64,000 nucleotides of DNA, taken from NCBI RefSeq assembly GCF_006716785.1, contig NZ_VFPQ01000001.1, positions 5,146,001-5,210,000 of the forward strand, in the 5' to 3' direction. The position numbers and the translations under genes were made by a program. This document shows positions 1-64,000 of the stretch, one piece after another. The notes under the pieces were generated by a model. It was not told where the DNA came from. It worked only from the letters and a program-made list of their open reading frames with translations, and searched no databases. This stretch comes from Thermopolyspora flexuosa (lineage in GTDB: Bacteria; Actinomycetota; Actinomycetes; Streptosporangiales; Streptosporangiaceae). Numbering within the stretch: position 1 is the stretch's first letter; each line of letters starts with the position of its first letter.

Positions 1-1
1 G

Positions 2-826
2 CGCGGGCGCGCCGCGGCGACGGTGTCGAGGCTCGCCTGGCGGGACTGCGTGCGGGTGCTCGGCCGCGCCCGGGTGGTGACCGCGCCGACGCCGCGCGCC
101 GTACGGCTGCTGCGCGAGCAGGGCCTCGGCGGCCCCGTGCTGCCCGTGTCCTGCGGGCTCGACCTGCGGCACTTCGGACAGACGCCGGCGCGGGCGGACG
201 GCGCCGGGCCACGGACGGTGCTGTTCGTGGGCCGGCTGGACGCGGAGAAGAACGTGGACGTGCTGCTGCGCGCCCTCCCCTCGGTGGCGGCGTGCACCCC
301 GGTCCGGGCGGAGATCGTGGGCGACGGGTCGCGCCGCCGCGAGCTGGAGCGCCTCGCCGACGAGCTCGGCGTCGCGGACCGGGTCGTCTTCCGCGGGTTC
401 GTCTCCGAGGCCGAGCTGCTCGACGCGTACGCCCGGTGCGACGTGTTCTGCATGCCGAGCATCGCCGAGCTGCAGAGCCTGGCCACGATGGAGGCGATGG
501 CCGCGGGCAAGCCGGTGGTGGCCGCGAACGCCATGGCGCTGCCGCACCTGGTGCGGCCCGGGCGCAACGGGCTGCTGTTCCCGCCCGGTGACGTCGCGGC
601 GCTCGCCGACGCCCTCGCGCTGATCCTGGGCGACGCCGGGACGGCGGAGCGTATGGGCGAGGCCGGGCGCGAGATCATCGCCCGGCACGACATCGAGGCC
701 ACCCTCGACGCCTTCGAGGCCCTCTACCGGGGGTCGACGACCATACCGGCGGCGGAGCCCGCGGCGCTGCTCGGCGCCGGGCACGGTGGAGGCGAACGTG
801 AGCAGGCGGCGCATTCTGGTCGTTGA
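2..826 (+). CDS. GT4-family glycosyltransferase, 5'-truncated by window edge
   Basis: The reading frame is open from base 2, so the gene begins upstream; the GTG at 23 is only an internal start candidate. The visible 270-odd residues are the C-terminal Rossmann half of a GT-B fold enzyme. Hallmarks are VLFVGRLDAEKNVDVLL, the nucleotide-sugar loop near GDGSRRRELE, and the EX7E region (IAELQSLATMEAMAAGKPVV) that binds the donor phosphate and sugar. The family transfers sugars from nucleotide donors to lipids or other acceptors at the inner membrane face. Its 3' end overlaps the next gene by 29 bp, suggesting coupling. The acceptor cannot be told; phosphatidylinositol mannosyltransferase-like enzymes are one possibility. 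Confidence 0.85.
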   Translation, partial: RGRAAATVSRLAWRDCVRVLGRARVVTAPTPRAVRLLREQGLGGPVLPVSCGLDLRHFGQTPARADGAGPRTVLFVGRLDAEKNVDVLLRALPSVAACTPVRAEIVGDGSRRRELERLADELGVADRVVFRGFVSEAELLDAYARCDVFCMPSIAELQSLATMEAMAAGKPVVAANAMALPHLVRPGRNGLLFPPGDVAALADALALILGDAGTAERMGEAGREIIARHDIEATLDAFEALYRGSTTIPAAEPAALLGAGHGGGEREQAAHSGR

Positions 827-1502
827 CGACGAACCCAAGATCCGCATGACGGTACGGGGCTACCTGGAGGCGGACGGCTTCGAGGTGCTGGAGGCGGCGG
901 ACGGGCCGTCGTGCCTGGCCGCGGTCGGCCGGGAGCGGCCCGACCTCGTAGTCCTCGACGTGATGCTGCCCGGCCTCGACGGGTTCGAGGTGCTGCGCCG
1001 GATCCGGGCGACGAGCCAGGTGCCGGTGATCCTGCTCACCGCCCGCAGCGAGGAACTCGACCGGGTCATCGGGTTCACCGCGGGCTCCGACGACTACGTG
1101 ACCAAGCCGTTCAGCGCGCGGGAGCTCGCGCTGCGGGCGCGGGCCGTGCTGCGCCGCGCCGAGGGCGCCGAGCCGGCCCCGGAGGACCGGGTGCTGCGGT
1201 TCGACGGCCTGGTCATCGACCCGGACGCGCGCACCGTGGTGGTGGACGGCGAGCGGAACGTGGAGCTGTCCGCGCTCGACTTCGACCTGCTGCTCGCGCT
1301 CGCCCGCGCGCCGCGGCGGGTGTTCACCCGGCGCGGCCTCATCGAGCAGGTGTGGGGCCGCGACTTCTTCGGCGACGAGCGGGTGGTGGACGTGCACATC
1401 CGCACCCTGCGGCGGGCGCTCGGCGACGACGCGAGCGCGCCCCGCTTCGTGGGCACGGTGCGGTCGGTCGGCTACCGCTTCGTCGCCCGGCCGGTCGGAT
1501 GA
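798..1502 (+). CDS. OmpR/PhoB-family response regulator
   Basis: The 234-aa protein has an N-terminal receiver domain (residues about 5-118) with the acidic pair D10-D11, phosphoacceptor D54 in VVLDVMLPG, the conserved Thr in LLTARS and Lys in VTKPF. A C-terminal winged-helix DNA-binding domain follows, ending in VGYRF. GTG 798 is preferred over the in-frame GTG 786 because GGAGG at 788-792 lies 5 nt before it and the protein then begins MSRRRILVVDDE, as usual for the family. The gene starts inside the preceding glycosyltransferase gene and ends with an ATGA overlap into the histidine kinase, so the two form a coupled two-component pair. Confidence 0.93.
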   Translation: MSRRRILVVDDEPKIRMTVRGYLEADGFEVLEAADGPSCLAAVGRERPDLVVLDVMLPGLDGFEVLRRIRATSQVPVILLTARSEELDRVIGFTAGSDDYVTKPFSARELALRARAVLRRAEGAEPAPEDRVLRFDGLVIDPDARTVVVDGERNVELSALDFDLLLALARAPRRVFTRRGLIEQVWGRDFFGDERVVDVHIRTLRRALGDDASAPRFVGTVRSVGYRFVARPVG

Positions 1503-2830
1503 CCGGCCGCCACCGCCGGGCCGCGCGGGGCGGGGCGATGCGGGCCACCGCCGCCCCGTTCGTGCCGGCGCCGGTGGCAGGGGCCGCGGCCGCGCTGGTA
1601 CGCCTCCCCGCCCGCGCGCTCCGCGGGCTCGCCGCGGCGGTACGGCGGGCGGTGCCGTCGCCGCTGCGCGCCGCGGCGTCCCGCGTCGCCGGCCTGGTGG
1701 CGGCGGCCGGACGGGTGATCGCGCTGCCGCTCGCGGTACGGCTGGCGCTGTCCCACATTGCCGTGCTGCTGGTGGCGCTGGTGACGGTGAGCATTGCCAT
1801 CGATGTGATCACCAACCGCGACCTGCTCGGCGCGTTCGGCCGGCTCGACTCGGCGATGGCCCTGTTCACCTCGCTGCTCCTGCAGAAGGCCGGGGCCGAG
1901 GTGATGTGGCCCGCGCTCACCTTCGGCCTGGTCGCGGCGCTCACCATGGCGCTGGTGTTCTCCCGGTTCCTGCTGCGGCCGCTGCGGCAGGTCAGCGCCG
2001 CGACCCACCGGCTCGCCCAGGGGCACTACGACGACGTGCTCGAGGTGCCCCGGGAGCCGGGGCTCGCCACGCTGGTCGAGGACGTCAACCGGCTCGCCGC
2101 CGCGCTCGCCGACATCGAGCGCCGCCGCGCCCGCCTGATCTCGGAGATCGCCCACGAGATGCGCACGCCGCTCACCATCCTCCGCGGCCAGATCGAGGGC
2201 ATGGCCGACGGCATCTTCGCGCCCGACGAGGCGATGTTCGCCTCGCTCGCCGACGACCTCAACCGGCTGCAGCGGCTCGTGGACGACCTGTCGAACCTGT
2301 CCCGGGCCGAGGAGGGCGCGTTCGACCTGCAGTGCAGCCGGGTCGACGTGACCGAGCTGGCCCGCAGGACCGCCGAGTGGCTGCGGCCGCAGTTCGACGA
2401 CGCCCGGATCCGGCTCGTCGCGGTCCCCGGCCCGCCGGTGGCGGCGTGGATCGACCCGGGCCGCATCCGGCAGGTGCTGGTGAACCTGCTCGGCAACGCG
2501 CTCGCCGCGTGCGACCCCGGCGGCCGGGTGGAGATCGCGGTGCGCCCGGTCGGCGGCCCGCACCCGCACGTGGAGATCCGGGTCACCGACGACGGCGTCG
2601 GCATCGCCGCCGCCGACCTCGACCGCATCTTCACCCGGTTCGAGCGGGTCGAGCACCCGGGCCGCCCGGCGCGCGCGGGCGGCAGCGGCATCGGGCTCAC
2701 CATCGCCCGGGGGATCGCCCGCGCCCACGGCGGCGACATCGTCGCGTCCTCGCCCGGCCCGGGCCTGGGGGCGACCTTCACGGTATGGCTGCCGCTGGAG
2801 GCGGTACGGCAAGCCGGCGCGGCCGGCTGA
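1499..2830 (+). CDS. Two-component sensor histidine kinase (HAMP, HisKA, HATPase)
   Basis: This 443-aa membrane kinase is the partner of the upstream OmpR regulator and shares ATGA with its stop. An Arg/Ala-rich N-terminal stretch of about 75 residues precedes two membrane segments (about 82-103 and 135-157) with only a short loop between them, so little extracellular sensor exists. A HAMP linker follows, then HisKA with phospho-acceptor H219 (SEIAHEMRTPLT), the N box (VNLLGNALAA), and the G boxes DDGVGI and GSGIGL. ATG 1538 (MRATAAPF) is an alternative start that would trim the basic N-terminus. The signal sensed is unknown. Confidence 0.92.
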   Translation: MTGRHRRAARGGAMRATAAPFVPAPVAGAAAALVRLPARALRGLAAAVRRAVPSPLRAAASRVAGLVAAAGRVIALPLAVRLALSHIAVLLVALVTVSIAIDVITNRDLLGAFGRLDSAMALFTSLLLQKAGAEVMWPALTFGLVAALTMALVFSRFLLRPLRQVSAATHRLAQGHYDDVLEVPREPGLATLVEDVNRLAAALADIERRRARLISEIAHEMRTPLTILRGQIEGMADGIFAPDEAMFASLADDLNRLQRLVDDLSNLSRAEEGAFDLQCSRVDVTELARRTAEWLRPQFDDARIRLVAVPGPPVAAWIDPGRIRQVLVNLLGNALAACDPGGRVEIAVRPVGGPHPHVEIRVTDDGVGIAAADLDRIFTRFERVEHPGRPARAGGSGIGLTIARGIARAHGGDIVASSPGPGLGATFTVWLPLEAVRQAGAAG

Positions 2831-2872
2831 CCGGCCGTCCCGTGCCGGGGCCGGTGGCGCCGCGGGCCCGGG

Positions 2873-3424
2873 TCAGCGGCGGACCGGGCAGGCGGGCGGG
2901 ATCGCGGCGACGATCTCGGCGGGCAGGGGCGGCAGGCCGACCGCGGCGCGGCGCTCGTTGAGCCGGTCCACGTCCGCCACCGGCCAGGGCCGGTCGCCGT
3001 GCTCGGTGTGCACCTGCTGCGTGCCGTACCGCTGGAGCCTGCCCGCCGCCACGAGCACCCGGTCGCACAGGTACGCGTACAGGCGGGGGTTCGCCTCGCC
3101 GTGGGCGACGGCCGCGGCCATCAGCTCGGCGCACCGGGCCTGGAAGGGGCGGTCGTGGTCGGCGTGCAGGGCGAGCAGCCACAGTTCCTCCGCGGCGCGG
3201 TCGCCGATGCGGGACCGGGGCGGCCAGGCGTCGCGCAGCACGGTGCGGAGCCAGGCGGTGTTGTCGCGGTCGATCGCGTGCATGCGGGCGAGCAGGCGGG
3301 CACGCCGTACCGGGTCGCCGGGGCCGGCCCGCCGTACCGCGGCGCGGATCGCCTGGTCGGCCGCGGCCCGGCGGCCGAGCTCGGCGGCGAGGTCGAGGTC
3401 GACGCCGAGGTCCATGCCGGTCAC
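2873..3424 (-). CDS. DUF6624 domain protein at the 3' end of the graspetide operon
   Basis: This 183-aa protein is charged and helix-rich, with no signal peptide or membrane segment. The C-terminal stretch around QRYGTQQVHTEHGDRPWPV matches my memory of the DUF6624 signature; no catalytic function is established for that family. GTG 3424 overlaps the stop of the ATP-grasp gene (GTGA) and is preceded by GGGAGGGG at good distance. ATG 3415 would be too far from that site. The tight coupling to the maturase gene suggests a job in the same peptide pathway (modification, carrier or immunity), but that is inference only. Confidence 0.75.
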   Translation of the reverse strand: MTGMDLGVDLDLAAELGRRAAADQAIRAAVRRAGPGDPVRRARLLARMHAIDRDNTAWLRTVLRDAWPPRSRIGDRAAEELWLLALHADHDRPFQARCAELMAAAVAHGEANPRLYAYLCDRVLVAAGRLQRYGTQQVHTEHGDRPWPVADVDRLNERRAAVGLPPLPAEIVAAIPPACPVRR

Positions 3425-4410
3425 GGCCCCTCCCCGGCGAGCAGGTTCGCGATCGCCGCGCCGATCGGCAGCCCCGCCTCCTCCTCCAGCCACAGCCACT
3501 GGCCGTTGCCGTTGACCTCGAGGAAGACGTGGTCGCCGGCGGGGGTGACGATCAGGTCGACGGCGCCGAACGCGAGGCCGAGGTCGGCCACGACCTCGAC
3601 GCAGGCGCGCGCCACCGGCTCGGGCAGCTCGCACGCGGACCAGTCGAGGCCCGGCGCGTCGAACCGCCAGTCGACGGCGGTGTGCGCGGACGCCTGGCTG
3701 TCCACGGCCGCGGCGAACACCTCCCGGCCCACGACGACCGCGCGGATCTCGTGGTCTTTCTTCACGTACTCCTGGAACAGGCACGGGGTGACGCGGACCC
3801 GGTCGAGGTGGGCGGCGTGCTCGTCGGTGATCTCCGTGGTCATGACCACCTGCGGCACCCTGGCGCCCTTGGCGACCGGGCGGCCGCTCAGGCTCTTGTA
3901 GACGACCCGGTCCCGTTCCCGCAGGAAGGCGCGGGCCGCGTCCGGGTCGTTCGTCACGAGCGTGTCGGGCACGCGCAGCCCTCTGCGGCGGGCGACGGTG
4001 AGCTGCAGCGGCTTGTACTGGGCGGTGGTGAGCTTCTCCGGGTGGGAGACCCACCGCGCGGGGAGGCTGCGCAGGAGCCCGCCGATGCCGCGGCGGGTCT
4101 CGGCGAGGGCGAACTCGCGTTCCAGGCCCTTCAGCGCGTCGGGCAGGCCGAACGCGCGGGGGCGCCGGTAGTAGACGCCGCGGACCTCGGCGAGGTCGAC
4201 GACGGTCTCGCCGTGGCGGAGCGCCGCGCGCCACGGCCGGTCGCCGGTGAGCGTCGCGGTGAGCGTGGCGGCCATCGGGTAGTCGGCGAGGTCGAACCGG
4301 GCCACGCTCGTGCCGCGGGCGCGCAGCTCGCCGATGACGCGGTCGGCGTGCACGTCGTCCGGCTGGGTGAGGACGAGGACCCGCGGCCTCGCGAGGTTGA
4401 TCTCGGGCAT
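3421..4410 (-). CDS. ATP-grasp ribosomal-peptide maturase (graspetide ligase)
   Basis: This 329-aa protein has the size and build of the MdnC/MdnB/TgmB ATP-grasp ligases that join side-chain carboxylates to Ser/Thr hydroxyls or Lys amines of a precursor peptide. An N-terminal pre-ATP-grasp domain (VLVLTQPDDVHADRV) carries the YYRRP motif typical of these maturases. The ATP-grasp core follows, with VVYKSLSGRPV (nucleotide-binding strand), CLFQEYVKKDHEIRAVVV, and the Mg-binding FLEVNGNGQW near the C-terminus. It lies 3 bp after the GNAT gene and is followed by the overlapping DUF6624 gene. There is only one ligase, so a single linkage chemistry is likely. Confidence 0.88.
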   Translation of the reverse strand: MPEINLARPRVLVLTQPDDVHADRVIGELRARGTSVARFDLADYPMAATLTATLTGDRPWRAALRHGETVVDLAEVRGVYYRRPRAFGLPDALKGLEREFALAETRRGIGGLLRSLPARWVSHPEKLTTAQYKPLQLTVARRRGLRVPDTLVTNDPDAARAFLRERDRVVYKSLSGRPVAKGARVPQVVMTTEITDEHAAHLDRVRVTPCLFQEYVKKDHEIRAVVVGREVFAAAVDSQASAHTAVDWRFDAPGLDWSACELPEPVARACVEVVADLGLAFGAVDLIVTPAGDHVFLEVNGNGQWLWLEEEAGLPIGAAIANLLAGEGP

Positions 4411-4413
4411 CGG

Positions 4414-5040
4414 CTACCCCTCCGTCCACGGCTCGAACCGCAGGGCGCGGGCGATCCGGCCGGCCTTCTTCAGCCACTCGTCCCGGTAGACGGCGATGGT
4501 GAACCGGTCGCGGTAGCGGCCGTCGAGGAAGATGTGCTCGCGCAGCCGCGCCTCGACCCGGAAGTACCGGTCGATCCCCGACCGGTACTGGCGCAGGGCG
4601 TTGTCGTAGGAGTCGGCGTAGATCTTGCGCATGGCGGTGGTGAGGAAGAGCTGGGTGAGGAACAGCGCGGCCGCCTCGATGCCGAGCCCGGTCGACCGGG
4701 TGCCGGGGTCGGCGACCACGCTCAGCCACGCGTACCCGTCGGCGGCGTTCCGGTTGTACAGGGACAGCCAGACCACCGGCGTGCCGTCGGGGCGGGTGGC
4801 GACGAGCTGGCGGGTGGGGTCGAGGCGCATGCGCTCCTCGAAGATGCCGAGGCTCGGCGCCGGCTCCCGGTAGCCGAGCAGCCCGCGTACCTCGGGGTGG
4901 TTCTCCCACTGGTAGAGCAGCGGGTGGTCGGCCGGGTCGACGGCCCGCAGGCGCAGGTGGCGCGAGCGGGTCGGGGCCGGTCTGCCCTCGGCGGTCCGCG
5001 CCAGGTCGGCGACGTCCCAGTCGGTCAGGTTCTGCTGCAC
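4414..5040 (-). CDS. GNAT-family N-acetyltransferase
   Basis: This 208-aa protein has a GNAT fold: N-terminal beta strand (HLRLRAVDPADHPLLYQW), central strands around PVVWLSLYNRNAADGYAWLSV, and an acetyl-CoA loop DPGTRSTGLGIEAAALFL, which is a degenerate R/Q-x-x-G-x-G/A. It sits between the ABC exporter and the ATP-grasp ligase. That arrangement parallels the MdnD acetyltransferase of microviridin clusters, which caps the N-terminus of the mature peptide, so the same role is inferred here. It could instead acetylate a self-resistance target. Confidence 0.8.
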   Translation of the reverse strand: MQQNLTDWDVADLARTAEGRPAPTRSRHLRLRAVDPADHPLLYQWENHPEVRGLLGYREPAPSLGIFEERMRLDPTRQLVATRPDGTPVVWLSLYNRNAADGYAWLSVVADPGTRSTGLGIEAAALFLTQLFLTTAMRKIYADSYDNALRQYRSGIDRYFRVEARLREHIFLDGRYRDRFTIAVYRDEWLKKAGRIARALRFEPWTEG

Positions 5041-5059
5041 GGGCTCACCCGTCTCCTTC

Positions 5060-6973
5060 TCACTCGTCGGTCCGGTCGGGCCCGGCCTGCTGGGCGTAGA
5101 GCCGCGAGTAGACCGGGCCGCCGTTCACCAGGTCGCGGTGCCGCCCCCGCTCCACGATCGCCCCGTCGGCGAGGACGACGATGTGGTCGGCGTCCACGAC
5201 GGTGGAGAGCCGGTGCGCGATCACCAGGCAGGTGCGGTCGGCGCTGAGCCGCTGGAGGGCGGCGTTCACCAGCCGCTCGTTCTCCGCGTCCATCTGCGAG
5301 GTGGCCTCGTCGAGCACGAGGATGCGCGGATCCTGCAGGATCGCCCGGGCGATCGCCATGCGCTGCCGCTCGCCGCCGGAGAGCCGGTGACCCCTCGCGC
5401 CCACCCGGGTGGCGAGGCGGTCGGGGAGGGCGTGCACCGTGTCGTGCAGGTTCGCCGCCTCCAGCGCGGCCCACATCTCCTCCTCGGTGGCGTCGAGCCT
5501 GCCGTACCGGAGGTTGGCGGCGATGGTGTCGTTGAACAGGAACGGGTCCTGCGGCACGCAGCCGACCAGGGCGCGCAGGCGGTCGTCGTCGAGGTCGGCG
5601 GCATCGGTCCCCCGGATCAGGACCCTGCCGGAGGCCGGCGGGTAGATCGCGGTCGCCAGGTAGCCGAGGGTAGTCTTGCCGGAGCCGCTCGGGCCGACCA
5701 CCGCGACCTTCTCCCCGGCCCCGACCCGCAGGTTCACGCCGCGCAGCGCCCACCGCTCCGGCCGGTACGGCGCGGCGTCGCGGCCCGCGGGGCCGGTGGG
5801 GCCGGCGCGGTCCGGCCGGGCGCGGTCGTAGCTGAACCACACGTCCCGCAGCTCCAGGTCGGGGACCTCGCCGCCGGCGGCGTGGTCCTCGGCCGGGACG
5901 GCCGTCTCGGCGGGCGGCCGCTCCCGCACCTGGAGCGCGGGGCGGCTCACCGGGACGTCGAGGAAGGCGTAGATGCGGGTGAGCGAGGCGCCGGCGGCGG
6001 CGAGCCGGGTCCGGGACTCGGCCATCGACGACAGCGGCAGGTACAGGCTCGCCAGTGCGGCGGCGAACCCGGCGACCGTGCCGATGCTCGTCGCGCCGGT
6101 GCTCACCAGCCACATGCCCACCCCGACCGTGGCGACCGCGACGAGCGCGCCCATGACGGTCACCGCGAACCTGACCAGCGCCTCGATCCGGGTCCGCCGG
6201 ATCCCGAGCCGCCGCACCCGGTCGGTGAGCCGCAGGAAGCGTTCCTCCTCGTGGCCCTGGCGCCGGAACAGGCGGATCTGCAGCGCGCCGGACACCCCGG
6301 TGGTGTCCGACACCACGCCGATCAGCTCCTGCAGGCCCGCGAGCTGGGTGGCCGCGGTCCGCGTGGCGTGGCCGCGGGCGATCCGCACCAGGAGCACGGC
6401 GAGCGGCACCGAGACCAGGGCGACGAGGGTGAGCCGCCAGTCGAGCACGAGCACGGCCGCGACCACGACGAGCAGGTTCGCCGCGCCGGCGAGCAGCGCG
6501 GGGATGTCCATCGCCATCGCCACCTGGACGTTGGAGACGTCGTTGGCGAGCAGGGTGAGGAACGCCCCCGGCTCGCTGGACGGGTAGAAGCCGAACGGCA
6601 CCCGCAGCGCGTGCCGGTACAGGGTGGTGCGCATCCGGCTGGCGACCGTCTCCCCGAGGGCCGCCGTGGTCACCATGCGCAGGGCGAGCACGCCGGCCTG
6701 GGCGACCGCGACGGCGAGGACGACCAGCAGCGGGGGCCACAGCGCCGCCGTCCCGGTCCCCGCGACGACGCCGTCGACGAGGGCCCGGACCACGAACGGG
6801 GTGACCAGCACCCCGAGCGAGCCGGTCACCGACAGCAGGACGACGCCGATCAGCCGGGCCGCCTGCCCGTGCAGCAGCTCACCGGTACGGCGGGCGAGCG
6901 GGCTGCCGGTGAGCCATGCGAACACGGCGGTGAACACGCCCGCCACCCGGTCGCCCCTGCCGCTTCGCGCCAT
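5060..6973 (-). CDS. ABC exporter with fused membrane and ATPase domains
   Basis: This is a 637-aa type IV ABC half-transporter. The N-terminal six-helix membrane domain spans about residues 25-320. The ATPase domain has Walker A GPSGSGKTT, signature LSGGERQ, Walker B ILVLDEATS and H-loop IAHRLS. An Ala/Pro-rich insertion lies at the domain junction and inside the first ATPase strands. ATG 6973 (MARSGRGDR) is chosen because GGGGAG lies directly upstream; a further upstream frame exists but is not gene-like. It is the second gene after the candidate precursor and probably exports the finished peptide. No C39 protease domain is fused, so leader removal must be done elsewhere. Confidence 0.9.
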   Translation of the reverse strand: MARSGRGDRVAGVFTAVFAWLTGSPLARRTGELLHGQAARLIGVVLLSVTGSLGVLVTPFVVRALVDGVVAGTGTAALWPPLLVVLAVAVAQAGVLALRMVTTAALGETVASRMRTTLYRHALRVPFGFYPSSEPGAFLTLLANDVSNVQVAMAMDIPALLAGAANLLVVVAAVLVLDWRLTLVALVSVPLAVLLVRIARGHATRTAATQLAGLQELIGVVSDTTGVSGALQIRLFRRQGHEEERFLRLTDRVRRLGIRRTRIEALVRFAVTVMGALVAVATVGVGMWLVSTGATSIGTVAGFAAALASLYLPLSSMAESRTRLAAAGASLTRIYAFLDVPVSRPALQVRERPPAETAVPAEDHAAGGEVPDLELRDVWFSYDRARPDRAGPTGPAGRDAAPYRPERWALRGVNLRVGAGEKVAVVGPSGSGKTTLGYLATAIYPPASGRVLIRGTDAADLDDDRLRALVGCVPQDPFLFNDTIAANLRYGRLDATEEEMWAALEAANLHDTVHALPDRLATRVGARGHRLSGGERQRMAIARAILQDPRILVLDEATSQMDAENERLVNAALQRLSADRTCLVIAHRLSTVVDADHIVVLADGAIVERGRHRDLVNGGPVYSRLYAQQAGPDRTDE

Positions 6974-6999
6974 TCTCCCCGCCCTTTCGATCGCCGGAA

Positions 7000-7034
7000 C
7001 CGGTGCCCGGGAGAAGTGTTTCCCCGGGCACCGG
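7000..7034 (-). terminator. 12-bp perfect hairpin between precursor and exporter genes
   Basis: CCGGTGCCCGGG (7000-7011) and its exact complement (7023-7034) enclose an 11-nt loop. On the minus strand the hairpin lies 153 nt after the precursor stop and 27 nt before the exporter start. No U-run follows. It could be a leaky attenuator or a 3'-protecting stem that keeps precursor mRNA in excess over the downstream genes, a common arrangement in RiPP operons. Confidence 0.6.
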
Positions 7035-7186
7035 CACCACCTCGGAACCACTCGGAACCGGCCGGATTCATCCGGCGGAGCAGCTCACGCACGGTGAATC
7101 CGGACCGCCCTTTTCGTGTCGTGAACGGGCCTTTTCTCCCCCAGGGTTCCCCGGTCAGGAGAACTGCGCGAGGGGCACGGTGAAAT

Positions 7187-7477
7187 TCAGTCGTTGATGC
7201 ACTGGAAACCGTTGTCGATCCAGACGTAACCGGTGGAGTTGTACCGGGTCGCGTACACGCGGAGGTACCGCTCCTCGTCGGCGATCACGGCGTCGCCGGA
7301 ATCGCCGACCGGGGTGAAGGAGAGACCGGCCGCGAAAGGCAGGACCGCGGCGTCCGCGGTCTTCTCGAAATCCGCGAAATGGTCCTCCGGAACCAGTGTG
7401 GGCTCGTACTCGGCGAGCCCGCTCATCTCCAGCGCGCCCTGGTCGAGGTCGACCTCGGCAGGGGTGTACGTCGGCAC
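7187..7477 (-). CDS. Candidate graspetide precursor peptide
   Basis: This 96-aa acidic protein is the first gene of the minus-strand cluster. GTG 7477 has AAGGAG 8 nt upstream. Residues 1-60 look like a leader (no signal peptide, no membrane segment) with a Pro-Phe pair at 47-48, reminiscent of the PF leader motif that maturases bind. The C-terminal third is rich in Tyr and contains possible crosslink partners T77, S81 and T82 (hydroxyl donors) and D88 and the terminal D96 (acid acceptors), plus C93. It does not resemble the better known TgmA-type or microviridin precursors at sequence level. The precursor role rests on position, size and composition. Confidence 0.62.
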   Translation of the reverse strand: MPTYTPAEVDLDQGALEMSGLAEYEPTLVPEDHFADFEKTADAAVLPFAAGLSFTPVGDSGDAVIADEERYLRVYATRYNSTGYVWIDNGFQCIND

Positions 7478-7537
7478 TTCCTGACTCCTTTCGGGAAAGA
7501 TGCCGGAAAGGGTTCCCTGGGGAGAGCGTCACCCGGC

Positions 7538-7581
7538 GGGGTCCACCGCCGGTTCACCGGGGGAACACCGGCGATACACCG
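7538..7581 (-). promoter_or_regulatory. Four 11-bp-spaced direct repeats: candidate SARP operator
   Basis: On the minus strand the pentamer CGGTG occurs at 7581-7577, 7570-7566, 7559-7555 and 7548-7544, exactly 11 bp apart, each followed by a 6-nt spacer. SARP activators bind short direct repeats with an 11-bp period just upstream of the -10 element. The array lies between the SARP gene and the precursor gene start (7477), on the precursor side. I see no convincing -10 hexamer after it. Confidence 0.65.
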
Positions 7582-7638
7582 CGCCGTCGCCGCCCGGCAC
7601 CGCGGTTCCGCGCGGCCGCGGCCGGCCCGGCGCGGCGG

Positions 7639-8415
7639 TCAGCGGGCGGCGCCGCGGGCGTCGGCGAAGGTCGGCGGCCGGGCGGCGAGGATCCGCTGGT
7701 GGAGCTCGGCGAGGCGGGGCCCCGGCTCCACGCCGAGCTGCTCGGTCAGCACGTCCCGGCACTGGAGGTAGGCGGCGAGCGCGTCCCCGCGGCGGCCGTC
7801 CTCGTAGAGCGCGATCATGAGGTCCGCCCACAGCCGCTCGTGCAGCGGGTAGATGGCCAGCGCGACCCGCAGCCAGGCGACCGCCTCGCCGTACTCGCCC
7901 AGCCTCCGGTAGACGGCGGCGAGCCGGTGCAGCGTCTCGATCAGCCGGTCGTCGAGCAGGGTCGCGGCGTTCCGGAGCGCCTCGGACTCGCCGACGAGGT
8001 CCTCCAGGGCGGGCCCGCGCCACAGCTCGGCCGCCGCGCGCAGGTGCCGGGCCGCGGCCGCGTGGTCGCCCCGGGCGAGCGCCGCCGCGCCCGCGGCGCG
8101 GTGCTCCTCGAAGCGCACGACGTCCAGGCTGTCCTGCGGCGCGTCCAGGCGGTAGCCGCTCGGGACCGTGCGGATGGACGCCCCGGTGGCGCGCAGCTCG
8201 TTCCGGAGCATCGACACATACGTTTTCAGATTTCCGTGGGCGGAGGCCGGCGGCCGCTCTCCCCACAGCGCGCTGGAAAGTCGTTCGGTCGAGACCGCCC
8301 GGCCGCGATTCAGCAGCATATAGGCGAGAAGTTGCCGCAGCTTCAGCCGCCGCAGCTCGACGCGACCGCCGTCCGCCCTGCGCACCTCCAGTGGACCCAA
8401 TAATAAAAACCTCAC
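7639..8415 (-). CDS. SARP-family transcriptional activator
   Basis: This 258-aa protein has the SARP layout: an OmpR-like winged helix (residues about 1-95; VRFLLLGPLEV, LKLRQLLAYMLLNRG, LKTYVSMLRNEL) and a bacterial transcriptional activation domain of helical repeats (about 100-250; DVVRFEEH, RLIETLHRLA, ERLWADLMIALYE). GTG 8415 is preferred because GGAGG lies 8 nt upstream and the protein then starts MRFLLLGPLEV as in the family. The gene is upstream of and codirectional with the graspetide cluster and is its likely pathway-specific activator. It lacks the ATPase/TPR extension of large AfsR types. Confidence 0.9.
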   Translation of the reverse strand: MRFLLLGPLEVRRADGGRVELRRLKLRQLLAYMLLNRGRAVSTERLSSALWGERPPASAHGNLKTYVSMLRNELRATGASIRTVPSGYRLDAPQDSLDVVRFEEHRAAGAAALARGDHAAAARHLRAAAELWRGPALEDLVGESEALRNAATLLDDRLIETLHRLAAVYRRLGEYGEAVAWLRVALAIYPLHERLWADLMIALYEDGRRGDALAAYLQCRDVLTEQLGVEPGPRLAELHQRILAARPPTFADARGAAR

Positions 8416-8475
8416 CTGGCCATCCTCCCCCGGGGGCAATTTTCGGTGACCCACTAGGTGGCCTGAAGCGATCAG

Positions 8476-8505
8476 ATTCAACTCGCGGTGTGACGACGGC
8501 GTCAA
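8476..8505 (-). promoter_or_regulatory. Candidate promoter of the SARP gene
   Basis: On the minus strand TTGACG (8505-8500) is followed after 18 nt by TTGAAT (8481-8476), giving a -35 with good match and a -10 of 4/6. Transcription would start near 8470, leaving a leader of about 55 nt before GTG 8415. The rest of the 8416-8766 gap shows no gene. Confidence 0.35.
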
Positions 8506-8766
8506 GGAATTCTTAAGGAACGGGAACAGGCGTCGGTGCGCACCTGTTATCGCGGGTCACCCGCCGCGTGCGCCGCCGGTGAAACACGCAGCGATTTCGG
8601 GTGCGGCCCGCGGCCGGGGAGAAACGAATACCGAGCGTGACGGATCTCCGGGCCCGGCGGGATTGAAACTAGCCTGAAATCCGGCCGCGCCGGCGCGGCC
8701 GGGCCGCCGCGGGAACGGTACGGCGGGGCGCGGCCTCGCCCCGCCGCCGTTCTCCCGGGAGCCTGC

Positions 8767-9258
8767 TCAGGAGCCGGTCGCCAGCACCGCGGCGGTCATG
8801 ACGAGCGCGGCGCCGATCGCCATGAAGGCGAGGCCGAGGCCGATGACCAGGGTGGTCAGGTGCCAGGCCTGGTAGGCGCTCATCAGCGAGGCGCGCAGGG
8901 TCTGGCCCATGAACGCGGTCTGGCGGAGGGCGGTGAGTTCCTCGTCGCCGCGGCGCTCGGCGAGCTGGGCGCTGATCTCGGAGTAGGTGCGGCCGCCGGT
9001 GGCCTTGCGCACGTTCGCGCCGATCATGTCGGCGAACGCCTTCGCCTGGTCGCCGGTGGCCACCGCGGCACCGGCGTGGCGGGCCAGGTGCGGGGGCAGC
9101 TTCTCCGCCTCGGGGAAGACGATCTTCTGGTCGGCGAGCTCGCGCCGGATCTCGGCGCGCCCGCTGCGGCCACGGACGACCATCACCGGGCCGGCCGTGA
9201 GCATCGCCGCGCCGACCACGGTGAGCAGCGCTACGGCAAGCCCTCGGATATCGGTCAT
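8767..9258 (-). CDS. Small integral membrane protein of unknown function
   Basis: This 163-aa protein has one hydrophobic segment at residues 6-29, a soluble middle of about 100 residues (rich in Ala, Glu and Arg, likely helical), and a second hydrophobic segment at about 133-160. I recognise no domain. The two terminal membrane helices with an internal or external helical hairpin give no functional clue. It is followed downstream by the SARP/graspetide region and preceded by the nitronate monooxygenase-like gene, both on the same strand. The spacing (about 100 bp each side) does not argue for an operon. Confidence 0.7.
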   Translation of the reverse strand: MTDIRGLAVALLTVVGAAMLTAGPVMVVRGRSGRAEIRRELADQKIVFPEAEKLPPHLARHAGAAVATGDQAKAFADMIGANVRKATGGRTYSEISAQLAERRGDEELTALRQTAFMGQTLRASLMSAYQAWHLTTLVIGLGLAFMAIGAALVMTAAVLATGS

Positions 9259-9362
9259 TCATGCCCTCCGGTGGAGAAGTGGCCGGTCGGCGCCCTCCCC
9301 GGCCCGGTGCACGGGCGGGTACGGCGTGCCGGGCGGTCCGGAGCGGCCCCCGTGGCCCGCCG

Positions 9363-10883
9363 TCATATGGGGGACGCGGGTTGCGGGGCCAGGGCGTCGG
9401 ACCGGCGCACGGTCGGGTTCGGTACGGCGGGCACGTCCGGCGTGCCGCCGCGCAACAGGTAGGCGACCACGTCGGCGGCCCCGTAGTCGGGCGCGGGCAG
9501 GTGGGCGAGGAAGCCGAGGTCCTGGCCGAGGGTGACCAGGGGCGGCTCGGCGTAGCCGTCCTGCCGGGTCTGGCCGAGTCCCGCGGTCGCGGTGAGCGCG
9601 TTGCACAGGCAGTGGCGTCCGGCGGTCTCCTCGGCGCTGCCGCCCTTGCGCACGAACAGGTCGACGGGCTCGGCGGGGCAGCGGTAGCCGACGTCGCCGT
9701 CCGGCTTCAGGTAGGGGGTGCGCAGGTAGCCGAGGTCGCACAGCCGGGGGCGCGCGGCGTACACCCGCTCCTCCGACAGCGTGCCCGCCAGCCGGGCCAC
9801 CTTGAACGGGAAGCCGGTCGGCGAGGAGGACGGGTCGTTGCGCACGTGCAGCGCGCCGCGCCCGGCGAGCCGGAGCAGCCGCCGCCGGATGTGCTCGCCG
9901 AGCCCGGACTCGCGGCACAGCGCGAACGCGGTGCCCACCTGGATGCCCGCGGCCCCGGCGGCGAGCGCCTCGGCGAGCCCCTGCGGGGTGGCGTAGCCGC
10001 CGGCGAGCCAGAACGGCAGGCCGAGCGCGGCCACCTTCGCCACGTCGATGCGGTCGCGCGGGCCGTACACCGGCTCGCCGGTCTCGCTCAGCCGCATCCG
10101 GCCCCGTGGCGGGGCGCTGTGGCCCCCCGCCACGGGGGTTTCCAGGACGAAGCCGTCCGGCCGGGTCGCCGGGTTGCGGCTGAGGTGGACGGCGAGCACC
10201 GCCGCCGAGACGATCGCGAGAAAACGGGGACGGAGCGGCGGCGGTGCCCCTGGTACGGCGAGGCGCGATGGGTCGAAGGTGATCACGTGCGGGGCGTCGG
10301 CCCCGGCGACGGTGATCGACAGCCTGGCGGGGCGTCCGGCGGCGAGGGCGTCGAGCAGGGCCGGGATCTCGCTCGGGATGCCGGCGCCCATGAGCACGTA
10401 GTCGACGCCGGCGAGCATCGCCCCGTAGACCGAGGCCGGGGTGGCGAGCTGGATCTTCTCCAGGTAGTTGACGCCGATCGGGCCGTCGTGGCCCTGTTTG
10501 GCGAGCCAGACCTCGACGAAGTTGCCCGCGGCCTGCAGCTCGTCGCGCCACGGGTTCGGGCGCAGGCCGAGGCGGGGCACGGGCCGGAACGGGCGTCCTT
10601 CGGGGATGCCGCCGGGCACGTAGTAGCGCTCGAGGATGCGCTCGGCGGCCTGCCTGCGCGGGTAGGCGGCGAGGGCGCGCCGTACGTGGCCGCCCGGGTC
10701 GCCGAGCTGGAGGCGGCGGGTCATCAGCGTGTCGAGGGCCACCCCGGACACGACCCCGAGCTGGCCGGTGGCGGCGACGGCGCGGGCGAGCCGCCAGTTC
10801 GACACGCCGACCCCCATGCCGCCCTGGATGATCCGGGGGAGGGCGTGGCGCCCCGTCTCGCCGAGTTGCTGAGCAGCGGTCAC
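9363..10883 (-). CDS. Nitronate monooxygenase-like flavoprotein (NPD family)
   Basis: This 506-aa protein of the 2-nitropropane-dioxygenase/nitronate monooxygenase superfamily is a FMN-binding TIM barrel. Visible signatures are RIIQGGMGVGVSNWRLARAV at the N-terminus, the central GGHSAPPRG segment (equivalent to the catalytic-His GGHxG motif), PFWLAGGYATPQGLAEALAAGAAGIQVGTAF for FMN phosphate binding, and a Cys-containing C-terminal tail. It is longer than class I or II enzymes (about 330-370 aa) and matches a long actinobacterial subfamily of unknown substrate. GTG 10883, with GGAAAGGG upstream, is chosen; a TTG at 10937 would add 18 residues. Upstream DevR-like boxes suggest hypoxic or redox induction. 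Confidence 0.85.
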   Translation of the reverse strand: MTAAQQLGETGRHALPRIIQGGMGVGVSNWRLARAVAATGQLGVVSGVALDTLMTRRLQLGDPGGHVRRALAAYPRRQAAERILERYYVPGGIPEGRPFRPVPRLGLRPNPWRDELQAAGNFVEVWLAKQGHDGPIGVNYLEKIQLATPASVYGAMLAGVDYVLMGAGIPSEIPALLDALAAGRPARLSITVAGADAPHVITFDPSRLAVPGAPPPLRPRFLAIVSAAVLAVHLSRNPATRPDGFVLETPVAGGHSAPPRGRMRLSETGEPVYGPRDRIDVAKVAALGLPFWLAGGYATPQGLAEALAAGAAGIQVGTAFALCRESGLGEHIRRRLLRLAGRGALHVRNDPSSSPTGFPFKVARLAGTLSEERVYAARPRLCDLGYLRTPYLKPDGDVGYRCPAEPVDLFVRKGGSAEETAGRHCLCNALTATAGLGQTRQDGYAEPPLVTLGQDLGFLAHLPAPDYGAADVVAYLLRGGTPDVPAVPNPTVRRSDALAPQPASPI

Positions 10884-10946
10884 CCAGACGCCCTTTCCAC
10901 GGATCTCGTACGGCCGGTACCGACCCCCGTTGGCCAACCATCATGT

Positions 10947-10985
10947 CTCCGCTGCCCGTGGACAGGGGGGCCACGGGCAGCGGAG
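10947..10985 (-). promoter_or_regulatory. 15-bp perfect hairpin in the leader of the nitronate monooxygenase-like gene
   Basis: CTCCGCTGCCCGTGG (10947-10961) pairs perfectly with 10971-10985 around a 9-nt loop containing six consecutive G on the plus strand. If transcription starts upstream near the DevR-like boxes, the stem forms in the 5' untranslated region 63 nt before GTG 10883. It could stabilise or attenuate the message. It is not followed by a U-run in either direction. Confidence 0.55.
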
Positions 10986-11052
10986 CCCATGTGCAGCGCG
11001 GCTCGATCACGGCCGGGGCCGAAGCCGTCTCCCTACCCGGCGGCACGAACCG

Positions 11053-11066
11053 GGGACTTCGGCCCC
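11053..11066. promoter_or_regulatory. DevR/DosR-like box A
   Basis: GGGACTTCGGCCCC differs at one symmetric position from the dormancy-regulator core GGGACTTNNGTCCC. On the minus strand it sits about 20 bp upstream of a possible -10 (TAGGGA, 11035-11030), which would place it over the -35 region of a promoter for the nitronate monooxygenase-like gene. Confidence 0.4.
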
Positions 11067-11160
11067 TCTGCGGGACTCATGGCGGAGGCATCCGAAACCA
11101 GTACGGGCCGGTCGTGATCGCGCCACCACGAGCATGCCGCCCCGCCCATACGTCGCACCT

Positions 11161-11174
11161 GGGACTTTGGTCCC
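11161..11174. promoter_or_regulatory. DevR/DosR-like box B
   Basis: GGGACTTTGGTCCC matches the dormancy-regulator core GGGACTTTNGTCCC. On the minus strand the flanks (TTTC before GGGAC, AGG after GTCCC) also fit the mycobacterial consensus of TT-S-GGGAC...GTCCC. It lies about 100 bp upstream of box A. A third, differently built dyad, AGGGTCC-TT-GGACCCT, is at 11317-11332. The 10986-11500 interval otherwise holds no gene that I can support. Confidence 0.5.
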
Positions 11175-11500
11175 GAAACGGTGGACCGATCGTCCTGATC
11201 GCCGCCGCCCGCGCGCCCGCCCGGGGAAGCCGCGACGACCTTTCACATGATCATGATTCGCAGGTGGGAGGGGCGGTCCCGCCCCCGGCCCCCGGTGGAC
11301 CAAGAGCCGACCGGAAAGGGTCCTTGGACCCTGGTTGCGGTCTCGCGGAACGGGTTCCTTTTGTGTGACGTAGCCCTCAGCCGGTCGGCCCCCACCGGCC
11401 GGTGCCCGGAAGGCGGACTCGGATGAAGGTGAGGCGCGGTGTTCCCCGCTGCTCGTCCCGCGGTACGGCGGGCCTGCTCGGCCGGCGCCGCGCGGGGCGG

Positions 11501-12376
11501 TCAGAGGCGCGCGATGCGCACCTTCCACAGCTCGGGGCCGGTCTCCACGTAGTCCCAGGTGAACTCGCCGGTGCGCTCGGCGGCGAAGTGGTGGTAGAGC
11601 GGCCTGGGATCGTGGTCGTTGACGAGCACGAACGCCTCACCCGGCCGGAGCGCGTCGAACGTGGCGAAGATCTGCGCGTGCCGCCTGCCGTGCGGCAGCG
11701 CCCGTACGTCGAGTTCGCCGTCGACGAGCTCGGCGGTCGCGTCCGGGTCCCCCGCCGTGTCGTGACCCCCGCAGGCGCACCGGTGCTCCGCCGGGGCGTC
11801 CGCCTGGGCGTGCCCGTGCGCCTGCCCGTGACCGTGCCCGTGGCCGCCACAGCCGCATCCGTGGGCGGCCTCGGCGGCGCCGGGGTGCGCCTGCTCGCCG
11901 AGGATCTCGTGCATGCCGTCGAGCAGGCCGGCCAGATCGACCCCGGCGTCGGCCAGGGCCGGCAGCAGCAGGTCGTTCTCCTTGCGCAGGTGGACCTGGA
12001 ACAGCACGTCGAGCGCGCTCGCGGCGCCCGCGATCTCGCCGGTCGTGGTCGCCTGCTCCAGCTCGCCGACCAGCTCGCGCAGCACCGCGTGCTCGTCCGC
12101 CATCGCGCGCACCAGCAGACGGGTCTCGGCGAGATCGGCACCGGCGGCGTACAGGGTGCGCTCCTCGGCGAGGGCGTGCGGCAGCACCTCCTTGGTGCAG
12201 AAGGCCACCATGCGCGCCCGGCGGTCGTACGGCGAGAGCAGCCGGTCGATGTCGCGCCGCAGGGCGACGGCGTGCTGGGCCATGGTCAGGCCGAGCCGCC
12301 GATGGTGGTCCCGGATCGCCCGGAGCGTCGCCTCCTGGGCGTGCGCTCCGTGGGCTGCGGTGGTTCGAGCGGTCAT
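11501..12376 (-). CDS. Hemerythrin-like and DUF2249 two-domain protein
   Basis: In this 291-aa protein, residues about 10-165 form a four-helix hemerythrin-like bundle with candidate iron ligands in RDHHRRL, VLPHALAEERTLY, MADEHAVL and VHLRKENDLLLPAL. A His/Cys-rich linker (about 172-207, with HGCGCGGHGHGHG and HRCACGGHD) follows and looks metal-binding. The C-terminal DUF2249 domain (about 218-291) has the LDVRALPHGRRHAQIFATF start and ends WDYVETGPELWKVRI. Such fusions often neighbour NO and nitrite metabolism genes and are thought to handle NO or repair iron centres; here the divergent neighbours are an NnrS-like protein and NirK. ATG 12376 is supported by AAGGAG 6 nt upstream. Confidence 0.88.
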   Translation of the reverse strand: MTARTTAAHGAHAQEATLRAIRDHHRRLGLTMAQHAVALRRDIDRLLSPYDRRARMVAFCTKEVLPHALAEERTLYAAGADLAETRLLVRAMADEHAVLRELVGELEQATTTGEIAGAASALDVLFQVHLRKENDLLLPALADAGVDLAGLLDGMHEILGEQAHPGAAEAAHGCGCGGHGHGHGQAHGHAQADAPAEHRCACGGHDTAGDPDATAELVDGELDVRALPHGRRHAQIFATFDALRPGEAFVLVNDHDPRPLYHHFAAERTGEFTWDYVETGPELWKVRIARL

Positions 12377-12423
12377 GTCGGGCTCCTTCCCCGGGTCCGG
12401 CACCTGCCGAGAGTCGAGGATAG

Positions 12424-12452
12424 TTTTTACGATGTCTCTTGTATTTACAATG
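12424..12452. promoter_or_regulatory. Divergent operator/promoter region for the nitrogen-oxide locus
   Basis: Two related elements lie 18 bp apart: TTTTTACGATG (12424-12434) and GTATTTACAATG (12441-12452). The second contains the dyad TTGTA-TT-TACAA (12439-12450). TACGAT at 12428-12433 fits an actinobacterial -10 for the plus-strand regulator. The AT-rich island stands out sharply from its surroundings and is the only control region between the hemerythrin gene and the regulator gene. Confidence 0.45.
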
Positions 12453-13214
12453 CCGTCTGTGCAAAATCAAGGTGTGACCGAGCACGACGCGCGAATCGAC
12501 CCGCGCGCACACCGAGTGCTGGCGGACGTGAGCCGGGTCGCCGTCCTGGAGACCCTCCGCCGGGCGGGCCGTCCGCTGTCGATCCCGGAGATCGCCGCCG
12601 AGGTCGGCCTGCACCCGAACACCGTGCGGGCACACCTCGCCCTGCTCGCCGAGTACGGCTACGCCACCGGTAGGACCGAGGACCGCGACCGGCCGGGCCG
12701 CCCCCGCCTGCTGTACGCGGCCACGCAGCGGCACGACGAGGACGACCGCCGCAACTACCGGCTGCTCGCCGAGGTGCTGGTCGGCTACCTCACCGGCGTC
12801 AGGGACTCCCGGTCGGGCGACACGTTGTCCAGCCCGGCGTCCGCGGCGATCGCCGCGGGCCGCGTGCACGGCACCCGCATCGCCGGTGCCCAGGCACGCA
12901 ACGGCCGCCCGGTCGACGCGGCCGAGGCCACGCGCCGGGTGGCCGACCTGCTCCGCGACGCGGGCTTCGACCCGCGCCCCGCCCCCGACGGCAGCCACAT
13001 CGAGCTGCGCCACTGCCCGTTCCGCGAGCTCGCCCGGACCAACGCGGACGTGGTGTGCGGCGTGCACCTCGGCCTCATGCAGGGGGCGCTGCAGGAGCTC
13101 GGCGCCTCGGTCACCGCCGCGTCGCTGCGCCCGTTCGCCCGCCCGGGCGTGTGCGTCGCCACGCTCCGTCCCACCGACCGTCCCGCCGACGAAGGACCAC
13201 CGCCACCGAGATGA
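12450..13214 (+). CDS. HTH regulator with C-terminal Cys motif (SufR/ArsR-like)
   Basis: The protein is 254 aa if begun at ATG 12450; GTG 12474 gives 246 aa and neither has a clear ribosome site. A winged helix lies near the N-terminus (RPLSIPEIAAEVGLHPNTVRAHLALL). The C-terminal half carries HCPFRE, DVVC-x2-H and PGVC; counted from GTG 12474 these are C181, C195, H198 and C227. SufR-type proteins use similarly spaced cysteines to hold an Fe-S cluster, so a redox- or NO-sensitive cluster is plausible. Its stop overlaps the start of the NnrS-like gene (ATGA), tying it to the nitrite reductase operon. A paralogue lies at the other end of the operon. Confidence 0.82.
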   Translation: MPSVQNQGVTEHDARIDPRAHRVLADVSRVAVLETLRRAGRPLSIPEIAAEVGLHPNTVRAHLALLAEYGYATGRTEDRDRPGRPRLLYAATQRHDEDDRRNYRLLAEVLVGYLTGVRDSRSGDTLSSPASAAIAAGRVHGTRIAGAQARNGRPVDAAEATRRVADLLRDAGFDPRPAPDGSHIELRHCPFRELARTNADVVCGVHLGLMQGALQELGASVTAASLRPFARPGVCVATLRPTDRPADEGPPPPR

Positions 13215-14482
13215 ACCACCCGCCGCCTCCCGCGCCCCCGCCCGGCACGGGCCGCGCGACCCCCGCCGGGCCACCGGCCGACGCCGTGCCCACGGCGGCG
13301 ACCGAGGCCGCCTCAGCACCGATGGCGGCGGCCGGCACGGCCGGGGTGCCCGCCGCCGCGACCGCCGCACGGCCGGCGCGCCCGCCGTACCGGCCCGCCG
13401 TGGCGCGGCTGCCGCTGCTCGCCGGGGCCGCCGTCGCGCTGGTCGCCGGGCTGTGGGGCGGGCTGGCGCGGCTCGAGGTTGCGCCGGTGCCGCAGGAGGC
13501 GTTCGCGGCCGAGCACGGGCCGCTCATGGCGCTGGGCTTCCTCGGCACCCTGATCGCCCTGGAGCGGGCGGTGGCGCTGCGCCGCCGCTGGGCGTACGCG
13601 GCACCCGCGCTCGGCGGCCTCGGCGCGGTCGCGCTGGCCGCGGGCCTCGCCGAGGCCGGGCGGGTGGCGCTCACCGCGGCGGCGGGCTGGCTCGTCGCCT
13701 GTTATGTCGTCGTCGTGCTGGAGCGGCGGCCCGGCCGCGCGGTCGGCGTGCAGCTGACCGGGGCCCTCGCCTGGTACGGCGGTGGCCTGCTGTGGCTCCG
13801 CGGGTACCCGGTCGCCGACCTGGTGCCCTGGCCGGCGGCCTTCCTCGTCCTCACGATCGCCGGGGAGCGGCTGGAACTCGCGCACGTGGCGTTCCTGCGG
13901 CGACGTGCGGCCGACGGCCTCATCGCCACGGCGGGCCTGCTGGTCGCGGGCGTGCTCATCTCGGTTCCGCTGCCGGACGCCGGGTGGCGGGTGGCCGGGG
14001 TGGGCATGCTCGCGCTGGCCGGGTGGCTGGCCGCGTTCGACGTGGCCCGCCGTACCGTGCGCGGGGCCGGGCTGACCCGGTTCACCGCGGTATGCCTGCT
14101 CGGCGGCTACGCCTGGCTCGCCGTGGGCGGGCTGCTCTGGGCGGTCGCCGGGCGGCCCGACGGCGAGCTGTACGACGCGGCGCTGCACGCGGTGTTCCTC
14201 GGCTTCGTGATGTCGATGGTGTTCGGGCACGCGCCGGTGATCCTCCCCGCGGTGCTGCGGGTGCGCCTGCCGTACGGCCCGGCGATGTACGGCCCGCTCG
14301 CGCTGCTCCACCTCGCCCTGGCCGCCCGGGTGGCCGGTGACCTCGCCGGGATCGGCCCGGCGCGCACGATCGGCGGGGTGCTCGGCGAGGTGGCGCTGGC
14401 GGGCTTCGCCTGCTGCGCGGTGGCCGCCGCGCTGCGCGCCCGCAGGCGTGTTCCGGGGGACGTTCCGAGGGAGCCGTCATGA
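13211..14482 (+). CDS. NnrS-like polytopic membrane protein
   Basis: This 423-aa protein has a Pro/Ala-rich cytoplasmic N-terminus of about 60 residues and then about eleven or twelve hydrophobic segments. Conserved-looking features are EHGPLMALGFLGTLIALERAV near the start of the membrane region and HAVFLGFVMSMVFGHAPVILPAVL near the end. These resemble the His-bearing helices of NnrS, a haem- and copper-containing membrane protein of denitrifiers that protects against NO-derived iron complexes. ATG 13211 overlaps the regulator stop, and the stop overlaps the start of the nitrite reductase fusion, so the three genes are translationally coupled. Confidence 0.75.
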   Translation: MNHPPPPAPPPGTGRATPAGPPADAVPTAATEAASAPMAAAGTAGVPAAATAARPARPPYRPAVARLPLLAGAAVALVAGLWGGLARLEVAPVPQEAFAAEHGPLMALGFLGTLIALERAVALRRRWAYAAPALGGLGAVALAAGLAEAGRVALTAAAGWLVACYVVVVLERRPGRAVGVQLTGALAWYGGGLLWLRGYPVADLVPWPAAFLVLTIAGERLELAHVAFLRRRAADGLIATAGLLVAGVLISVPLPDAGWRVAGVGMLALAGWLAAFDVARRTVRGAGLTRFTAVCLLGGYAWLAVGGLLWAVAGRPDGELYDAALHAVFLGFVMSMVFGHAPVILPAVLRVRLPYGPAMYGPLALLHLALAARVAGDLAGIGPARTIGGVLGEVALAGFACCAVAAALRARRRVPGDVPREPS

Positions 14483-17043
14483 CCTCGGTGGGCATCCGCG
14501 TCGAGCGCCGCCGCCCCGGGACGCCCCGGCCGCGTCCGGGGCGGGCGCGGTGGCACGCGATCGCGAACGCGGTGGTGCTGGTCTGGCTCGCGCTCGCCGC
14601 GGTCGCCGTGGCCGCGCAGGGCGTGCTGCCCGCGCCGCGCTGGTCGGCGCTGCACCTGTTCCTGCTCGGCGCGGTCAGCAACGCGATCGTGACCTGGAGC
14701 GAGCACTTCGCGGTCACCCTGCTGCGGCTCGCCGACCCGCCCGCCCGGTGGCGGGCCGGGCGGCTGGTCGCGCTCAACGCCGGTGTCGTGGCCGTGCTCA
14801 CCGGCGCGTCGGCCGGCCCGGTCGCCGTCGGGGTGGCCGGGGCGGCCGTGGTCGTCGCGGTGGTCGCCGCGCACGTGGCCGTGCTCGCGGTCCGGGCCCG
14901 GGGCGCGCTCGCGGGCCGGTTCTCGCACGTGGTGACCTGGTACGTCTGGGCCGGAGCGGCGCTGGCCACCGGGGGCGTGCTCGGCGGGATCATGCTCGCC
15001 GGGGTCGTGACCGGGGCGGCCGAGGAGCGCCTGGTCGCCGCGCACGCGCACGTCAACCTGCTCGGCTGGGTGGGGCTCGCCGTGCTCGGCACGCTGTTCA
15101 CGCTCTGGCCGACCGTGCTGCGCACCCAGGTCATCGACGGGGCAGGCCGGATCGCCCGGCTGTCGGTACGGCTCGCCGTACCCGGGCTCGCCCTCGCCGT
15201 GGGCGGCCTGCTCGCCGGAGCGCGGTGGGCCGCCGCGCCGGGCCTGTTGCTGTACGCGACGGCCGCGGCGCTCGCGCTCGTGCCGTTCCTGCGCACCGCG
15301 CGGCGGCGCCCGCCGCACGGCGCGGCCGCGTTCCTGCTCGCCGCGGGCACCGCCTGGTTCGTCCTCGCCGTCGCCGCCGACATCGCCGTGGTCGCGACCC
15401 GGCCGCCGGAGCGGGTCGGCGAGACGATCGAGGCGGCGCTGCCGCCGGTGCTCGCCGGGTTCACCGGCCAGACGCTCATCGGCGCGCTCACCTTCCTGCT
15501 CCCGGTCGTGCTCGGCGGCGGCCCGGCCGCGCTCAAGCGCAACGCCGCGCTGCTCGAGCGGTTCTGGCGCGCCCGGCTCGCCGCGACCAACCTCGGCCTC
15601 GCGGCCGCCGTGCTCCCCCTGCCCGGCCCGGTCCGTACGGCAGGCCTCGGCGTGGCGGTGGCCGCGCTCGCCGCGTTCGTGCCGCTCGCGGTCGCCGCCG
15701 TGCTGCGGTCGCGCGACGTGCGGATCACCCCGGCGACCGGCGGCATCGCGGTCGGCGTGCTCGCCACGCTGCTCGCCGTCGCCGCCTCGGTGACCACCGT
15801 GGCCGAGCCGTACTCCCGCACCGTGACCGGCGGCGGCACGCAAACCGTGGACGTCACCCTCGTCGGCATGCGCGTAGTCCCCGGCGTGATCGAGGCCCCG
15901 GCCGGCACCCGCCTCGTGCTCCGGGTGACGAACAACGACGGCCGGCGCCACGACCTGCGCCTCTCCACCGGCGAGCGCACCCCGATGCTGCGCCCCGGCG
16001 AGTCGGCCACGCTCACCCTGCCCGAGCTGACCGGCCCGGTGGACGGCTGGTGCACCGTCGCCGGTCACCGCGCCGCGGGCATGACCCTCCGCATCAACGT
16101 GACGGGCACCGCCGCGCAGGCCACGCCCGCGCCCGCACCCGGCCACACCGCGCACGCCACGCACCAGGGCCCGCTCAACCTGGCCGCCCCGATGAGCCCC
16201 GGCTTCGAGCCGTACGACGCGACGCTGCGTCCCGCCCCAGGCGGCACCGAGCACAAGGTCGAGATCCGCGTCGTGGAGAAGGAGATCGAGGTCGCCCCCG
16301 GCGTACGGCAGCGCATGTGGACCTTCGGCGGCACCGTGCCCGGCCCGGTGCTGCGCGGCAAGGTCGGCGACGTCTTCACCGTCACGTTCGTCAACGACGG
16401 CACGATCGGCCACGGCATCGACTTCCACGCCGGGTCCCTCGCCCCGGACCGGCCGATGCGCACCATCGAGCCGGGCGAACGCCTCACCTACCGGTTCAGG
16501 GCCGAGCGCGCGGGCGCCTGGCTCTACCACTGCTCCACGATGCCGATGCTCCAGCACATCGCGAACGGCATGTACGGCGCGGTGATCATCGATCCGCCGG
16601 ACCTGCCGCGCGCCGACCGCGAGTACGTGCTCGTCCAGGGCAAGCTCTACCTCGGCACGCCGGGCGATGCGGCCCAGGTGGCGAAGATGCGCGACGGCCG
16701 CCCCGACGGCTGGATGTTCAACGGCGCCGCCGCCCAGTACGACCACGCGCCGCTGGCCGCCCGCGCGGGCGAGCGGGTCCGCGTCTGGGTCGTCGCCGCG
16801 GGCCCGGCCTCCGGCACCGCGTTCCACATCGTCGGCACGCAGTTCGACACCGTATATAAGGAAGGCGCCTACCTGCTGCGCCCGGACGACCCCGGCGGCG
16901 CGCAGGCCCTCGACCTCGCCCCGGCCCAGGGCGGCTTCGTCGAGACCGTCTTCCCCGAGCCCGGCCGCTACCCGTTCGTCGACCACGACATGCGCCACGC
17001 CGAGTCCGGCGCGCACGGCTTCTTCCAGGTCACCGCCCGGTAG
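14479..17043 (+). CDS. nirK: Fusion of membrane domain, cupredoxin and copper nitrite reductase
   Basis: This 854-aa protein has three parts. Residues 1-435 form a polytopic membrane domain of about eleven segments with AHAHVNLLGW, similar to NnrS or haem-copper oxidase subunit I helices. Residues about 450-545 are a cupredoxin with a full type 1 copper set H491, C525, H530, M535. Residues about 570-854 are NirK-like: type 1 ligands H645, C685, H693, M698; type 2 ligands H650, H684, H783; catalytic Asp D648 in GIDFH. All copper ligands appear intact, so nitrite reduction to NO on the outer face of the membrane is expected. The fused membrane part may pass quinol electrons to the cupredoxin; this is inference. 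Normal NirK is about 340-380 aa. Confidence 0.9.
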   Translation: MTSVGIRVERRRPGTPRPRPGRARWHAIANAVVLVWLALAAVAVAAQGVLPAPRWSALHLFLLGAVSNAIVTWSEHFAVTLLRLADPPARWRAGRLVALNAGVVAVLTGASAGPVAVGVAGAAVVVAVVAAHVAVLAVRARGALAGRFSHVVTWYVWAGAALATGGVLGGIMLAGVVTGAAEERLVAAHAHVNLLGWVGLAVLGTLFTLWPTVLRTQVIDGAGRIARLSVRLAVPGLALAVGGLLAGARWAAAPGLLLYATAAALALVPFLRTARRRPPHGAAAFLLAAGTAWFVLAVAADIAVVATRPPERVGETIEAALPPVLAGFTGQTLIGALTFLLPVVLGGGPAALKRNAALLERFWRARLAATNLGLAAAVLPLPGPVRTAGLGVAVAALAAFVPLAVAAVLRSRDVRITPATGGIAVGVLATLLAVAASVTTVAEPYSRTVTGGGTQTVDVTLVGMRVVPGVIEAPAGTRLVLRVTNNDGRRHDLRLSTGERTPMLRPGESATLTLPELTGPVDGWCTVAGHRAAGMTLRINVTGTAAQATPAPAPGHTAHATHQGPLNLAAPMSPGFEPYDATLRPAPGGTEHKVEIRVVEKEIEVAPGVRQRMWTFGGTVPGPVLRGKVGDVFTVTFVNDGTIGHGIDFHAGSLAPDRPMRTIEPGERLTYRFRAERAGAWLYHCSTMPMLQHIANGMYGAVIIDPPDLPRADREYVLVQGKLYLGTPGDAAQVAKMRDGRPDGWMFNGAAAQYDHAPLAARAGERVRVWVVAAGPASGTAFHIVGTQFDTVYKEGAYLLRPDDPGGAQALDLAPAQGGFVETVFPEPGRYPFVDHDMRHAESGAHGFFQVTAR

Positions 17044-17824
17044 TGGCCGCCGGTCCGGCCTTCGGCGACGGGCCGCCCGCCGTGGCCAGGTGGGTGAGGC
17101 AGACCGAGGGCTCGGCGAACGGCACCAGGCGCTCGGCCGTGACCGGGGCGCGGGTCTCCGCCAGCACGCCCTGCATCATGCCGAGGTGCAGCGCGCACAC
17201 CACGTCGGTGTGCCGCTCGGCGACCTCCCGGAACGGGCAGTGCCGCAGCCGGATCACCGGCCCGCCCGGCTCCGGCCCCGGTGCCGCGCCGTACCCGCCG
17301 CCGTCCTTCGCCGCCGCGGCGTCCGCCGCGTGCGGCCCAGCCCCGTTCGGGGTGACCACCTCCGGGTCGAAGCCCGCGTCGGTGAGCACCGCGACCAGCC
17401 GCCGCACCGCCTCCTCGGCGTCGACGTCCTGCCAGGGCGCGGGCGCCTCGCCCAGGTACCGGCCCCAGGTGCGCCCGGCCTCCAGCGCGGCCTGCTCGGC
17501 GTCCGGCAGCCGGGTGGCGATGAGGGCGGTGAGCATCTCGGCGAGCAGCCGGTAGCTGCGCCGGCCGGTCGCCTCCCCGGACGCCCGGTACACCATGCGC
17601 GGGCGACCGGCATGGCCGCGCTCCCCAGGCTCGCGGGTGGCGAGGCCGAGCTCGACGAGGGCGTCGAGGTGGTAGCGGGCGGTGTTGGGGTGCAGCCGCA
17701 GCGCCGCCGCGACGTCCTGCACGCCGAGCGGGCCGTCCGTGGCGCGCAGCACGTCGAGCACCCGGCCGCGGGTGCCGCCCGGCACGGGCCCCGGATCCGT
17801 GAGCCTGGTTTCGCTCATAATCAT
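17030..17824 (-). CDS. HTH regulator with C-terminal Cys motif, paralogue of the 12.5-kb regulator
   Basis: This 264-aa protein has an N-terminal winged helix (GPLGVQDVAAALRLHPNTARYHLDAL) and a C-terminal block HCPFRE, DVVC-x2-H, PSVC that closely parallels the regulator at the start of the operon. The middle has a low-complexity Gly/Ala insert around residues 165-195. Its 3' end overlaps the convergent nitrite reductase gene by 14 bp. Starts ATG 17824 and ATG 17818 are both possible; no ribosome site is visible. Two paralogous putative Fe-S or metal-binding regulators framing one nitrite reductase operon suggests NO or redox control. Confidence 0.82.
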   Translation of the reverse strand: MIMSETRLTDPGPVPGGTRGRVLDVLRATDGPLGVQDVAAALRLHPNTARYHLDALVELGLATREPGERGHAGRPRMVYRASGEATGRRSYRLLAEMLTALIATRLPDAEQAALEAGRTWGRYLGEAPAPWQDVDAEEAVRRLVAVLTDAGFDPEVVTPNGAGPHAADAAAAKDGGGYGAAPGPEPGGPVIRLRHCPFREVAERHTDVVCALHLGMMQGVLAETRAPVTAERLVPFAEPSVCLTHLATAGGPSPKAGPAATTGR

Positions 17825-17828
17825 TAGT

Positions 17829-17851
17829 TTATTTAAAGGCCCTTATAATAA
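17829..17851. promoter_or_regulatory. AT-rich 23-bp imperfect palindrome upstream of the second regulator
   Basis: The arms TTATTTAAAGG (17829-17839) and CCTTATAATAA (17841-17851) match at 9 of 11 positions around a central C. On the minus strand the site covers a -10-like TATTAT (17850-17845) about 20 bp before the regulator start. Its position fits autoregulation by the adjacent HTH protein. Confidence 0.5.
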
Positions 17852-18081
17852 AGAAAAGCACGGTAATTGATTTACGTGATCATCCGGACGTGACGTCGGC
17901 CGACGGTGATGATCGACTTCCTGTCGCCCCGCGGGATCCCGCCGGTCATCGCCCCGGTGGCGTGCCTCCGTTCGCCCTCGGAGGTCACCGGCGGCACCGG
18001 CCGTGCCGTACGGCCGGCGCGCCCGCCTCCCGCGCCCGTCCGCGATCGTGACCGGTACCCCGCCCACCCCGACGTGCGGCG

Positions 18082-18396
18082 TCACCCCTCCAGCTCGGCG
18101 ATGCGGGCCCGGGTACGGCGCAGCTCCTCCTTGACCTCGGCGATCTGCCGCTCCAGCTCGAGGATGCGGCGGATCGAGGCGAGCGTCATGCCCTCGCCGG
18201 CCAGGCGGGTGACGTACTGGACGACCATGATGTCGTGCCGGGAGTAGCGGCGCTGGCCCCCGGCGGAACGGCGTGGCGTGACGATCCGATGCTGGTCGAG
18301 TCGCCGTAGGTACGCGTGCCGTACCTGCAGCATCTCGGCGACCTGGCCCAGCGAGTACAGCGGCGCGTGCTCGTCGTCGAACGGCAGCTCCGGCAT
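18082..18396 (-). CDS. MerR-family transcriptional regulator
   Basis: This 104-aa protein has the MerR winged helix (residues about 14-80: LYSLGQVAEMLQVRHAYLRR, IVTPRRSAGGQRRYSRHDI) followed by the dimerising coiled coil (about 81-103). It lacks any C-terminal effector domain or cysteines, so it resembles the HspR-like small members. ATG 18396 is preferred to GTG 18399 because of the GGAGGAGG spacing. It is divergent from the NEW3-domain protein/ABC transporter operon and is the obvious candidate to control it. Confidence 0.9.
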   Translation of the reverse strand: MPELPFDDEHAPLYSLGQVAEMLQVRHAYLRRLDQHRIVTPRRSAGGQRRYSRHDIMVVQYVTRLAGEGMTLASIRRILELERQIAEVKEELRRTRARIAELEG

Positions 18397-18485
18397 CACA
18401 CCTCCTCCTCACCGGGGAGCTGACTCTCCCGTGCCACGCCAAGTCACGCTCAGATGACCTTCGGGTAACCGGTTCGGAAACGATC

Positions 18486-18515
18486 TTGCAAAGAATTTAT
18501 ATCTGGACTTATAAG
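18486..18515 (+). promoter_or_regulatory. Candidate MerR-type promoter of the NEW3/ABC operon
   Basis: TTGCAA (18486-18491) and TATAAG (18510-18515) are separated by 18 bp. An imperfect dyad, AATTTATA (18494-18501) and TATAAGTT (18510-18517), lies centred inside the spacer, and ACTTATAAGT (18507-18516) is itself a palindrome. MerR proteins act from dyads placed between -35 and -10 elements with long spacers. Confidence 0.45.
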
Positions 18516-18568
18516 TTCCCTGCGAACTCAACGACAAGTATCCATCATCCGACCTCAGGACGGCTGTG

Positions 18569-19714
18569 ATGATGTCGCTGATCCGCTCCCTCTTCGTGGG
18601 CGTTTTGGCGGCCGTTCTCGGAGTCGCCGCCGCAGCCGCGCCCGCATACGGCCAGACCACGGCCTCGATCACGCTCACCACCCCCTACCCCTCCGTCGTC
18701 GTCGAGCCCGGGTCCCAGGTGTCGCTCGACCTGAAGGTCAAGGCCTCCCCGGCCGGGCGGGTCGAGCTCGACGTCGACGCGCCGAAGGGCTGGCGGACCT
18801 CGCTGCGCGGCGGCGGCTTCGTCGTGTCGAGCGTGCACGCGGGCAGCACCGACGTGACCCTCGACGTCAACGTGCCCGCGGACGCGAAGGGCAAGAACAA
18901 GGTGACGGTCACCGCCACCGGCCCCGGCGGGCGCGCCCGCCTGCCGCTCACCCTCTCGGTGCGCGGTGGCGGCTCCGGTTCGATCGGGCTTGAGGCCGAG
19001 TTCGCCAAGCTCACCGGCAAGCCGACCGACACCTTCAACTACAGCGTCACACTGCGCAACGGCACCGCGAAGAAGACCACGTACGCGCTCCAGGTGCAGG
19101 GCCCGGCGGGCTGGAACGTCTCCGCGAACCCGTCCGCGCAGTCGCAGGCCACCACGGTCACCGTGGACGGCGGCGCCACCGAGACGATCAGCGTCACCGC
19201 CGACCCGCCGGACAACGTCACCGCCGGCGCGTACCCGATCCGGCTCGGCGTGAGCGGTGGCGGGCAGAACGCCGCGATCGACCTCGCCGCCGAGATCAGC
19301 GGTACCGGCGAGGTGGAGCTCACCACCAAGGACGAGCGGCTCAACGCCTCGGGCACCTCGGGCGACCGCACCCGCGTCCAGCTCGTGATCACCAACAAGG
19401 GTTCGGCCCCGGTCAACGGCGTGAAGCTGAGCAGCTCGCCGCCGGCCGGCTGGGAGGTCACCTTCGAGCCGGAGACCGTGAACATCGAGCCGCAGAAGCA
19501 GGTCGAGGCCACCGCGATCATCACCCCGTCGGGTGACGCCGTCGCCGGCGACTACATGGTCACGCTGCGGGCGGAGAGCGACGGGCAGACCTCCTCCGCC
19601 GACATCCGGTACACCGTGGAGACCTCCCAGTGGTGGGGCCTGCTCGGCATCCTGTTGATCGCAGCCGTGGCCGGTGGACTGTGGCAGGTGTTCCGCGTCT
19701 ACGGACGTCGCTGA
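18569..19714 (+). CDS. Secreted/membrane-anchored NEW3-domain protein
   Basis: This 381-aa protein (ATG 18569; GTG 18566 and ATG 18572 are adjacent options) has an N-terminal signal peptide ending near APAYG-QTTA. Three or four immunoglobulin-like beta domains follow, with NEW3-type repeats such as [11 protein letters not shown] and [12 protein letters not shown] single C-terminal membrane helix ([18 protein letters not shown]) has a short basic tail, so the domains lie outside the cell. It is 16 bp upstream of an ABC ATPase and likely cotranscribed with the two transporter genes. Such proteins commonly accompany ABC-2 systems, but what they bind is unknown. Confidence 0.85.
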
Positions 19715-19730
19715 CCCGGGCGAGGCGCGT

Positions 19731-20732
19731 ATGGACGACAGCGTCGCCAACGTCTCCACAGGCACGGAAACCAAGGGCACCGCGACCGAGGTCGTCGACC
19801 TTCCCGAGCACGTCATCAAGATCGACCGGCTGACCAAGCGGTACGGCGACGTCACCGCGGTCGACCGGCTCGACCTGCGGGTGCGCAAGGGCGAGGTGTT
19901 CGGGCTGCTCGGGCCGAACGGCGCGGGCAAGACCACGACGATCCTCACCCTGCTCGGCCTGATCGAGCCGACCTCGGGCACCGTGCGCGTGCTCGGGATG
20001 AACCCCACCAAGGAGGCGATCAAGGTCAAGCAGCGGGTGGGGTACGTCCCGGACTCGGTGGGCTTCTACCCGTCGATGACCGGCCGGGAGAACCTGCGCT
20101 ACACCGCGCGGCTCAACGGCATCAAGGACGCCGAGGACCGCATCGCCGACGCGCTCGAGCAGGTCGGCCTCACCGAGGCCGCCGACCGGCGGACCGGTGG
20201 CTACTCACGCGGCATGCTGCAGCGGCTCGGCATCGCCGACGCGCTGGTGAAGAACCCGCAGGTGATGATCCTCGACGAGCCGACCATCGCCATCGACCCC
20301 GAGGGCGTCAAGCTCGTGCTCGACCTCATCCGCCGGCTGCGCGACGAGCGGGGGATGACCGTGCTGCTCTCCTCCCACCTGCTCTACCAGGTGCAGGAGG
20401 TGTGCGACCGGGTCGGCATCTTCGTGCGCGGGCGGCTGGTCGCGGTCGGCTCGGTCGAGGAGCTGTCCCAGCGGCTCGCGCAGGGCCGTACCGTCACCGA
20501 GATCGCGGTGGCCGACGACGTCGACCTGGCGGCCCGGCGCATCGCGAAGCTCGACTCGGTACAGCAGGTGGACCGCGAGGGCGATCTGATCGTGGCGGTG
20601 TGCACCGCCGACGTACGAGGGAAGATCGCCGAGACCCTCGTCGGCGCCGGGCACACGCTGCTGCACCTGCGGCAGCGCAGCAGTCATCTGGACGAGATCT
20701 ACCACCGGTACTTCCATGAGCAAGTCAACTGA
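19731..20732 (+). CDS. ABC transporter ATP-binding protein (ABC-2 type)
   Basis: In this 333-aa ATPase, Walker [10 protein letters not shown] starts about residue 60. The signature region reads [10 protein letters not shown] instead of LSGGQ, as in many ABC-2 ATPases. Walker B is [13 protein letters not shown] and a switch His is present in LLSSHLL. A C-terminal extension of about 80 residues is typical of drug- and lipid-type ABC-2 ATPases. An unusual N-terminal 30 residues are rich in Thr and Glu. ATG 19731 has GAGG 6 nt upstream. It overlaps the permease gene by 17 bp. Confidence 0.92.
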
Positions 20733-21666
20733 GGTCGCCATCCCGCCGGGGTGGCGCACGGTGGCGCGCAAGGAGATCGCCGACCATCTGAACTCGGCGC
20801 GGCTCCTCGTGGTGGCCGGGCTGCTCACCATCACGGGCGTGGCGGCGGTCTACGCGGCCGGCGGCCGGATCCGCGACGCGGCCCAGGCCGCCACCGACGA
20901 ACCCTCGCTGTTCCTCAACCTGTTCACGCTCGCGATCGAGAACACGCCGTTCGCGTTCGTCAACTTCGTGGCCCTGATCGGGCCGCTGCTCGGCATCGCG
21001 TTCGGCTTCGACGCGGTGAGCTCGGAGCGGTCCCAGCGCACCCTGCCGCGGCTGCTCGCCCAGCCCATCCACCGCGACGACGTGGTGAACGGCAAGTTCG
21101 TCGCCGGCCTCGCGGTGATCGGCATGCTGCTCACCGCGCTCATGGTGCTGGTCGGCGCGATCGGCATCGTCCGGCTCGGCATCGTGCCGTCGCCGGACCA
21201 GGTGGCGCGGCTGATCGTGTACCTGGTGGTGTCGTGCGTCTACATCGGGGTGTGGCTCGCCTTCGCCCTGATGCTGTCGATCCTGCTGCACCGGGCCGCC
21301 ACCGCGGCGCTCACCGCGATCGGCGCCTGGCTGGTGTTCTCCCTGCTCGCGGGCCTCATCGTGCAGATGGTCGCGAGCGTGTTCACCACCCCCGGCACGA
21401 TCGCCAACGCCGAGATGCAGCAGGCCCTCGGCCGCCTCTCCCCCGCCTTCCTCTACGAGGAGGTCACCGCGGCCCTGCTCACCCCCGAGCTGCGCACCCT
21501 CGGCGTGATCCTGCCCGAGCAGGCCTACCGCGCCGTGCCCAGCCGCCTCCCGATCGGCCAGAGCCTCCTCCTCGTCTGGCCCCAGCTCACCGCCCTCGTC
21601 GCCCTCTGCGCGGTGATGTTCGCGATCGCCTACGTCGCCTTCCTCCGCCAGGAGGTCCGCGTCTGA
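20716..21666 (+). CDS. ABC-2 type transporter permease
   Basis: This 316-aa protein has about six membrane helices: one near residues 27-50, a large loop containing [27 protein letters not shown] (the conserved coupling region of ABC-2 permeases), then helices at about 120, 150-175, 180-215 and 285-308. The start codon lies within the ATPase gene. With the NEW3-domain protein it probably forms an export or envelope-maintenance system; substrate unknown. Confidence 0.9.
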
Positions 21667-21713
21667 CATTCCGTGTCTGACATACGGGCCGGGCGACGAC
21701 GAACCCGAAGCCC

Positions 21714-21774
21714 GGCCGAGGCACCGGCCGCCCGCACCCCCACTCCCGACGCCCAACGGCCCGGTGCCTCGGCC
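21714..21774 (+). terminator. 14-bp inverted repeat after the ABC-2 operon
   Basis: GGCCGAGGCACCGG (21714-21727) has its exact complement at 21761-21774, with a 33-nt loop, followed by a short pyrimidine tract (ACCTCTTTC). It lies 48 bp after the permease stop and is the likely transcription end. The remaining 21775-22130 interval shows no gene that I can support. Confidence 0.5.
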
Positions 21775-22130
21775 ACCTCTTTCACCCACACCCGCCTCGC
21801 CGGTTATCGGCGCCACACGATCACGACGCACCCCGCCGAAGCCACCACGGCGCCCGCGCCATCGTCGTCCGGAGGGACGTCGTCCGCCCGCGCACGCCCG
21901 GCCATACGCGGGCCGAAACGATCAGCGGCCCCGGTATGCCGTCTGACGTGCCGCGGCAGGGCGGAAGCGAAACGGGCGGCACCTGGGCGAACCCCGTGCG
22001 GCGCGGGCCTGCCAAGGCGGCTGTGCCGTAACGGAGACGCCGTAACGGAAACACGGCGGCATACCTCACACATGTATTGGCGCTAATGTCGCCTTCGTCA
22101 CGAATCTCGGGCGCGAGCGAGCGGGGTGGG

Positions 22131-23578
22131 ATGGTGCGGGTCGGCGGGCGGGTGGCGTGGCCGGTGTGCGTCGTCAGCCTGTCACTGGTCGCCGTGGGGG
22201 CGGTGCTCGCCCTGGGCAACGGCACGGACGCGCGGGCGCTCGGGCACCTGCCGTTCGTGGCCGTCTGCGCGGTGGTCGCGGCGGTCATCGAGACGGGCAG
22301 GCCGGGCAACGCGGTCGGGCGGCTGCTCGCGCTCGGCGGGTTCTCGTTCGCGCTGATGGAGGCCTGCGGCGAGTACGCGTTGTACCGGCCGGGCACCGCG
22401 CTCGGGACCGTCCTGGCGTGGCCGCAGACCTGGCTGTGGGTGCCGGCCAACACGGCGTTCGCGCTGATCCCGCCGCTGCTGCCGGACGGCCGGGCGCCGT
22501 CGCGGCGGTGGCGGCCGGTGGTGATCGCCGTCGTCGCCGCGGCGGGGGTGACCGCGATGCTGGGCTCGCTGCGCCCGGGGGTGAACACACAGGTCGGCGC
22601 GGGGGTGGTCAATCCGCTCGGGGTGCCCGCGCTGGCCGGGGCGGCGGCCGTGGCCGAGGCGGCGTTCACGGCGCTGCTGGGGGTCGTGTTCGCGGGCGGC
22701 GCCATACCGCTGGTGGTGCGGGCCGTACGGGCGACGCCGCCGAGCGGCGCGGGCTGCGGTGGCTCGCCTACGTCGCGGCGCTCGACGCCGCCATCGTGGC
22801 CGGGCGGCTCGCCGCCGGGCTGGCCGACGGCGATCCCGGGTCGGTGTGGCCGCGCGGCAGCCATGTGTGGGAGTTCGCCGGGGCCGTCGGCATGGCACTG
22901 GTGCCCGTGGCGCTCGGCGCGACCGTGCTGCGCGAGCGTTCCCTGCAGCAGGTGATGTCGGCCCGGGAGGAGGAGCGGCGGCGGCTCCGGCGGGACCTGC
23001 ACGATGGACTCGGCCCGGCGCTCGCCGCGCTCAGCATGCGGGCGGAGGCGGTGCAGGAACTCGTCCGCGACGAGGCCGCGAAACGGCTGCTCGACGAGAT
23101 CGTCGCGGACGCGCAGGCCGCCGTCACCGACATCCGCGGGCTCGTCGACGACCTGCGCCCGCCCGTCCTCGACAGCCTCGGCCTCGTCGGCGCGCTGCGG
23201 GCGCTCGCCGGCGGCGGCGACGGGCGGCCCGCGGCGGACGGGCCCGCGGTGCTGGTGCGCGCGCCGGAGGAACCGCCGCCGCTGCCCGCCGCCACCGAGA
23301 CCGCCGCGTACCGGATCGCGGCCGAGGCCCTGGCCAATGCGCGCCGGCACGCCGCGGCGAGCCGGATGTGGATCACGTTGGAGGTGGCGGCGGGCATGCT
23401 GCACCTGGAGGTGGCCGACGACGGCCGCGGCATCGGCCCGGTACGGCCCGGCGGCGTCGGCCTCACCGCGATGCGGGAACGTGCCGCCGAGCTCGGCGGC
23501 GTCTGCGTCGTGGTGCCCCGCCCCCGCGGGGGCACCCTGGTCCGGGCCACGCTGCCCGCGACGGAGGGAGCCCGATGA
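22131..23578 (+). pseudogene. NarL-type sensor histidine kinase, frameshifted
   Basis: The N-terminal half (from ATG 22131, or 22086) reads in one frame and encodes about six membrane helices up to about 22730. The rest reads in another frame and holds the HisKA_3 domain (EEERRRLRRDLHDGLGPALAAL, with the phospho-His), then the HATPase domain (EALANARRHA, DDGRGIG, GVGLTAMRERA). The frames join at about 22729-22738, where one missing G would restore VRA-DAAERRGLRWLAY. Either the kinase is inactivated or the assembly lost a base. The intact response regulator overlaps its stop (ATGA), so the pair was built as a coupled two-component system. Confidence 0.8.
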
Positions 23579-24204
23579 TCCGGATCATGGTGGCCGACGA
23601 CCACGCGGGCTTCCGTGCCGGGCTGCGCGCCCTGCTCGCCACCGCCGAGGGGATGGAGATCACGGCGGAGGCGGCGACCGGCGAGCAGGCCGTCGCGCTC
23701 GTCACGTCGGTGCAGCCCGATGTGGTGCTGATGGACCTCGCCATGCCCGGCATGGGCGGCGTCGCGGCGATCGAGCGCATCGTCCGCGACCATCCGCACG
23801 TGCGGGTGATCGCACTCACCATGGCGGGCGACGACGCCTCGGTGGCCGCCGCGATCCGCGCGGGCGCCCGCGGCTACCTCGTCAAGGGCGCGCGGAAGGC
23901 CGAGATCGTGCGGGCGGTGCAGGCCGTCGCGGACGGCGAGGCGATCTTCGGCGCGGCGGTCGCGGCACGGCTCGCCGCCCACTTCGCCGCCCCCGAGCGG
24001 GCCGCGCCGCCCTTCCCCGAGCTGACGCCCCGGGAGCGGGAGATCCTCACGCTGATGGCCGCCCGCCTCAGCAACCAGCAGATCGCCGACCGGCTGGGGC
24101 TGAGCCAGAAGACCGTGCGCAACCACGTCTCCCTGATCCTGGGCAAGCTGCGGGTCGCCGACCGTGCGGAGGCGATCGCGCTCGCCCGCGAGGCGGGCCT
24201 GTGA
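23575..24204 (+). CDS. NarL/FixJ-family response regulator
   Basis: This 209-aa protein has a receiver domain (residues 1-118; DD at 8-9, phospho-Asp in VVLMDLAMPGMGG, Lys in YLVKGA) and a C-terminal LuxR-type helix-turn-helix (about 140-205; LTPREREILTLMA, SNQQIADRLGLSQKTVRNHVS). GGAGGG precedes ATG 23575, which overlaps the kinase stop. It is intact although its cognate kinase gene is frameshifted. Target genes are not evident from the window. Confidence 0.93.
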   Translation: MIRIMVADDHAGFRAGLRALLATAEGMEITAEAATGEQAVALVTSVQPDVVLMDLAMPGMGGVAAIERIVRDHPHVRVIALTMAGDDASVAAAIRAGARGYLVKGARKAEIVRAVQAVADGEAIFGAAVAARLAAHFAAPERAAPPFPELTPREREILTLMAARLSNQQIADRLGLSQKTVRNHVSLILGKLRVADRAEAIALAREAGL

Positions 24205-24211
24205 CCGGCCG

Positions 24212-24967
24212 TCACTCGGCCACGTAGCGCCACTCGTCGTTCGACATGCGCAGCACGCGCAGCCCCAGCATGCCGTAGACGAGGATGTGCGGCAGCGCGC
24301 CGATCGCCTGCACCAGCGGCGACAGCTCCACGGTCAGGAACGGCACGATCGTGCCGGCGAGCGCGACCGGCACCGCCCACCACGGCAGGACGCGCGCCAC
24401 GGCCGCCCCGATCAGCAGGATGTAGAGGCCGACGTGCGTGAGGAAGCCGGGGAGCAGCATCCCGTACACGAAACCCCACAGGTCGTTCGCGCGGGCGGTG
24501 ACCTGCTCGGCCTGCGCGGGCGCGAGCTCGTGCGCGAGGGCGAGGTCGTAGAAGTCGGTCGTGAACAGGGTCAGCGCGTGCGCCGCGCCCAGCAGGCCGA
24601 TCGCCGCGCCGATCTCCGACAGGCGCGGCAGCCGCGAGCGCAGCAGGTGCGACAGGCCGAGCACGGTCGGGATGATCGCCATCGTGGCCCACAGGTAGAG
24701 CAGGGCGCTGAGCTGCACCTTGGTGTCCTGCTCGCGGAAGATCACGGGGTCGTGCGTGGCGCCGGGCGGCGAGGTGACGAAGGCCAGGAACTCCAGCACC
24801 GGCCAGGCGAGTAACGCGACTCCGGCGACGATCCGCCGGAAGCCGGACGCGGGCCGCTCCGCGCCGGGCTCCGCCGGCTCCGCCTCCCGGGCCCAGCCGG
24901 TGGCCGCGCCGGGCGGTGCCCCCTGACCTGTGTGGTGATATGCGGTGATGTTCGCCTGATCGTTCAT
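24212..24967 (-). CDS. Polytopic membrane protein, function unknown
   Basis: This 251-aa protein has about 40 polar residues and then six or so hydrophobic segments (first VAGVALLAWPVLEFLAFV; last ALPHILVYGMLGLRVL). No recognised domain. The short loop ALAHELAPAQAEQVTARANDLW is a possible outside-facing helix. ATG 24967 or ATG 24976 may be the start. It converges on the response regulator with a 7-bp gap and stands alone on its strand. Confidence 0.75.
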   Translation of the reverse strand: MNDQANITAYHHTGQGAPPGAATGWAREAEPAEPGAERPASGFRRIVAGVALLAWPVLEFLAFVTSPPGATHDPVIFREQDTKVQLSALLYLWATMAIIPTVLGLSHLLRSRLPRLSEIGAAIGLLGAAHALTLFTTDFYDLALAHELAPAQAEQVTARANDLWGFVYGMLLPGFLTHVGLYILLIGAAVARVLPWWAVPVALAGTIVPFLTVELSPLVQAIGALPHILVYGMLGLRVLRMSNDEWRYVAE

Positions 24968-25259
24968 GGCCCGCATGCAACCGCGGCGGCGTCCCGGCGC
25001 ACCTGTGACAGCGTCCCGGGATTGTCCCGGAGGCGACGGGATTTTCGCGGGCTCACCGGCGGTTCGGCCCGCGCTCCGGAGTTCGGCCACGCCCTCCCAC
25101 CGCCGCCGAGAACGCGATCGGCCTCATGGCCGCGCTGCGGCTCCGGGCCACGCCCGCGAACCGCCGCCGACGCCGACGGCGCGGCTCCTCAGCCGTTCTC
25201 TTGCCGCCCGCGGTCGTACCCTCGAAGACCACTGGCACTGGCTCGACACCCCGCACTCA

Positions 25260-25288
25260 TTGCGTTTGTTTCGTTTGTTACGGATAAT
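25260..25288 (+). promoter_or_regulatory. Promoter and repeat operator of the toxin-antitoxin pair
   Basis: TTGCGT (25260-25265) and GATAAT (25283-25288) are spaced by 17 bp, a good sigma-A-type promoter ending about 20 bp before the antitoxin start. Two direct repeats, CGTTTGTT at 25263-25270 and 25272-25279, fill the spacer and are a likely site for antitoxin autoregulation. AGGAGG follows at 8 nt from ATG 25309. Confidence 0.55.
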
Positions 25289-25308
25289 TCGACTAGGAGG
25301 TCGGTGTC

Positions 25309-25764
25309 ATGACGGATGTCCAGGCCAAGCGGCTTCAACCCGGATCCATCGATGCCGAGGTGGCGAGTCGCGCCGTTCGCAGGATCAAGGACTACCTCAT
25401 GCGGCATCCGGAGCGGCTGACCATCGAGGTGGCCGACGAGCATGGGGCCGAGGACCCACTGATCCTGCCTCGTGAAGCGGTGAGCCTGCTCGCGTTCATC
25501 CTCGCGCAGGCGGCCGAAGGCCGGGGGGTCACGGTCATACCGTCGCATGCCGAGCTGACGACGCAGCAGGCCGCGGACATGCTAAACGTCTCCCGTCCTT
25601 ATCTGATCAAACTCCTGGAGGCGGGCGAAATTCCGTATCGCCTGGTCGGCAAGCACCGGCGCATCACGTACGAAGATCTCCAGGAGTACAAGCGCCGTGA
25701 CGACGCGCGTCGTCGCGCGGCCGCCGACCAGCTTGCCGAACTTGGCCAGGAGTTGGGTATCTGA
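25309..25764 (+). CDS. HTH (excisionase-type) antitoxin
   Basis: This 151-aa protein has a central MerR/excisionase-like helix-turn-helix (about residues 84-130: LTTQQAADMLNVSRPYLIKL, GEIPYRLVGKHRRITYEDL). The basic and acidic C-terminal helix (KRRDDARRRAAADQL) is the likely toxin-binding part. It lies 2 bp upstream of a PIN-domain gene. This HTH-PIN order is a recurrent type II toxin-antitoxin arrangement in actinobacteria. Local base composition is lower in G+C than the surroundings, consistent with mobility. Confidence 0.85.
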   Translation: MTDVQAKRLQPGSIDAEVASRAVRRIKDYLMRHPERLTIEVADEHGAEDPLILPREAVSLLAFILAQAAEGRGVTVIPSHAELTTQQAADMLNVSRPYLIKLLEAGEIPYRLVGKHRRITYEDLQEYKRRDDARRRAAADQLAELGQELGI

Positions 25765-25766
25765 GC

Positions 25767-26324
25767 ATGAGCCTGGTGGTGGTGTACGACGCGAACGTGC
25801 TCTATGGGAACACGCTTCGCGACCTGCTGATCCGCCTCACCCAGACAGGGCGAATCCAGGCAAAGTGGACTAATACCATCCTCGACGAACTGCAGCGCAA
25901 CCTTGCGGCCAATCGTCCCGACATCCCAGAGGAGAAGCTGCGCAAACTACGACTTCTCATGAACTCGGCCGTCCGTGACTGCCTGGTCGAGGGACACGAG
26001 CCGCTGATTGAAGGGCTGAAACTGCCCGACCCCGAGGACCGGCACGTGCTCGCCGCTGCGATCAAGGCGAAGGCTCGGGTCATCGTCACGTCCAACCTTC
26101 GCGACTTCCCGGCAGAGGCTCTCGCCGATTGGGATATTGAGGCCAAGTCACCCGATGACTTCATATTGGATCTGATCCATCTGGATGGGCGCGTGGTCTG
26201 GGCGTGTGTCCAGCAAATTGCCGATTCAAGGACCAATCCACCGGAAAGCGTCGATGACGTTCTCGACGCTCTAGAGAGAGCGGGACTCGTCGAATCGGTC
26301 GCCGCCCTCCGGGCCGGCCAATAG
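25767..26324 (+). CDS. PIN-domain ribonuclease toxin
   Basis: This 185-aa protein has the PIN fold acids that bind Mg at the RNase site: Asp in VVYDANVLYG near the N-terminus, Glu in ILDELQRNL, Asp in LPDPEDRHVLAAA, and the TSNLRDFP strand-loop. The residual C-terminal helices (about 130-185) exceed the small VapC size (about 130 aa), as in the longer PIN_3-type proteins. It is cotranscribed with the HTH antitoxin. Activity is inferred from the intact acidic set; RNA target unknown. Confidence 0.87.
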   Translation: MSLVVVYDANVLYGNTLRDLLIRLTQTGRIQAKWTNTILDELQRNLAANRPDIPEEKLRKLRLLMNSAVRDCLVEGHEPLIEGLKLPDPEDRHVLAAAIKAKARVIVTSNLRDFPAEALADWDIEAKSPDDFILDLIHLDGRVVWACVQQIADSRTNPPESVDDVLDALERAGLVESVAALRAGQ

Positions 26325-26603
26325 GGCCACGCAGTCGTCTACGCCGACGCCTCACCCGCCCAACGTGTCGGTGCGCCACTGAGGCGATGATGGCGCACCA
26401 CGCGCGGATCCCGATTCCGCCCGCTCCCGGTGATCTCACCGGGGGCGTTTCTTTGTGCCCCGACTCTTTGTGCCCCCGTCGCCACCGGTACGGCACGGCC
26501 GCGGCGGCCGGGACGGGGGCCGCTCGCCGATTGGGTGCCCGCTCTGCGGAACACGATCCTTGCCTCGCCGATCGGCCCGGCTTAGGTTTCCAGCCACCAC
26601 GGC

Positions 26604-26621
26604 CTGTAGTGCCCACTACAG
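26604..26621. promoter_or_regulatory. Operator CTGTAG-N6-CTACAG, copy 1
   Basis: The 18-bp sequence is a perfect palindrome (CTGTAGTGC and its complement). It lies 170 bp upstream of the flavin reductase gene in a 466-bp interval that carries no other supported feature. The same CTGTAG-N6-CTACAG arrangement recurs before the lyase gene at 27.34 kb, which makes a shared repressor or activator site likely. Confidence 0.6.
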
Positions 26622-26790
26622 AGCCAGGGCCGACGCGGACCCGGGGGGACGGCCGATGACCGGCGACGGCGGGCGAACGGCCCCGCCGCACGGCACCGGC
26701 CGCTCGGGTCGCGAGCGGCCGCGGCGGACGCCGGACCCCACGGCCGGGGCCGGGCCGTACCGCCCACGAGCAGGAGAAAGGAGAGTGCCG

Positions 26791-27321
26791 ATGTCCGTGT
26801 CCCCGATGCACTGCAGCGGCACGCCGTACCGCGGCGAGGTGGACCCCGCCACCATGCGGCGGGTGCTCAGCCACTACCCGACCGGGGTGGTGGCGGTCAC
26901 CGCGATGCACGACGGCGAGCCGGTCGGCATGGCCGTCGGCTCGTTCACCTCGGTCTCGTTGCGCCCCGCGCTGGTCGGGTTCTTCCCCGACTCCGGGTCC
27001 ACCACCTGGCCGCGGATCCGCGCCGCGGGCGCGTTCTGCGTGAACGTGCTCGGCGAGGAGCACGAGGAGCTGTGCCGGCGGTTCGCCACCCGGGGCGCGG
27101 ACAAGTTCGCCTCGCTCGGCTGGGAGCCGGGCGAGACCGGATCGCCGATCCTCGACGACGCCACCGCCTGGATCGACTGCCGCCTGGACGCGGTGCTGGA
27201 GACCGGCGACCACTACCTCGCGCTGGGCCGGGTGGTGGACCTCGGCGTGAAGAAGGCGACCGGGCCGCTCATCTTCTACCGCGGCGGCTACGGCGGCCTG
27301 CGGGAGCCGGTCGCCTCCTGA
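26791..27321 (+). CDS. Flavin reductase-like (FMN-binding) protein
   Basis: This 176-aa protein is of the flavin reductase/HpaC-like split-barrel family: VDPATMRRVLSHYPTGVVAVTA at the start, the FMN-binding GMAVGSFTSVSLRPALVGFFPD, and FCVNVLGEEHEELCRRFA. Such proteins supply reduced flavin to a two-component monooxygenase. No partner oxygenase of that type is adjacent; the nearby flavoproteins are fumarate-reductase-like. ATG 26791 has AAGGAG 8 nt upstream. An in-frame ATG at 26656 would add 45 unconserved residues and is less likely. Confidence 0.85.
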   Translation: MSVSPMHCSGTPYRGEVDPATMRRVLSHYPTGVVAVTAMHDGEPVGMAVGSFTSVSLRPALVGFFPDSGSTTWPRIRAAGAFCVNVLGEEHEELCRRFATRGADKFASLGWEPGETGSPILDDATAWIDCRLDAVLETGDHYLALGRVVDLGVKKATGPLIFYRGGYGGLREPVAS

Positions 27322-27342
27322 CCTTGCCCGCCACTCACCAGC

Positions 27343-27360
27343 CTGTAGCAGTCGCTACAG
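27343..27360. promoter_or_regulatory. Operator CTGTAG-N6-CTACAG, copy 2
   Basis: CTGTAG (27343-27348), CAGTCG, CTACAG (27355-27360); the dyad extends one base each side and inward to GC. It lies 17 bp before a short leader ORF and 85 bp before the lyase gene, so it very probably overlaps the promoter of the main catabolic operon. Confidence 0.62.
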
Positions 27361-27377
27361 GAATTGAAAGGTTGACC

Positions 27378-27449
27378 ATGCCGATCGCCGACGCCTCGGC
27401 CGCCGCCGCAGGCCGTACCGGTGCCGACGCCCCGGAGGTACGCCCGTGA
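27378..27449 (+). CDS. 23-codon leader ORF coupled to the lyase gene
   Basis: ATG 27378 follows GAAAGG at 7 nt and opens a 23-residue Ala/Gly/Asp-rich frame. Its stop TGA (27447-27449) overlaps the GTG start of the lyase gene (GTGA). The peptide has no run of one rare amino acid, so classic attenuation is not indicated; a role in translational coupling is possible. Could also be chance. Confidence 0.35.
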   Translation: MPIADASAAAAGRTGADAPEVRP

Positions 27450-28348
27450 CCCACGCCGTCCTGCCCGGCCGCAGCCCCGCGGAACGCCGCGCCGAGCTGC
27501 GCCGCCTGCTCGCCACCGGCGAGACGCTGATCGCCCCCGGCGTCACCGACGCGGCCGGGCTCCGCCTCGTCGAGGAGGCGGGCTTCCGCGTCGCCTACCT
27601 CACCGGCGCCGGGCTCGCCAACGCCCAGTACGGGCTGCCCGACATCGGGCTCATCTCGCAGCGCGAGGTCGCCGACCACGTACAGCGGCTCGCCTCCGCC
27701 ACCGACCTGCCGCTGATCGTCGACGCCGACACCGGGTACGGCGGGCCGCTCGCGGTGATGCGCACCGTGCGCCTGCTCGAACAGGCCGGGGCCGCCGCGG
27801 TCCAGCTCGAGGACCAGGTGCTCGACAAGCGCTGCGGCCACTTCGACGACCACCGGCTCATCCCGGCCGAGGAGATGGTCGCCAAGATCCGCGCGGCCGT
27901 GGACGCCCGCGGCGACTCCGGCCTCGTGCTCGTCGCCCGCACCGACGCGCGCAGCGCGTACGGCCTCGACGAGGCGATCCGCCGCGCGAGGCTGTACGCC
28001 GAGGCCGGGGCGGACGTGCTGTTCGTGGAGGCGCCGCGCACCGTCGAGGAGATGCGGACGATCGGCCGCGAACTCGCCGGGACCCCGCTGCTCGCCAACA
28101 TCGTCGAGGGCGGCAAGACCCCCGAGCTGAGCGTCGCCGAGCTGGCCGAACTCGGCTTCTCGATCGCGCTGTTCGCCAACTACCTGATGCGCAGCATGCT
28201 GCACGCCGGCCGCCAGGCCCTCGCCCACCTCAAGGCGGCCGGGGAGACCCGCAGCCGCACCCCGCACCTGCTGCCGTGGGCCGACCGGCAGACCCTGTTC
28301 GGGCTCGCCGCCTACACCGAGGTCGAGCAGAGGTACGCCGATGGCTGA
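27446..28348 (+). CDS. Isocitrate lyase/PEP mutase-family lyase
   Basis: In this 300-aa TIM-barrel protein, LIAPGVTDAAGLRLVEEAGF opens the barrel, LPLIVDADTGYGG binds Mg through its acids, and AAVQLEDQVLDKRCGHF carries the K-R-C-G-H catalytic loop of isocitrate and 2-methylisocitrate lyases. LVLVARTDARSAYGLDEAI follows. Size and motifs fit 2-methylisocitrate lyase, 2,3-dimethylmalate lyase or carboxyphosphoenolpyruvate mutase-type enzymes, i.e. C-C cleavage of a substituted malate to pyruvate or a 2-oxoacid. GGAGG lies 8 nt before GTG 27446. It overlaps the next gene by 8 bp. Confidence 0.88.
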   Translation: MTHAVLPGRSPAERRAELRRLLATGETLIAPGVTDAAGLRLVEEAGFRVAYLTGAGLANAQYGLPDIGLISQREVADHVQRLASATDLPLIVDADTGYGGPLAVMRTVRLLEQAGAAAVQLEDQVLDKRCGHFDDHRLIPAEEMVAKIRAAVDARGDSGLVLVARTDARSAYGLDEAIRRARLYAEAGADVLFVEAPRTVEEMRTIGRELAGTPLLANIVEGGKTPELSVAELAELGFSIALFANYLMRSMLHAGRQALAHLKAAGETRSRTPHLLPWADRQTLFGLAAYTEVEQRYADG

Positions 28349-29714
28349 GCGGTTCGACGTGGTGGTGGCCGGGGCCGGGCTCGCCGGGGCGAGCGCGGCG
28401 GCGGCCGCGGCCGAGCAGGGCGCCGCGGTGTTGCTGCTGGAGAAGAACCCCACCCCCGGCGGCAGCACCGTGCTCTCCTCCGGGCTCAACGCGTACGCGG
28501 GCACCGACGAGCAGGCCGCCGCCGGGGTGTCCGACAGCGTCGAGCTGCTCCGCACGGACCTGCTCGAGGTCGGCGGGCACCGCAACGACGTGACCCTCGT
28601 CGACGCCTACTGCCGCGAGCAGCTCGCCACCTACCGCTGGCTGCGCGGCCACGGCGTTACCTTCGGCCCGCCGCTGCCCGGCTCCGGCCAGTCGGTGCCG
28701 CGCTCCCACCCGGCCGACACCGCCGCGATGGTCGAGGCGCTGCTGCGCGCCGCCCGCGCCCGCGGGGCCGAGGTCCGCTACCGGTGGGCGGTGCGCCGCC
28801 TGGAGACCGGCGGCGGCCGGGTCACCGGCCTGGTCGCGGCCGACCGGGACGGGACCGAGCACCGCATCGCGGCGGGCGCGGTGGTGCTCGCCACCGGCGG
28901 CTTCTCCCGCAGCCCCGAGCTGATCTCCCGGTTCGCCCCGCGCATGGAGCAGGCGATCAAGGCGGGCGGCTCCGGCAACACCGGCGACGGGCTGCGCATG
29001 GCCTGCAAGCTCGGGGCCGGGCTCGCGGACCTGCCGTACGTCAAGGCGACCTTCGGCGTGTTCCCCTGGCCGAACCCCGCCGAGGAGGGCCACGGCCTGC
29101 TCGCGGTCTACAAGGGGGCGATCGCGGTCAACGGCCACGGCGAGCGGTTCACCGACGAGTCGCTGCCGTACAAGGAGATCGGCGACGCCTGCCTCGCCCA
29201 GCCCGAGGGCATCGCGTTCCAGATCTTCGACGCGCCGGTGCTCGCCGACGCCAACCCGAACGTGCCGATCTACGACTTCGAGCCGCGGCTGCGCGCCGGG
29301 CAGTTCCAGCAGGCCGGCACCCTCGCCGAGCTGGCCGACCTGCTCGGCATCCCCGGCGACCGGCTGCAGGCCACGGTCGACGACTACAACGCCCGGATCG
29401 CCGCCGGCGAACCGGACCGGTTCGGCCGCCGCACCCTCTCCGGCGGGGTCGGCAAGCCCCGGCCGATCGCCACCCCGCCGTTCTACGGCTACCCCTGCAC
29501 CGCCGTGCTGCTCGCCACCTACGGCGGCATCACCGTCGACGCCGAGGCCCGGGTGCTCGACGTGTACGGCGAGCCGATCGCCGGCCTGTACGCCGCGGGC
29601 GAGGTGACCGGCGGCTTCCACGGCGCGGGCTACGTGACCGGCACCTCGCTCGGCAAGTCCGCGGTCTTCGGCCGGATCGCCGGGATCACCGCGACCAGGG
29701 AGGCGGATCGGTGA
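28341..29714 (+). CDS. FAD-dependent fumarate-reductase-type dehydrogenase 1
   Basis: This 457-aa flavoprotein of the fumarate reductase/succinate dehydrogenase FAD family has the dinucleotide motif VVVAGAGLAGASAAAAAAEQG at the N-terminus and the GGSTVLSSGLNAYAG segment. FAD contacts lie in VVLATGGFSRSPEL, and GLYAAGEVTGGFHGAGYVTG closes the C-terminus. No haem-binding or membrane region, so it is a soluble C-C bond dehydrogenase or reductase. It is in the same coupled run as the lyase and the SDR (GTGA overlap). Substrate unknown; likely a carboxylated or keto compound. Confidence 0.85.
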   Translation: MAERFDVVVAGAGLAGASAAAAAAEQGAAVLLLEKNPTPGGSTVLSSGLNAYAGTDEQAAAGVSDSVELLRTDLLEVGGHRNDVTLVDAYCREQLATYRWLRGHGVTFGPPLPGSGQSVPRSHPADTAAMVEALLRAARARGAEVRYRWAVRRLETGGGRVTGLVAADRDGTEHRIAAGAVVLATGGFSRSPELISRFAPRMEQAIKAGGSGNTGDGLRMACKLGAGLADLPYVKATFGVFPWPNPAEEGHGLLAVYKGAIAVNGHGERFTDESLPYKEIGDACLAQPEGIAFQIFDAPVLADANPNVPIYDFEPRLRAGQFQQAGTLAELADLLGIPGDRLQATVDDYNARIAAGEPDRFGRRTLSGGVGKPRPIATPPFYGYPCTAVLLATYGGITVDAEARVLDVYGEPIAGLYAAGEVTGGFHGAGYVTGTSLGKSAVFGRIAGITATREADR

Positions 29715-30493
29715 GCACGGACGTGTTCGACCTGACCGGGCGGCGCGCCCTCGTGGTCGGCGCCGCCGAGGGCGGCCTCGGCGCGCAGGCCGCGCTCGCC
29801 CTCGCCCGCCGCGGCGCCGAGGTGGTCGTCGCCGACCTGCCGTCGCGCGGCGCCGACCTCGACGCCACCCTCGGCAGGCTGCTCGCGCTCGGCCGCCGCG
29901 CCCGGGCGCTGCGCTGCGACGTCACCCGGGAGGACCAGGCCGAGGCGGCCGTGGCGCACGCCGCCGACCCGGACGGGCGGCTCGACATCCTGGTGAACGC
30001 GGCCGGGATGATGCTGCGCCGCGAGGTGGACCAGACCTCGCTCGACGAGTGGCGGCGGGTGCTGGAGGTGAACCTCACCGGCACCTGGCTGCTCAACCGG
30101 GCCGCGGGCCGGATCATGACGCGGCGGCGGCGCGGCGCGATCGTCAACTTCTCCACCGTGTACGCCGAGCGGGTCGGCCCGATCCCCGAGTCGGCGTACT
30201 ACGCCGCCAAGGCCGGGATCGCCAACCTCACCCGCTCGATGGCCGCCGAGTTCGGGCCGTACGGGGTCACCGTGAACTGCCTGGCACCGGCGGTGTTCTA
30301 CCCGACCCGGATGACCGCCCCGCTCGCCGACGACCCGGACCGGCTGCGCTGGTTCGCCGAGCGCACCATGCTCGGCCGGCTCGGCGACCCGGAGACCGAC
30401 CTGGAGGGGCCGCTGCTGCTGCTCGCCTCGGACGCGGGCCGCTACATGACCGGCCAGATCGTGTACGTCGACGGCGGCTGGTCCGCCTGGTGA
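29711..30493 (+). CDS. Short-chain dehydrogenase/reductase
   Basis: This 260-aa classical SDR has an N-terminal glycine-rich loop that is modified (VGAAEGGLGAQAA rather than TGxxxGxG), the NAAG motif, and the catalytic tetrad N (VNLTGTW region), S (FSTVYAER), Y and K (SAYYAAKAG). The acidic position after beta-2 (VVVADLPSRG) suggests NAD preference. The tail GQIVYVDGGWSAW is standard. It oxidises or reduces a hydroxyl/keto group in the catabolic operon; substrate unknown. Confidence 0.9.
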   Translation: MSTDVFDLTGRRALVVGAAEGGLGAQAALALARRGAEVVVADLPSRGADLDATLGRLLALGRRARALRCDVTREDQAEAAVAHAADPDGRLDILVNAAGMMLRREVDQTSLDEWRRVLEVNLTGTWLLNRAAGRIMTRRRRGAIVNFSTVYAERVGPIPESAYYAAKAGIANLTRSMAAEFGPYGVTVNCLAPAVFYPTRMTAPLADDPDRLRWFAERTMLGRLGDPETDLEGPLLLLASDAGRYMTGQIVYVDGGWSAW

Positions 30494-30516
30494 ACCCCGC
30501 AAAGGAGATCCCCCGC

Positions 30517-31119
30517 ATGAGCCGTACGGCCCTGCTCCTCATCGACTACCAGGTCGCGCTGTGCGAGCTGGGCGAGCACTGCCGCATGCCCGCGCTCGCC
30601 GAGCAGGTGGCGCGCCGCGGCGTGATCGCCGCCGCCGAGCAGACCCTCGCCGCCGCCCGCGAGGCCGGGCTGTACGTGGTGCACGTCCGGCTCGCCTTCG
30701 ACCCGTCGTACGAGCTGCGCACCAACCGCACCCCGCGGTTCGACGCCTACCCGCGCGAGCGGGCGATGCTCGCCGACGCCCCCGGCGCGCGCATCGTCAG
30801 CCCGCTCGCCCCGCTGCCCACCGAGCCGGTGATCGACAAGGGGGCCGTCGGCGCGTTCGCGGGCACGCCGCTGCTCGGCATGCTGCTCGCCCAGGGCGTA
30901 CGGCACGTCGCGCTCGGCGGCGTCGCCACCAACCTCGCGGTCGAGTCGACCGCCCGCGTCGCGGCCGACAGCGGCCTGCAGGTCACCGTGCTCGCCGACC
31001 TGTGCGCCTCGTTCGACCCGGCGCTGCACGACGTCGCGATCGAGAAGATCCTCCCCATGTTCGCCTCGGTCCGCACCTCGGCGGAGTTCCTCGCCGAGGT
31101 CGACCACGCAACCCGATAG
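30517..31119 (+). CDS. Isochorismatase-fold hydrolase without the catalytic Cys
   Basis: This 200-aa protein of the isochorismatase-like superfamily has the catalytic Asp in LLLIDYQVALCELG, the Lys in EPVIDKGAVGAF, and the oxyanion loop GGVATNLAVESTARVAAD. Cysteine hydrolases such as RutB, nicotinamidase and maleamate amidase have Cys in the TNxCV loop; here the position is Ala. The protein may therefore use the Asp chemistry of true isochorismatases or be a diverged subfamily. In context it could act on an amide or vinyl ether intermediate. AAAGGAG precedes ATG 30517. Confidence 0.82.
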   Translation: MSRTALLLIDYQVALCELGEHCRMPALAEQVARRGVIAAAEQTLAAAREAGLYVVHVRLAFDPSYELRTNRTPRFDAYPRERAMLADAPGARIVSPLAPLPTEPVIDKGAVGAFAGTPLLGMLLAQGVRHVALGGVATNLAVESTARVAADSGLQVTVLADLCASFDPALHDVAIEKILPMFASVRTSAEFLAEVDHATR

Positions 31120-31127
31120 GAGCGGGC

Positions 31128-32561
31128 ATGTCCGTGACCGACACATCCCAGTTCGACGTAGTGGTGGTGGGCGCCGGGGTGGCCGGGCTCACCGCGGCCG
31201 TCTCCGCCGCCGAGGCGGGCGCGCGCGTCGTCGTCGCCGAGCGGGCGCCCCGGGACGAGGCGGGCGGCAACACCCGCTACACCGAGGCGTTCCTCCGCAT
31301 GAAGTCGCTCGACGAGGTGTCCGACGACTTCGCCGAGATGCTGCTCGGCGACTTCCAGGGCCACCCCGACCCGGGCCTGGTGGTGGAGACGCTGCGCGAC
31401 CGCGACTCCTGGTCCGCGCCCGCCCGCACGCTCAGCGTGGTCGACCCGGACGTGGTCGCCACGCTCGCCGACCAGGCCGGGCCGACGCTGCGCTGGATCC
31501 GCGACCACGGGGTGCGGTTCGAGGCGCTGCCCACGCCGTTCCTCACCACCTCCACCACCCGGCTCATGCCGATCGGCGGCGGCGCCGCGCTGGTGGAGGC
31601 GCTCACCGCCGCGGCCGAGCGGCTCGGCGTCGAGTTCCGGTACAAGACGGCCGCCCGGTCGCTGATCGTCGAGGACGGCGCGGTGGCCGGGGTGCGCACC
31701 TCGCGCGGCGAGCTGCGCGGCCGGGTGGTGCTCGCCTGCGGCGGCTACGAGGGCAACCCCGAGCTGATGGCCCGCTACCACGGCCGCGGCGGCCGGTACA
31801 CCCGGCCGGTGGCGCGCGGCGGCCACTACAACAAGGGCGACGGCCTGGTCATGGGCCTCGCGGTCGGCGCGGCCACCGCCGGAGACTTCGCGCTGTTCCA
31901 CGCCGAGCCGGTCGACCCGCGCTCCGGCATGCCCGAGGCCGCGATCTTCGCGTTCCCGTACGGCATCCTCGTCAACAAGGAGGGCAGGCGGTTCACCGAC
32001 GAGGCGCCCGGCCCGGTGGACGCCTGGTACGAGCGGGTGGCCCGGCGCATCCACGCCCAGCCGGACGGCATCGCGTACGCGGTCTTCGACGCCGGGTGGG
32101 CCGACGTGCCGAACTTCTCCGCGGCGATCCGCACCGACCAGCCGCCGATCGAGGCCGACACCCTGGAAGGGCTCGCCGCCAAGCTGGAGATCCCGGCCGA
32201 CGCGCTCGCCGCCACCGTCGCCGAGTTCAACAAGGCGTGCGTCGACGGCGAGTTCCGGCCGCTCGAGGTCGACGGGCTCGCCACCCGGGGCCTTACGCCG
32301 CCGAAGTCGAACTGGGCCCGGCCGCTGGTGGCCGCGCCGTACCGGGCGTACCCGATCATCGCGTCGAACGTGTTCACCTTCGGCGGGCTGAAGACCGACG
32401 ACCGGGCCAGGGTGATCGACACCGACGGCGAGCCGATCCCCGGCCTGTACGCCGCGGGCGAGCTCACTGGCATGTACTACACGAACTACACCGGCTCCAC
32501 CTCGGTGCTGCGCGGCGCGGTCTTCGGCCGCATCGCCGGGCGGCAGGCCGCCGAGGGCTGA
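31128..32561 (+). CDS. FAD-dependent dehydrogenase 2 (tricarballylate dehydrogenase-like)
   Basis: This 477-aa flavoprotein begins VVVVGAGVAGLTAAVSAAEAG and has the GGNTRYTEAFLRM segment characteristic of TcuA-type tricarballylate dehydrogenases, then VVLACGGYEGNPELMARY and a C-terminal GLYAAGELTGMYYTNYTGST. TcuA oxidises tricarballylate to aconitate; a related polycarboxylate or cyclic acid is the probable substrate here. The gene starts 8 bp after the isochorismatase-like gene. A 13-bp GC-rich hairpin follows it. Confidence 0.85.
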   Translation: MSVTDTSQFDVVVVGAGVAGLTAAVSAAEAGARVVVAERAPRDEAGGNTRYTEAFLRMKSLDEVSDDFAEMLLGDFQGHPDPGLVVETLRDRDSWSAPARTLSVVDPDVVATLADQAGPTLRWIRDHGVRFEALPTPFLTTSTTRLMPIGGGAALVEALTAAAERLGVEFRYKTAARSLIVEDGAVAGVRTSRGELRGRVVLACGGYEGNPELMARYHGRGGRYTRPVARGGHYNKGDGLVMGLAVGAATAGDFALFHAEPVDPRSGMPEAAIFAFPYGILVNKEGRRFTDEAPGPVDAWYERVARRIHAQPDGIAYAVFDAGWADVPNFSAAIRTDQPPIEADTLEGLAAKLEIPADALAATVAEFNKACVDGEFRPLEVDGLATRGLTPPKSNWARPLVAAPYRAYPIIASNVFTFGGLKTDDRARVIDTDGEPIPGLYAAGELTGMYYTNYTGSTSVLRGAVFGRIAGRQAAEG

Positions 32562-32580
32562 CCCCGGGCCACGGCGAGGC

Positions 32581-32622
32581 GGCGGGCGCGGCCATCTTGA
32601 GGGCTCGCCGGCCGCGCCCGCC
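32581..32622 (+). terminator. 13-bp hairpin between the dehydrogenase and racemase-like genes
   Basis: GGCGGGCGCGGCC (32581-32593) pairs exactly with 32610-32622 across a 16-nt loop. It begins 20 bp after the dehydrogenase stop. No U-run. It probably ends or attenuates transcription from upstream, dividing the catabolic run into two units. No clear promoter is seen before the next gene. Confidence 0.5.
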
Positions 32623-32688
32623 CCGCCGTACCGGACGGACCCCACCGAACCCCCACCCGCCACCCGGCGAGAACGGCAGGAATCCGAC

Positions 32689-33486
32689 ATGCGCATCTGG
32701 CACCAGAGCTTCACCGTGCTCGACGACGTGCCGCACTACCGGGACGCGCTGCGCCGGCATCTGACCGCGGCCGCCCGGCCCGGCACCGAGGTGGAGCTGC
32801 ACGGCATGGCGCCCGGCACCTACCCGAGCTCCTATCCGGGGGTGCACATCGGCCACCTCTACCTGACGAACCTCCACCGCGAGCAGTTCGTGCGGGCCGC
32901 GCTCGCCGCCGAGGAGCAGGGCTACGACGCGTTCTTCATCGCCACCCTCCCGGACACCGGGTTCGAGGAGATCCGCACCCTGGTGGACATCCCGGTGGTG
33001 GCGTTCGGCAACGCCTCGGTGGCGTACGCGGCGACGCTCGGCACCTGCGTCGGCATCGTCAACTTCATCGCCGCGCTCGAGCCGCAGATCCGCCGCAACA
33101 TGGCCGCATACGGCCTCGGCTCGCTCGTCGGCCCGATCGTGCAGGTCGAGGCCGAGTTCACCGACGTGATGGCCGCCTACGACAACCCCGGGCCGCTGGT
33201 CGACGCGTTCCGCCGGGCCGCGCGGAAGGCGATCGACGCCGGGGCGAACGTGATCGTCCCCGGGGAGGGGCCGCTCAACGTGTTCCTCGCCGACCAGGGG
33301 ATCTCCCGGGTGGACGAGGTCCCGGTGATCGACTCGCTCGCCACCGGGCTCGCGCTCGCCGAGACCCGGGCCGAGTTCCACCGGCGCAGCGGGCTGCGCC
33401 CGGCCCGCACCGGCATGTACTTCAGCAAGCCCGACATGGCGATGGTGCGGGCGGCGCGCAAGTTCTACTTCGGGGGTGACCGGTGA
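32689..33486 (+). CDS. Asp/Glu racemase-fold protein lacking both catalytic cysteines
   Basis: This 265-aa protein has the two-domain fold of the Asp/Glu/hydantoin racemase and maleate isomerase superfamily (GYDAFFIATLPDTGFEEIR; LVDAFRRAARKAIDAGANVIVPGEGPLN). In family members the two domains each give a Cys at the end of these strands (pattern A-C-F-x-D and G-C). Here those positions read Thr and Glu. The enzyme therefore cannot use the usual two-Cys racemase chemistry and may be a lyase, decarboxylase or isomerase of another kind. ATG 32689 has AGGA 8 nt upstream. It couples by GTGA to flavoprotein 3. Confidence 0.78.
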   Translation: MRIWHQSFTVLDDVPHYRDALRRHLTAAARPGTEVELHGMAPGTYPSSYPGVHIGHLYLTNLHREQFVRAALAAEEQGYDAFFIATLPDTGFEEIRTLVDIPVVAFGNASVAYAATLGTCVGIVNFIAALEPQIRRNMAAYGLGSLVGPIVQVEAEFTDVMAAYDNPGPLVDAFRRAARKAIDAGANVIVPGEGPLNVFLADQGISRVDEVPVIDSLATGLALAETRAEFHRRSGLRPARTGMYFSKPDMAMVRAARKFYFGGDR

Positions 33487-34868
33487 CGGGGTTCGACTAC
33501 GAGGTCGACGTCGCGGTGGTCGGCGGCGGGGCGTGCGGCCTCATGGCCGCGCTGCGCGCGGCCCGCGACCCGGGGCTGGTCGTCGCGGTGTACGAGAAGA
33601 GCACCAAGGAGGGCTGCAACACCCAGTTCTCCAGCGGCAGCCTCGCCGCGGGCGGCACCCGCTTCCAGCGGGAGGCGGGCATCGACGACTCGCCGGAACG
33701 GCACGCCGCCGACATCCTCGCGGTCAACCGCGACCCGGACTCCGCGCCGATCGTGCACGCGCTGTGCCGGGTCGCGCCCCGGTACGTGGAGTGGCTCGCC
33801 GACGAGCTCGGCCACCCGGTCGAGATCGGGGTCGACATGGCCCGGTCCGGGCAGAGCGTGCCGCGGCTGCACACCGACACCGGCCGCGCGGGCGGCGGCC
33901 GGCTCGTGGCCACCCTGCGCAAGGCGGTGGAGTCGGCCGACAACATCGCGTTCGTCGACAACACCCCCGGCGTGGGCCTGATCGCCGAGACGGCCGGCGG
34001 CCGGGTCCGGGTCACCGGGGTCGAGGTGCTGGAGAACGGCGAACGCCGCCGGGTCGGCGCGAAGGCGGTCGTGCTCGCCGCCGACGGCTTCGGCAACAAC
34101 CCGACGATGCTCGCCGAGTACTGCCCGCAGGCCGTCGGCGCGTTCTACGGCGGGGTGAGCACGAGCACCGGCGACGCCATCTCCTGGGGCATCGGGCTCG
34201 GCGCGGCCGTCCGCAACATGGGCGCCTACCTCGGCCACGGCCTCGTCGTCCCCGGCCACGGCACCCGGCTCAACCCGGTGCTGCCGTTCCTCGGCGCGCT
34301 GCTCGTCGGCGTGGACGGCCGCCGGTTCGTCGACGAGAAGGCCCAGGGTTACTCCAAGCTCGGCCGCATCATCGCCGGGCAGCCCACGGGCCGTGCCGTA
34401 CTGATCTGGGACGAGCGCATGCACGAGATCGCGATGAACTCCGAGCTCATGCGCGAGTCCGCCGCGGCCGGCGCGTTCGCCCGGTACGGCTCGGCCGCCG
34501 AGCTCGCCGCCGCGTTCTCGCTGCCCGAGCAGGCCCTCGCCGAGACCCTCGCCGCCTTCCGCGCGGTCTCCGTCGTCGAGGACCCGTCCGGCTTCGACCA
34601 CGGCCCGCTCGAGTTCCCGCTGCTCGCCGCCTGGGTCACCCACGGCATCCTCACCACCCAGGGCGGCCTCGTCGTCGACACCACCGGCCGCGTCCGGCAC
34701 CGCGACGGCGGCCCCATCGCGAACCTGTACGCCGGGGGCGGCTCGGCCTGCGGCATCTCCGGCCCCTCCGCCGAGGGCTACATGTCCGGCAACGGCCTCC
34801 TCTCCGCCCTCGGCTTCGGCTGGATCATCGGCGACCACCTTGCCGGCGGCGGCCTGAAGGCCGCGTGA
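33483..34868 (+). CDS. FAD-dependent fumarate-reductase-type dehydrogenase 3
   Basis: This 461-aa flavoprotein begins VAVVGGGACGLMAALRAA and has the GCNTQFSSGSLAAGGTRFQ substrate-loop segment, VVLAADGFGNNPTML, and a C-terminal FAD motif NLYAGGGSACGISGPSAEGY. It is distantly similar to the other two flavoproteins of the operon and also soluble. Three members in one operon suggest successive dehydrogenations or reductions on a ring or polycarboxylate. Substrate unknown. It ends 19 bp before the MmgE/PrpD gene. Confidence 0.85.
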   Translation: MTGFDYEVDVAVVGGGACGLMAALRAARDPGLVVAVYEKSTKEGCNTQFSSGSLAAGGTRFQREAGIDDSPERHAADILAVNRDPDSAPIVHALCRVAPRYVEWLADELGHPVEIGVDMARSGQSVPRLHTDTGRAGGGRLVATLRKAVESADNIAFVDNTPGVGLIAETAGGRVRVTGVEVLENGERRRVGAKAVVLAADGFGNNPTMLAEYCPQAVGAFYGGVSTSTGDAISWGIGLGAAVRNMGAYLGHGLVVPGHGTRLNPVLPFLGALLVGVDGRRFVDEKAQGYSKLGRIIAGQPTGRAVLIWDERMHEIAMNSELMRESAAAGAFARYGSAAELAAAFSLPEQALAETLAAFRAVSVVEDPSGFDHGPLEFPLLAAWVTHGILTTQGGLVVDTTGRVRHRDGGPIANLYAGGGSACGISGPSAEGYMSGNGLLSALGFGWIIGDHLAGGGLKAA

Positions 34869-34887
34869 CGTCTCAGGAGAAGTGACC

Positions 34888-36282
34888 ATGCGGAACGCCG
34901 AACCCCCCGTCGAGCGGCTGATCGCCGAGAAGGCGGTGAGCCTGCGGTTCGAGGATCTTCCGGAGAACGTGGTACGGCTGGCGAAGGTCGCGGTCACCGA
35001 CACGATCGGGGTGGGCCTCGCCGGGACGCGGGAGCCGGTCGCGCGGGCCGCCGCAGATCTGGTGACCTCGACCACCGAGGCGCCGGGGTCGGCCACGGTG
35101 TGGGCGACCGGGTCCGGGTCGGCGCCGCAGGGCGCCGCGTACGCCAACGGGGTGGCCTGCCACGCGCTCGACTGGGACGACTACATGCACCCGATGCACG
35201 GCCACTGCAGCGCGGTGCTGCTGCCGGTGTGCTGGGCGCTCGCGGAGAGCGGGGACGCGGACGGGCGGCGGTTCCTGGAGGCGTTCGTCGCCGGGTACGA
35301 GGTCAACGGGATGCTGGGCCGTGTGCTGGCCACCCCGCACTACGAGAAGGGCTGGCACTCCACGAGCACGATCGGGGTGATCGGGGCGGCCGCGGCGGCG
35401 GCGCGCATGCTCGGGCTCACCGTCGACCAGACCGCGCACGCCCTCGGCATCGCGGCGTCGCACGCGAGCGGCATCCGGGTGAACTTCGGCTCGATGACCA
35501 AGGCGCTGCACGCCGGCCACGCCGCCCGCCAGGGGGTGACCGCCGCGCTGCTCGCCCGCCGCGGGGTGACCGCCTCGGCCGAGTGGCTGCTCGGCCCGAA
35601 CGGCTACCTCGCCACGTACGGCGGGCAGATGACCCCGGCCGAGGCCGCCGAGTCGATCCGCGCCCACACGTTCGACACGTTCGTCATCGAGGGCCCGGTC
35701 GGCCTGGTGCAGAAGCCGTACGCGTGCTGCGGCAGCAGCCACGCCGCGGTCGAGGCGACGATCGCGCTCGTCGAGGAGCACGACCTGACCCCCGAGCGCA
35801 TCGACGCGATCGAGGTGCACGTCGACCCGCTGCTCAACAAGACGCTCATCCACCACGACGCGGCGAACGCGCTCGAGGGCCGGTACTGCCTGGAGTACAC
35901 GATCGCGGTCGCCGCGGTGGACCGGGCGGGCGGCGCGGCGCAGTTCAGCGACGAGTCGGTGGGCCGTCCCGAGGTGCGCGCGCTGATGCCGAAGGTGCGC
36001 CGCATCGCCGACCGCCGCAACGGCCCGGAGGCCCGGTTCGCCGCCGAGGTGGTGATCCGCTCCGGCGGCCGGGAGTACCGCCGCTTCCAGGAGCACCAGC
36101 CCGGCCACCCGAGCCACCCGCTCACCGAGGCGCAGCGCGCCGCCAAGTTCGCCGCCGCGGTCCGCCCGGTGCTCGGCGACCGCGCCGACGAGCTGCGCCT
36201 CCGGACCGCCGACCTGGAGCACGTCACCGCCTGGCGCGAGCTCGCCGACCTCATCCTCCTCCCCACGGCGGTGCCGGCCTGA
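34888..36282 (+). CDS. MmgE/PrpD-family protein
   Basis: This 464-aa protein of the 2-methylcitrate dehydratase/cis-aconitate decarboxylase/iminodisuccinate epimerase superfamily has VAVTDTIGVGLAG near the N-terminus and the ANGVACHALDWDDYMHPMHGHCSAVLLPV segment (family HALDFDD-like active-site stretch). GWHSTSTIGVIGAAAAAARMLGL and the QKPYACCGSSHAAVEA loop follow. It would dehydrate, decarboxylate or epimerise a polycarboxylic acid. With the upstream 2-methylisocitrate lyase-like gene it could process a substituted citrate. AGGAG is 9 nt from ATG 34888. Confidence 0.88.
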   Translation: MRNAEPPVERLIAEKAVSLRFEDLPENVVRLAKVAVTDTIGVGLAGTREPVARAAADLVTSTTEAPGSATVWATGSGSAPQGAAYANGVACHALDWDDYMHPMHGHCSAVLLPVCWALAESGDADGRRFLEAFVAGYEVNGMLGRVLATPHYEKGWHSTSTIGVIGAAAAAARMLGLTVDQTAHALGIAASHASGIRVNFGSMTKALHAGHAARQGVTAALLARRGVTASAEWLLGPNGYLATYGGQMTPAEAAESIRAHTFDTFVIEGPVGLVQKPYACCGSSHAAVEATIALVEEHDLTPERIDAIEVHVDPLLNKTLIHHDAANALEGRYCLEYTIAVAAVDRAGGAAQFSDESVGRPEVRALMPKVRRIADRRNGPEARFAAEVVIRSGGREYRRFQEHQPGHPSHPLTEAQRAAKFAAAVRPVLGDRADELRLRTADLEHVTAWRELADLILLPTAVPA

Positions 36283-36385
36283 CCGGCCCGCGACTCCGCC
36301 GCACCACACGGCCGCCGGGGCACCCCGCCCCGGCGGCCACCTCTTTTCCGGGCCGCCGACGCGCGTGACACGTCGATGGCACGCC

Positions 36386-36451
36386 ATGCCACATCGGCGC
36401 CACACGCATGCCGCACCGGTGCCACGCCCATGCCGGCAGCCGGAGGCGGCC
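36386..36451. repeat. Imperfect 22-bp tandem repeats
   Basis: Units beginning ATGCC start at 36386, 36408 and 36430. The first two agree at 17 of 22 positions, including a shared GGNGCCAC in their second half; the third is more diverged. The wider 36360-36520 interval is crowded with further TGCCAC and GTGCCG words. It lies between the convergent MmgE/PrpD and LivF genes. Function unknown. Confidence 0.5.
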
Positions 36452-36521
36452 GCGCCGCATCCGTGACACACCCGTGCCACGGCATGCCACGCGCGTGCCG
36501 TACCGGGCGTGCCGCACACGC

Positions 36522-36558
36522 GAACGCCGGTGTCCTCGGCCTCGGGACACCGGCGTTC
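36522..36558. terminator. Bidirectional 14-bp terminator hairpin
   Basis: GAACGCCGGTGTCC (36522-36535) pairs exactly with 36545-36558 around a 9-nt loop. It lies 240 bp after the plus-strand MmgE/PrpD gene and 14 bp after the end of the minus-strand LivF gene, and can serve both converging units. No U-run. Confidence 0.6.
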
Positions 36559-36571
36559 CGGCCGGTACGGC

Positions 36572-37303
36572 TCAGCCCTTCGCGGAGCCCGGCGTGGCCT
36601 CGGGGGAGCCGAAGTACGCGTTCTGCAGCAGCGTGCCGTCGGCGAGCCCGGCGACGTCGCCGGTGTACACGGCGCGGCCGTTGGCGAGCACCACCGCCCG
36701 GTCGCAGATCCGCAGCGCGGCCGAGAAGTTCTGCTCGACCAGCAACACCGGGGTGCGCCCGGCAATTTGCCGCAGCGCCTCGTACACGGTCTGCGCGACC
36801 AGCGGCGACAGCCCGAGCGACGGCTCGTCGAGCATGATGAGCCGCGGGTTGCCGACGAGCGCGCGGCCGATCGCCACCATCTGCTGCTGGCCGCCGGACA
36901 GCGTCCACGCCATCTGGTGCGGGATCTCCCGCAGCGCGGGGAACAGGTCGAACACGTCGTCCACGGTGTGCCCGCCGCCGCGGCGGCCCTGCGCGGTCAT
37001 GCCGACCTGCAGGTTCTCCAGCACGGTGAGGTTGCCGAACAGCCGCCGCCCCTCGGGCACGTGGATGAGCCCGAGCCGGGCGATGCGCTCGGGGGACATG
37101 CCGCGCAGGCTGACCCCGTCGAAGACGACCTCCCCCTCATGCGGCACCAGCCCGGAAACGGCCTTGAGGGTGCTCGACTTGCCCGCGCCGTTCGCGCCGA
37201 GCAGGGCGAGGGCGCCGCTCGACGCCATGGCCAGATCGAGCCCGTCCACGGCGACGGTGGTGCCGTACCGGACCCGCAGTCCCGAGATGCTCAACATGCT
37301 CAT
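36572..37303 (-). CDS. livF: Branched-chain-type ABC transporter ATP-binding protein LivF
   Basis: This 243-aa ATPase has Walker A GANGAGKSS, signature LSGGQQQM, Walker B LIMLDEPSLGLSPL and the LivF-typical HVPEGRRLFGNLTVLENL. It energises the LivH/LivM importer with LivG. ATG 37303 overlaps the livG stop (ATGA). It is the last gene of a nine-gene minus-strand unit that begins with the dioxygenase genes, so the solute is probably the aromatic acid fed to the dioxygenase rather than leucine. Confidence 0.93.
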   Translation of the reverse strand: MSMLSISGLRVRYGTTVAVDGLDLAMASSGALALLGANGAGKSSTLKAVSGLVPHEGEVVFDGVSLRGMSPERIARLGLIHVPEGRRLFGNLTVLENLQVGMTAQGRRGGGHTVDDVFDLFPALREIPHQMAWTLSGGQQQMVAIGRALVGNPRLIMLDEPSLGLSPLVAQTVYEALRQIAGRTPVLLVEQNFSAALRICDRAVVLANGRAVYTGDVAGLADGTLLQNAYFGSPEATPGSAKG

Positions 37304-38046
37304 GTCCCCAGGTAGGCCTCGATGACGGCGGGGTCCTGGAAGACCCGCTCGGGTGGGCCGGACGCGATCAGCCGCCCCAGCTCGAGGACGTCGATGCGGT
37401 CGCAGATCCGGCTCAGGTACTCGATCTTGTGGTCGACGATGAGCAGCGAGACGCCCTGCTCGCTCACCGACCGCAGCAGCTCGGCGAGCCGGTTGGTCTC
37501 CTCGGCGTTGAGCCCGGCCGACGGCTCGTCGAGCGCGATCACCGCGGGCTCCCCGGCGAGCGCCCGCGCGATCTCCAGGTACCGGGCCTGGCCGTACGCG
37601 AGCCCCTTCGCGGGCCGGTCCCACATCCCGTCGAGCCCCACCGTGGCCAGCGCCCGGCGCGCCCGCTCGGTGCGTTCGTGCTCGTCGCGGAGCATGCGGC
37701 GGCGGCCCAGCGTGGCGCCGAGGAACCCGGTGCGGCGGAACCGCTCGCCGGACAGCATCACGTTCTCCACGCAGGTGAGGTCGTCGAACACCTGCGGGGT
37801 CTGGAAGGTACGGCTCAGCCCGGCGGCCCGCACCTTGAGCGGCCGGCCCATCGGCACCGGCACGCCGCGCAGCGTGAGCGAGCCGGTGGCCGGGACGATG
37901 CCGCAGATCGCGTTGAGGAAGCTCGTCTTCCCGGACCCGTTCGGGCCGACGAGGCCGACCACCTCGCCGCGGCCGAGGCGCAGCGACACCCCGTCGACCG
38001 CGGTGTTGCCGCCGAATTTGACCCGGATGTCCGTCGCCTCAAGCAT
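37300..38046 (-). CDS. livG: Branched-chain-type ABC transporter ATP-binding protein LivG
   Basis: This 248-aa ATPase has Walker A GPNGSGKTS, the LivG-typical LSRTFQTPQVFDDLTCVENVML, signature region LAYGQARYLEIARAL, and Walker B VIALDEPSAGLNAEE. It ends with the LivG-family PPERVFQDPAVIEAYLG. It overlaps livM by 8 bp and livF by 4 bp. It is the second ATPase of the importer. Confidence 0.93.
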   Translation of the reverse strand: MLEATDIRVKFGGNTAVDGVSLRLGRGEVVGLVGPNGSGKTSFLNAICGIVPATGSLTLRGVPVPMGRPLKVRAAGLSRTFQTPQVFDDLTCVENVMLSGERFRRTGFLGATLGRRRMLRDEHERTERARRALATVGLDGMWDRPAKGLAYGQARYLEIARALAGEPAVIALDEPSAGLNAEETNRLAELLRSVSEQGVSLLIVDHKIEYLSRICDRIDVLELGRLIASGPPERVFQDPAVIEAYLGT

Positions 38047-39115
38047 GCGTCGTCACCCCGCTCGACCGGCCGCCGCCGCGGCGGCGGTGCCGTACCTTCC
38101 CGGCGAGCCACGCCACGCCGCCGACGATGCCGTTGGGGAAGAGCACGATCGTGGCGAGCAGGAGCAGCGAGTAGACCACGGTCTCGTACTCCTTCACCGG
38201 CCGCAGGAACTCCGGCAGCCAGGTGAGGAAGAACGCGCCCGCGACCCCGCCCCACATCGAGCCGACCCCGCCGAGCAGCAGCATCAGGTAGAGGTTGATC
38301 GCCACGCCGACCTCGAACGCCTCCGGCGCGATCGTGCCGAGCGAGTGCGCCTGCAGCACCCCGGCGAGCGCGCCGAGCGTTGAGCCGTAGGTGAACAGGG
38401 TCATCGCGCTGCGCCGCGGGTCGATGCCGTTCGACTCGGTGACCTGCGGGATCGCCTTCACCGCGAGCGCGTGCCGGCGCAGCGGGGAGCGCTCCAGCAG
38501 CACGCTGAGCAGCAGCACCACCCCGAGTACGGCGAGCAGGAACCAGAAGATCTGCCCGGAGGTGGCGAACTCGTACCCGGCGACGCTCGGCGGGGCGATG
38601 CCGTACAGCATGCCGCCGCCGGTCGGCCCGGCGGTGACCTCCCAGTTCCGGAACACCAGCACGGCGATCTCCGCGAACGCCATCGCGCCGATCGCGAAGT
38701 ACATGTGCTTGGCGTCGCGCAGCAGGAAGGCGAGCAGGTACGCGAGCACCGCCGCGACGATCAGCGCCACCCCGGCGGCGAACACGAACCCGTGCTCGGG
38801 GGTGAGGATCGCCGAGGTGTACGCGCCGATGCCCATGAACGCCGCCTGGGAGAAGGCGAACATGCCGCCGAGCTGGTAGGCGAAGTAGAGGCCGACCGTG
38901 GCGACCGAGGCGGTCAGCGCGGTGTTGAACACGCTGATCTGGTACATGTTCCCGGTGTTTCCGGCGCCCGCGAGCGCGATCACGGCGAGCACGACGGCCA
39001 CGGTCAGGTAGTGGCGCCGCCCGTAGACCGGGGGCAGCCCGCCGACGGCCGCGGCCCGGCGCCGGCCCGGCGCGGCCGTACCGGTGCGCCGATCAGAGGC
39101 GAGCACGGGCCTCAC
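38039..39115 (-). CDS. livM: Branched-chain-type ABC transporter permease LivM
   Basis: This 358-aa polytopic protein has about ten helices, with the LivM hallmarks FAYQLGGMFAFSQAAFMGIGAY, ATSGQIFWFLLAVLGVVLLL, and the coupling segment SPLRRHALAVKAIPQVTESNGI followed by LGGVGSMWGGVAGAFFL. The N-terminal 35 residues and the C-terminal Arg/Gly tail are longer than usual. GTG 39115 lies inside the livH gene (23-bp overlap). Confidence 0.92.
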   Translation of the reverse strand: MRPVLASDRRTGTAAPGRRRAAAVGGLPPVYGRRHYLTVAVVLAVIALAGAGNTGNMYQISVFNTALTASVATVGLYFAYQLGGMFAFSQAAFMGIGAYTSAILTPEHGFVFAAGVALIVAAVLAYLLAFLLRDAKHMYFAIGAMAFAEIAVLVFRNWEVTAGPTGGGMLYGIAPPSVAGYEFATSGQIFWFLLAVLGVVLLLSVLLERSPLRRHALAVKAIPQVTESNGIDPRRSAMTLFTYGSTLGALAGVLQAHSLGTIAPEAFEVGVAINLYLMLLLGGVGSMWGGVAGAFFLTWLPEFLRPVKEYETVVYSLLLLATIVLFPNGIVGGVAWLAGKVRHRRRGGGRSSGVTTHA

Positions 39116-39968
39116 CTCCGAACAGTCCCTCGGGCCGGAAGGCGATGATCAGCAGCATGGCGGCGAACGGGAACACCTCCCGCCAGTTCGTGGAGATGTA
39201 GCCGCCGCCGAACTGCTCCACCAGGCCGAGCAGTACGGCACCGGCGACCACGCCGCCGAACCGTCCGAACCCGCCGATGATCGCCGCCCCGAACGCGAAC
39301 AGCATCGGCGACAGCCCCATCTCGGGGGTGAGCGCGGCGACCGGCCCGAGCAGCGTGCCCGCGAGCCCGGCCATCGCGCTGGCGAGCGCGAACGTGATGA
39401 TCGACAGCCGGTTCACCGGGATGCCCTGCAGCCGGGCGGCGTCCCGGTCGAACGCGAGCGCGCGCACCTGGCGGCCCATGCGGGTGCGGTTGAACGCCCA
39501 GGACAGCGCGGCCACCGCGATCGCGCAGACCACGATCACGAACAGCGAGTGCTTCGGCACCGGGGCGCCCAGGATCTCCACGGTCTCCAGGCCGAACGGG
39601 CTCGCCAGGCTGCGCGGCTCGGCGTCGTACCACAGCACGATGAGCCCGACGAACGCGAACCCGCCCGCGAGCGTGGACAGGAACACCGAGTCGACCGGCC
39701 GGGAGCGCAGCGGCGCGTACGCGAGACGTTCCAGCCCGACGCCGACGAGGGCCATCACGGCGATCGACAGCAGGTACGCGGCGACCAGCGGCAGCCCGAG
39801 GTCGGTGGAGGCCCAGAACGCGAGGTACGCGCCGAGGCCCACGAGCCCGAACTGGGCCGCGTTCACGATCCCGGTGGCCTTGTAGAGGATGACGATCCCG
39901 AGGGAGACGAGGGTGTAGATCGCCCCGAGCGTCAGGCCGCTGAACAGCAGCGCGACGAAGTTGCTCAT
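39093..39968 (-). CDS. livH: Branched-chain-type ABC transporter permease LivH
   Basis: This 291-aa polytopic protein has LivH hallmarks: FSGLTLGAIYTLVSLGIVILYKATGIVNAAQFG at the N-terminus, the coupling segment RTRMGRQVRALAFDRDAARLQGIPV, and FAFGAAIIGGFGRFGGVVAGAVLLGLVEQ. ATG 39968 follows livK by 64 bp. It forms the membrane channel with LivM. Confidence 0.93.
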   Translation of the reverse strand: MSNFVALLFSGLTLGAIYTLVSLGIVILYKATGIVNAAQFGLVGLGAYLAFWASTDLGLPLVAAYLLSIAVMALVGVGLERLAYAPLRSRPVDSVFLSTLAGGFAFVGLIVLWYDAEPRSLASPFGLETVEILGAPVPKHSLFVIVVCAIAVAALSWAFNRTRMGRQVRALAFDRDAARLQGIPVNRLSIITFALASAMAGLAGTLLGPVAALTPEMGLSPMLFAFGAAIIGGFGRFGGVVAGAVLLGLVEQFGGGYISTNWREVFPFAAMLLIIAFRPEGLFGGEARARL

Positions 39969-40032
39969 CGGATCTCCGTTCCGGCCGCGCCGGGGGCCGG
40001 CGCCCGTCCGGCACGGCCGTCCACGTGGTGCG

Positions 40033-41259
40033 TCATCCCTGCTTGCGGCCGGTCCCGGCGAGCTCCGCGGCGGTGTACCGGGCCAGCTCCTTCGGCTCGC
40101 CCTTGGCGTAGGAGATCACCACGGCCTCGTGCATCAGCTCGTGCCGGTCGTCGGACTTGTACGTCGAGGCGCACATGGTGTTCTGCGAGAGGGTGAGCGT
40201 CGTCAGCGCCTCGGCGATCTTCGCGCGGTCGAGCGAGCCGGCCGCCTCGACCGCCGCCTTGGCGAGCTGGACCGCGTCGTACCCGGACGCGGCCGACGCG
40301 TCGGCCACCGCGTCGAACCGGGCCTGGAACCGCTTGGCCCACTCCTGCACGTGCGGCCGGGTGTCGGCGGCCGGGTCGCAGGAGGACATGCCGATGAGCG
40401 AGTCGCGGTTCTCCACCGGAACCAGGCCGAGGGTGTTCACGATGCCGACCGCGCTCGGGCCGAGGTGCGGGATGTCCCCCATCCCGTTCTGGTAGGCGGT
40501 CTTGGTGGCGAGCGCGAACTGGTTGGGGAAGCCCCAGTCGACGATGGCGTCCGCGCCGCGCATCGCGAGCAGCTCGTTGGTGAGGTCCTTGGCGTCCTGC
40601 GGGTACAGCTTGCTGTCGATCACCTCGACCCCGGCCGCCTGGAACTTCTCGGCGTACAGCGGCAGCGCGTTCTGGCCGAAGTCGGTGTTGAGGCCGAGCA
40701 GCCCGACCTTCTTCACCTTGACCTCCTTGATCAGGTACTCGGCCGCGGCGTGGATCTGCTCCGGCATCGGGGTGACCACGCGGAACGTGAGGTCGCCGCC
40801 GAAGCTCTCGTCCTTCGCCACCGCGGTGGAGGAGGCCATGTTGAGGTGGACCACCCCGGCACGCTGGTAGATCGGGGCGGCCGCGTTCGTCTGGATCGCG
40901 GTCGGGCCGCCGATCACGACGTCGACGCCCTCGGAGACCGCGAGCTGGGCGGCCGACGCGGACTTCTGCGCGTTCAGCGCGTCGTCGTACTCCTTCAGCT
41001 CGATCTTCTGGCCGTTGACGCCGCCCGCCGCGTTGATCTCCTCGACGGCGAACCGCACTCCGTTGACGTACGGCGCCTGCGACTGGGGGCCGGTGAGCGC
41101 GAACACGGAGCCGAGGACGAGCGGGCGGTTCGCGCCGTCGCCCTCCGCCGCCGTGCCGGTGCCGCCGCCGTTGCCGCAGGCGGCGCAGACGATGGCGCTG
41201 AGCAACGCGCCGACCCCTGCCTTGAGGGCTCTCTTCCGGTTGGCGAACCTGTCTGCCAC
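40033..41259 (-). CDS. livK: Branched-chain-type ABC transporter substrate-binding lipoprotein
   Basis: This 408-aa type I periplasmic-binding-fold protein starts with a basic n-region and hydrophobic core (MADRFANRKRALKAGVGALL). The lipobox is poor, VCAAC, with Cys about residue 28 as the probable lipid site. The mature part begins LVLGSVFALTGPQSQ and has VNGVRFAVEEINAAGGVNGQ, VVIGGPTAIQTNAAAPIYQR and a C-terminal lobe with ADASAASGYDAVQLAKAAVE. It would present the imported acid to LivHM. GTG 41259 is chosen; GTG 41268 is possible. Confidence 0.9.
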   Translation of the reverse strand: MADRFANRKRALKAGVGALLSAIVCAACGNGGGTGTAAEGDGANRPLVLGSVFALTGPQSQAPYVNGVRFAVEEINAAGGVNGQKIELKEYDDALNAQKSASAAQLAVSEGVDVVIGGPTAIQTNAAAPIYQRAGVVHLNMASSTAVAKDESFGGDLTFRVVTPMPEQIHAAAEYLIKEVKVKKVGLLGLNTDFGQNALPLYAEKFQAAGVEVIDSKLYPQDAKDLTNELLAMRGADAIVDWGFPNQFALATKTAYQNGMGDIPHLGPSAVGIVNTLGLVPVENRDSLIGMSSCDPAADTRPHVQEWAKRFQARFDAVADASAASGYDAVQLAKAAVEAAGSLDRAKIAEALTTLTLSQNTMCASTYKSDDRHELMHEAVVISYAKGEPKELARYTAAELAGTGRKQG

Positions 41260-41390
41260 GGTTTCCACTTCCTCTTGCGTGCGGACGTCCCGGCCGCGAT
41301 GGCGAGGGGCCGACGACGCTCTCTCGTGACCTGTGGGGAGGGGTGCCGGACGCGGTGCCGTACCGCGTCCGTGTGCGGGTGTGCGGCCGG

Positions 41391-42116
41391 TCAGTCCGGC
41401 CAGACGATCGTTTCCGACCACCTGCCGGCGTCGGCGGGCAGCCAGCGGTCGTACAGGTGGCGGAACGGCTGGTGGCGGTAGAACTCGAGGCCGTTGGACC
41501 CGACGCGGCGCGGCGCGGGCTCCGCCTTCCGCCCGCCCGAGCCGGTCTTCAGCCGCAGGTGCCAGTGCGCGTCGTACACCGCCTGGTCCCGCCACAGCTC
41601 GAGCAGCAGGAAGTGCTCGGGGTACTCCACGCTCTGCGCCCGCAGGTACTGCAGGCAGCCGGGCTCCCGCCGGGTGGCCCGCTCGTCGGCGACGAGCGCG
41701 GGCAGCGCGGCCTCCGGGTCGGCGAAGCTCGACTGGATGATGATCCGCACCGCGCCCGCCGCCGGCCAGTGGATCCGGGGCGGCTCGCCGGCGAACCGGT
41801 CCGCCACCCACACTCGGTCGAGGTGGAACCGGGCGTGGCGGTAGAACTCGGAGGGCTCGCCCTCGGGCGCGTCCGGCCGCACGGACGCGTGGACGAGGTC
41901 GTCGCCCGGGTCGGCGAGCACCTTCGCCCAGTGGCGGTCGTGGTCGCGCTGGTCCGCCCAGAGCGCCACGAGGTAGAGCGCGCCCGGGTCGGAGATGGCG
42001 CGGTAGCACTCGGCCTCCAGGCAGCCCGGCCGCTCCCGCAGGCGCCGCGCGTACCCGGCCGCCGCCGCGGGGTCGGTGCCCGCGGGCAGCGGGTGCAGGG
42101 CTCGGATGGCGGTCAT
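41391..42116 (-). CDS. Duplicated ABM/EthD-like ferredoxin-fold protein
   Basis: This 241-aa protein is made of two dimeric alpha/beta-barrel (antibiotic-biosynthesis-monooxygenase-like) units. Each has the pattern PGCLEAECYRAISDPGALYLVALWADQRDHDRHW (first) and PGCLQYLRAQSVEYPEHFLLLELWRDQAVYDAHW (second), followed by an FYRHARFHLDRVW or FYRHQPFRHLYDRW strand. The internal duplication is clear. Such proteins are cofactor-free oxygenases, isomerases or auxiliary proteins. Placed between the dioxygenase beta subunit and the importer, it may act on the dihydrodiol or ring-cleavage product; unproven. Confidence 0.75.
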   Translation of the reverse strand: MTAIRALHPLPAGTDPAAAAGYARRLRERPGCLEAECYRAISDPGALYLVALWADQRDHDRHWAKVLADPGDDLVHASVRPDAPEGEPSEFYRHARFHLDRVWVADRFAGEPPRIHWPAAGAVRIIIQSSFADPEAALPALVADERATRREPGCLQYLRAQSVEYPEHFLLLELWRDQAVYDAHWHLRLKTGSGGRKAEPAPRRVGSNGLEFYRHQPFRHLYDRWLPADAGRWSETIVWPD

Positions 42117-42153
42117 GGTCGTCCTTCGCTGGTACGGCAGGGCGGGCGGCGGG

Positions 42154-42702
42154 CTAGTAGAAGAGGCTGAGGTTCTTGACGAGCAGGGTCGCCATGTCGA
42201 ACACGACCGTCCGCCTGGCGATGCGGTAGCCGTACCGGGTGTCGGCCCGCCGGATCAGGTCGTAGCGCTTGCCCACGACGTGGTCGACGTCCCGCTCGCC
42301 GCGGGTCCGGTAGACGTAGAAGCTCGACTCGACCGCGTACTCGTCCGGGTTCTCGGTGGCCCCGACCCGGATGTTGGTGATCAGGTGCCGGGTGCGCGAC
42401 GGCGGCTCCTCGGCCCACGCCATGTGCGTGTAGAGCCGGTCGACCCGCTGCACCAGCTCGGCGTACCCCTCGTCGAAGTAGGCCGACTCGCCTGGCGGGG
42501 CCATCTCCTTGCGCCGCTCCCGGTAGAGCCGGTTCTCCCGGGTGGGCGCCCAGTAGTGGATCTCGGGGTCGAGCAGCTCCAGCCACTCGCGGAACTCCCA
42601 GCCGTCCAGCAGGTCGGCCTCGTCGAACAGGAACCGCTCGATGTCCCGCTGCACCTCGACGGGGACGGCGGTCCCGGCGGCGCGCTCGGAAACCAGAGGC
42701 AT
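42154..42702 (-). CDS. Aromatic-ring-hydroxylating dioxygenase beta subunit
   Basis: This 182-aa protein of the SnoaL-like dioxygenase small-subunit family has VEVQRDIERFLFDEADLLDGWEFREWLELLDPEIHYWAP at the N-terminus (family pattern) and a conserved beta-strand block SFYVYRTRGERDVDHVVGKRYDLIRR. It has a structural role in the alpha3-beta3 hexamer. ATG 42702 lies 31 bp after the alpha-subunit gene. Confidence 0.92.
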   Translation of the reverse strand: MPLVSERAAGTAVPVEVQRDIERFLFDEADLLDGWEFREWLELLDPEIHYWAPTRENRLYRERRKEMAPPGESAYFDEGYAELVQRVDRLYTHMAWAEEPPSRTRHLITNIRVGATENPDEYAVESSFYVYRTRGERDVDHVVGKRYDLIRRADTRYGYRIARRTVVFDMATLLVKNLSLFY

Positions 42703-42732
42703 GATCGCTCCTTGGGTCTGGGGTGCTCGGGG

Positions 42733-44049
42733 TCAGCGGTCCGCGGCCTGCGCCTCGCGGCTCTTCTTCAGCTCGACGATCTCCGGCCAGGACAGCCCGG
42801 ACATCAGGTCGGCGTAGTGCCGGTACATGCCGCGCGCGCCCTCGTCGGCGTAGCAGTGCGGCACGGTGACGCCGGGGAATCCGTCCACGTCCCGGCGGGC
42901 CCGGCCGAGCTGCATCGTGTAGAGCAGCGGGTTCCTGCGGGCCATGTAGCCGCGCAGGATGCGCTGCTCCTCCAGCCAGTTCTCCGCGTCGTCCTGCTCG
43001 AACATGCCGCCCGGGCTGAACGTGCGCAGCACCTCGATGCGGTACTGCTCCTTCACCTCGGGCGGGGCCACGACCGGCACGAAGGTCCAGGCCCAGATCT
43101 CCATCTCGTGCGGGCCGCGCGGGTGGGTCACCCGCATGGTCCCGTTGTTGAGGAACATGAAGGTCGGGAAGATGTTCGCGTGCCCGCGCACCGCCGCGGC
43201 CCGCACCTCGCCGAGCCGCTCGGCCACCTGCGGCTGGGTCTCGTTCTCCCACGCCGCGATCACCGGGTTGCGGCTGCTGCTCGAGGTGGTGTCGAACCAG
43301 CCGGCCCCGTGCCCGTACGGCGAGCTGAACTGGTGGCCGCGCCCCTTGGCGTACCGCTCGGCGCCGTTGTCCGCGCCGGGCCGCTTGAGCACCTGGACGG
43401 CCGAGGCGTGCGACACCTCCGCGTGGTACATGTCGCTCGCCGGCTGCTCGGCGTTGAACTTCCAGTTGCACGGGATGACCCACTTGTGCAGGGCGATCGC
43501 CTCGAGCCCGCCCTCGTACCGGTCGATGTAGGCGTCGAAGTACCAGGCCATCTCGCCCAGGTACTCCTCGAACGAGGGCGCGGTGGTGTCCCAGGTGCCG
43601 AAGATGAAGCCCTTGTAGTTGGCGAGCCGCGGCACCTGGATCGGGCCCCAGTCCTTCTTGTCGAACACCTCCGGGTCGTAGGCCTCCTCCTCGTGCGGGA
43701 CGTGGATGAGGTTGCCCGCGGTGTCGTACGTCCAGCCGTGGAAGGAGCACATGAAGCTCTTGGCGTTGCCCCGGTCGGCGCGGCAGATGCGCATGCCGCG
43801 GTGGCGGCACTGGTTCATGAACGCCCTGACGGAGCCGTCCCGCTGGCGGACCACGAGCACCGGATCCTCGCCCATGTAGTTCTGGATGAAATCCCCCGGT
43901 TTGGGGATCATCGAGTCGTGGGCGAGGAAGAGCCAGGACCGCCCGAACACCAGCTCCAGCTCCCGCTCGTAGATCTCCTGGCTGGTGAAGATCTCCCCCC
44001 GGATCAGTCCCCGATCCGCGTCGATGTACTGCGAAACGTCAACGGTCAT
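42733..44049 (-). CDS. Rieske aromatic-ring-hydroxylating dioxygenase alpha subunit
   Basis: In this 438-aa catalytic subunit, the Rieske 2Fe-2S ligands are C81, H83 (CRH) and C101, H104 (CSFH). The mononuclear iron site has bridging D206, H209 and H214 (SDMYHAEVSH), with the third ligand in FEQDDAENW near residue 370. All are intact. It would cis-dihydroxylate an aromatic ring, with electrons from the ferredoxin (47.9 kb) and reductase (45.6 kb). It belongs to the naphthalene/biphenyl/phenylpropionate-type multisubunit class; substrate not predictable by eye. Confidence 0.94.
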   Translation of the reverse strand: MTVDVSQYIDADRGLIRGEIFTSQEIYERELELVFGRSWLFLAHDSMIPKPGDFIQNYMGEDPVLVVRQRDGSVRAFMNQCRHRGMRICRADRGNAKSFMCSFHGWTYDTAGNLIHVPHEEEAYDPEVFDKKDWGPIQVPRLANYKGFIFGTWDTTAPSFEEYLGEMAWYFDAYIDRYEGGLEAIALHKWVIPCNWKFNAEQPASDMYHAEVSHASAVQVLKRPGADNGAERYAKGRGHQFSSPYGHGAGWFDTTSSSSRNPVIAAWENETQPQVAERLGEVRAAAVRGHANIFPTFMFLNNGTMRVTHPRGPHEMEIWAWTFVPVVAPPEVKEQYRIEVLRTFSPGGMFEQDDAENWLEEQRILRGYMARRNPLLYTMQLGRARRDVDGFPGVTVPHCYADEGARGMYRHYADLMSGLSWPEIVELKKSREAQAADR

Positions 44050-44107
44050 GGCACGGCTCTTTCCTGATCTTGCGGAGATTTGGAACGTTCCGGGCTGAAC
44101 GGGACAC

Positions 44108-45238
44108 TCACCGGGACGCGGTGATGGCGGCGAAGTCGATGTAGTAGGCGGGCGCCGCGAGCTCGGGGTCGGGCCTCTCCCGGCGCAGCACCCCCTCGAC
44201 GATGAAGCCGCCGAGCGCCGCCCAGGTGTCGTAGTAGCAGAACGCGGTCGCCCCGCCCATGAGGTCGGCGCCCATCACCGTGGGCACGCCGATGCCGGCG
44301 AGCCACCGCTGGGTGCGGTCCCAGGCCTCCGGGTCGGTGTCGATGTGGAGCAGCATGTGGTGCACGCCCTCGCCCCACAGGTCGCGGAACTCGCGGTTGT
44401 AGTGGCTGGGCCCGAAGGTCGGCTGGATCACCTCGAAGCCGAAGTCGGCGAACGGGGTCAGCCCGGTGAAGTACTCGTGCTCCACCGGCGCGCCCCGGTA
44501 GAAGGCGTTCTCCAGCAGGCCGGGCTCGGTTCGCCAGTCCCGGATCGCCCACCGCTCCACGCCGAGGATCTCGTGGTACCGCGGCAGGGTCGCCATCAGG
44601 TCGTGGACCACCACCCCGAAGTGCGACACCCCCGACACCGGCAGCGGCCCGACCCCCTCCGGCCGGGTGTACGTCCCCGAGTGGTCCCACACCTCGTCCG
44701 GCGGCAGGTCGCCCAGGTCGGCCCCTGCGTCGCCCGGCACCCGCACCTCGACGAGGTAGCCGCCGAGCGCCTTGCGGGTGTCGACGAAGTGCCGCCGCAC
44801 CCGCCCGTCGACGGTCATCGAGGCGGCGATCCCGATCCCCCGCTCGGCGAGCCGCCGCCGGGTGTGCTCGAATGTCTCCTCGTCCTGTACGGCGAGCGCC
44901 AGGTGGCTGATCCCCTGCCCGCGCACGAACCGGAACTCCTGGAACGGGCTCTCCCCGGTCAGCGGCTGCACCAGCTCGAACGTGACCGGCACCGAGAGCG
45001 GCCCGGCGAGCGGGTGGTCCGATCGCGGCGGCACCGTCGTGGTCCCGGTCGCGGTACGGAAGCTCGGCGTCACCGGCCGGCCGTACGCCAGCGTGTCGCC
45101 GAGCCGTACCGCGTCGAAGTGGCGAACCTCCCACCGGTCGATACCGAGGATCTCCGCGTACCTGCGCGTCGCCGCCTCGAGGTCCTTGACCACGACGCCG
45201 ACGGAGTAGAGGCGATCCACCGGCAGCAAAGCGCCCAC
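44108..45238 (-). CDS. Two-domain VOC (glyoxalase/extradiol dioxygenase-fold) protein
   Basis: This 376-aa protein has two vicinal-oxygen-chelate domains (about residues 8-165 and 205-365). The second contains SHFGVVVHDL, HHMLLHIDTDPEAWDR and GGFIVEGVL, giving a plausible His-His-Glu metal triad. The first keeps GISHLALAV and GGYLVEV but lacks the leading His. It heads the dioxygenase/importer operon. A type I extradiol dioxygenase acting on the catechol product would fit the pathway, but the protein is longer than those (about 290-300 aa). GTG 45238 has GGAGG 7 nt upstream; GTG 45265 adds nine residues. Confidence 0.8.
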   Translation of the reverse strand: MGALLPVDRLYSVGVVVKDLEAATRRYAEILGIDRWEVRHFDAVRLGDTLAYGRPVTPSFRTATGTTTVPPRSDHPLAGPLSVPVTFELVQPLTGESPFQEFRFVRGQGISHLALAVQDEETFEHTRRRLAERGIGIAASMTVDGRVRRHFVDTRKALGGYLVEVRVPGDAGADLGDLPPDEVWDHSGTYTRPEGVGPLPVSGVSHFGVVVHDLMATLPRYHEILGVERWAIRDWRTEPGLLENAFYRGAPVEHEYFTGLTPFADFGFEVIQPTFGPSHYNREFRDLWGEGVHHMLLHIDTDPEAWDRTQRWLAGIGVPTVMGADLMGGATAFCYYDTWAALGGFIVEGVLRRERPDPELAAPAYYIDFAAITASR

Positions 45239-45331
45239 TGCATGACCTCCAAGGTGACTGGTCACGGCGGCCCGAGGCCGGGCCGTATCTCCGGCCGGTC
45301 GTCAACGGGGCTCGGCGCGGAGAACCCCGAA

Positions 45332-45345
45332 CAGATCTCGATCTG
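45332..45345. promoter_or_regulatory. Palindrome CAGATC-TC-GATCTG in the divergent catabolic promoter region
   Basis: This perfect 14-bp dyad lies in the 352-bp gap between the minus-strand VOC/dioxygenase/importer operon and the plus-strand ferredoxin reductase gene. It is the only obvious symmetric element there and could be the operator for one or both units. No clean -10/-35 pair is evident. Confidence 0.4.
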
Positions 45346-45590
45346 GCGTGCGCTGTGGCGCTGTCGCTGGTCCGAACCGTCTCGCCCGTTTCGCCAGTTG
45401 GGCGGAACGGCCGTGCCGCCACTTTCACGTATCGCGGCGCACCCGCCAAGGCCTCACGTTCCGCCCATCAGAACGCAATGTTGGACGAATCACACCGATC
45501 AGCCGAAGAGTGTGCCGCAGGAAGGACCGAGCCCCCGGCGGTGTTGGTCGCGGTGAAGGCCGGTCCGGGAACGGGTGAAACGGAGGCGAC

Positions 45591-46835
45591 GTGAGCGACC
45601 GGGAGACGTACGCGATCGTGGGTGCCGGGCTCGCCGGCGCACGGGCCGCCGAGGCCCTGCGCGGCGCGGGCTTCGGCGGACGCATCGTGCTCATCGGCGC
45701 CGAGCCCGACCTCCCGTACGACCGCCCGCCGCTGTCCAAGGAGGTGCTGACGGGGTCGATGCCGCCCGAGCGCACCCGCCTGCGCTCCGCCGAGGAGTGG
45801 GCCGCCGACGAGATCGACCTCTACCTCGGCACCCGGGTCACCCGCCTGCTCCCCGCCGAGCGCAGGCTCCTGCTCGCCGAGTCCACCGGCCGCACCGGCT
45901 CGCTGCGGGTGGACAAGGTGCTGTTCGCCACCGGCGGCCGCCCCCGCCGCCTCGCCGTACCCGGCGCGGACCTCGAGGGCGTGTCCCACTTCCGCACCCT
46001 CGCCGACGCGCTGGCCGTCCGCCCCCACCTGGTGCCCGACGCCCCCATCGTGGTGGTCGGCGCCGGCTTCATCGGCGCCGAGATCGCGGCCTGCGCCCGC
46101 CAGTCCGGCTGCCAGGTCACCGTGCTCGAGATCGCCGACGTCCCGCTACGCCGCGTCCTCGGCGACGAGATGGGCGCCCGCTACGCCCGCTACCACCGCG
46201 AACGCGGCGTCGACCTCCGCCTCGGCGTCAACGTCGACCGCATCGAGGGCGACGACCGCGTCCGCGCCGTCGTGGCCACCGACGGCACCCGCATCGAGAC
46301 CTCCTGCGTCATCGTCGGCATCGGCATCGAGCCCGACCTGGAGGTCGCCGCCGAGGCCGGCGTGGCCACCGCCGACGGCATCCTCGTCGACGAGTACTGC
46401 CGCACCTCACTCGAGAACGTGTACGCCGCGGGCGACGTCGCCAACGCCCCCAACCCGTACCTCGGCCGCCGGGTTCGCCTGGAGCACTGGCAGAACGCCC
46501 AGAACCAGGGCATCGCCGCGGGCCGTTCGATGGCCGGGGCCGCCGAGCCGTACGGCGAGGTCCCCTGGTTCTGGTCCGACCAGTTCGACCTCCGCCTCCA
46601 GCTGGCCGGCCACATCTCCCCCGACCACAAGATCGTCTACCGCGGCGACCCCGACTCCGCCTCGTTCTGCGCCTTCTACCACCGTGACGGCGTCCTCCAC
46701 GCCGCCCTCGGCATCAACCGCCCCCGCGAAGTTCGCGCCGCCATGCGCCTCATCGCCAAGCGCACCCGCGTCGACGTCCACGAACTGGCCGAGGAAGGCC
46801 GCGACCTCCGCAAACTCACCCCGCTCCCGGCCTGA
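45591..46835 (+). CDS. FAD-dependent NAD(P)H:ferredoxin reductase of the dioxygenase system
   Basis: This 414-aa pyridine-nucleotide-disulfide-fold reductase has an FAD motif YAIVGAGLAGARAAEALR, LPYDRPPLSKEVLTG (family signature), an NAD motif PIVVVGAGFIGAEIAACA, a second FAD contact NVYAAGDVANAPNPYLG, and a C-terminal domain with EVPWFWSDQFDLRLQLAG. It matches BphA4/CamA-type reductases that pass electrons to a Rieske or 2Fe-2S ferredoxin. GTG 45591 has GGAGG 6 nt upstream. It is divergent from the oxygenase operon it most likely serves. Confidence 0.93.
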   Translation: MSDRETYAIVGAGLAGARAAEALRGAGFGGRIVLIGAEPDLPYDRPPLSKEVLTGSMPPERTRLRSAEEWAADEIDLYLGTRVTRLLPAERRLLLAESTGRTGSLRVDKVLFATGGRPRRLAVPGADLEGVSHFRTLADALAVRPHLVPDAPIVVVGAGFIGAEIAACARQSGCQVTVLEIADVPLRRVLGDEMGARYARYHRERGVDLRLGVNVDRIEGDDRVRAVVATDGTRIETSCVIVGIGIEPDLEVAAEAGVATADGILVDEYCRTSLENVYAAGDVANAPNPYLGRRVRLEHWQNAQNQGIAAGRSMAGAAEPYGEVPWFWSDQFDLRLQLAGHISPDHKIVYRGDPDSASFCAFYHRDGVLHAALGINRPREVRAAMRLIAKRTRVDVHELAEEGRDLRKLTPLPA

Positions 46836-46877
46836 CCCGGCGACACCGGACCTCGCCGGCCAACCTCATACGTGAAC

Positions 46878-46912
46878 GGCGCGGCCCTGGCCGAACAAGC
46901 CAGGACCGCGCC
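46878..46912 (+). terminator. Hairpin after the ferredoxin reductase gene
   Basis: GGCGCGGCCCTGGC (46878-46891) and GCCAGGACCGCGCC (46899-46912) pair with a single mismatch around a 7-nt loop, 43 bp after the stop codon. No U-run. Confidence 0.6.
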
Positions 46913-46917
46913 GCCAC

Positions 46918-46947
46918 ATCCACGTCTACGAGATCCACGTCTACGAG
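46918..46947. repeat. Perfect 15-bp tandem duplication
   Basis: ATCCACGTCTACGAG occurs twice head to tail immediately after the terminator hairpin. Probably a replication-slippage product; no coding role seen. Confidence 0.7.
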
Positions 46948-47027
46948 CGCCGCCGCCCCGCCGAGCCATGGCGGCACTCACCTACGGCAGGCGAAACACC
47001 TGTCGGCCGACAGGCACGGCCGGAGCA

Positions 47028-47378
47028 CTAATAAATTGTGATTCGCTCCACCTTGATAAGGGTCTGCGGAATCGGGTCGCCCCAGGACTCGTACTTGTCC
47101 AGATAGATGACCCCGGGCGTACCCGTGCCGTTGTCCGAGACGTAGTCGATCCGCACCCTGTTGTTTCTCGACTCGATACGCCAGGTGATGTAGATCTCGA
47201 CGTCGAGCGACCCCGATCCCGCGTAGCAGAAGATGTGATGGGCATTGATTTTGACGGCCTGCGCCCCTTCTTCACCAAAACACGAGACCATACTGGTCGC
47301 GGACGCCGGCGCCGGCACGCCCATCACAAGCCCACCGGCCGCCACCGCGGCAACCGCCAGCTTCTTCCAGACTCTCAC
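47028..47378 (-). CDS. Small secreted protein, function unknown
   Basis: This 116-aa precursor has a basic start, a hydrophobic core (LAVAAVAAGGLVMGV) and a cleavage site after PAPASA. The mature part of about 85 residues has two Cys (MVSCFGEEG, IFCYAG), likely a disulfide, and alternating beta-strand sequence (VEIYITWRIESRNNRVRIDYV). No recognised domain; it resembles the small secreted beta proteins common in actinomycetes. GTG 47378 has GGGGAG closely upstream and a well-formed promoter precedes it. Base composition is lower in G+C than its neighbours. Confidence 0.75.
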   Translation of the reverse strand: MRVWKKLAVAAVAAGGLVMGVPAPASATSMVSCFGEEGAQAVKINAHHIFCYAGSGSLDVEIYITWRIESRNNRVRIDYVSDNGTGTPGVIYLDKYESWGDPIPQTLIKVERITIY

Positions 47379-47466
47379 GCTCTCCCCTGCTCGTCGCTGC
47401 CGGCCGATCCGGCCCACGGGACACGACAAAAACGCCCGGGAATGCCCGGATCACGTAACCAGCGGC

Positions 47467-47496
47467 AATATAAACAGGGCAAATTTACGCGGTCAA
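47467..47496 (-). promoter_or_regulatory. Promoter of the small secreted protein gene
   Basis: On the minus strand TTGACC (47496-47491) and TATATT (47472-47467) are 18 bp apart, both close to consensus. The start of transcription would be near 47460, about 80 nt before GTG 47378. The rest of the gap to 47885 carries a TGACGTCA palindrome near 47557 and no supported gene. Confidence 0.55.
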
Positions 47497-47885
47497 GTCA
47501 GTCAGAGCCGCTTGTTTCACAACCCAAAAATGCAAGCCGTGACGCCGCGATCTCGTGACGTCACCCGTGGGTGGCTACGCGGCGTGGCAGGGCGACCCCC
47601 AAAACCCCGTGAACAGCGGAAATCCGCGAGCACGGCCCGCGCCCGTTGGATCGCCCCGCCACCCCGCCGCCGTACACCGCTAACGATTTCTCACAAATTT
47701 TTAAGGATTCTCGTCACAGCGCGCAGTGACCGGCGAGCCAAGAAAGATGCCACCCTGGCACACCCAACACGAACACCCGGCCCACCGATCGCCCGCGACC
47801 AAGGGCACCCCGAGGACGGGACCCACACCCCATGACCGATCACGTCCACCCAGCCGCCGACGTGGCCGCGAGCCGCGACACTCTC

Positions 47886-48227
47886 CTACACGATGTCCGA
47901 GAGCGTGGCCGCGATCGATTCTGTGACCTCGACGTAGACCTCGCCGCCTTCCACCCGTACCGGGTAGGTCCGCAGGTCGACAGTGGCCGGAAGGCAGAGC
48001 GCGCGGCCGGTACGCAGGTCGAACTTGGCGAAGTGCCAGTTGCACTCGACGGTGCAGCCCTCGACGTACCCCTCCGCCAGCGAGGACTGGCCATGGCTGC
48101 AGGTGTCGTCGATCGCGTAGAACTCGCCGTCCACGTTGAACACCGCGATCGGCGGATCGACGTCCACCCTGACCCCCTCCCCACCCGGCTCAAGGTCGTC
48201 AACACTACAGGCCTTGATCCACGGCAC
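47886..48227 (-). CDS. Rieske-type ferredoxin
   Basis: This 113-aa protein has a complete Rieske 2Fe-2S site: C-S-H in DTCSHGQSSLAEG and C-N-W-H in VECNWHFAKFDLRTG. Size and the PVRVEGGEVYVEV tail match the BphA3-type ferredoxins that shuttle electrons from a FAD reductase to ring-hydroxylating dioxygenases. GTG 48227 (MPWIKACSVDD) is chosen because GAGG lies 7 nt upstream; GTG 48233 is too close to that site. It is 3.8 kb from the dioxygenase genes, beyond the reductase, so the electron-transfer set is split over three transcription units. Confidence 0.9.
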   Translation of the reverse strand: MPWIKACSVDDLEPGGEGVRVDVDPPIAVFNVDGEFYAIDDTCSHGQSSLAEGYVEGCTVECNWHFAKFDLRTGRALCLPATVDLRTYPVRVEGGEVYVEVTESIAATLSDIV

Positions 48228-48571
48228 CGCCACACCTCTTTCTCCACCGCAGCCGCCCGCCGCTCCCCACCTTGTGGCCATGGCCGCCCGGCTCGTCGAT
48301 CCAGCCACGACCAGTCCGCAACGACCATCGCCCAACGGGGACGCCGGTGTTCGGCTCGCCGCTCATGCGGCAGCCTCAGCCTGCGCCCGAGGGCAAGGCC
48401 ACGGCAACGCGAACGTCCCGACGAACGGAACACGCCTCTGCCTTCCGGACCAATCGGCGATGGACGCCAGAAGGCGTCAGCTCGAATCTCGAACGCCTTC
48501 CGGCTCGGCGTGATGCCTGGAGACACCGTGTGATCCAGCAGCGCCAGAGTGAGCTGCGACGGGCTAGGGAG
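48228..48571. other. 344-bp interval without a recognisable gene
   Basis: All reading frames here are short or shadow-like, and no hairpin, repeat or promoter pair convinces. It separates the ferredoxin gene from the accessory DUF region. Confidence 0.5.
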
Positions 48572-49444
48572 TTAGCAGGGCCGAGGTTGGGAGGCGTCGT
48601 CGAAGAGGTCGTCGATATGAGCGGCATCCAGAGCGCGGCGTAGCCACAGGTCCAGCTGGTCTAGGTCAGTGCAGCTTCTGATCTGCCGCTCCCGCTCAGG
48701 GGGAACCTCGATGCCGCGGTGGCGGAGAACCGAAAGCACCGAGGACGCCTCTCCTGCGGCCTCGCCCTCACGGTAGAGGTTCTGCGCCCAAGGGCTGTGC
48801 TTTGGGACGTAGACGGACACGGTCTCCTCCAGAACCCGGCGGGCCTCGGGCACGGCCATGTCGACAGTGTAACCAAACAGAGACGTTGCGTCATCGGCGG
48901 GTAGCTTGTCGAGCATGCCGACGAAAGCTCTGGGGACCTCCTCGCGATGCCCGTGCGCCATCACCGACAGCACCGCCATCAGCGGATCCTTGAGCATTGC
49001 GTCAGAACTGGTCAACACGGGAATATCCCCAGGGCCGACGATCACAGGGTCCATGCTGACGCGCATGCAGCCGGCGCAGACCTCAACCGGCTTGGCGAAT
49101 CGGACCGCTTTCGGGTCTGGGGTCAAGAAGATCACGTAGACGGGCTTGCGGGTCTCCAGCCAGAGGATCTCCGCGGCGGTCAGAGTCTGCCGCAGTTTGT
49201 CCTCGCTCATATTGGACTCGACTTCGACGATGGCCGAGTACCAGCGATCCTGTCGCGGGCCGCAGTAGATCACCGTGTCGGCGTGCAGTTCGCGGGAGAT
49301 GCGGTCGCGCAGATCGCCAGGGCCAACGGACAGCTGACCACCTACGGGAAGGTCGACACCGCCAATCTCGCGTAGCAGGCGGATGGGCAGATCGGGATAT
49401 TTTCGAATGAGTCTGTTCAAGGCGTCATGCCGTGAGGATGGCAT
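48572..49444 (-). CDS. Conserved protein of unknown function, paralogue of the 51-kb gene
   Basis: This 290-aa protein begins MPSSRHDALNRLIRKYPDLP. The first 120 residues have an alternating pattern with IVEVESNMSEDKLRQTL and YVIFLTPDP, which looks like a PD-(D/E)xK nuclease-type core (acid in VEVE, then K) of the Rpn/transposase-associated kind. The C-terminal half is helical with SVLSVLRHRGIEVPPERERQIRSC (DUF4351-like tail). A close paralogue lies at 50489-51637. ATG 49444 is 7 nt after a TAACGT -10 element, suggesting a leaderless message. Function not established. Confidence 0.75.
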   Translation of the reverse strand: MPSSRHDALNRLIRKYPDLPIRLLREIGGVDLPVGGQLSVGPGDLRDRISRELHADTVIYCGPRQDRWYSAIVEVESNMSEDKLRQTLTAAEILWLETRKPVYVIFLTPDPKAVRFAKPVEVCAGCMRVSMDPVIVGPGDIPVLTSSDAMLKDPLMAVLSVMAHGHREEVPRAFVGMLDKLPADDATSLFGYTVDMAVPEARRVLEETVSVYVPKHSPWAQNLYREGEAAGEASSVLSVLRHRGIEVPPERERQIRSCTDLDQLDLWLRRALDAAHIDDLFDDASQPRPC

Positions 49445-49451
49445 GCGCGAA

Positions 49452-49457
49452 ACGTTA
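49452..49457 (-). promoter_or_regulatory. -10 element for a leaderless DUF gene
   Basis: TAACGT on the minus strand ends exactly 7 nt before ATG 49444. The paralogous gene at 51637 has the identical hexamer at the same distance (51650-51645). No ribosome site exists in front of either start. The 49445-49777 gap is AT-rich and otherwise empty. Confidence 0.5.
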
Positions 49458-49739
49458 CCATTCAATTACTGATCGTTGTTCTCGGCTTGGCATACGAATC
49501 GGTTTCTGGACACCTGCCCGAGAGTGATTGGACACACTTTGCCCGCACTGCAATGAATCGCACACCGGTGACCAAGGAGCCAGATCAGCACATATCGTAA
49601 ATATGTCACGAAAAAAATCAATCCCCACTCGGGGCACAAGCGAATAATCCTCGCATTCTAAACAGGAAAACCATAGCAAGGTCGACGCGCCCTAAAGAAC
49701 TGGTTTTGAACAAAGTGGCGGCCGACCGGCGGAGCCGGA

Positions 49740-49757
49740 TATCAGGTTGACCTGATA
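49740..49757. promoter_or_regulatory. Palindromic operator of the XRE regulator
   Basis: TATCAGGT-TG-ACCTGATA is a perfect 18-bp dyad 20 bp upstream of the XRE gene. The position and build fit autorepression by the small HTH protein. Confidence 0.65.
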
Positions 49758-49777
49758 AGGGGAGGCTGTGGGCTGCG

Positions 49778-50188
49778 ATGGATCAGGAACTCGCCGACCT
49801 GCTGGGGATCGATTTCAACGACCCCGACGTCCAGCGCGAGAACGAGGCGATCGAGCGCGACATGCGGCTGATCGAGTGCCTTGTCAGTCTTCGCAGGCAG
49901 CTCGGACTCTCGCAGGCCGAGGTCGCCGCGCGCATGGGACGGAGCCAGCCGGCCGTCTCCGACTTCGAGCGACTCGGCGGTGACCCGCATCTGTCGACGA
50001 TCCGCCGCTATGCCCTGGCCATCGGCGCTGAGGTCATCCACATCGTCCGGCTGCGGGGTAAGGAGGAGTCGCCCACTCTCGCGCCCGCGGCAATGAACGT
50101 CCGCGTCGAAGGTCCCGGGACGGCCAACACGGGCAGTACGACCACCGGTCTTCCGGTCTACCGGGTCGCAATGGCCGGGAACGCCTGA
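49778..50188 (+). CDS. XRE-family HTH regulator
   Basis: In this 136-aa protein the helix-turn-helix covers about residues 35-90 (LVSLRRQLGLSQAEVAARMGRSQPAVSDFERLGGDPHLSTIRRYA). An N-terminal helix of 30 residues (DPDVQRENEAIERDM) and a Thr/Gly-rich C-terminal tail follow. This long N-helix form is typical of HigA- or MqsA-like antitoxin regulators. The stop overlaps the next start (TGATG), so the DUF6941 protein is its partner. GGGGAGG is 13 nt upstream of ATG 49778, rather far. Confidence 0.88.
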   Translation: MDQELADLLGIDFNDPDVQRENEAIERDMRLIECLVSLRRQLGLSQAEVAARMGRSQPAVSDFERLGGDPHLSTIRRYALAIGAEVIHIVRLRGKEESPTLAPAAMNVRVEGPGTANTGSTTTGLPVYRVAMAGNA

Positions 50189-50645
50189 TGGAAGCCTTCA
50201 TCATATTGAGTGACGCGGCGCAGATCGATGCGTCGGGGAAAGTCGGTCTGCTGGGCGCGGGATGGACAATAACCGGGCCTAATGTACCGCCGATGGCCGT
50301 CACCGTTTTCTTGCGCGTTCCCTGGGAGGAAGCGGGACAGCGCCGTACTTTCAGGATCCGTCTTCTGGACGAAGAAGATCAACCCGTTTACAGGCCCGAA
50401 GCGACGAAGATCCGATCGAATTCACCGGTCAATTGCAGCTCGACGAGAAGCGAGCACTACCGGATGACGAGGTAAGACTGGTGGACATTCACGTGCCCAT
50501 CTCCGTCACCGCGCATCTGCCTTCGCTACACGGAGGGCACCGGTATAGGTGGGTGTTCGAAGTCGAGGGGAAGGAGCTGGCATCCACGTCCTTCGTGGTA
50601 CGCCGAGACGATACTGCGACGAATCCCGAGAAAAACGACAAGTAA
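50188..50645 (+). pseudogene. DUF6941-type protein, frameshifted
   Basis: The first 68 codons (MEAFIILSDAAQIDASGKVG, FRIRLLDEEDQPVY) and the last 80 codons (SDEDPIEFTGQLQL, GGHRYRWVFEVEGKELASTSF) both look like parts of one beta-rich DUF6941-like protein but lie in different frames. The shift is around 50385-50400, where one lost base would reconnect them. DUF6941 proteins commonly follow a small XRE gene in actinobacteria; their role is unknown. The 3' part overlaps the antisense C-terminus of the next gene. Disabled gene or sequencing error cannot be told apart. Confidence 0.72.
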
Positions 50646-51637
50646 GGGCGCAGACCGGGGCCGGCCGAGCTGAACGGCCGGCCGGATGCGTCTGGCGGGT
50701 CCGTTCCGGTACTACTGCCGGACCGAGATTCGGAGATATCGTCGAACAGGTCGTCAATGTGCGACGCGGTCAGAGCCCGCTGCAGCCACGCGTCCAGTCG
50801 TTCTAGGTCGTCACAGAACCTGATCTGCCGTTCCCGCTCAGGCGGGACCTCGACGCCTCGATGCCGGAGCACCGAGAGCACGGAGTTGGCCTGGCCTCTC
50901 GCGCGGCCTTGCCTGAGCCCTTCCGCTAACCCTCCGAGATGTCCGTGTTCCTTGCCCTGACGGTAGAGGTTCTGCGCCCAAGAACTGTGCTCGGGGACAT
51001 AGGCCATCACGGTCTCCTCCAGAGTCCGACGGACCTCGGGGGGCGCCATGTCAACGCTGTAGCCGAACAATTCCGTCGCATCATCGGCGGGAAGGTCGTC
51101 GAGCAGCTTGACGAACGCCTCGGCGACCTCGCGGCGATGCCCATGCGCCATGGCCGAGAACGCCGCCCTCAGCGGGTCAGCAGCCATGCTCTTGGGGTCG
51201 CACAGTACAGGGATGTGACTTGGACCAACGATCACCGGATCGACGACGACCGAGACAGAGCCACCGCGCAGCTCCACCGGTCCCGAGACCCGCGATGCGC
51301 CGGGGTCGGGTGTGATGAACAGGAGGTGCACAGGCCGCCGGCCGGCCTCAACCCATAGGAGGGCGGCAGCGAGGGCCATCTGATGCAGTTTTTCCGCGGA
51401 GATCTCCGTGGCGACCTCGACGATGATCAAGTACTCGGCGTTCGGTTCTGGGCCGCTGAAGATGTTGATGTAGTCGCCCACCTCAACCGCAACGCGGTCA
51501 TGCCACTCGTCGTAGACCGGGCTGAGCGACCCACCTGGTGGTATCTCTACTCCTCCTACCTCGCGCAACAAGAGGACGGGTAGGTGCGGGTAGCGCTCGA
51601 TGAGCCTGTTAAGTGCCTCGTACTGCAAGCGCGGCAT
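50489..51637 (-). CDS. Conserved protein of unknown function with C-terminal read-through extension
   Basis: This 382-aa paralogue of the 48.6-kb gene has the same start (MPRLQYEALNRLIERYPHLP), IIVEVATEISAEKLH, HLLFITPDP, FGYSVDMAPPEVRRTLEET and SVLSVLRHRGVEVPPERERQIR. It has an extra Gly/Arg/His insert GKEHGHLGGLAEGLRQGRARG. The shorter paralogue stops just after HIDDLFDD; this one runs on for about 85 residues of low-quality sequence across the convergent DUF6941 gene. The natural stop was probably lost. ATG 51637 follows a TAACGT -10 element by 7 nt (leaderless). Confidence 0.72.
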   Translation of the reverse strand: MPRLQYEALNRLIERYPHLPVLLLREVGGVEIPPGGSLSPVYDEWHDRVAVEVGDYINIFSGPEPNAEYLIIVEVATEISAEKLHQMALAAALLWVEAGRRPVHLLFITPDPGASRVSGPVELRGGSVSVVVDPVIVGPSHIPVLCDPKSMAADPLRAAFSAMAHGHRREVAEAFVKLLDDLPADDATELFGYSVDMAPPEVRRTLEETVMAYVPEHSSWAQNLYRQGKEHGHLGGLAEGLRQGRARGQANSVLSVLRHRGVEVPPERERQIRFCDDLERLDAWLQRALTASHIDDLFDDISESRSGSSTGTDPPDASGRPFSSAGPGLRPYLSFFSGFVAVSSRRTTKDVDASSFPSTSNTHLYRCPPCSEGRCAVTEMGT

Positions 51638-51896
51638 GCACACAACGTTATCAGTTGATTACGAACAGCTCTCCCGTTCTTGACACCACTGGAACCGAAC
51701 CTGGTGATCAGCCTGCACCGCCCGTCCGATCCTGCTCCCTTGCCCGTTCAGAGGAGACCCTGTCGGCAGCGGGATCTACGTCGCCCCGCGGCCGGGTACG
51801 TCAAACGCCCGTCACCTGGCGCACCTCGGCCAGACCAGAGGCCGACGGCACGCTCGCCTGAGCCAACGCACAGTCGCGTCGGCCAAGTGCGGGCGG

Positions 51897-52949
51897 TCAG
51901 GCGGCTGCGGGTGTCACCAATGCCCGTAGTTCGCGGGCAGCAGGCAGCTCTCGCGCCTTATCGGGCAGGGCTGTGAGAACCTCCCCGACAAGGCGGCGGC
52001 GAGGTGGCGTCACCGGGAGAGACTGTGTGACGCGAACGGCGTGGCCGAGTCCTTCGGTCACCTCGTGATCCTGGATGAGGCACCACGCCTGGAGGAGTCC
52101 GATGTTGGCTCGCCCGCCGACCTTCTCCTCTGGGAGATCGGCGAGAGCCTGCTCCAACAAGGGCGCGGCGGCCTTGGCGTCTCCCAGCTTTGCGAGCGTC
52201 CACGCCTCTCCGGACTTGGCTTCCGCGGACGCCAAGCCCCAGACGGAGATGCGCTCGTCGGTCACGGTCGAAGGGAGCGCGGAATAGGTGTCCTTGAATT
52301 CGCGCAACGCCGCGCGAGCCTCTTCCACACGCCCGTCCTCGGCGAGCACTCGGGCACGAATCTTCTGCGCCTGCGCGAGGCCCAGAGACGGGTGGTTCCC
52401 GGCGAGCTGGACGGCTTCGTCGAGGAGGTTCTCCGTGGCGGTCCTCACGCGCTGCATGTAGTAGGACTCCACCGCCTCCTCGGCTCGCACCCACACGGCC
52501 AGGTCGCGGTCGCCGGAGGCGTCGGCGGCGGTACGAGCGGCGGCCCATGCTCGCCAGCAGGCCCGAGCACCTGCGATCAGGGGCAGATCCAATGCCAGGA
52601 ACGCCGACAACTGCGCATACACGCGCAGCAGGGACGCGCGCTCGCTGGTGCCCGTGGTTCTGGCCAATTGTTTCGACAGGTCGCGGATGTCGGCGACGAG
52701 GTTGGCGGAACGCGAACCCGACAGATCGATCCATACACTCTGCGCGTAGTCCCAGGCGACTCGCTCCCAGTCATCGACATCACGGTCGGTTGGCTCTGCG
52801 GAGATCCGCGGCAACTCACCGGGCGTGAAGGTGGGAATAGCCGCTACTGGGCCGAGTACCGACAGGAGGCGAAGGAGGGAGCGACGTTCCATGTCGTCCT
52901 CGCCGAGGCTTGGGGAGTTTGCTGTGAAGGTACCCATCCGCAGCGGCAT
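51897..52949 (-). CDS. XRE-TPR paralogue lacking its HTH domain
   Basis: This protein of about 350 aa aligns along its whole length with residues about 90-439 of the neighbouring XRE-TPR regulator (MERRSLLRLLSVLGP; VYAQLSAFLALDLPLIAGARACWRAW; GEVLTALPDKARELPAARELR). The N-terminal helix-turn-helix is absent and only 43 bp separate the two frames, so it arose by duplication with 5' loss. It keeps the helical repeat domain. Start uncertain: ATG 52949, 52937 or 52892. It may be a degenerate copy or a non-DNA-binding partner. Confidence 0.7.
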   Translation of the reverse strand: MPLRMGTFTANSPSLGEDDMERRSLLRLLSVLGPVAAIPTFTPGELPRISAEPTDRDVDDWERVAWDYAQSVWIDLSGSRSANLVADIRDLSKQLARTTGTSERASLLRVYAQLSAFLALDLPLIAGARACWRAWAAARTAADASGDRDLAVWVRAEEAVESYYMQRVRTATENLLDEAVQLAGNHPSLGLAQAQKIRARVLAEDGRVEEARAALREFKDTYSALPSTVTDERISVWGLASAEAKSGEAWTLAKLGDAKAAAPLLEQALADLPEEKVGGRANIGLLQAWCLIQDHEVTEGLGHAVRVTQSLPVTPPRRRLVGEVLTALPDKARELPAARELRALVTPAAA

Positions 52950-53012
52950 TGCCTGCCGGCTCCGGCACACCCTCTGATCACAGGCGAGCCGTTCTCCGTC
53001 CCTGGTTCGCGC

Positions 53013-54332
53013 TCAAGCCGCAGCCGCCGATACAAGCGTTCGTAGTTCACGAGCGGCGGGCAGGGCCTGGGCCTTTTCGGGGAGGGAGGTCAGGATCTCG
53101 CCGACGATTCGGCGCCGGGCAGGGGTGACGGGAAGTGACTGGGTGAGCTGAACGGCACGGTCGAGTCCTTCGGTCACCTCGCCGTCCTGGATCGCGCCCC
53201 ACATGCGCACCAGGTTGATGTTGGTTCTGCCGCCCACCTTCTCCTGCGGGGAGGACGCGAGCGCCTGCTCCAGCAGCGGAGTCGCGCGGCCGACGTCGCC
53301 GAGTTTGGTCAGGACCCAGGCCTGACTCCATTGCACGTCCTCCGGCGGTTTTCCCCATACGGAGATGTGATCGTCTGTCACATGCGCCGGCAGGGCGGCG
53401 TACACCTCCTCCAGCTCGCCGAGAGTTCTCCGGGCGTCATCGGCTTTCCCCTGATCGGCGAAGATGCGGCTGTGGACGTCGAGCGCCTTCACCAACCCGA
53501 TGCTGGGGCGACCGTCGGCGAGCGCGACGGCTTCGGCGACCAGGTTCTCCGTGGCGGAGCCCAGACGTTTCATGTAGTACGAGTCGGCCGCCTCCTCAGC
53601 CCGTACCCATACGGCCAGGTCCTTGTCGCCGGAGGCATCGGCGGCGGCGCGGGCGGCCGACCAGGCGCGCCAACAGGCGCGTGGGCCTGCGATCAGCGGA
53701 AGATCGAGCGCGAGGAACGCCGACAGCTGCGCGTACACCCGTAGCAGGGACGCACGCTCGGTGTTGTCCGCGGTGCCGGCCAGATCTCGGGATAGGTCGT
53801 GGATGTCGGCGGCGAGATCGGCGGATCGTGTCCCCGACAGATCGGTCCACACGCCCTGTGCGTAGTCCCAGGCGACCTGCTCCCAGTCGTCCGCGTCGCG
53901 ATCGACCCATTCCCCGGTGATCTGCCGCAGGCGGACGTGCACGGCGTCGATCGTCGAGGCGGAAACGGCCGCGCCAGGGCCGAGGACCGAGAGGAGGCGA
54001 AGGAGGGCGCGACGCTGCATGTCGTCCTCGTCAGGGATCGAGGGATTTGCTGGGAACGTACCCGACAGGAGCTTGGACTCCCATTCGGTAAGGACCTTGT
54101 CGCGGGCGAGCAATTCGCTGAGCTGGATCAGAGCTCCGTTGGCCTGGTAGGCCACGTCGAAGAGCGGGATCAGGTCGGGTGGTACCGGTTGTTCGCCGCG
54201 TTCGATCCTGGCCAGGTGGCCCCAGGAGATCGGGAGCCGGGCGGCCACCTCGCGCAGGCCGGTGCGGCGGAAGGCGCGGAGGACCGCGCCGAAGAGCTGG
54301 GCGGAGGAGGGTCGGGGGGTCTGTCCGCTCAT
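53013..54332 (-). CDS. XRE-family regulator with TPR-like sensor domain
   Basis: In this 439-aa protein, the helix-turn-helix covers residues about 10-62 (LRAFRRTGLREVAARLPISWGHLARIERGEQPVP). A linker containing DEDDMQRRALLRLLSVLGPG and about seven helical tetratricopeptide-like repeats (about 130-435) follow. This layout is common in actinobacterial regulators that respond to peptides or developmental cues. ATG 54332 with GGAGAGG 6 nt upstream is chosen over the upstream frame. It is duplicated immediately downstream. Confidence 0.87.
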   Translation of the reverse strand: MSGQTPRPSSAQLFGAVLRAFRRTGLREVAARLPISWGHLARIERGEQPVPPDLIPLFDVAYQANGALIQLSELLARDKVLTEWESKLLSGTFPANPSIPDEDDMQRRALLRLLSVLGPGAAVSASTIDAVHVRLRQITGEWVDRDADDWEQVAWDYAQGVWTDLSGTRSADLAADIHDLSRDLAGTADNTERASLLRVYAQLSAFLALDLPLIAGPRACWRAWSAARAAADASGDKDLAVWVRAEEAADSYYMKRLGSATENLVAEAVALADGRPSIGLVKALDVHSRIFADQGKADDARRTLGELEEVYAALPAHVTDDHISVWGKPPEDVQWSQAWVLTKLGDVGRATPLLEQALASSPQEKVGGRTNINLVRMWGAIQDGEVTEGLDRAVQLTQSLPVTPARRRIVGEILTSLPEKAQALPAARELRTLVSAAAA

Positions 54333-54463
54333 GCCGCCTCTCCGTAGGTGACGGTCGCGTGACACGAGTGGTCACGGATTTCGCTGCATGCGATTACAGA
54401 GCGTCTCCATGATGTCACTCGCAACCCCCTCGATGGTCGGAAACAGCGGCCATCGGTGCGCCA

Positions 54464-54502
54464 GCGGGAGCCGTACGGCCGCCCCCGTCGTACGGCTCCC
54501 GC
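54464..54502. terminator. 14-bp perfect hairpin in the XRE/anti-sigma gap
   Basis: GCGGGAGCCGTACG (54464-54477) pairs exactly with 54489-54502 around an 11-nt loop. It lies between divergent genes, 130 bp before the XRE start and 145 bp before the anti-sigma gene, so it is not at a gene end. Purpose unclear. Nothing else stands out in 54333-54647. Confidence 0.4.
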
Positions 54503-54647
54503 CCTGAACGTGAAGTGGAGTACGGGTCATGGTGGACGTGGACGGCACGGTACGCCGACGCGGATGGCGATATGGGTCGACCGTGATCTCGGTCGGCGGT
54601 GCTCGGCGGGCCTCCGGCTGTGGGCCAGGTGTGGGTGTGGGGCGGCC

Positions 54648-55116
54648 ATGACGGACGCGTGCCGGGATCAGCCGCCGCAGTGCGGCGATGCGGACGGGCT
54701 GCTGAACGCGAGCTGGACCTGGGAGCCCGAGGCCAGGTACGTGCGGGAGGCCCGGAAAGAGGCCGAGGCGACGCTGGTCTCGTGGGGCGTGAGCGGGCAG
54801 GACCTTGAGGATGTGATCCTCGTGTTGAGCGAGCTCGTGTCCAATGCGCTCGTCCACGGCAAGGGGGCCATCACGGTCACGCTCACCCTCGACCGCCACC
54901 GCAACACGCTGACCGGCGGGGTCACCGACGCAGGGCCGGACTGGCCACGTGAAACAACGTGCGAGAACGGGACCGCCGGGGAGGCCCAAGGAGGATCCGT
55001 TCGCCGAGAACGGGCGCGGGCTGTTCCTGGTCGGGCTGTTGTCGAACGGGTGGGGCGTGGCCAGGGAGTCCGATGGCACGCAGAAGACGGTGTGGTTTCG
55101 GCGCGAGCTGGCCTGA
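54648..55116 (+). pseudogene. Anti-sigma-factor-type ATPase (RsbW-like), frameshifted
   Basis: From ATG 54648 the frame encodes a GHKL ATPase start: ARYVREARKEAEATLVSWG, then the N box LVLSELVSNALVHG, and the sheet ITVTLTLDRHRNTLTGGVTD. After about 54950 the homology continues in another frame with EDPFAENGRGLFLVGLLSNGWGV (the G box) to a stop at 55114-55116. A +1 shift between about 54945 and 54965 is needed. Such small kinases antagonise anti-anti-sigma factors in actinomycetes and often sit beside XRE-type genes. Loss of function or a base error is possible. Confidence 0.7.
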
Positions 55117-55156
55117 GGTGGCCCCGCCGTACGGCGAAGCCCGCGAAAGCACGGCG

Positions 55157-55192
55157 ACGACGCCCAGGGCGGGGGTGTGCCGTGGGCGTCGT
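55157..55192. terminator. Hairpin between convergent genes
   Basis: ACGACGCCCA (55157-55166) and TGGGCGTCGT (55183-55192) pair exactly around a 16-nt loop. The hairpin sits in the 152-bp gap between the anti-sigma gene and the aldolase gene and may end both. Confidence 0.45.
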
Positions 55193-55268
55193 GCGTGCGC
55201 GAGGGGTTGCCTCGCCTCCCCATGGGGCACCGGACGTGGTGCCGGTGCGGGTCGCCGTCCCGATGGGG

Positions 55269-56312
55269 TCAGTCCTTTTTCTTGTCGTCCTCGGCGCGTT
55301 CCCGTTCGGCGACGAGCTGGAGGGCGATGTCGATGATCATGTCCTCCTGGCCGCCGACGTAGCCGGCCTCGCCGACGCGCTGGAGGATCTCGTGGGCGGG
55401 CACGTCGTACCGTTCGGCCGCCCGTTCGGCGTGGAGCAGGAAGCTGGAGTAGACGCCCGCGTAGCCCTGGGTGATGGCGCCGCGGTCGGCGAACGGCAGC
55501 CGCTTGAGGAACGGCTTGACCACCTCCTCGGCGGCCGCCAGAGCGCCCTGCACGTCGACGCCCGTCGGGATGCCGAGGCGTTCGAAGGTGGCGGCGAGGA
55601 CCTCGGTGGGCGAGTTGCCCGCGCCGGCGCCGAGGGCGCACAGGGCGCCGTCGATCTGCAACGCCCCGCTCTGTACGGCGAGCACGGAGTTGGCGATGCC
55701 GAGCGAGAGGTTCTGGTGGCCGTGGAAGCCGACCTGGGCCTCGTGGCCGATCTCCTTCACCAGGGCGGCGATGCGCTCCTGGGCCTCGCCGAGCACGAGC
55801 GCGCCGGCCGAGTCGACGACGTACACGCACTGGGCGCCGCCGTCGACCATGATGCGGGCCTGCCTGGCGAGCTCCTCGGGGCCGATGCGGTGGGAGAGCA
55901 TGAGGAACCCGACGGTCTCCATGCCGAGCTCGCGGGCGGCGGCGAAGTGCTGCAGCGAGATGTCGGCCTCGGTGCAGTGGGTGGCGATGCGGGCGACCGA
56001 CGCGCCGGCGTCGTGGGCCTTCTTCAGGTCCTCGATGGTGCCGACGCCGGGCAGCAGCAGCACGGCGATCTTGGCCTGCCTGGCCTCGTCCACGGCGGCG
56101 GCCACGAGTTTGATGTCGTCCTCGAGGGAGAAGCCGTAGTTGAACGACGAGCCCCCGAGGCCGTCGCCGTGGCTCACCTCGATGACCTCCACCCCGGCCG
56201 AGTCGAGGGCGTGCACGACGTTGCGCACCTGCTCCTCGGTGAACCGGTGGGCCATGGCGTGGCTGCCGTCGCGCAGCGTGGAATCCGTGATCCTGACCTT
56301 CTGGGGCGTCAT
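55269..56312 (-). CDS. mhpE: 4-hydroxy-2-oxovalerate aldolase
   Basis: This 347-aa DmpG/BphI-type class II aldolase cleaves 4-hydroxy-2-oxoacids to pyruvate and an aldehyde. The TIM barrel begins [19 protein letters not shown], with catalytic Arg and metal Asp in LRDG. The metal pair His-x-His is in [12 protein letters not shown], and the C-terminal communication domain ([12 protein letters not shown] to [27 protein letters not shown]) docks to the dehydrogenase. ATG 56312 overlaps the stop of the dehydrogenase gene (ATGA). It is the third gene of the meta-cleavage lower operon. Confidence 0.95.
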
Positions 56313-57214
56313 GCCGTCACCTTCCCGGACGCCTTGCGCATCGCGAGCTGCTCGCCGGTACGGGCGGCCGCCGCGGTCATGATGTCGAGGTTGCCCGCCC
56401 ACGGGGGCAGGTAGTCGCCGTTGCCCTTGACCTCGAGGAACACCGCCACGCGGGCGTGGCCGTTCCAGATGTCGCGGGGCTCGTCGAACTGCGGCTCGGC
56501 CCGGAGCGTGTACCCGGGCACGTACTCGCGCACCTTGTCCACCATGCGGTGGATCGACTCGGCGATCGCGTCGGTGTCCGCGTTCGCCGGGATCGCGCAG
56601 AACACCGTGTCCCGCATGATCATCGGCGGCTTCACCGGGTTGAGGATGATGATCGCCTTGCCGCGCCCGGCGCCGCCGACCGACTCGATGGCCCGCGCGG
56701 TGGTCTGGGTGAACTCGTCGATGTTCGCCCGGGTGCCGGGGCCCGCCGAGCGGGAGGCGATCGAGGCGACGATCTCCGCGTACGGCACGGGCACCACGCT
56801 GGACACCGCGTGCACGATCGGGATCGTGGCCTGCCCGCCACAGGTGATCATGTTGAGGTTGGGCGCGTCGGACAGCTCGTCGAGGTTGACCGGCGGGCAG
56901 ACGAACGGGCCGACCGCGGCCGGGGTGAGGTCGATCGCCTGAATCCCGGCCTCCTGGTAGCGGGGCGCGTTCGCCAGGTGGGCCTTGGCCGAGGTGGCCT
57001 CGAAGACCAGGTCGGGCAGGTCGTCCTGGGCGAGCAGCCAGTCCACGCCCTCGGCCGAGGCGGGCACGCCGAGCTCGCGGGCGCGGGCGAGGCCGTCGGA
57101 GTCCGGGTCGACGCCGACCACCGAGTGGACCGTGATCCAGTCGCTGCGCAGCAGCTTGATCAACAGGTCGGTGCCGATGTTGCCGGGGCCGACGATGGCG
57201 GCGGAGAGGGTCAT
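56309..57214 (-). CDS. mhpF: Acetaldehyde dehydrogenase (acylating)
   Basis: This 301-aa DmpF/BphJ-type enzyme converts acetaldehyde (or propanal) plus CoA and NAD to acyl-CoA. It has an N-terminal Rossmann motif [18 protein letters not shown], catalytic Cys in [18 protein letters not shown], and [14 protein letters not shown]. The product aldehyde is channelled from the adjacent aldolase, with which it forms a complex. ATG 57214 overlaps the hydratase stop (ATGA). Confidence 0.95.
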
Positions 57215-58026
57215 GCCGCCTCCTTCGCGAACGCGATCGACACCGAGCCGATGCCGCCGAAGGTGGCGGTCACGCTGTCGCCGGGCCGTACCGGGATGGA
57301 GGCGGTGCACGAGCCGGGCAGCACCACGTGCCCGGCCTCCAGGGTCACGCCGCGCTCGCCGAGCACGTTGGCGAGCCACACCAGGGCGTTGAGCGGGGAG
57401 CCGAGTACGGCACCGCCGGCGCCGGTCTGCTCGAGCTCGCCGTTGCGGTGCAGCAGGCAGCCGGTGAGGGCGAGGTCGACGGCGTCGAGCCGTACCGGGC
57501 GGGTGCCGAGCACCACGCCGCCGCTGGAGGCGTTGTCCGCGATCGTGTCCGCGAGGGTGATCTTCCAGTCGGCGATGCGCGAGTCGATGATCTCCAGGGC
57601 GGGCAGCACGAAGTCCACCGCGGCGGCGGCCTCGGCCGCGGTCACCCCGGGGCCGCGCAATGGCCGGCCGAGCACGAACGCGACCTCGGGCTCGATGCGC
57701 GGCTGGAGGAACCGCCCGGCGTCGACGCGCGAGGCGTCCGCGAAGAACATCGCGTCGGTGAGGTGCCCGTAGTCGGGCTGGTCCACGTTGAGCTGGCGCT
57801 GCATCGCGGCCGAGGTGAGGCCCACCTTGTGGCCCTTGATCCGGGCGCCCCGGGCGAGCCACGCGTCCACCTGGGCGAGCTGGATCGCGTACGCGTCGTC
57901 GACGGTCAGCCCCGGGAACGTCTGGGTGAGCGGCGCGATCGGCGTGCCGGACGCGTACGCGTCGAGCAGCAGCGCCGCGGCCTTGTCCACGACGCCCGCG
58001 GGCGTGCGGACCTTGTCGTCGTCCAT
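57211..58026 (-). CDS. mhpD: 2-keto-4-pentenoate (2-hydroxypenta-2,4-dienoate) hydratase
   Basis: This 271-aa enzyme of the fumarylacetoacetate-hydrolase-fold hydratase family has [30 protein letters not shown] near the N-terminus, the metal-binding acids in [11 protein letters not shown], and [32 protein letters not shown]. It adds water to the dienoate left after meta-ring cleavage. It is the first gene of the lower pathway operon. ATG 58026 has GAAGGGA 6 nt upstream. It diverges from the IclR regulator. Confidence 0.94.
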
Positions 58027-58094
58027 GCTGGTCCCTTCGTCGTCGTCCCGGGGATAGACCCTGGTGGGCGGGACCGGGCGCGGGCAACGAACGT

Positions 58095-58111
58095 GTCCCG
58101 CTCGACGGGAC
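58095..58111. promoter_or_regulatory. Dyad GTCCCG-N5-CGGGAC in the hydratase/IclR gap
   Basis: This perfect 17-bp inverted repeat lies 68 bp before the hydratase start and 42 bp before the regulator start. It is the best candidate operator for the divergent IclR protein. Confidence 0.5.
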
Positions 58112-58153
58112 GCCTCCTGAAGTTTTGCCGGAAGGGGCCGAATAAAGTTAGGC

Positions 58154-58984
58154 GTGTCCTCCGCCATGACCAGCGACTCCTACCTGCACCGGGTCGTCCG
58201 GGTGCTGTCCGCGTTCCGGGCCGAGGACGACGAGCTCGGCCCGTCCGAGCTGGCCCGGCGCACCGGGCTGCCGAAGTCGACGGTGCACCGGATCATGCAG
58301 GCGCTCGTCGAGGAGGGCCTGCTGGAACGGCGGGGCCAGGAGGTACGGCTCGGCCTGCGGCTGTTCGAGATCGGCCAGCGGGTGCCGCGGCAGCGGGTGC
58401 TGCGCGACGCGGCCCTGCCGTACATGGCGGACCTGTGGGAGGCGACCCGGCAGACGATCCACCTCGCGGTGCTGGAGGGCACCGAGGTGGTGTACGTGGA
58501 GATCCTGCACGCGCCGGGCGGGCCGGAGTTCCCGTCGCGGGTGGGCGGGCGGCTGCCCGCGCACGCCACCGGGGTGGGCAAGGCGATCCTCGCGTTCTCC
58601 CCGCCGGAGGTGGTGCAGCGGGTGCTGGAGGCCGGGCTGTCCCGGATGAGCGGGCGCACGGTGGCCGCGCCCGGGCTGCTGCTGCGGGAGCTCGCCCGGA
58701 TCCGGCGGGAGGGCGTGGCCTACGACCGGGAGGAGTCGGGGCCGGGGATCGTGTGCGCGGCCGCGCCGGTACTGGGGCGGGGCGGCGAGGTGCTGGGGGC
58801 GCTGTCGGCGTCCGGGCTGTCGACGCGGATGCGGCTGGAGCGGATCGCGCCCGCGGTGCACACCGCGGCGCTCGCGCTCTCCCGCACGCTCGGCCGCCGC
58901 GACCGGCCGTACCACACGGCGCAGCGGGCGCTCGCCGCCTGGTACGTGCCCGGCGTGGCCGAGCGGCCTCCCGACCGCCTGTGA
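58154..58984 (+). CDS. IclR-family transcriptional regulator
   Basis: This 276-aa protein has an N-terminal winged helix (VVRVLSAFRAEDDELGPSELARRTGLPKSTVHRIMQAL) and a C-terminal ligand domain with VYVEILHAPGGPEFPSRVGGRLPAHATGVGKAIL and GLLLRELARIRREGVAYDREE, the typical IclR effector-binding signature. It probably senses a pathway intermediate and controls the divergent meta-cleavage lower operon. GTG 58154 lies 5 nt after a TAAAGT -10 (58143-58148), so it may be leaderless; ATG 58166 is the alternative. Confidence 0.92.
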   Translation: MSSAMTSDSYLHRVVRVLSAFRAEDDELGPSELARRTGLPKSTVHRIMQALVEEGLLERRGQEVRLGLRLFEIGQRVPRQRVLRDAALPYMADLWEATRQTIHLAVLEGTEVVYVEILHAPGGPEFPSRVGGRLPAHATGVGKAILAFSPPEVVQRVLEAGLSRMSGRTVAAPGLLLRELARIRREGVAYDREESGPGIVCAAAPVLGRGGEVLGALSASGLSTRMRLERIAPAVHTAALALSRTLGRRDRPYHTAQRALAAWYVPGVAERPPDRL

Positions 58985-58996
58985 CGCACGGCGGCG

Positions 58997-59386
58997 TCAG
59001 GCCATGGCGGTGGTCTTCTCGGGCTCGGTTTGCCCGGCCTCTCCGGCGGCGGGCGGGGTGAACGGGGCGAACAGGGCGCCGAGCCGCGCCACGGTCTCCG
59101 GGACCACACGGTAGTAGACCCAGGTGCCGCGCCGCTCGCAGTCGATCAGCCCGGCGGTGCGCAGCACCTTGAGGTGGTGCGAGATCGTCGGAGCGGTGAG
59201 GTCGAACGCTCCGGCGAGGTCGCACACGCACACCTCACCCTCCGCGGCGGAGGCGATCATCGACAGCAGGCGCAGCCGTACCGGATCGGCGACGGCCTTG
59301 AGCGGCACCGCGAGTTCCGCGGCGTCGGCCTGCGACAGGGGCGCGCTCGTGATGGGAGCGCAGCACCGGTCCACTGTGGTGGCCAT
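58997..59386 (-). CDS. ArsR-family regulator with arsenic-type cysteines
   Basis: In this 129-aa protein the winged helix covers about residues 25-100 (VADPVRLRLLSMIASA; DLTAPTISHHLKVLRTAGLIDCERRGTWVYYRV). The helix alpha-3 motif EVCVCDL and an N-terminal Cys pair in DRCCAPI match the As(III)-sensing layout described for corynebacterial ArsR. No arsenite pump or reductase gene is adjacent, so its target lies elsewhere or is the divergent oxidase. A -10-like TATGAT is at 59419-59414 on the minus strand. It converges on the IclR gene with a 12-bp gap. Confidence 0.9.
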   Translation of the reverse strand: MATTVDRCCAPITSAPLSQADAAELAVPLKAVADPVRLRLLSMIASAAEGEVCVCDLAGAFDLTAPTISHHLKVLRTAGLIDCERRGTWVYYRVVPETVARLGALFAPFTPPAAGEAGQTEPEKTTAMA

Positions 59387-59695
59387 GACAGCTCCTGTTC
59401 GCGACTCACCCGGAATCATATCGGCGTTCGGGCGTTCCGGCCGTTCCCGCTTTCCCGCCCGGGCCGTTTGATGATCATGGGGTCGTCGCAGGAAGGGGCC
59501 GGGTCCGGGCGCGGCGAGGCGGCCCGCGTACCCATCGAGATGACGTTTCGCGGTATGGCGAGAATATTCCCGCTGAACGATCGGCAAGGAAGTCGTCAAG
59601 AAACTTTCACAGAATCGCACCCCGAACGGTGCGCCGCGGGGATTCAATTTGATATCGCGACGATTATCGCCATTATGGTGGATTCTTCGCTTGGC
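59387..59695. other. 309-bp divergent gap, AT-rich on the right
   Basis: The gap separates the ArsR and SpdH-like genes. Only the ArsR -10 candidate (TATGAT, 59419-59414 on the minus strand) stands out. The 59540-59690 part is clearly AT-richer than the flanks and probably holds the promoter of the Tat-exported enzyme, but no hexamer pair convinces. Confidence 0.4.
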
Positions 59696-61561
59696 ATGGA
59701 ACGCCCGATAAGCCGCAGGGATTTCCTGGACGGCGTCGCGCTGTCGACGGCGACGACCCTGGTGCCCGGCCCGGGCGCCGGGCGGCCCGGCGACGACGTG
59801 GCGGTGGACGAGGAGCCCGGCCACGGCCGCCCGCCGGAGTGGCAGGGGCTGCAGGGGGACACCGCGGACGCGATGGCGGTGCCGCACGCGCTGCGCGACC
59901 GGCGGTTCTGGGAGCGGGCCGGCGCGCCCGAGGCCACCGGCGAGGAGTACGAGCTGGTGGTGGTGGGCGCCGGGATCAGCGGCCTCGCCGCGGCCTACCG
60001 GTGGTGGCGGGAGAACCCCGAGGCCCGCATCCTCGTGCTCGACAACCACGACGACATCGGCGGGCGCAGCCGCCGCAACGAGTTCCCGGTGGCCGGGCTC
60101 GTCGGGTACGGCGGGCCGCCCGCGCTGCCCTCCTCGCCCTCGCCGGAGACGGCCGAGCTGCTCGCGGACCTCGGCATCGAGCTCGGCACTGCCGAGGGCA
60201 CGGCCGAGGGCGCGCCCGGGGCCGGGTGGGCCGGGCGCGAGCCGTACCGAGAGCTCGGCATGGGCGAGGCGGTCTTCTGCGACCGGGAGAGTTTCGGCAC
60301 CGACCGGCTCGTGGCCTTCCGGCCGGGCTGGATCGACGAGCTGCCGCTGGCCGACGCGGCGAAAAGCGAATTGTCGGCGCTGTTCGGCAACCCCCCGGAC
60401 TGGTGGCCCGCGGCGAGCGTGGCGGAGAAGCGGGCCCGGCTGGCGCGGATCAGCTACTCCGGCTTTCTCCGCGAAATATGCCGTGTTCATCCCGAGGTGG
60501 TGCGATTCTGTCACACGATGCCGGTGCACGACCGGTGCCGCACCAGCGACATGATCAGCGCGCTCGACGCGTTCGCGCTCGCCGACGACCACTCCTTCCC
60601 GGGCCTCGCCGGGCTGGGCATCCCGCGCCCCGGCGGCCACGGCCACGTGCAGCTGTTCCCGGACGGCAACCACGGCCTGGTCCGCGCGCTGGTCGGCCGC
60701 ATGATCCCCGAGGCCGGAGGCCGTCCGGACGGCGGCGCCGTACCCGCCCGCATCGACTACGACCGCCTCGACCTGCCCGGCAACCGGGTGCGGGTGCGCC
60801 TCGCGAGCCCGGTCGTGCTGGTGCGCAACGACGGCCCGGCGGAGACCGCGACCTCGGCGACGGTCGGCTACTTCGACGGCGAGACGGTCCGGACCCTGCG
60901 GGCCGGGGCGGTGATCCTCGCCTGCTGGCACGCGATGATCCCGTACCTCGTCCCGGACCTGCCGCAGCACCGCCGGTCCGCGCTGCTGCGCACGGTGCGC
61001 GCGCCGATGCTGTACGCCACGGTGCAGGTGCGCGACTGGCGCGCCTGGCACGCGGCCGGGATCGACCGGGTGCGGTTCACCGGGGCCTACTGGTCCGACG
61101 TCCGGCTGCCCGCGGTGCCGCAGGCCGGCGAGCGGGCCGCCGTGGACCCCGGCGAGCCGGCCACCGTCCACCTGGTACGGCTCGCCGTGAAGCCGGACGC
61201 CGACCCGATCGAGGGCGCGGTGGCCGGGCGGCGGGAGCTGGCCGAGGTGCCGTACGAGCACCTGGAGTTCACCGTGCGCGACCAGCTCGCCCGGCTGCTC
61301 GGCCCGACCGGGTTCGACCCGGCGCGGGACATCCAGGCCATCACGATCAACCGTTGGGCGCACGGCGTGCCGCTCGGCGACGGGCTGCCCGGCGGCAAGC
61401 CGCCGTTCGCCTCCCCGCACGACGACCCGATCGAGGGCGACTGGCGGTTCGGGCGCATCGTGATCGCCGGCTCGGACCGGGCGCCGGAGGGCGGCGCGGA
61501 CGCGGCGATCGCCGTGGCCGTGCGTGCCGTGGACGAGCTCACGCCCGCCCGCAGCCGGTGA
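59696..61561 (+). CDS. Tat-exported SpdH-like FAD amine oxidoreductase
   Basis: This 621-aa protein begins with a twin-arginine signal (SRRDFLDGVALSTATT). Then comes EWQGLQGDTADAMAVPHALRD, which parallels the LTGLRGSHxGSFExAHALRD stretch I recall from spermidine-dehydrogenase-like proteins. The FAD motif is ELVVVGAGISGLAAAYRWW with LDNHDDIGGRSRRNEF, and GRIVIAGSDRAPEGGADAAIAVAVRAV closes the FAD site. It is likely cofactor-loaded in the cytoplasm and exported folded. The substrate could be an amine, but the family is functionally thin. ATG 59696 or ATG 59675; neither has a clear ribosome site. Confidence 0.8.
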   Translation: MERPISRRDFLDGVALSTATTLVPGPGAGRPGDDVAVDEEPGHGRPPEWQGLQGDTADAMAVPHALRDRRFWERAGAPEATGEEYELVVVGAGISGLAAAYRWWRENPEARILVLDNHDDIGGRSRRNEFPVAGLVGYGGPPALPSSPSPETAELLADLGIELGTAEGTAEGAPGAGWAGREPYRELGMGEAVFCDRESFGTDRLVAFRPGWIDELPLADAAKSELSALFGNPPDWWPAASVAEKRARLARISYSGFLREICRVHPEVVRFCHTMPVHDRCRTSDMISALDAFALADDHSFPGLAGLGIPRPGGHGHVQLFPDGNHGLVRALVGRMIPEAGGRPDGGAVPARIDYDRLDLPGNRVRVRLASPVVLVRNDGPAETATSATVGYFDGETVRTLRAGAVILACWHAMIPYLVPDLPQHRRSALLRTVRAPMLYATVQVRDWRAWHAAGIDRVRFTGAYWSDVRLPAVPQAGERAAVDPGEPATVHLVRLAVKPDADPIEGAVAGRRELAEVPYEHLEFTVRDQLARLLGPTGFDPARDIQAITINRWAHGVPLGDGLPGGKPPFASPHDDPIEGDWRFGRIVIAGSDRAPEGGADAAIAVAVRAVDELTPARSR

Positions 61562-61630
61562 CCCCCGCCACCGGGCCCGACGCGGTGCCGTACCGGCGCC
61601 CGAGGCCGGTACGGCCAGGCGGCACGGCGG

Positions 61631-62443
61631 CTAGGCGGAGGTGGCGGCGAGGCTCGCCGCCCAGAGGCGGCGGGCGAGCTCCGGGTCGGTCATGTTCGCC
61701 GAGGCGCGGGCCGGGGTGGTCCGCACGAAGTACCGGCCGGGGTACGCGGTGCCGTCCGGGTGGGTGGCGAGGTGGACGAGCCCGCGCGCGCCCTCCTCCG
61801 GCGAGCGGGCGAGGCCGGGGATCATCATCAGGAACCGCATGTAGGCGGTGTCAGATGCGAAATTTGTCCTAATTATCCCTGGATGGAAGCAAGTGGGATA
61901 AATGTTCTTTCCCAGCCGGGCGAGATGGGCGGTGAAAAGCACGTTCGCCTGCTTGGAGTCGCCGTACTGCAGCCAGCCGTTCCACCACCTGCGCCTGCGG
62001 TCGAGGTCGTCCGGGTCGATCCGCCCGGTCCGTGCCGCCATCGACGCGGTCGTCACGATCCTCGCCCCGGACTCGTGCAGCCGGTCGAGCAGCAGCGTGG
62101 TCAGCAGGAACGGCGACAGGTGGTTCACCTGCATGATGAGCTCGTGCCCGTCGACGGTGGTCTGCCGCCGCGGCGTCATCACCCCCGCATTGTGGGCCAG
62201 AACATCGATCCGCTCGTAGCGGTCGAGCAGTTCCGCGGCGAGCTTCCTGACCTCGGCGAACGACGCGTAGTCGCAGGTGAGAATGTCGGGCCGGGACCCT
62301 GAGACGGACGTCACACGGTCCGCCGTGCGCTCGAGTTTCGCCCGGTCACGGCCGACCAGAACCACCGTGTGACCACGTGCGGCCAATTCCACCGAGGCGG
62401 CCGAGCCGATGCCGCCGGCGGCCCCCGTGATCACACAAATCAT
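61631..62443 (-). CDS. Short-chain dehydrogenase/reductase (retinol dehydrogenase-like)
   Basis: This 270-aa SDR has a TGxxxGIG motif (VITGAAGGIGSAASVEL), VLVGRDRAKLE (Arg after beta-2, NADP preference), NAG (LAHNAGVMTP), catalytic Ser (IVTTASMAARTG) and Tyr-x3-Lys (YGDSKQAN). The inserted DPDDLDRRRRWWNGWLQYGDSK segment and ARSPEEGARGLVHLATHP tail match the RDH-like branch that acts on lipophilic alcohols. GGGAGGA is 5 nt from ATG 62443. Isolated on its strand. Confidence 0.9.
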   Translation of the reverse strand: MICVITGAAGGIGSAASVELAARGHTVVLVGRDRAKLERTADRVTSVSGSRPDILTCDYASFAEVRKLAAELLDRYERIDVLAHNAGVMTPRRQTTVDGHELIMQVNHLSPFLLTTLLLDRLHESGARIVTTASMAARTGRIDPDDLDRRRRWWNGWLQYGDSKQANVLFTAHLARLGKNIYPTCFHPGIIRTNFASDTAYMRFLMMIPGLARSPEEGARGLVHLATHPDGTAYPGRYFVRTTPARASANMTDPELARRLWAASLAATSA

Positions 62444-62554
62444 CGGGTCCTCCCGTACGCTAGAACCATTTCGGTGCTAACCTTTGTTCGATCTTTCGGA
62501 GGTGCATTTATCCCCATATATGCGGGCTGGACTCCCGCACCCGAGGAGCGGCTG

Positions 62555-64000
62555 ATGCGTTCGAAAAACCGGTCGATTCGGTTCAAGGTCTTTATGCTGC
62601 TGCTCCTGCCGCTGCTGTCCCTCAGCGCGCTGTGGGGCTTCGTCATGAACCTCACCGTGGGTGACGGTCTCGCCCTGCTCCGTGCCAACACCCTCTACAA
62701 CACGATCGGGACCACCAGTACCGAGCTCGGCGTCCAGATCATGAACGAACGCGCGCACTCGGCCTCCCTGGTCAGCAGCGGGCGCCGCGCCTCCCCCGAG
62801 CTCACCGCCCAGCGCGGCCGCACCGACGTCGCGCTCGCCGAGTTCCTGCAGGCGGCGCGGAGCGATGAGGCGACCCAGGCGATGAGCCCCGCCATGAAGG
62901 GGCCGGTGGACTCGATGATCCGCGAGCTCGACCGGCTCGACCGGATCCGGGCCGAGGTCGACAACGGCACCTCCGATCGTCTCGAGGTCGTGCAAGCGTA
63001 CAGCCGGATCATGGATTCGCTGAATCGCGTGTACGACCAGCTCGTCACCGTCCCGGACCTCACCGTGTTCCGCCAGGCCGCCACGCTGCAGTCGATGGCG
63101 AACGCCCGCGAGCTGCAGTCCCGGCAGATCGCCCTGATCGAGGGCGCGCTCGTCGAGAACCGGCTCACCCCGGAGGAGCGGGCCGAGTTCGCCCGCCTCG
63201 CCTCCGTCCGCCGCTACCTGTACGAGCGGTTCCTGCCGATCCTCCACACCGACCTGCGGCAGCCGTACGAGCGGGTGTTCGAGTCCTCGGCCTACAAGCG
63301 GTACCTGGAGCTCGAGGACCGGATCGTCAACGCCAGCGGCATGGGCGACGGCCTGCCCGCCGCCGGCGAGTGGCGGTCCACGTCGAGCGCGGTGGCCGCG
63401 GCGCTCGACCGGGTGAACATCGGCTCCGGCGAGATCATGGCCGAGAAGGCCAAGGAGGCCGCGACCACGATCCTGCTGCGCATCGTGATCGCCGGTGGCG
63501 TGGGTCTGCTCGCGGTCGTCGCCTCGATCACGTTCTCGCTGCGGTTCGCCCGCCGCCACGTGCGCGACCTCGCCACGCTGCGCAACTCCGCGCTCGAGCT
63601 CGCCGACACCCGCCTGCCGCGGATCGTGGAACGGCTCAGCCGCGGCGAGGACGTCGACGTGGCCGCCGAGGCGCCGCCGATCAAGGCCGGCGACTCCCGC
63701 GAGGTCGCCGACGTCAGCCACGCGTTCTCGTCGGTGCAGCGCACGGCCGTCGAGGCCGCGGTCGGCCAGGCGAAGCTGCGCAAGGGCATCGCGCAGATGT
63801 TCGTCAACCTCGCCCGGCGCAAGCAGGCGCTGCTCAACCGCCAGCTCCAGCTGCTCGACTCGATGCAGCGCCGTACCACCGAGCCGGACGCGCTCGAGGA
63901 CCTCTACCGCCTCGACAGCCTCACCACCCGGATGCGCCGCCACGCCGAGAGCCTGATCATCCTCTCCGGCAACACCCCCGGCCGGGCCTGGCGGCGCCCG
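62555..64000 (+). CDS. cvnA: Nitrate/nitrite-sensing-domain sensor kinase, CvnA-like, 3'-truncated by window edge
   Basis: There are 482 codons with no stop before the window end. A short cytoplasmic start precedes a signal-anchor helix (VFMLLLLPLLSLSALWGFV). An extracellular helical NIT-type domain (about residues 40-300, opening with TLYNTIGTTSTELGVQIMNERAHSASLV) and a second membrane helix (about 308-332) follow. A HAMP-like linker then leads to the DHp-like helix RKGIAQMFVNLARRKQALLNRQLQLLD. The latter is the hallmark of actinobacterial conservon kinases, which precede Roadblock, DUF742 and GTPase genes (cvnB-D); those would lie just beyond the window. ATG 62555 has GAGGAG about 7 nt upstream. 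Confidence 0.85.
   Translation, partial: MRSKNRSIRFKVFMLLLLPLLSLSALWGFVMNLTVGDGLALLRANTLYNTIGTTSTELGVQIMNERAHSASLVSSGRRASPELTAQRGRTDVALAEFLQAARSDEATQAMSPAMKGPVDSMIRELDRLDRIRAEVDNGTSDRLEVVQAYSRIMDSLNRVYDQLVTVPDLTVFRQAATLQSMANARELQSRQIALIEGALVENRLTPEERAEFARLASVRRYLYERFLPILHTDLRQPYERVFESSAYKRYLELEDRIVNASGMGDGLPAAGEWRSTSSAVAAALDRVNIGSGEIMAEKAKEAATTILLRIVIAGGVGLLAVVASITFSLRFARRHVRDLATLRNSALELADTRLPRIVERLSRGEDVDVAAEAPPIKAGDSREVADVSHAFSSVQRTAVEAAVGQAKLRKGIAQMFVNLARRKQALLNRQLQLLDSMQRRTTEPDALEDLYRLDSLTTRMRRHAESLIILSGNTPGRAWRRP

Follow-up and report, generated by a model that had tools for sequence, protein, structure and literature searches.

What governs the peptide cluster on the minus strand of the analysed DNA (i.e. 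a stretch of 64,000 nucleotides from Thermopolyspora flexuosa, hereafter the window) is the question raised by a short repeat array at 7538-7581. A first-pass annotation had described four exact 11-bp direct repeats at this place and had read them as the operator of a SARP regulator. CGGTG was found on the minus strand at 7577-7581, 7566-7570, 7555-7559 and 7544-7548, confirming the positions, the strand and the invariant period, with a pitch of exactly 11 bp or about one helix turn. Four units and an exact pitch therefore stand, whilst the units themselves are not identical. In the form CGGTGnnnCnn (7571-7581, 7560-7570, 7549-7559 and 7538-7548), 6 of 11 columns are invariant (CGGTG plus one C, i.e. 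CGGTGnnnC) and the others vary, so that the array consists of degenerate units and is no plain tandem repeat. A possible degenerate fifth unit, CGGCGACGGCG, lies in register on the same strand at 7582..7592 and keeps 4/5 CGGTG bases.

The rarity of this arrangement was assessed in the window and in the genome. CGGTG occurs at 531 per 128,000 positions of the window, a rate that predicts 0.00004 in-phase sets of four at 11 bp for the window and 0.003 for the genome. Six matches to CGGTG-N6-CGGTG were present in the window, three of them inside the array, as compared to a mean of 0.83 in shuffled sequences (n = 100), none of which reached six. When pitches of 8 to 15 were scanned in the window for four-copy chains of any 5-mer, a pitch of 11 alone gave chains (n = 2), i.e. 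the CGGTG array and a GCCGC chain at 33070. The genome-wide motif scan proposed with the first reading returned the array as the single match to the exact four-copy pattern in 5.77 Mb, with none for the reversed pattern. A longer form of the array pattern with up to three mismatches matched three times in the genome (twice in the array) and four times in the reversed control, and hence only the exact array is distinctive. One other CGGTG triple exists in the genome (G000:C1:3246613-3246639, within 3246609-3246650; L001, L267), situated 24 bp before an ATG and between genes that by eye appear VWA-like and XdhC-like; 0.8 triples are expected by chance, and it may be a chance occurrence or a second target. 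The RNA fold of the array was unremarkable (z -1.2) and no Rfam match was obtained.

The minus-strand gene order is SARP, array, 96-aa ORF, ABC exporter, GNAT, ATP-grasp ligase and DUF6624. The 96-aa ORF (7187..7477) has a GTG start preceded at 7 nt by AAAGGAG and matched nothing in Pfam or NCBIfam. A homologue in another genome (i.e. G499) fronts an ABC gene and part of a GNAT gene, and comparison of the sequences thus indicates a conserved gene that most likely encodes the precursor of a graspetide, which would presumably undergo modification. The exporter (5060..7051; likelier start ATG at 6973) carries the Pfam domains ABC_membrane and ABC_tran and is followed by a GNAT acetyltransferase (4414..5040; Acetyltransf_3, 1.2e-5, 26.4 bits, cut-off 25.4). 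The ATP-grasp ligase (3421..4410) is of the peptide-maturase kind, i.e. that of MvdC/MvdD, by Pfam (ATPgraspMvdD, 2.8e-14, above the cut-off), and its best NCBIfam subfamily fell just short (TIGR04187, 348.2 bits, slightly below the cut-off of 350). A DUF6624 protein (2991..3424; Pfam 1.2e-11) is the last gene of the presumed operon. We take this ABC-GNAT-ATP-grasp set to resemble microviridin clusters. The putative precursor has a homologue in a like cluster but matched no recognised precursor family; the cluster is therefore labelled graspetide-type and placed in no named group. The gap between precursor and exporter (6975..7186, minus strand) is predicted to form strong RNA hairpins (fold of 7190-6975, -115.8 kcal/mol, z -4.5) with no U-tract terminator called on the minus strand; these hairpins possibly act as an attenuator and might favour the precursor over the enzymes.

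Relatives of the cluster were sought widely. The window precursor matched its own genome alone among 341 family genomes, a genus mate (G329, 78% complete) had no match to the precursor or the ATP-grasp ligase, and a search of plasmids gave no match. G499, which belongs to another taxonomic family, contains a 48% identical precursor homologue before the ABC gene and partial GNAT (L254) and, in a second cluster (L253), an ABC gene, a GNAT (49%) and an ATP-grasp ligase (47%). At about 8900-9170 of L254, the GNAT match next to the homologue of the precursor spans query residues 22-106 only. No ATP-grasp match was found in the 18 kb fetched around L254, and the L253 ligase might serve both clusters. 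Twelve GNAT-match regions fetched in the class search gave an ATP-grasp match in L253 only and a precursor match in L254 only, and a two-row precursor profile run against 233 relatives of G499 found nothing beyond G499 itself. A SARP was present in 1/20 other ATP-grasp loci fetched with flanks. This second ATP-grasp locus with a SARP (L110; 8348-8380 and 8399-10121) has a large SARP, in a 700-aa open frame at whose end TGAGAGCGGnC is repeated three times with an 11-bp pitch; two small ORFs, of which the one starting at 8843 looks precursor-like, and then the ATP-grasp gene lie behind these repeats.

The G499 locus bears on a refutation proposed in advance, i.e. that the repeats would not be conserved in relatives with the same cluster. 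Taken literally, that is the situation in G499, in which neither CGGTG nor an 11-bp array occurs in the 260 bp before the precursor; the SARP, however, is absent there too, with no match across the 18 kb retrieved. The G499 precursor has instead a TTGACA-18-TAACCT promoter whose -10 starts 60 nt before the ATG, and which the standard scan did not call because this -10 matches consensus at 3/6 positions. Array and SARP are thus missing together and a TTGACA promoter takes their place, in what is a single comparison of a precursor with an array to one without.

The SARP gene was confirmed as the next gene upstream of the array and on the same strand (7639..8505, minus strand). Its product, 288 aa long if counted from the earliest start codon available (the true start being uncertain), has the SARP order of an OmpR-type DNA-binding domain followed by a BTAD domain (Pfam Trans_reg_C, 1.6e-9; BTAD, 4.7e-38), and its relatives in the PDB are EmbR and AfsR. 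Between array and precursor, the first NANNNT is GACGCT at 7525..7530 (minus strand), a weak -10-like hexamer; the last unit begins 18 nt before it, and a transcription start near 7518 would follow from its position. No -35 is recognisable; the four best -35/-10 pairs listed for the region have 2/6 TTGACA bases, and the standard scan called no promoter at the array. SARP operators are expected to have direct repeats with a period of 11 or 22 bp, to overlap a poor or missing -35 and to leave about 8 bp between the 3' repeat and the -10. Here there are four units at 11 bp, no good -35 is present and 7 nt separate the last 11-bp unit from GACGCT, a figure for which the -10 is predicted and the counting edge depends on the register chosen for the unit.

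The published AfsR structures, in the portions available, show two protomers side by side on two 11-bp repeats over the -35 and offering sigma region 4 a docking place, i.e. sigma adaptation (PMC10936776). The downstream repeat lies at -29 to -19 in that account (PMC10936776), which gives a repeat-to--10 distance of 17 nt with the -10 set at -12 to -7. The window SARP is identical to AfsR at 5/12 DNA-contact positions (W74, P79, T88, S91 and R94) and differs at the others (S46 to R, Q48 to K, S80 to A, Q81 to S, R87 to K, R92 to M and K95 to N). AfsR R92 reads T, the third base of the AfsR repeat, at which the window array has G; the paired replacements of R92 by M and of T by G fit a changed specificity without proving it.

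Conservation was examined in the nearest relatives of the regulator. In a tree of 80 SARPs, for which the program gave a warning of unsettled bootstrap values, the window protein was sister to ten others from the same taxonomic family (L186-L188, L190-L194, L199 and L201; 45-52% identity) with support of 97/78, slightly below the mark set by the tool, and these ten held together at 100/100. None of the ten had an exact CGGTG array beside its gene, and among the 29 nearest other SARP matches there was one three-copy CGGTG match with a mismatch (L209). Absence of CGGTG at the sisters was considered as a refutation and dropped, since a motif-free scan revealed arrays of different sequence. All ten sisters have 3-4 units of 11 bp between the SARP stop and the next gene, followed by 7 nt and then NANNNT (the -10 anchors being picked by eye in nine and taken from the sequence itself in L192), and every sister shares with the window a spacing of 18 nt from last unit to -10. 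GACGCT itself recurs at the same place in L192 and L193. The sister units are TRTGGCGG-like and have positions 3-5 and 9 (i.e. GTG...C) in common with CGGTGnnnC; geometry and this core are thus kept whilst the array sequence is not. Across 33 small-SARP loci in the motif-free scan, 12 cases had 11 bp as the sole top-ranking pitch behind the gene, namely the window locus (counted twice), 9/10 sisters (L199 being the exception) and L226. The next clade (L189, L195-L198), which the recognition helix of the window SARP resembles, has no such array behind the SARP, and one of its members has an 11-bp array before the SARP (L217). Directly behind the sister SARP and array of L219, at 9314-9979, lies a gene for a protein of about 222 aa, with equivalents in the five other loci fetched wide (L215, L216, L218, L224 and L225); one such protein was scanned and had no Pfam match up to E 1.

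A position matrix was built from the ten sisters with the window left out, six of one genus being given a joint weight of 1.5. This matrix ranked 7581 first among 127,888 window positions (11.7 bits; next best 8.5), placing the array at the top without knowledge of it. The score was reached at 5/2,050,706 positions of 79 other loci, or about 0.3 per window, and by 4/1000 within-unit column permutations and 0/1000 full permutations. With SARP domains encoded next door, an 11-bp pitch, a -10-like hexamer, no good -35 and arrays at ten sisters, the proposal made from the sequence is well supported, and 7538-7581 very probably serves as operator for the SARP of the adjoining upstream gene. Counting against it are the sister units, which have only GTG and one C in common with the array, the changes at R92 and K95, a recognition helix like that of the array-less next clade, and the few control positions and permutations that reach the matrix score.

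CGGTG arrays were also surveyed across the family. Exact four-copy CGGTG-N6 arrays were present at 68 distinct sites in 60/341 genomes, with the reversed control matching several genomes too. Sixty sites, fetched with flanks of about 6 kb on either side wherever the contig was long enough, were divided into 16 non-tandem and 44 near-tandem sites at a mean spacer identity of up to 4.0 of 6, a cut chosen after the table had been seen; the window array scored 2.67 of 6. A SARP lay within 6 kb of 7/16 non-tandem as compared to 1/44 near-tandem sites, that one being weak and partial (P = 0.0002), and of 6/15 non-tandem sites with the window excluded (P = 0.0007). Cuts of 3.0 and 3.5 gave 5/9 versus 3/51. 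Eight further sites without wide flanks (G018, G030, G036, G069, G150, G210, G259 and G337) stand outside these counts, and five of them, with flanks of up to 1.5 kb, had no SARP match.

At five of the seven SARP sites (L116, L121, L123, L127 and the window) the array is located at or just behind the 3' end of a co-directional SARP gene; in L117 it precedes the SARP gene, and in L126 the SARP frame at which it lies runs in the opposite direction. In L116, L121, L123, L126 and L127 the last CGGTG is followed at exactly 12 nt by the start of a NANNNT and this, 6-7 nt later, by an ATG, a spacing that suggests leaderless transcripts. L125, whose contig ends short, has the same layout with no SARP in view. 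The hexamer stands at 10 nt in L117 and 13 nt in the window, and in none of eight other non-SARP sites was it found at 12 or 13. Measured from unit start to -10, the distance is 17 nt in the L116/L121/L123/L126/L127 group and 18 nt in the window. Near position 6000, L116, L121, L123 and L127 have large SARPs with CGGTGA-type arrays before an oxidoreductase-like gene, an arrangement that looks like a recurrent SARP-driven leaderless promoter.

Because large SARPs of the family have CGGTG arrays beside them, the array could be a SARP-type operator read mainly by another regulator of this genome, with the adjacent SARP secondary. Ten BTAD genes are encoded, and one of the proteins (L176) groups with AfsR at 100/100. 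Such an assignment is nevertheless unlikely, as the adjacent SARP is co-directional, the spacing is the 18 nt of its own clade and not the 17 nt seen elsewhere, and no CGGTG array lies closer than about 1.5 kb to the BTAD match in any of the nine other genes. Recognition by some other protein, such as a dimeric repressor on the imperfect dyad CCGGTGAACCGG inside the array, is very improbable: the arms CCGGT and ACCGG are present, but a dyad leaves four in-phase copies unexplained, no other regulator gene adjoins and the arrays of the sisters lack it. A chance array or a functionless tandem repeat in decay, for which the near-tandem majority of family sites and the matches of the reversed control could speak, is hardly credible for units with such unlike spacers, so low an expected number per genome, an ordinary RNA fold and no Rfam match.

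The operator of the adjacent SARP has close counterparts among characterised systems. The afs box in the afsS promoter, bound by AfsR, likewise combines a SARP gene, 11-bp repeats, a poor -35 and a small gene downstream, as far as the available text describes it (PMC10936776), and its 17 nt from repeat to -10 is within 1 bp of the 18 nt in the window. It has two repeats (CGTTYATCGNN) whereas the window has four, i.e. two more upstream, and AfsR is a large SARP whilst the window SARP is small and its presumed target a graspetide-type precursor. NosP, the SARP of the nosiheptide cluster, is described in the excerpted source as activating its cluster, which like that of the window makes a ribosomal peptide, although nosiheptide is a thiopeptide and the window cluster is graspetide-type (PMC10972967). 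The PimR operator is given there as three heptamers with 4-nt spacers (PMC10972967), and thus as 11-bp units like those of the window. PimR, however, is a SARP-LAL regulator of a polyene cluster and its operator is said in the same excerpt not to overlap the -35, unlike the array (PMC10972967). Regulators named beside ATP-grasp genes in the portion available of a further paper are a histidine kinase, a DUF5753-linked protein, an AcrR and an OmpR-type regulator, with SARP unnamed in that portion (PMC8939145). In the literature searched, no paper joined graspetide and SARP, tied a SARP with direct repeats to a RiPP precursor peptide, or linked a graspetide promoter to a transcriptional activator; a SARP-type operator in a graspetide-type cluster is not described there. 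The array is most likely a known kind of switch placed before a graspetide-type cluster.

By this mechanism, SARP protomers would occupy the 11-bp units as neighbours along one face of the DNA, and the last two units, covering the would-be -35 place, would provide an alternative docking point for sigma region 4 by sigma adaptation. Given that docking point, RNA polymerase could use the poor -10 GACGCT to initiate about 41 nt upstream of the precursor gene, and transcription would continue into the ABC, GNAT and ATP-grasp genes. We infer SARP binding, activation, the start site, the operon and its SARP dependence in this way, with the prediction that the cluster is silent without the SARP.

A further and tentative idea, which we consider rather doubtful, is that SARP gene and operator form one portable activator-promoter cassette, that the graspetide-type cluster became inducible by gaining it whole, and that recognition helix and repeats drifted together with the 11-bp/18-nt geometry fixed. 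If so, the sisters would drive the protein of about 222 aa with this cassette and the window lineage a peptide cluster, in contrast to the G499 relative with its sigma-70-like promoter and no SARP. The operator assignment points to the likely switch for a graspetide-type cluster that is itself uncharacterised, so that SARP expression or promoter replacement may offer a handle for obtaining its product. The ten sister arrays and that of the window would also form a set in which co-change of recognition helix and operator can be followed at a held promoter geometry.
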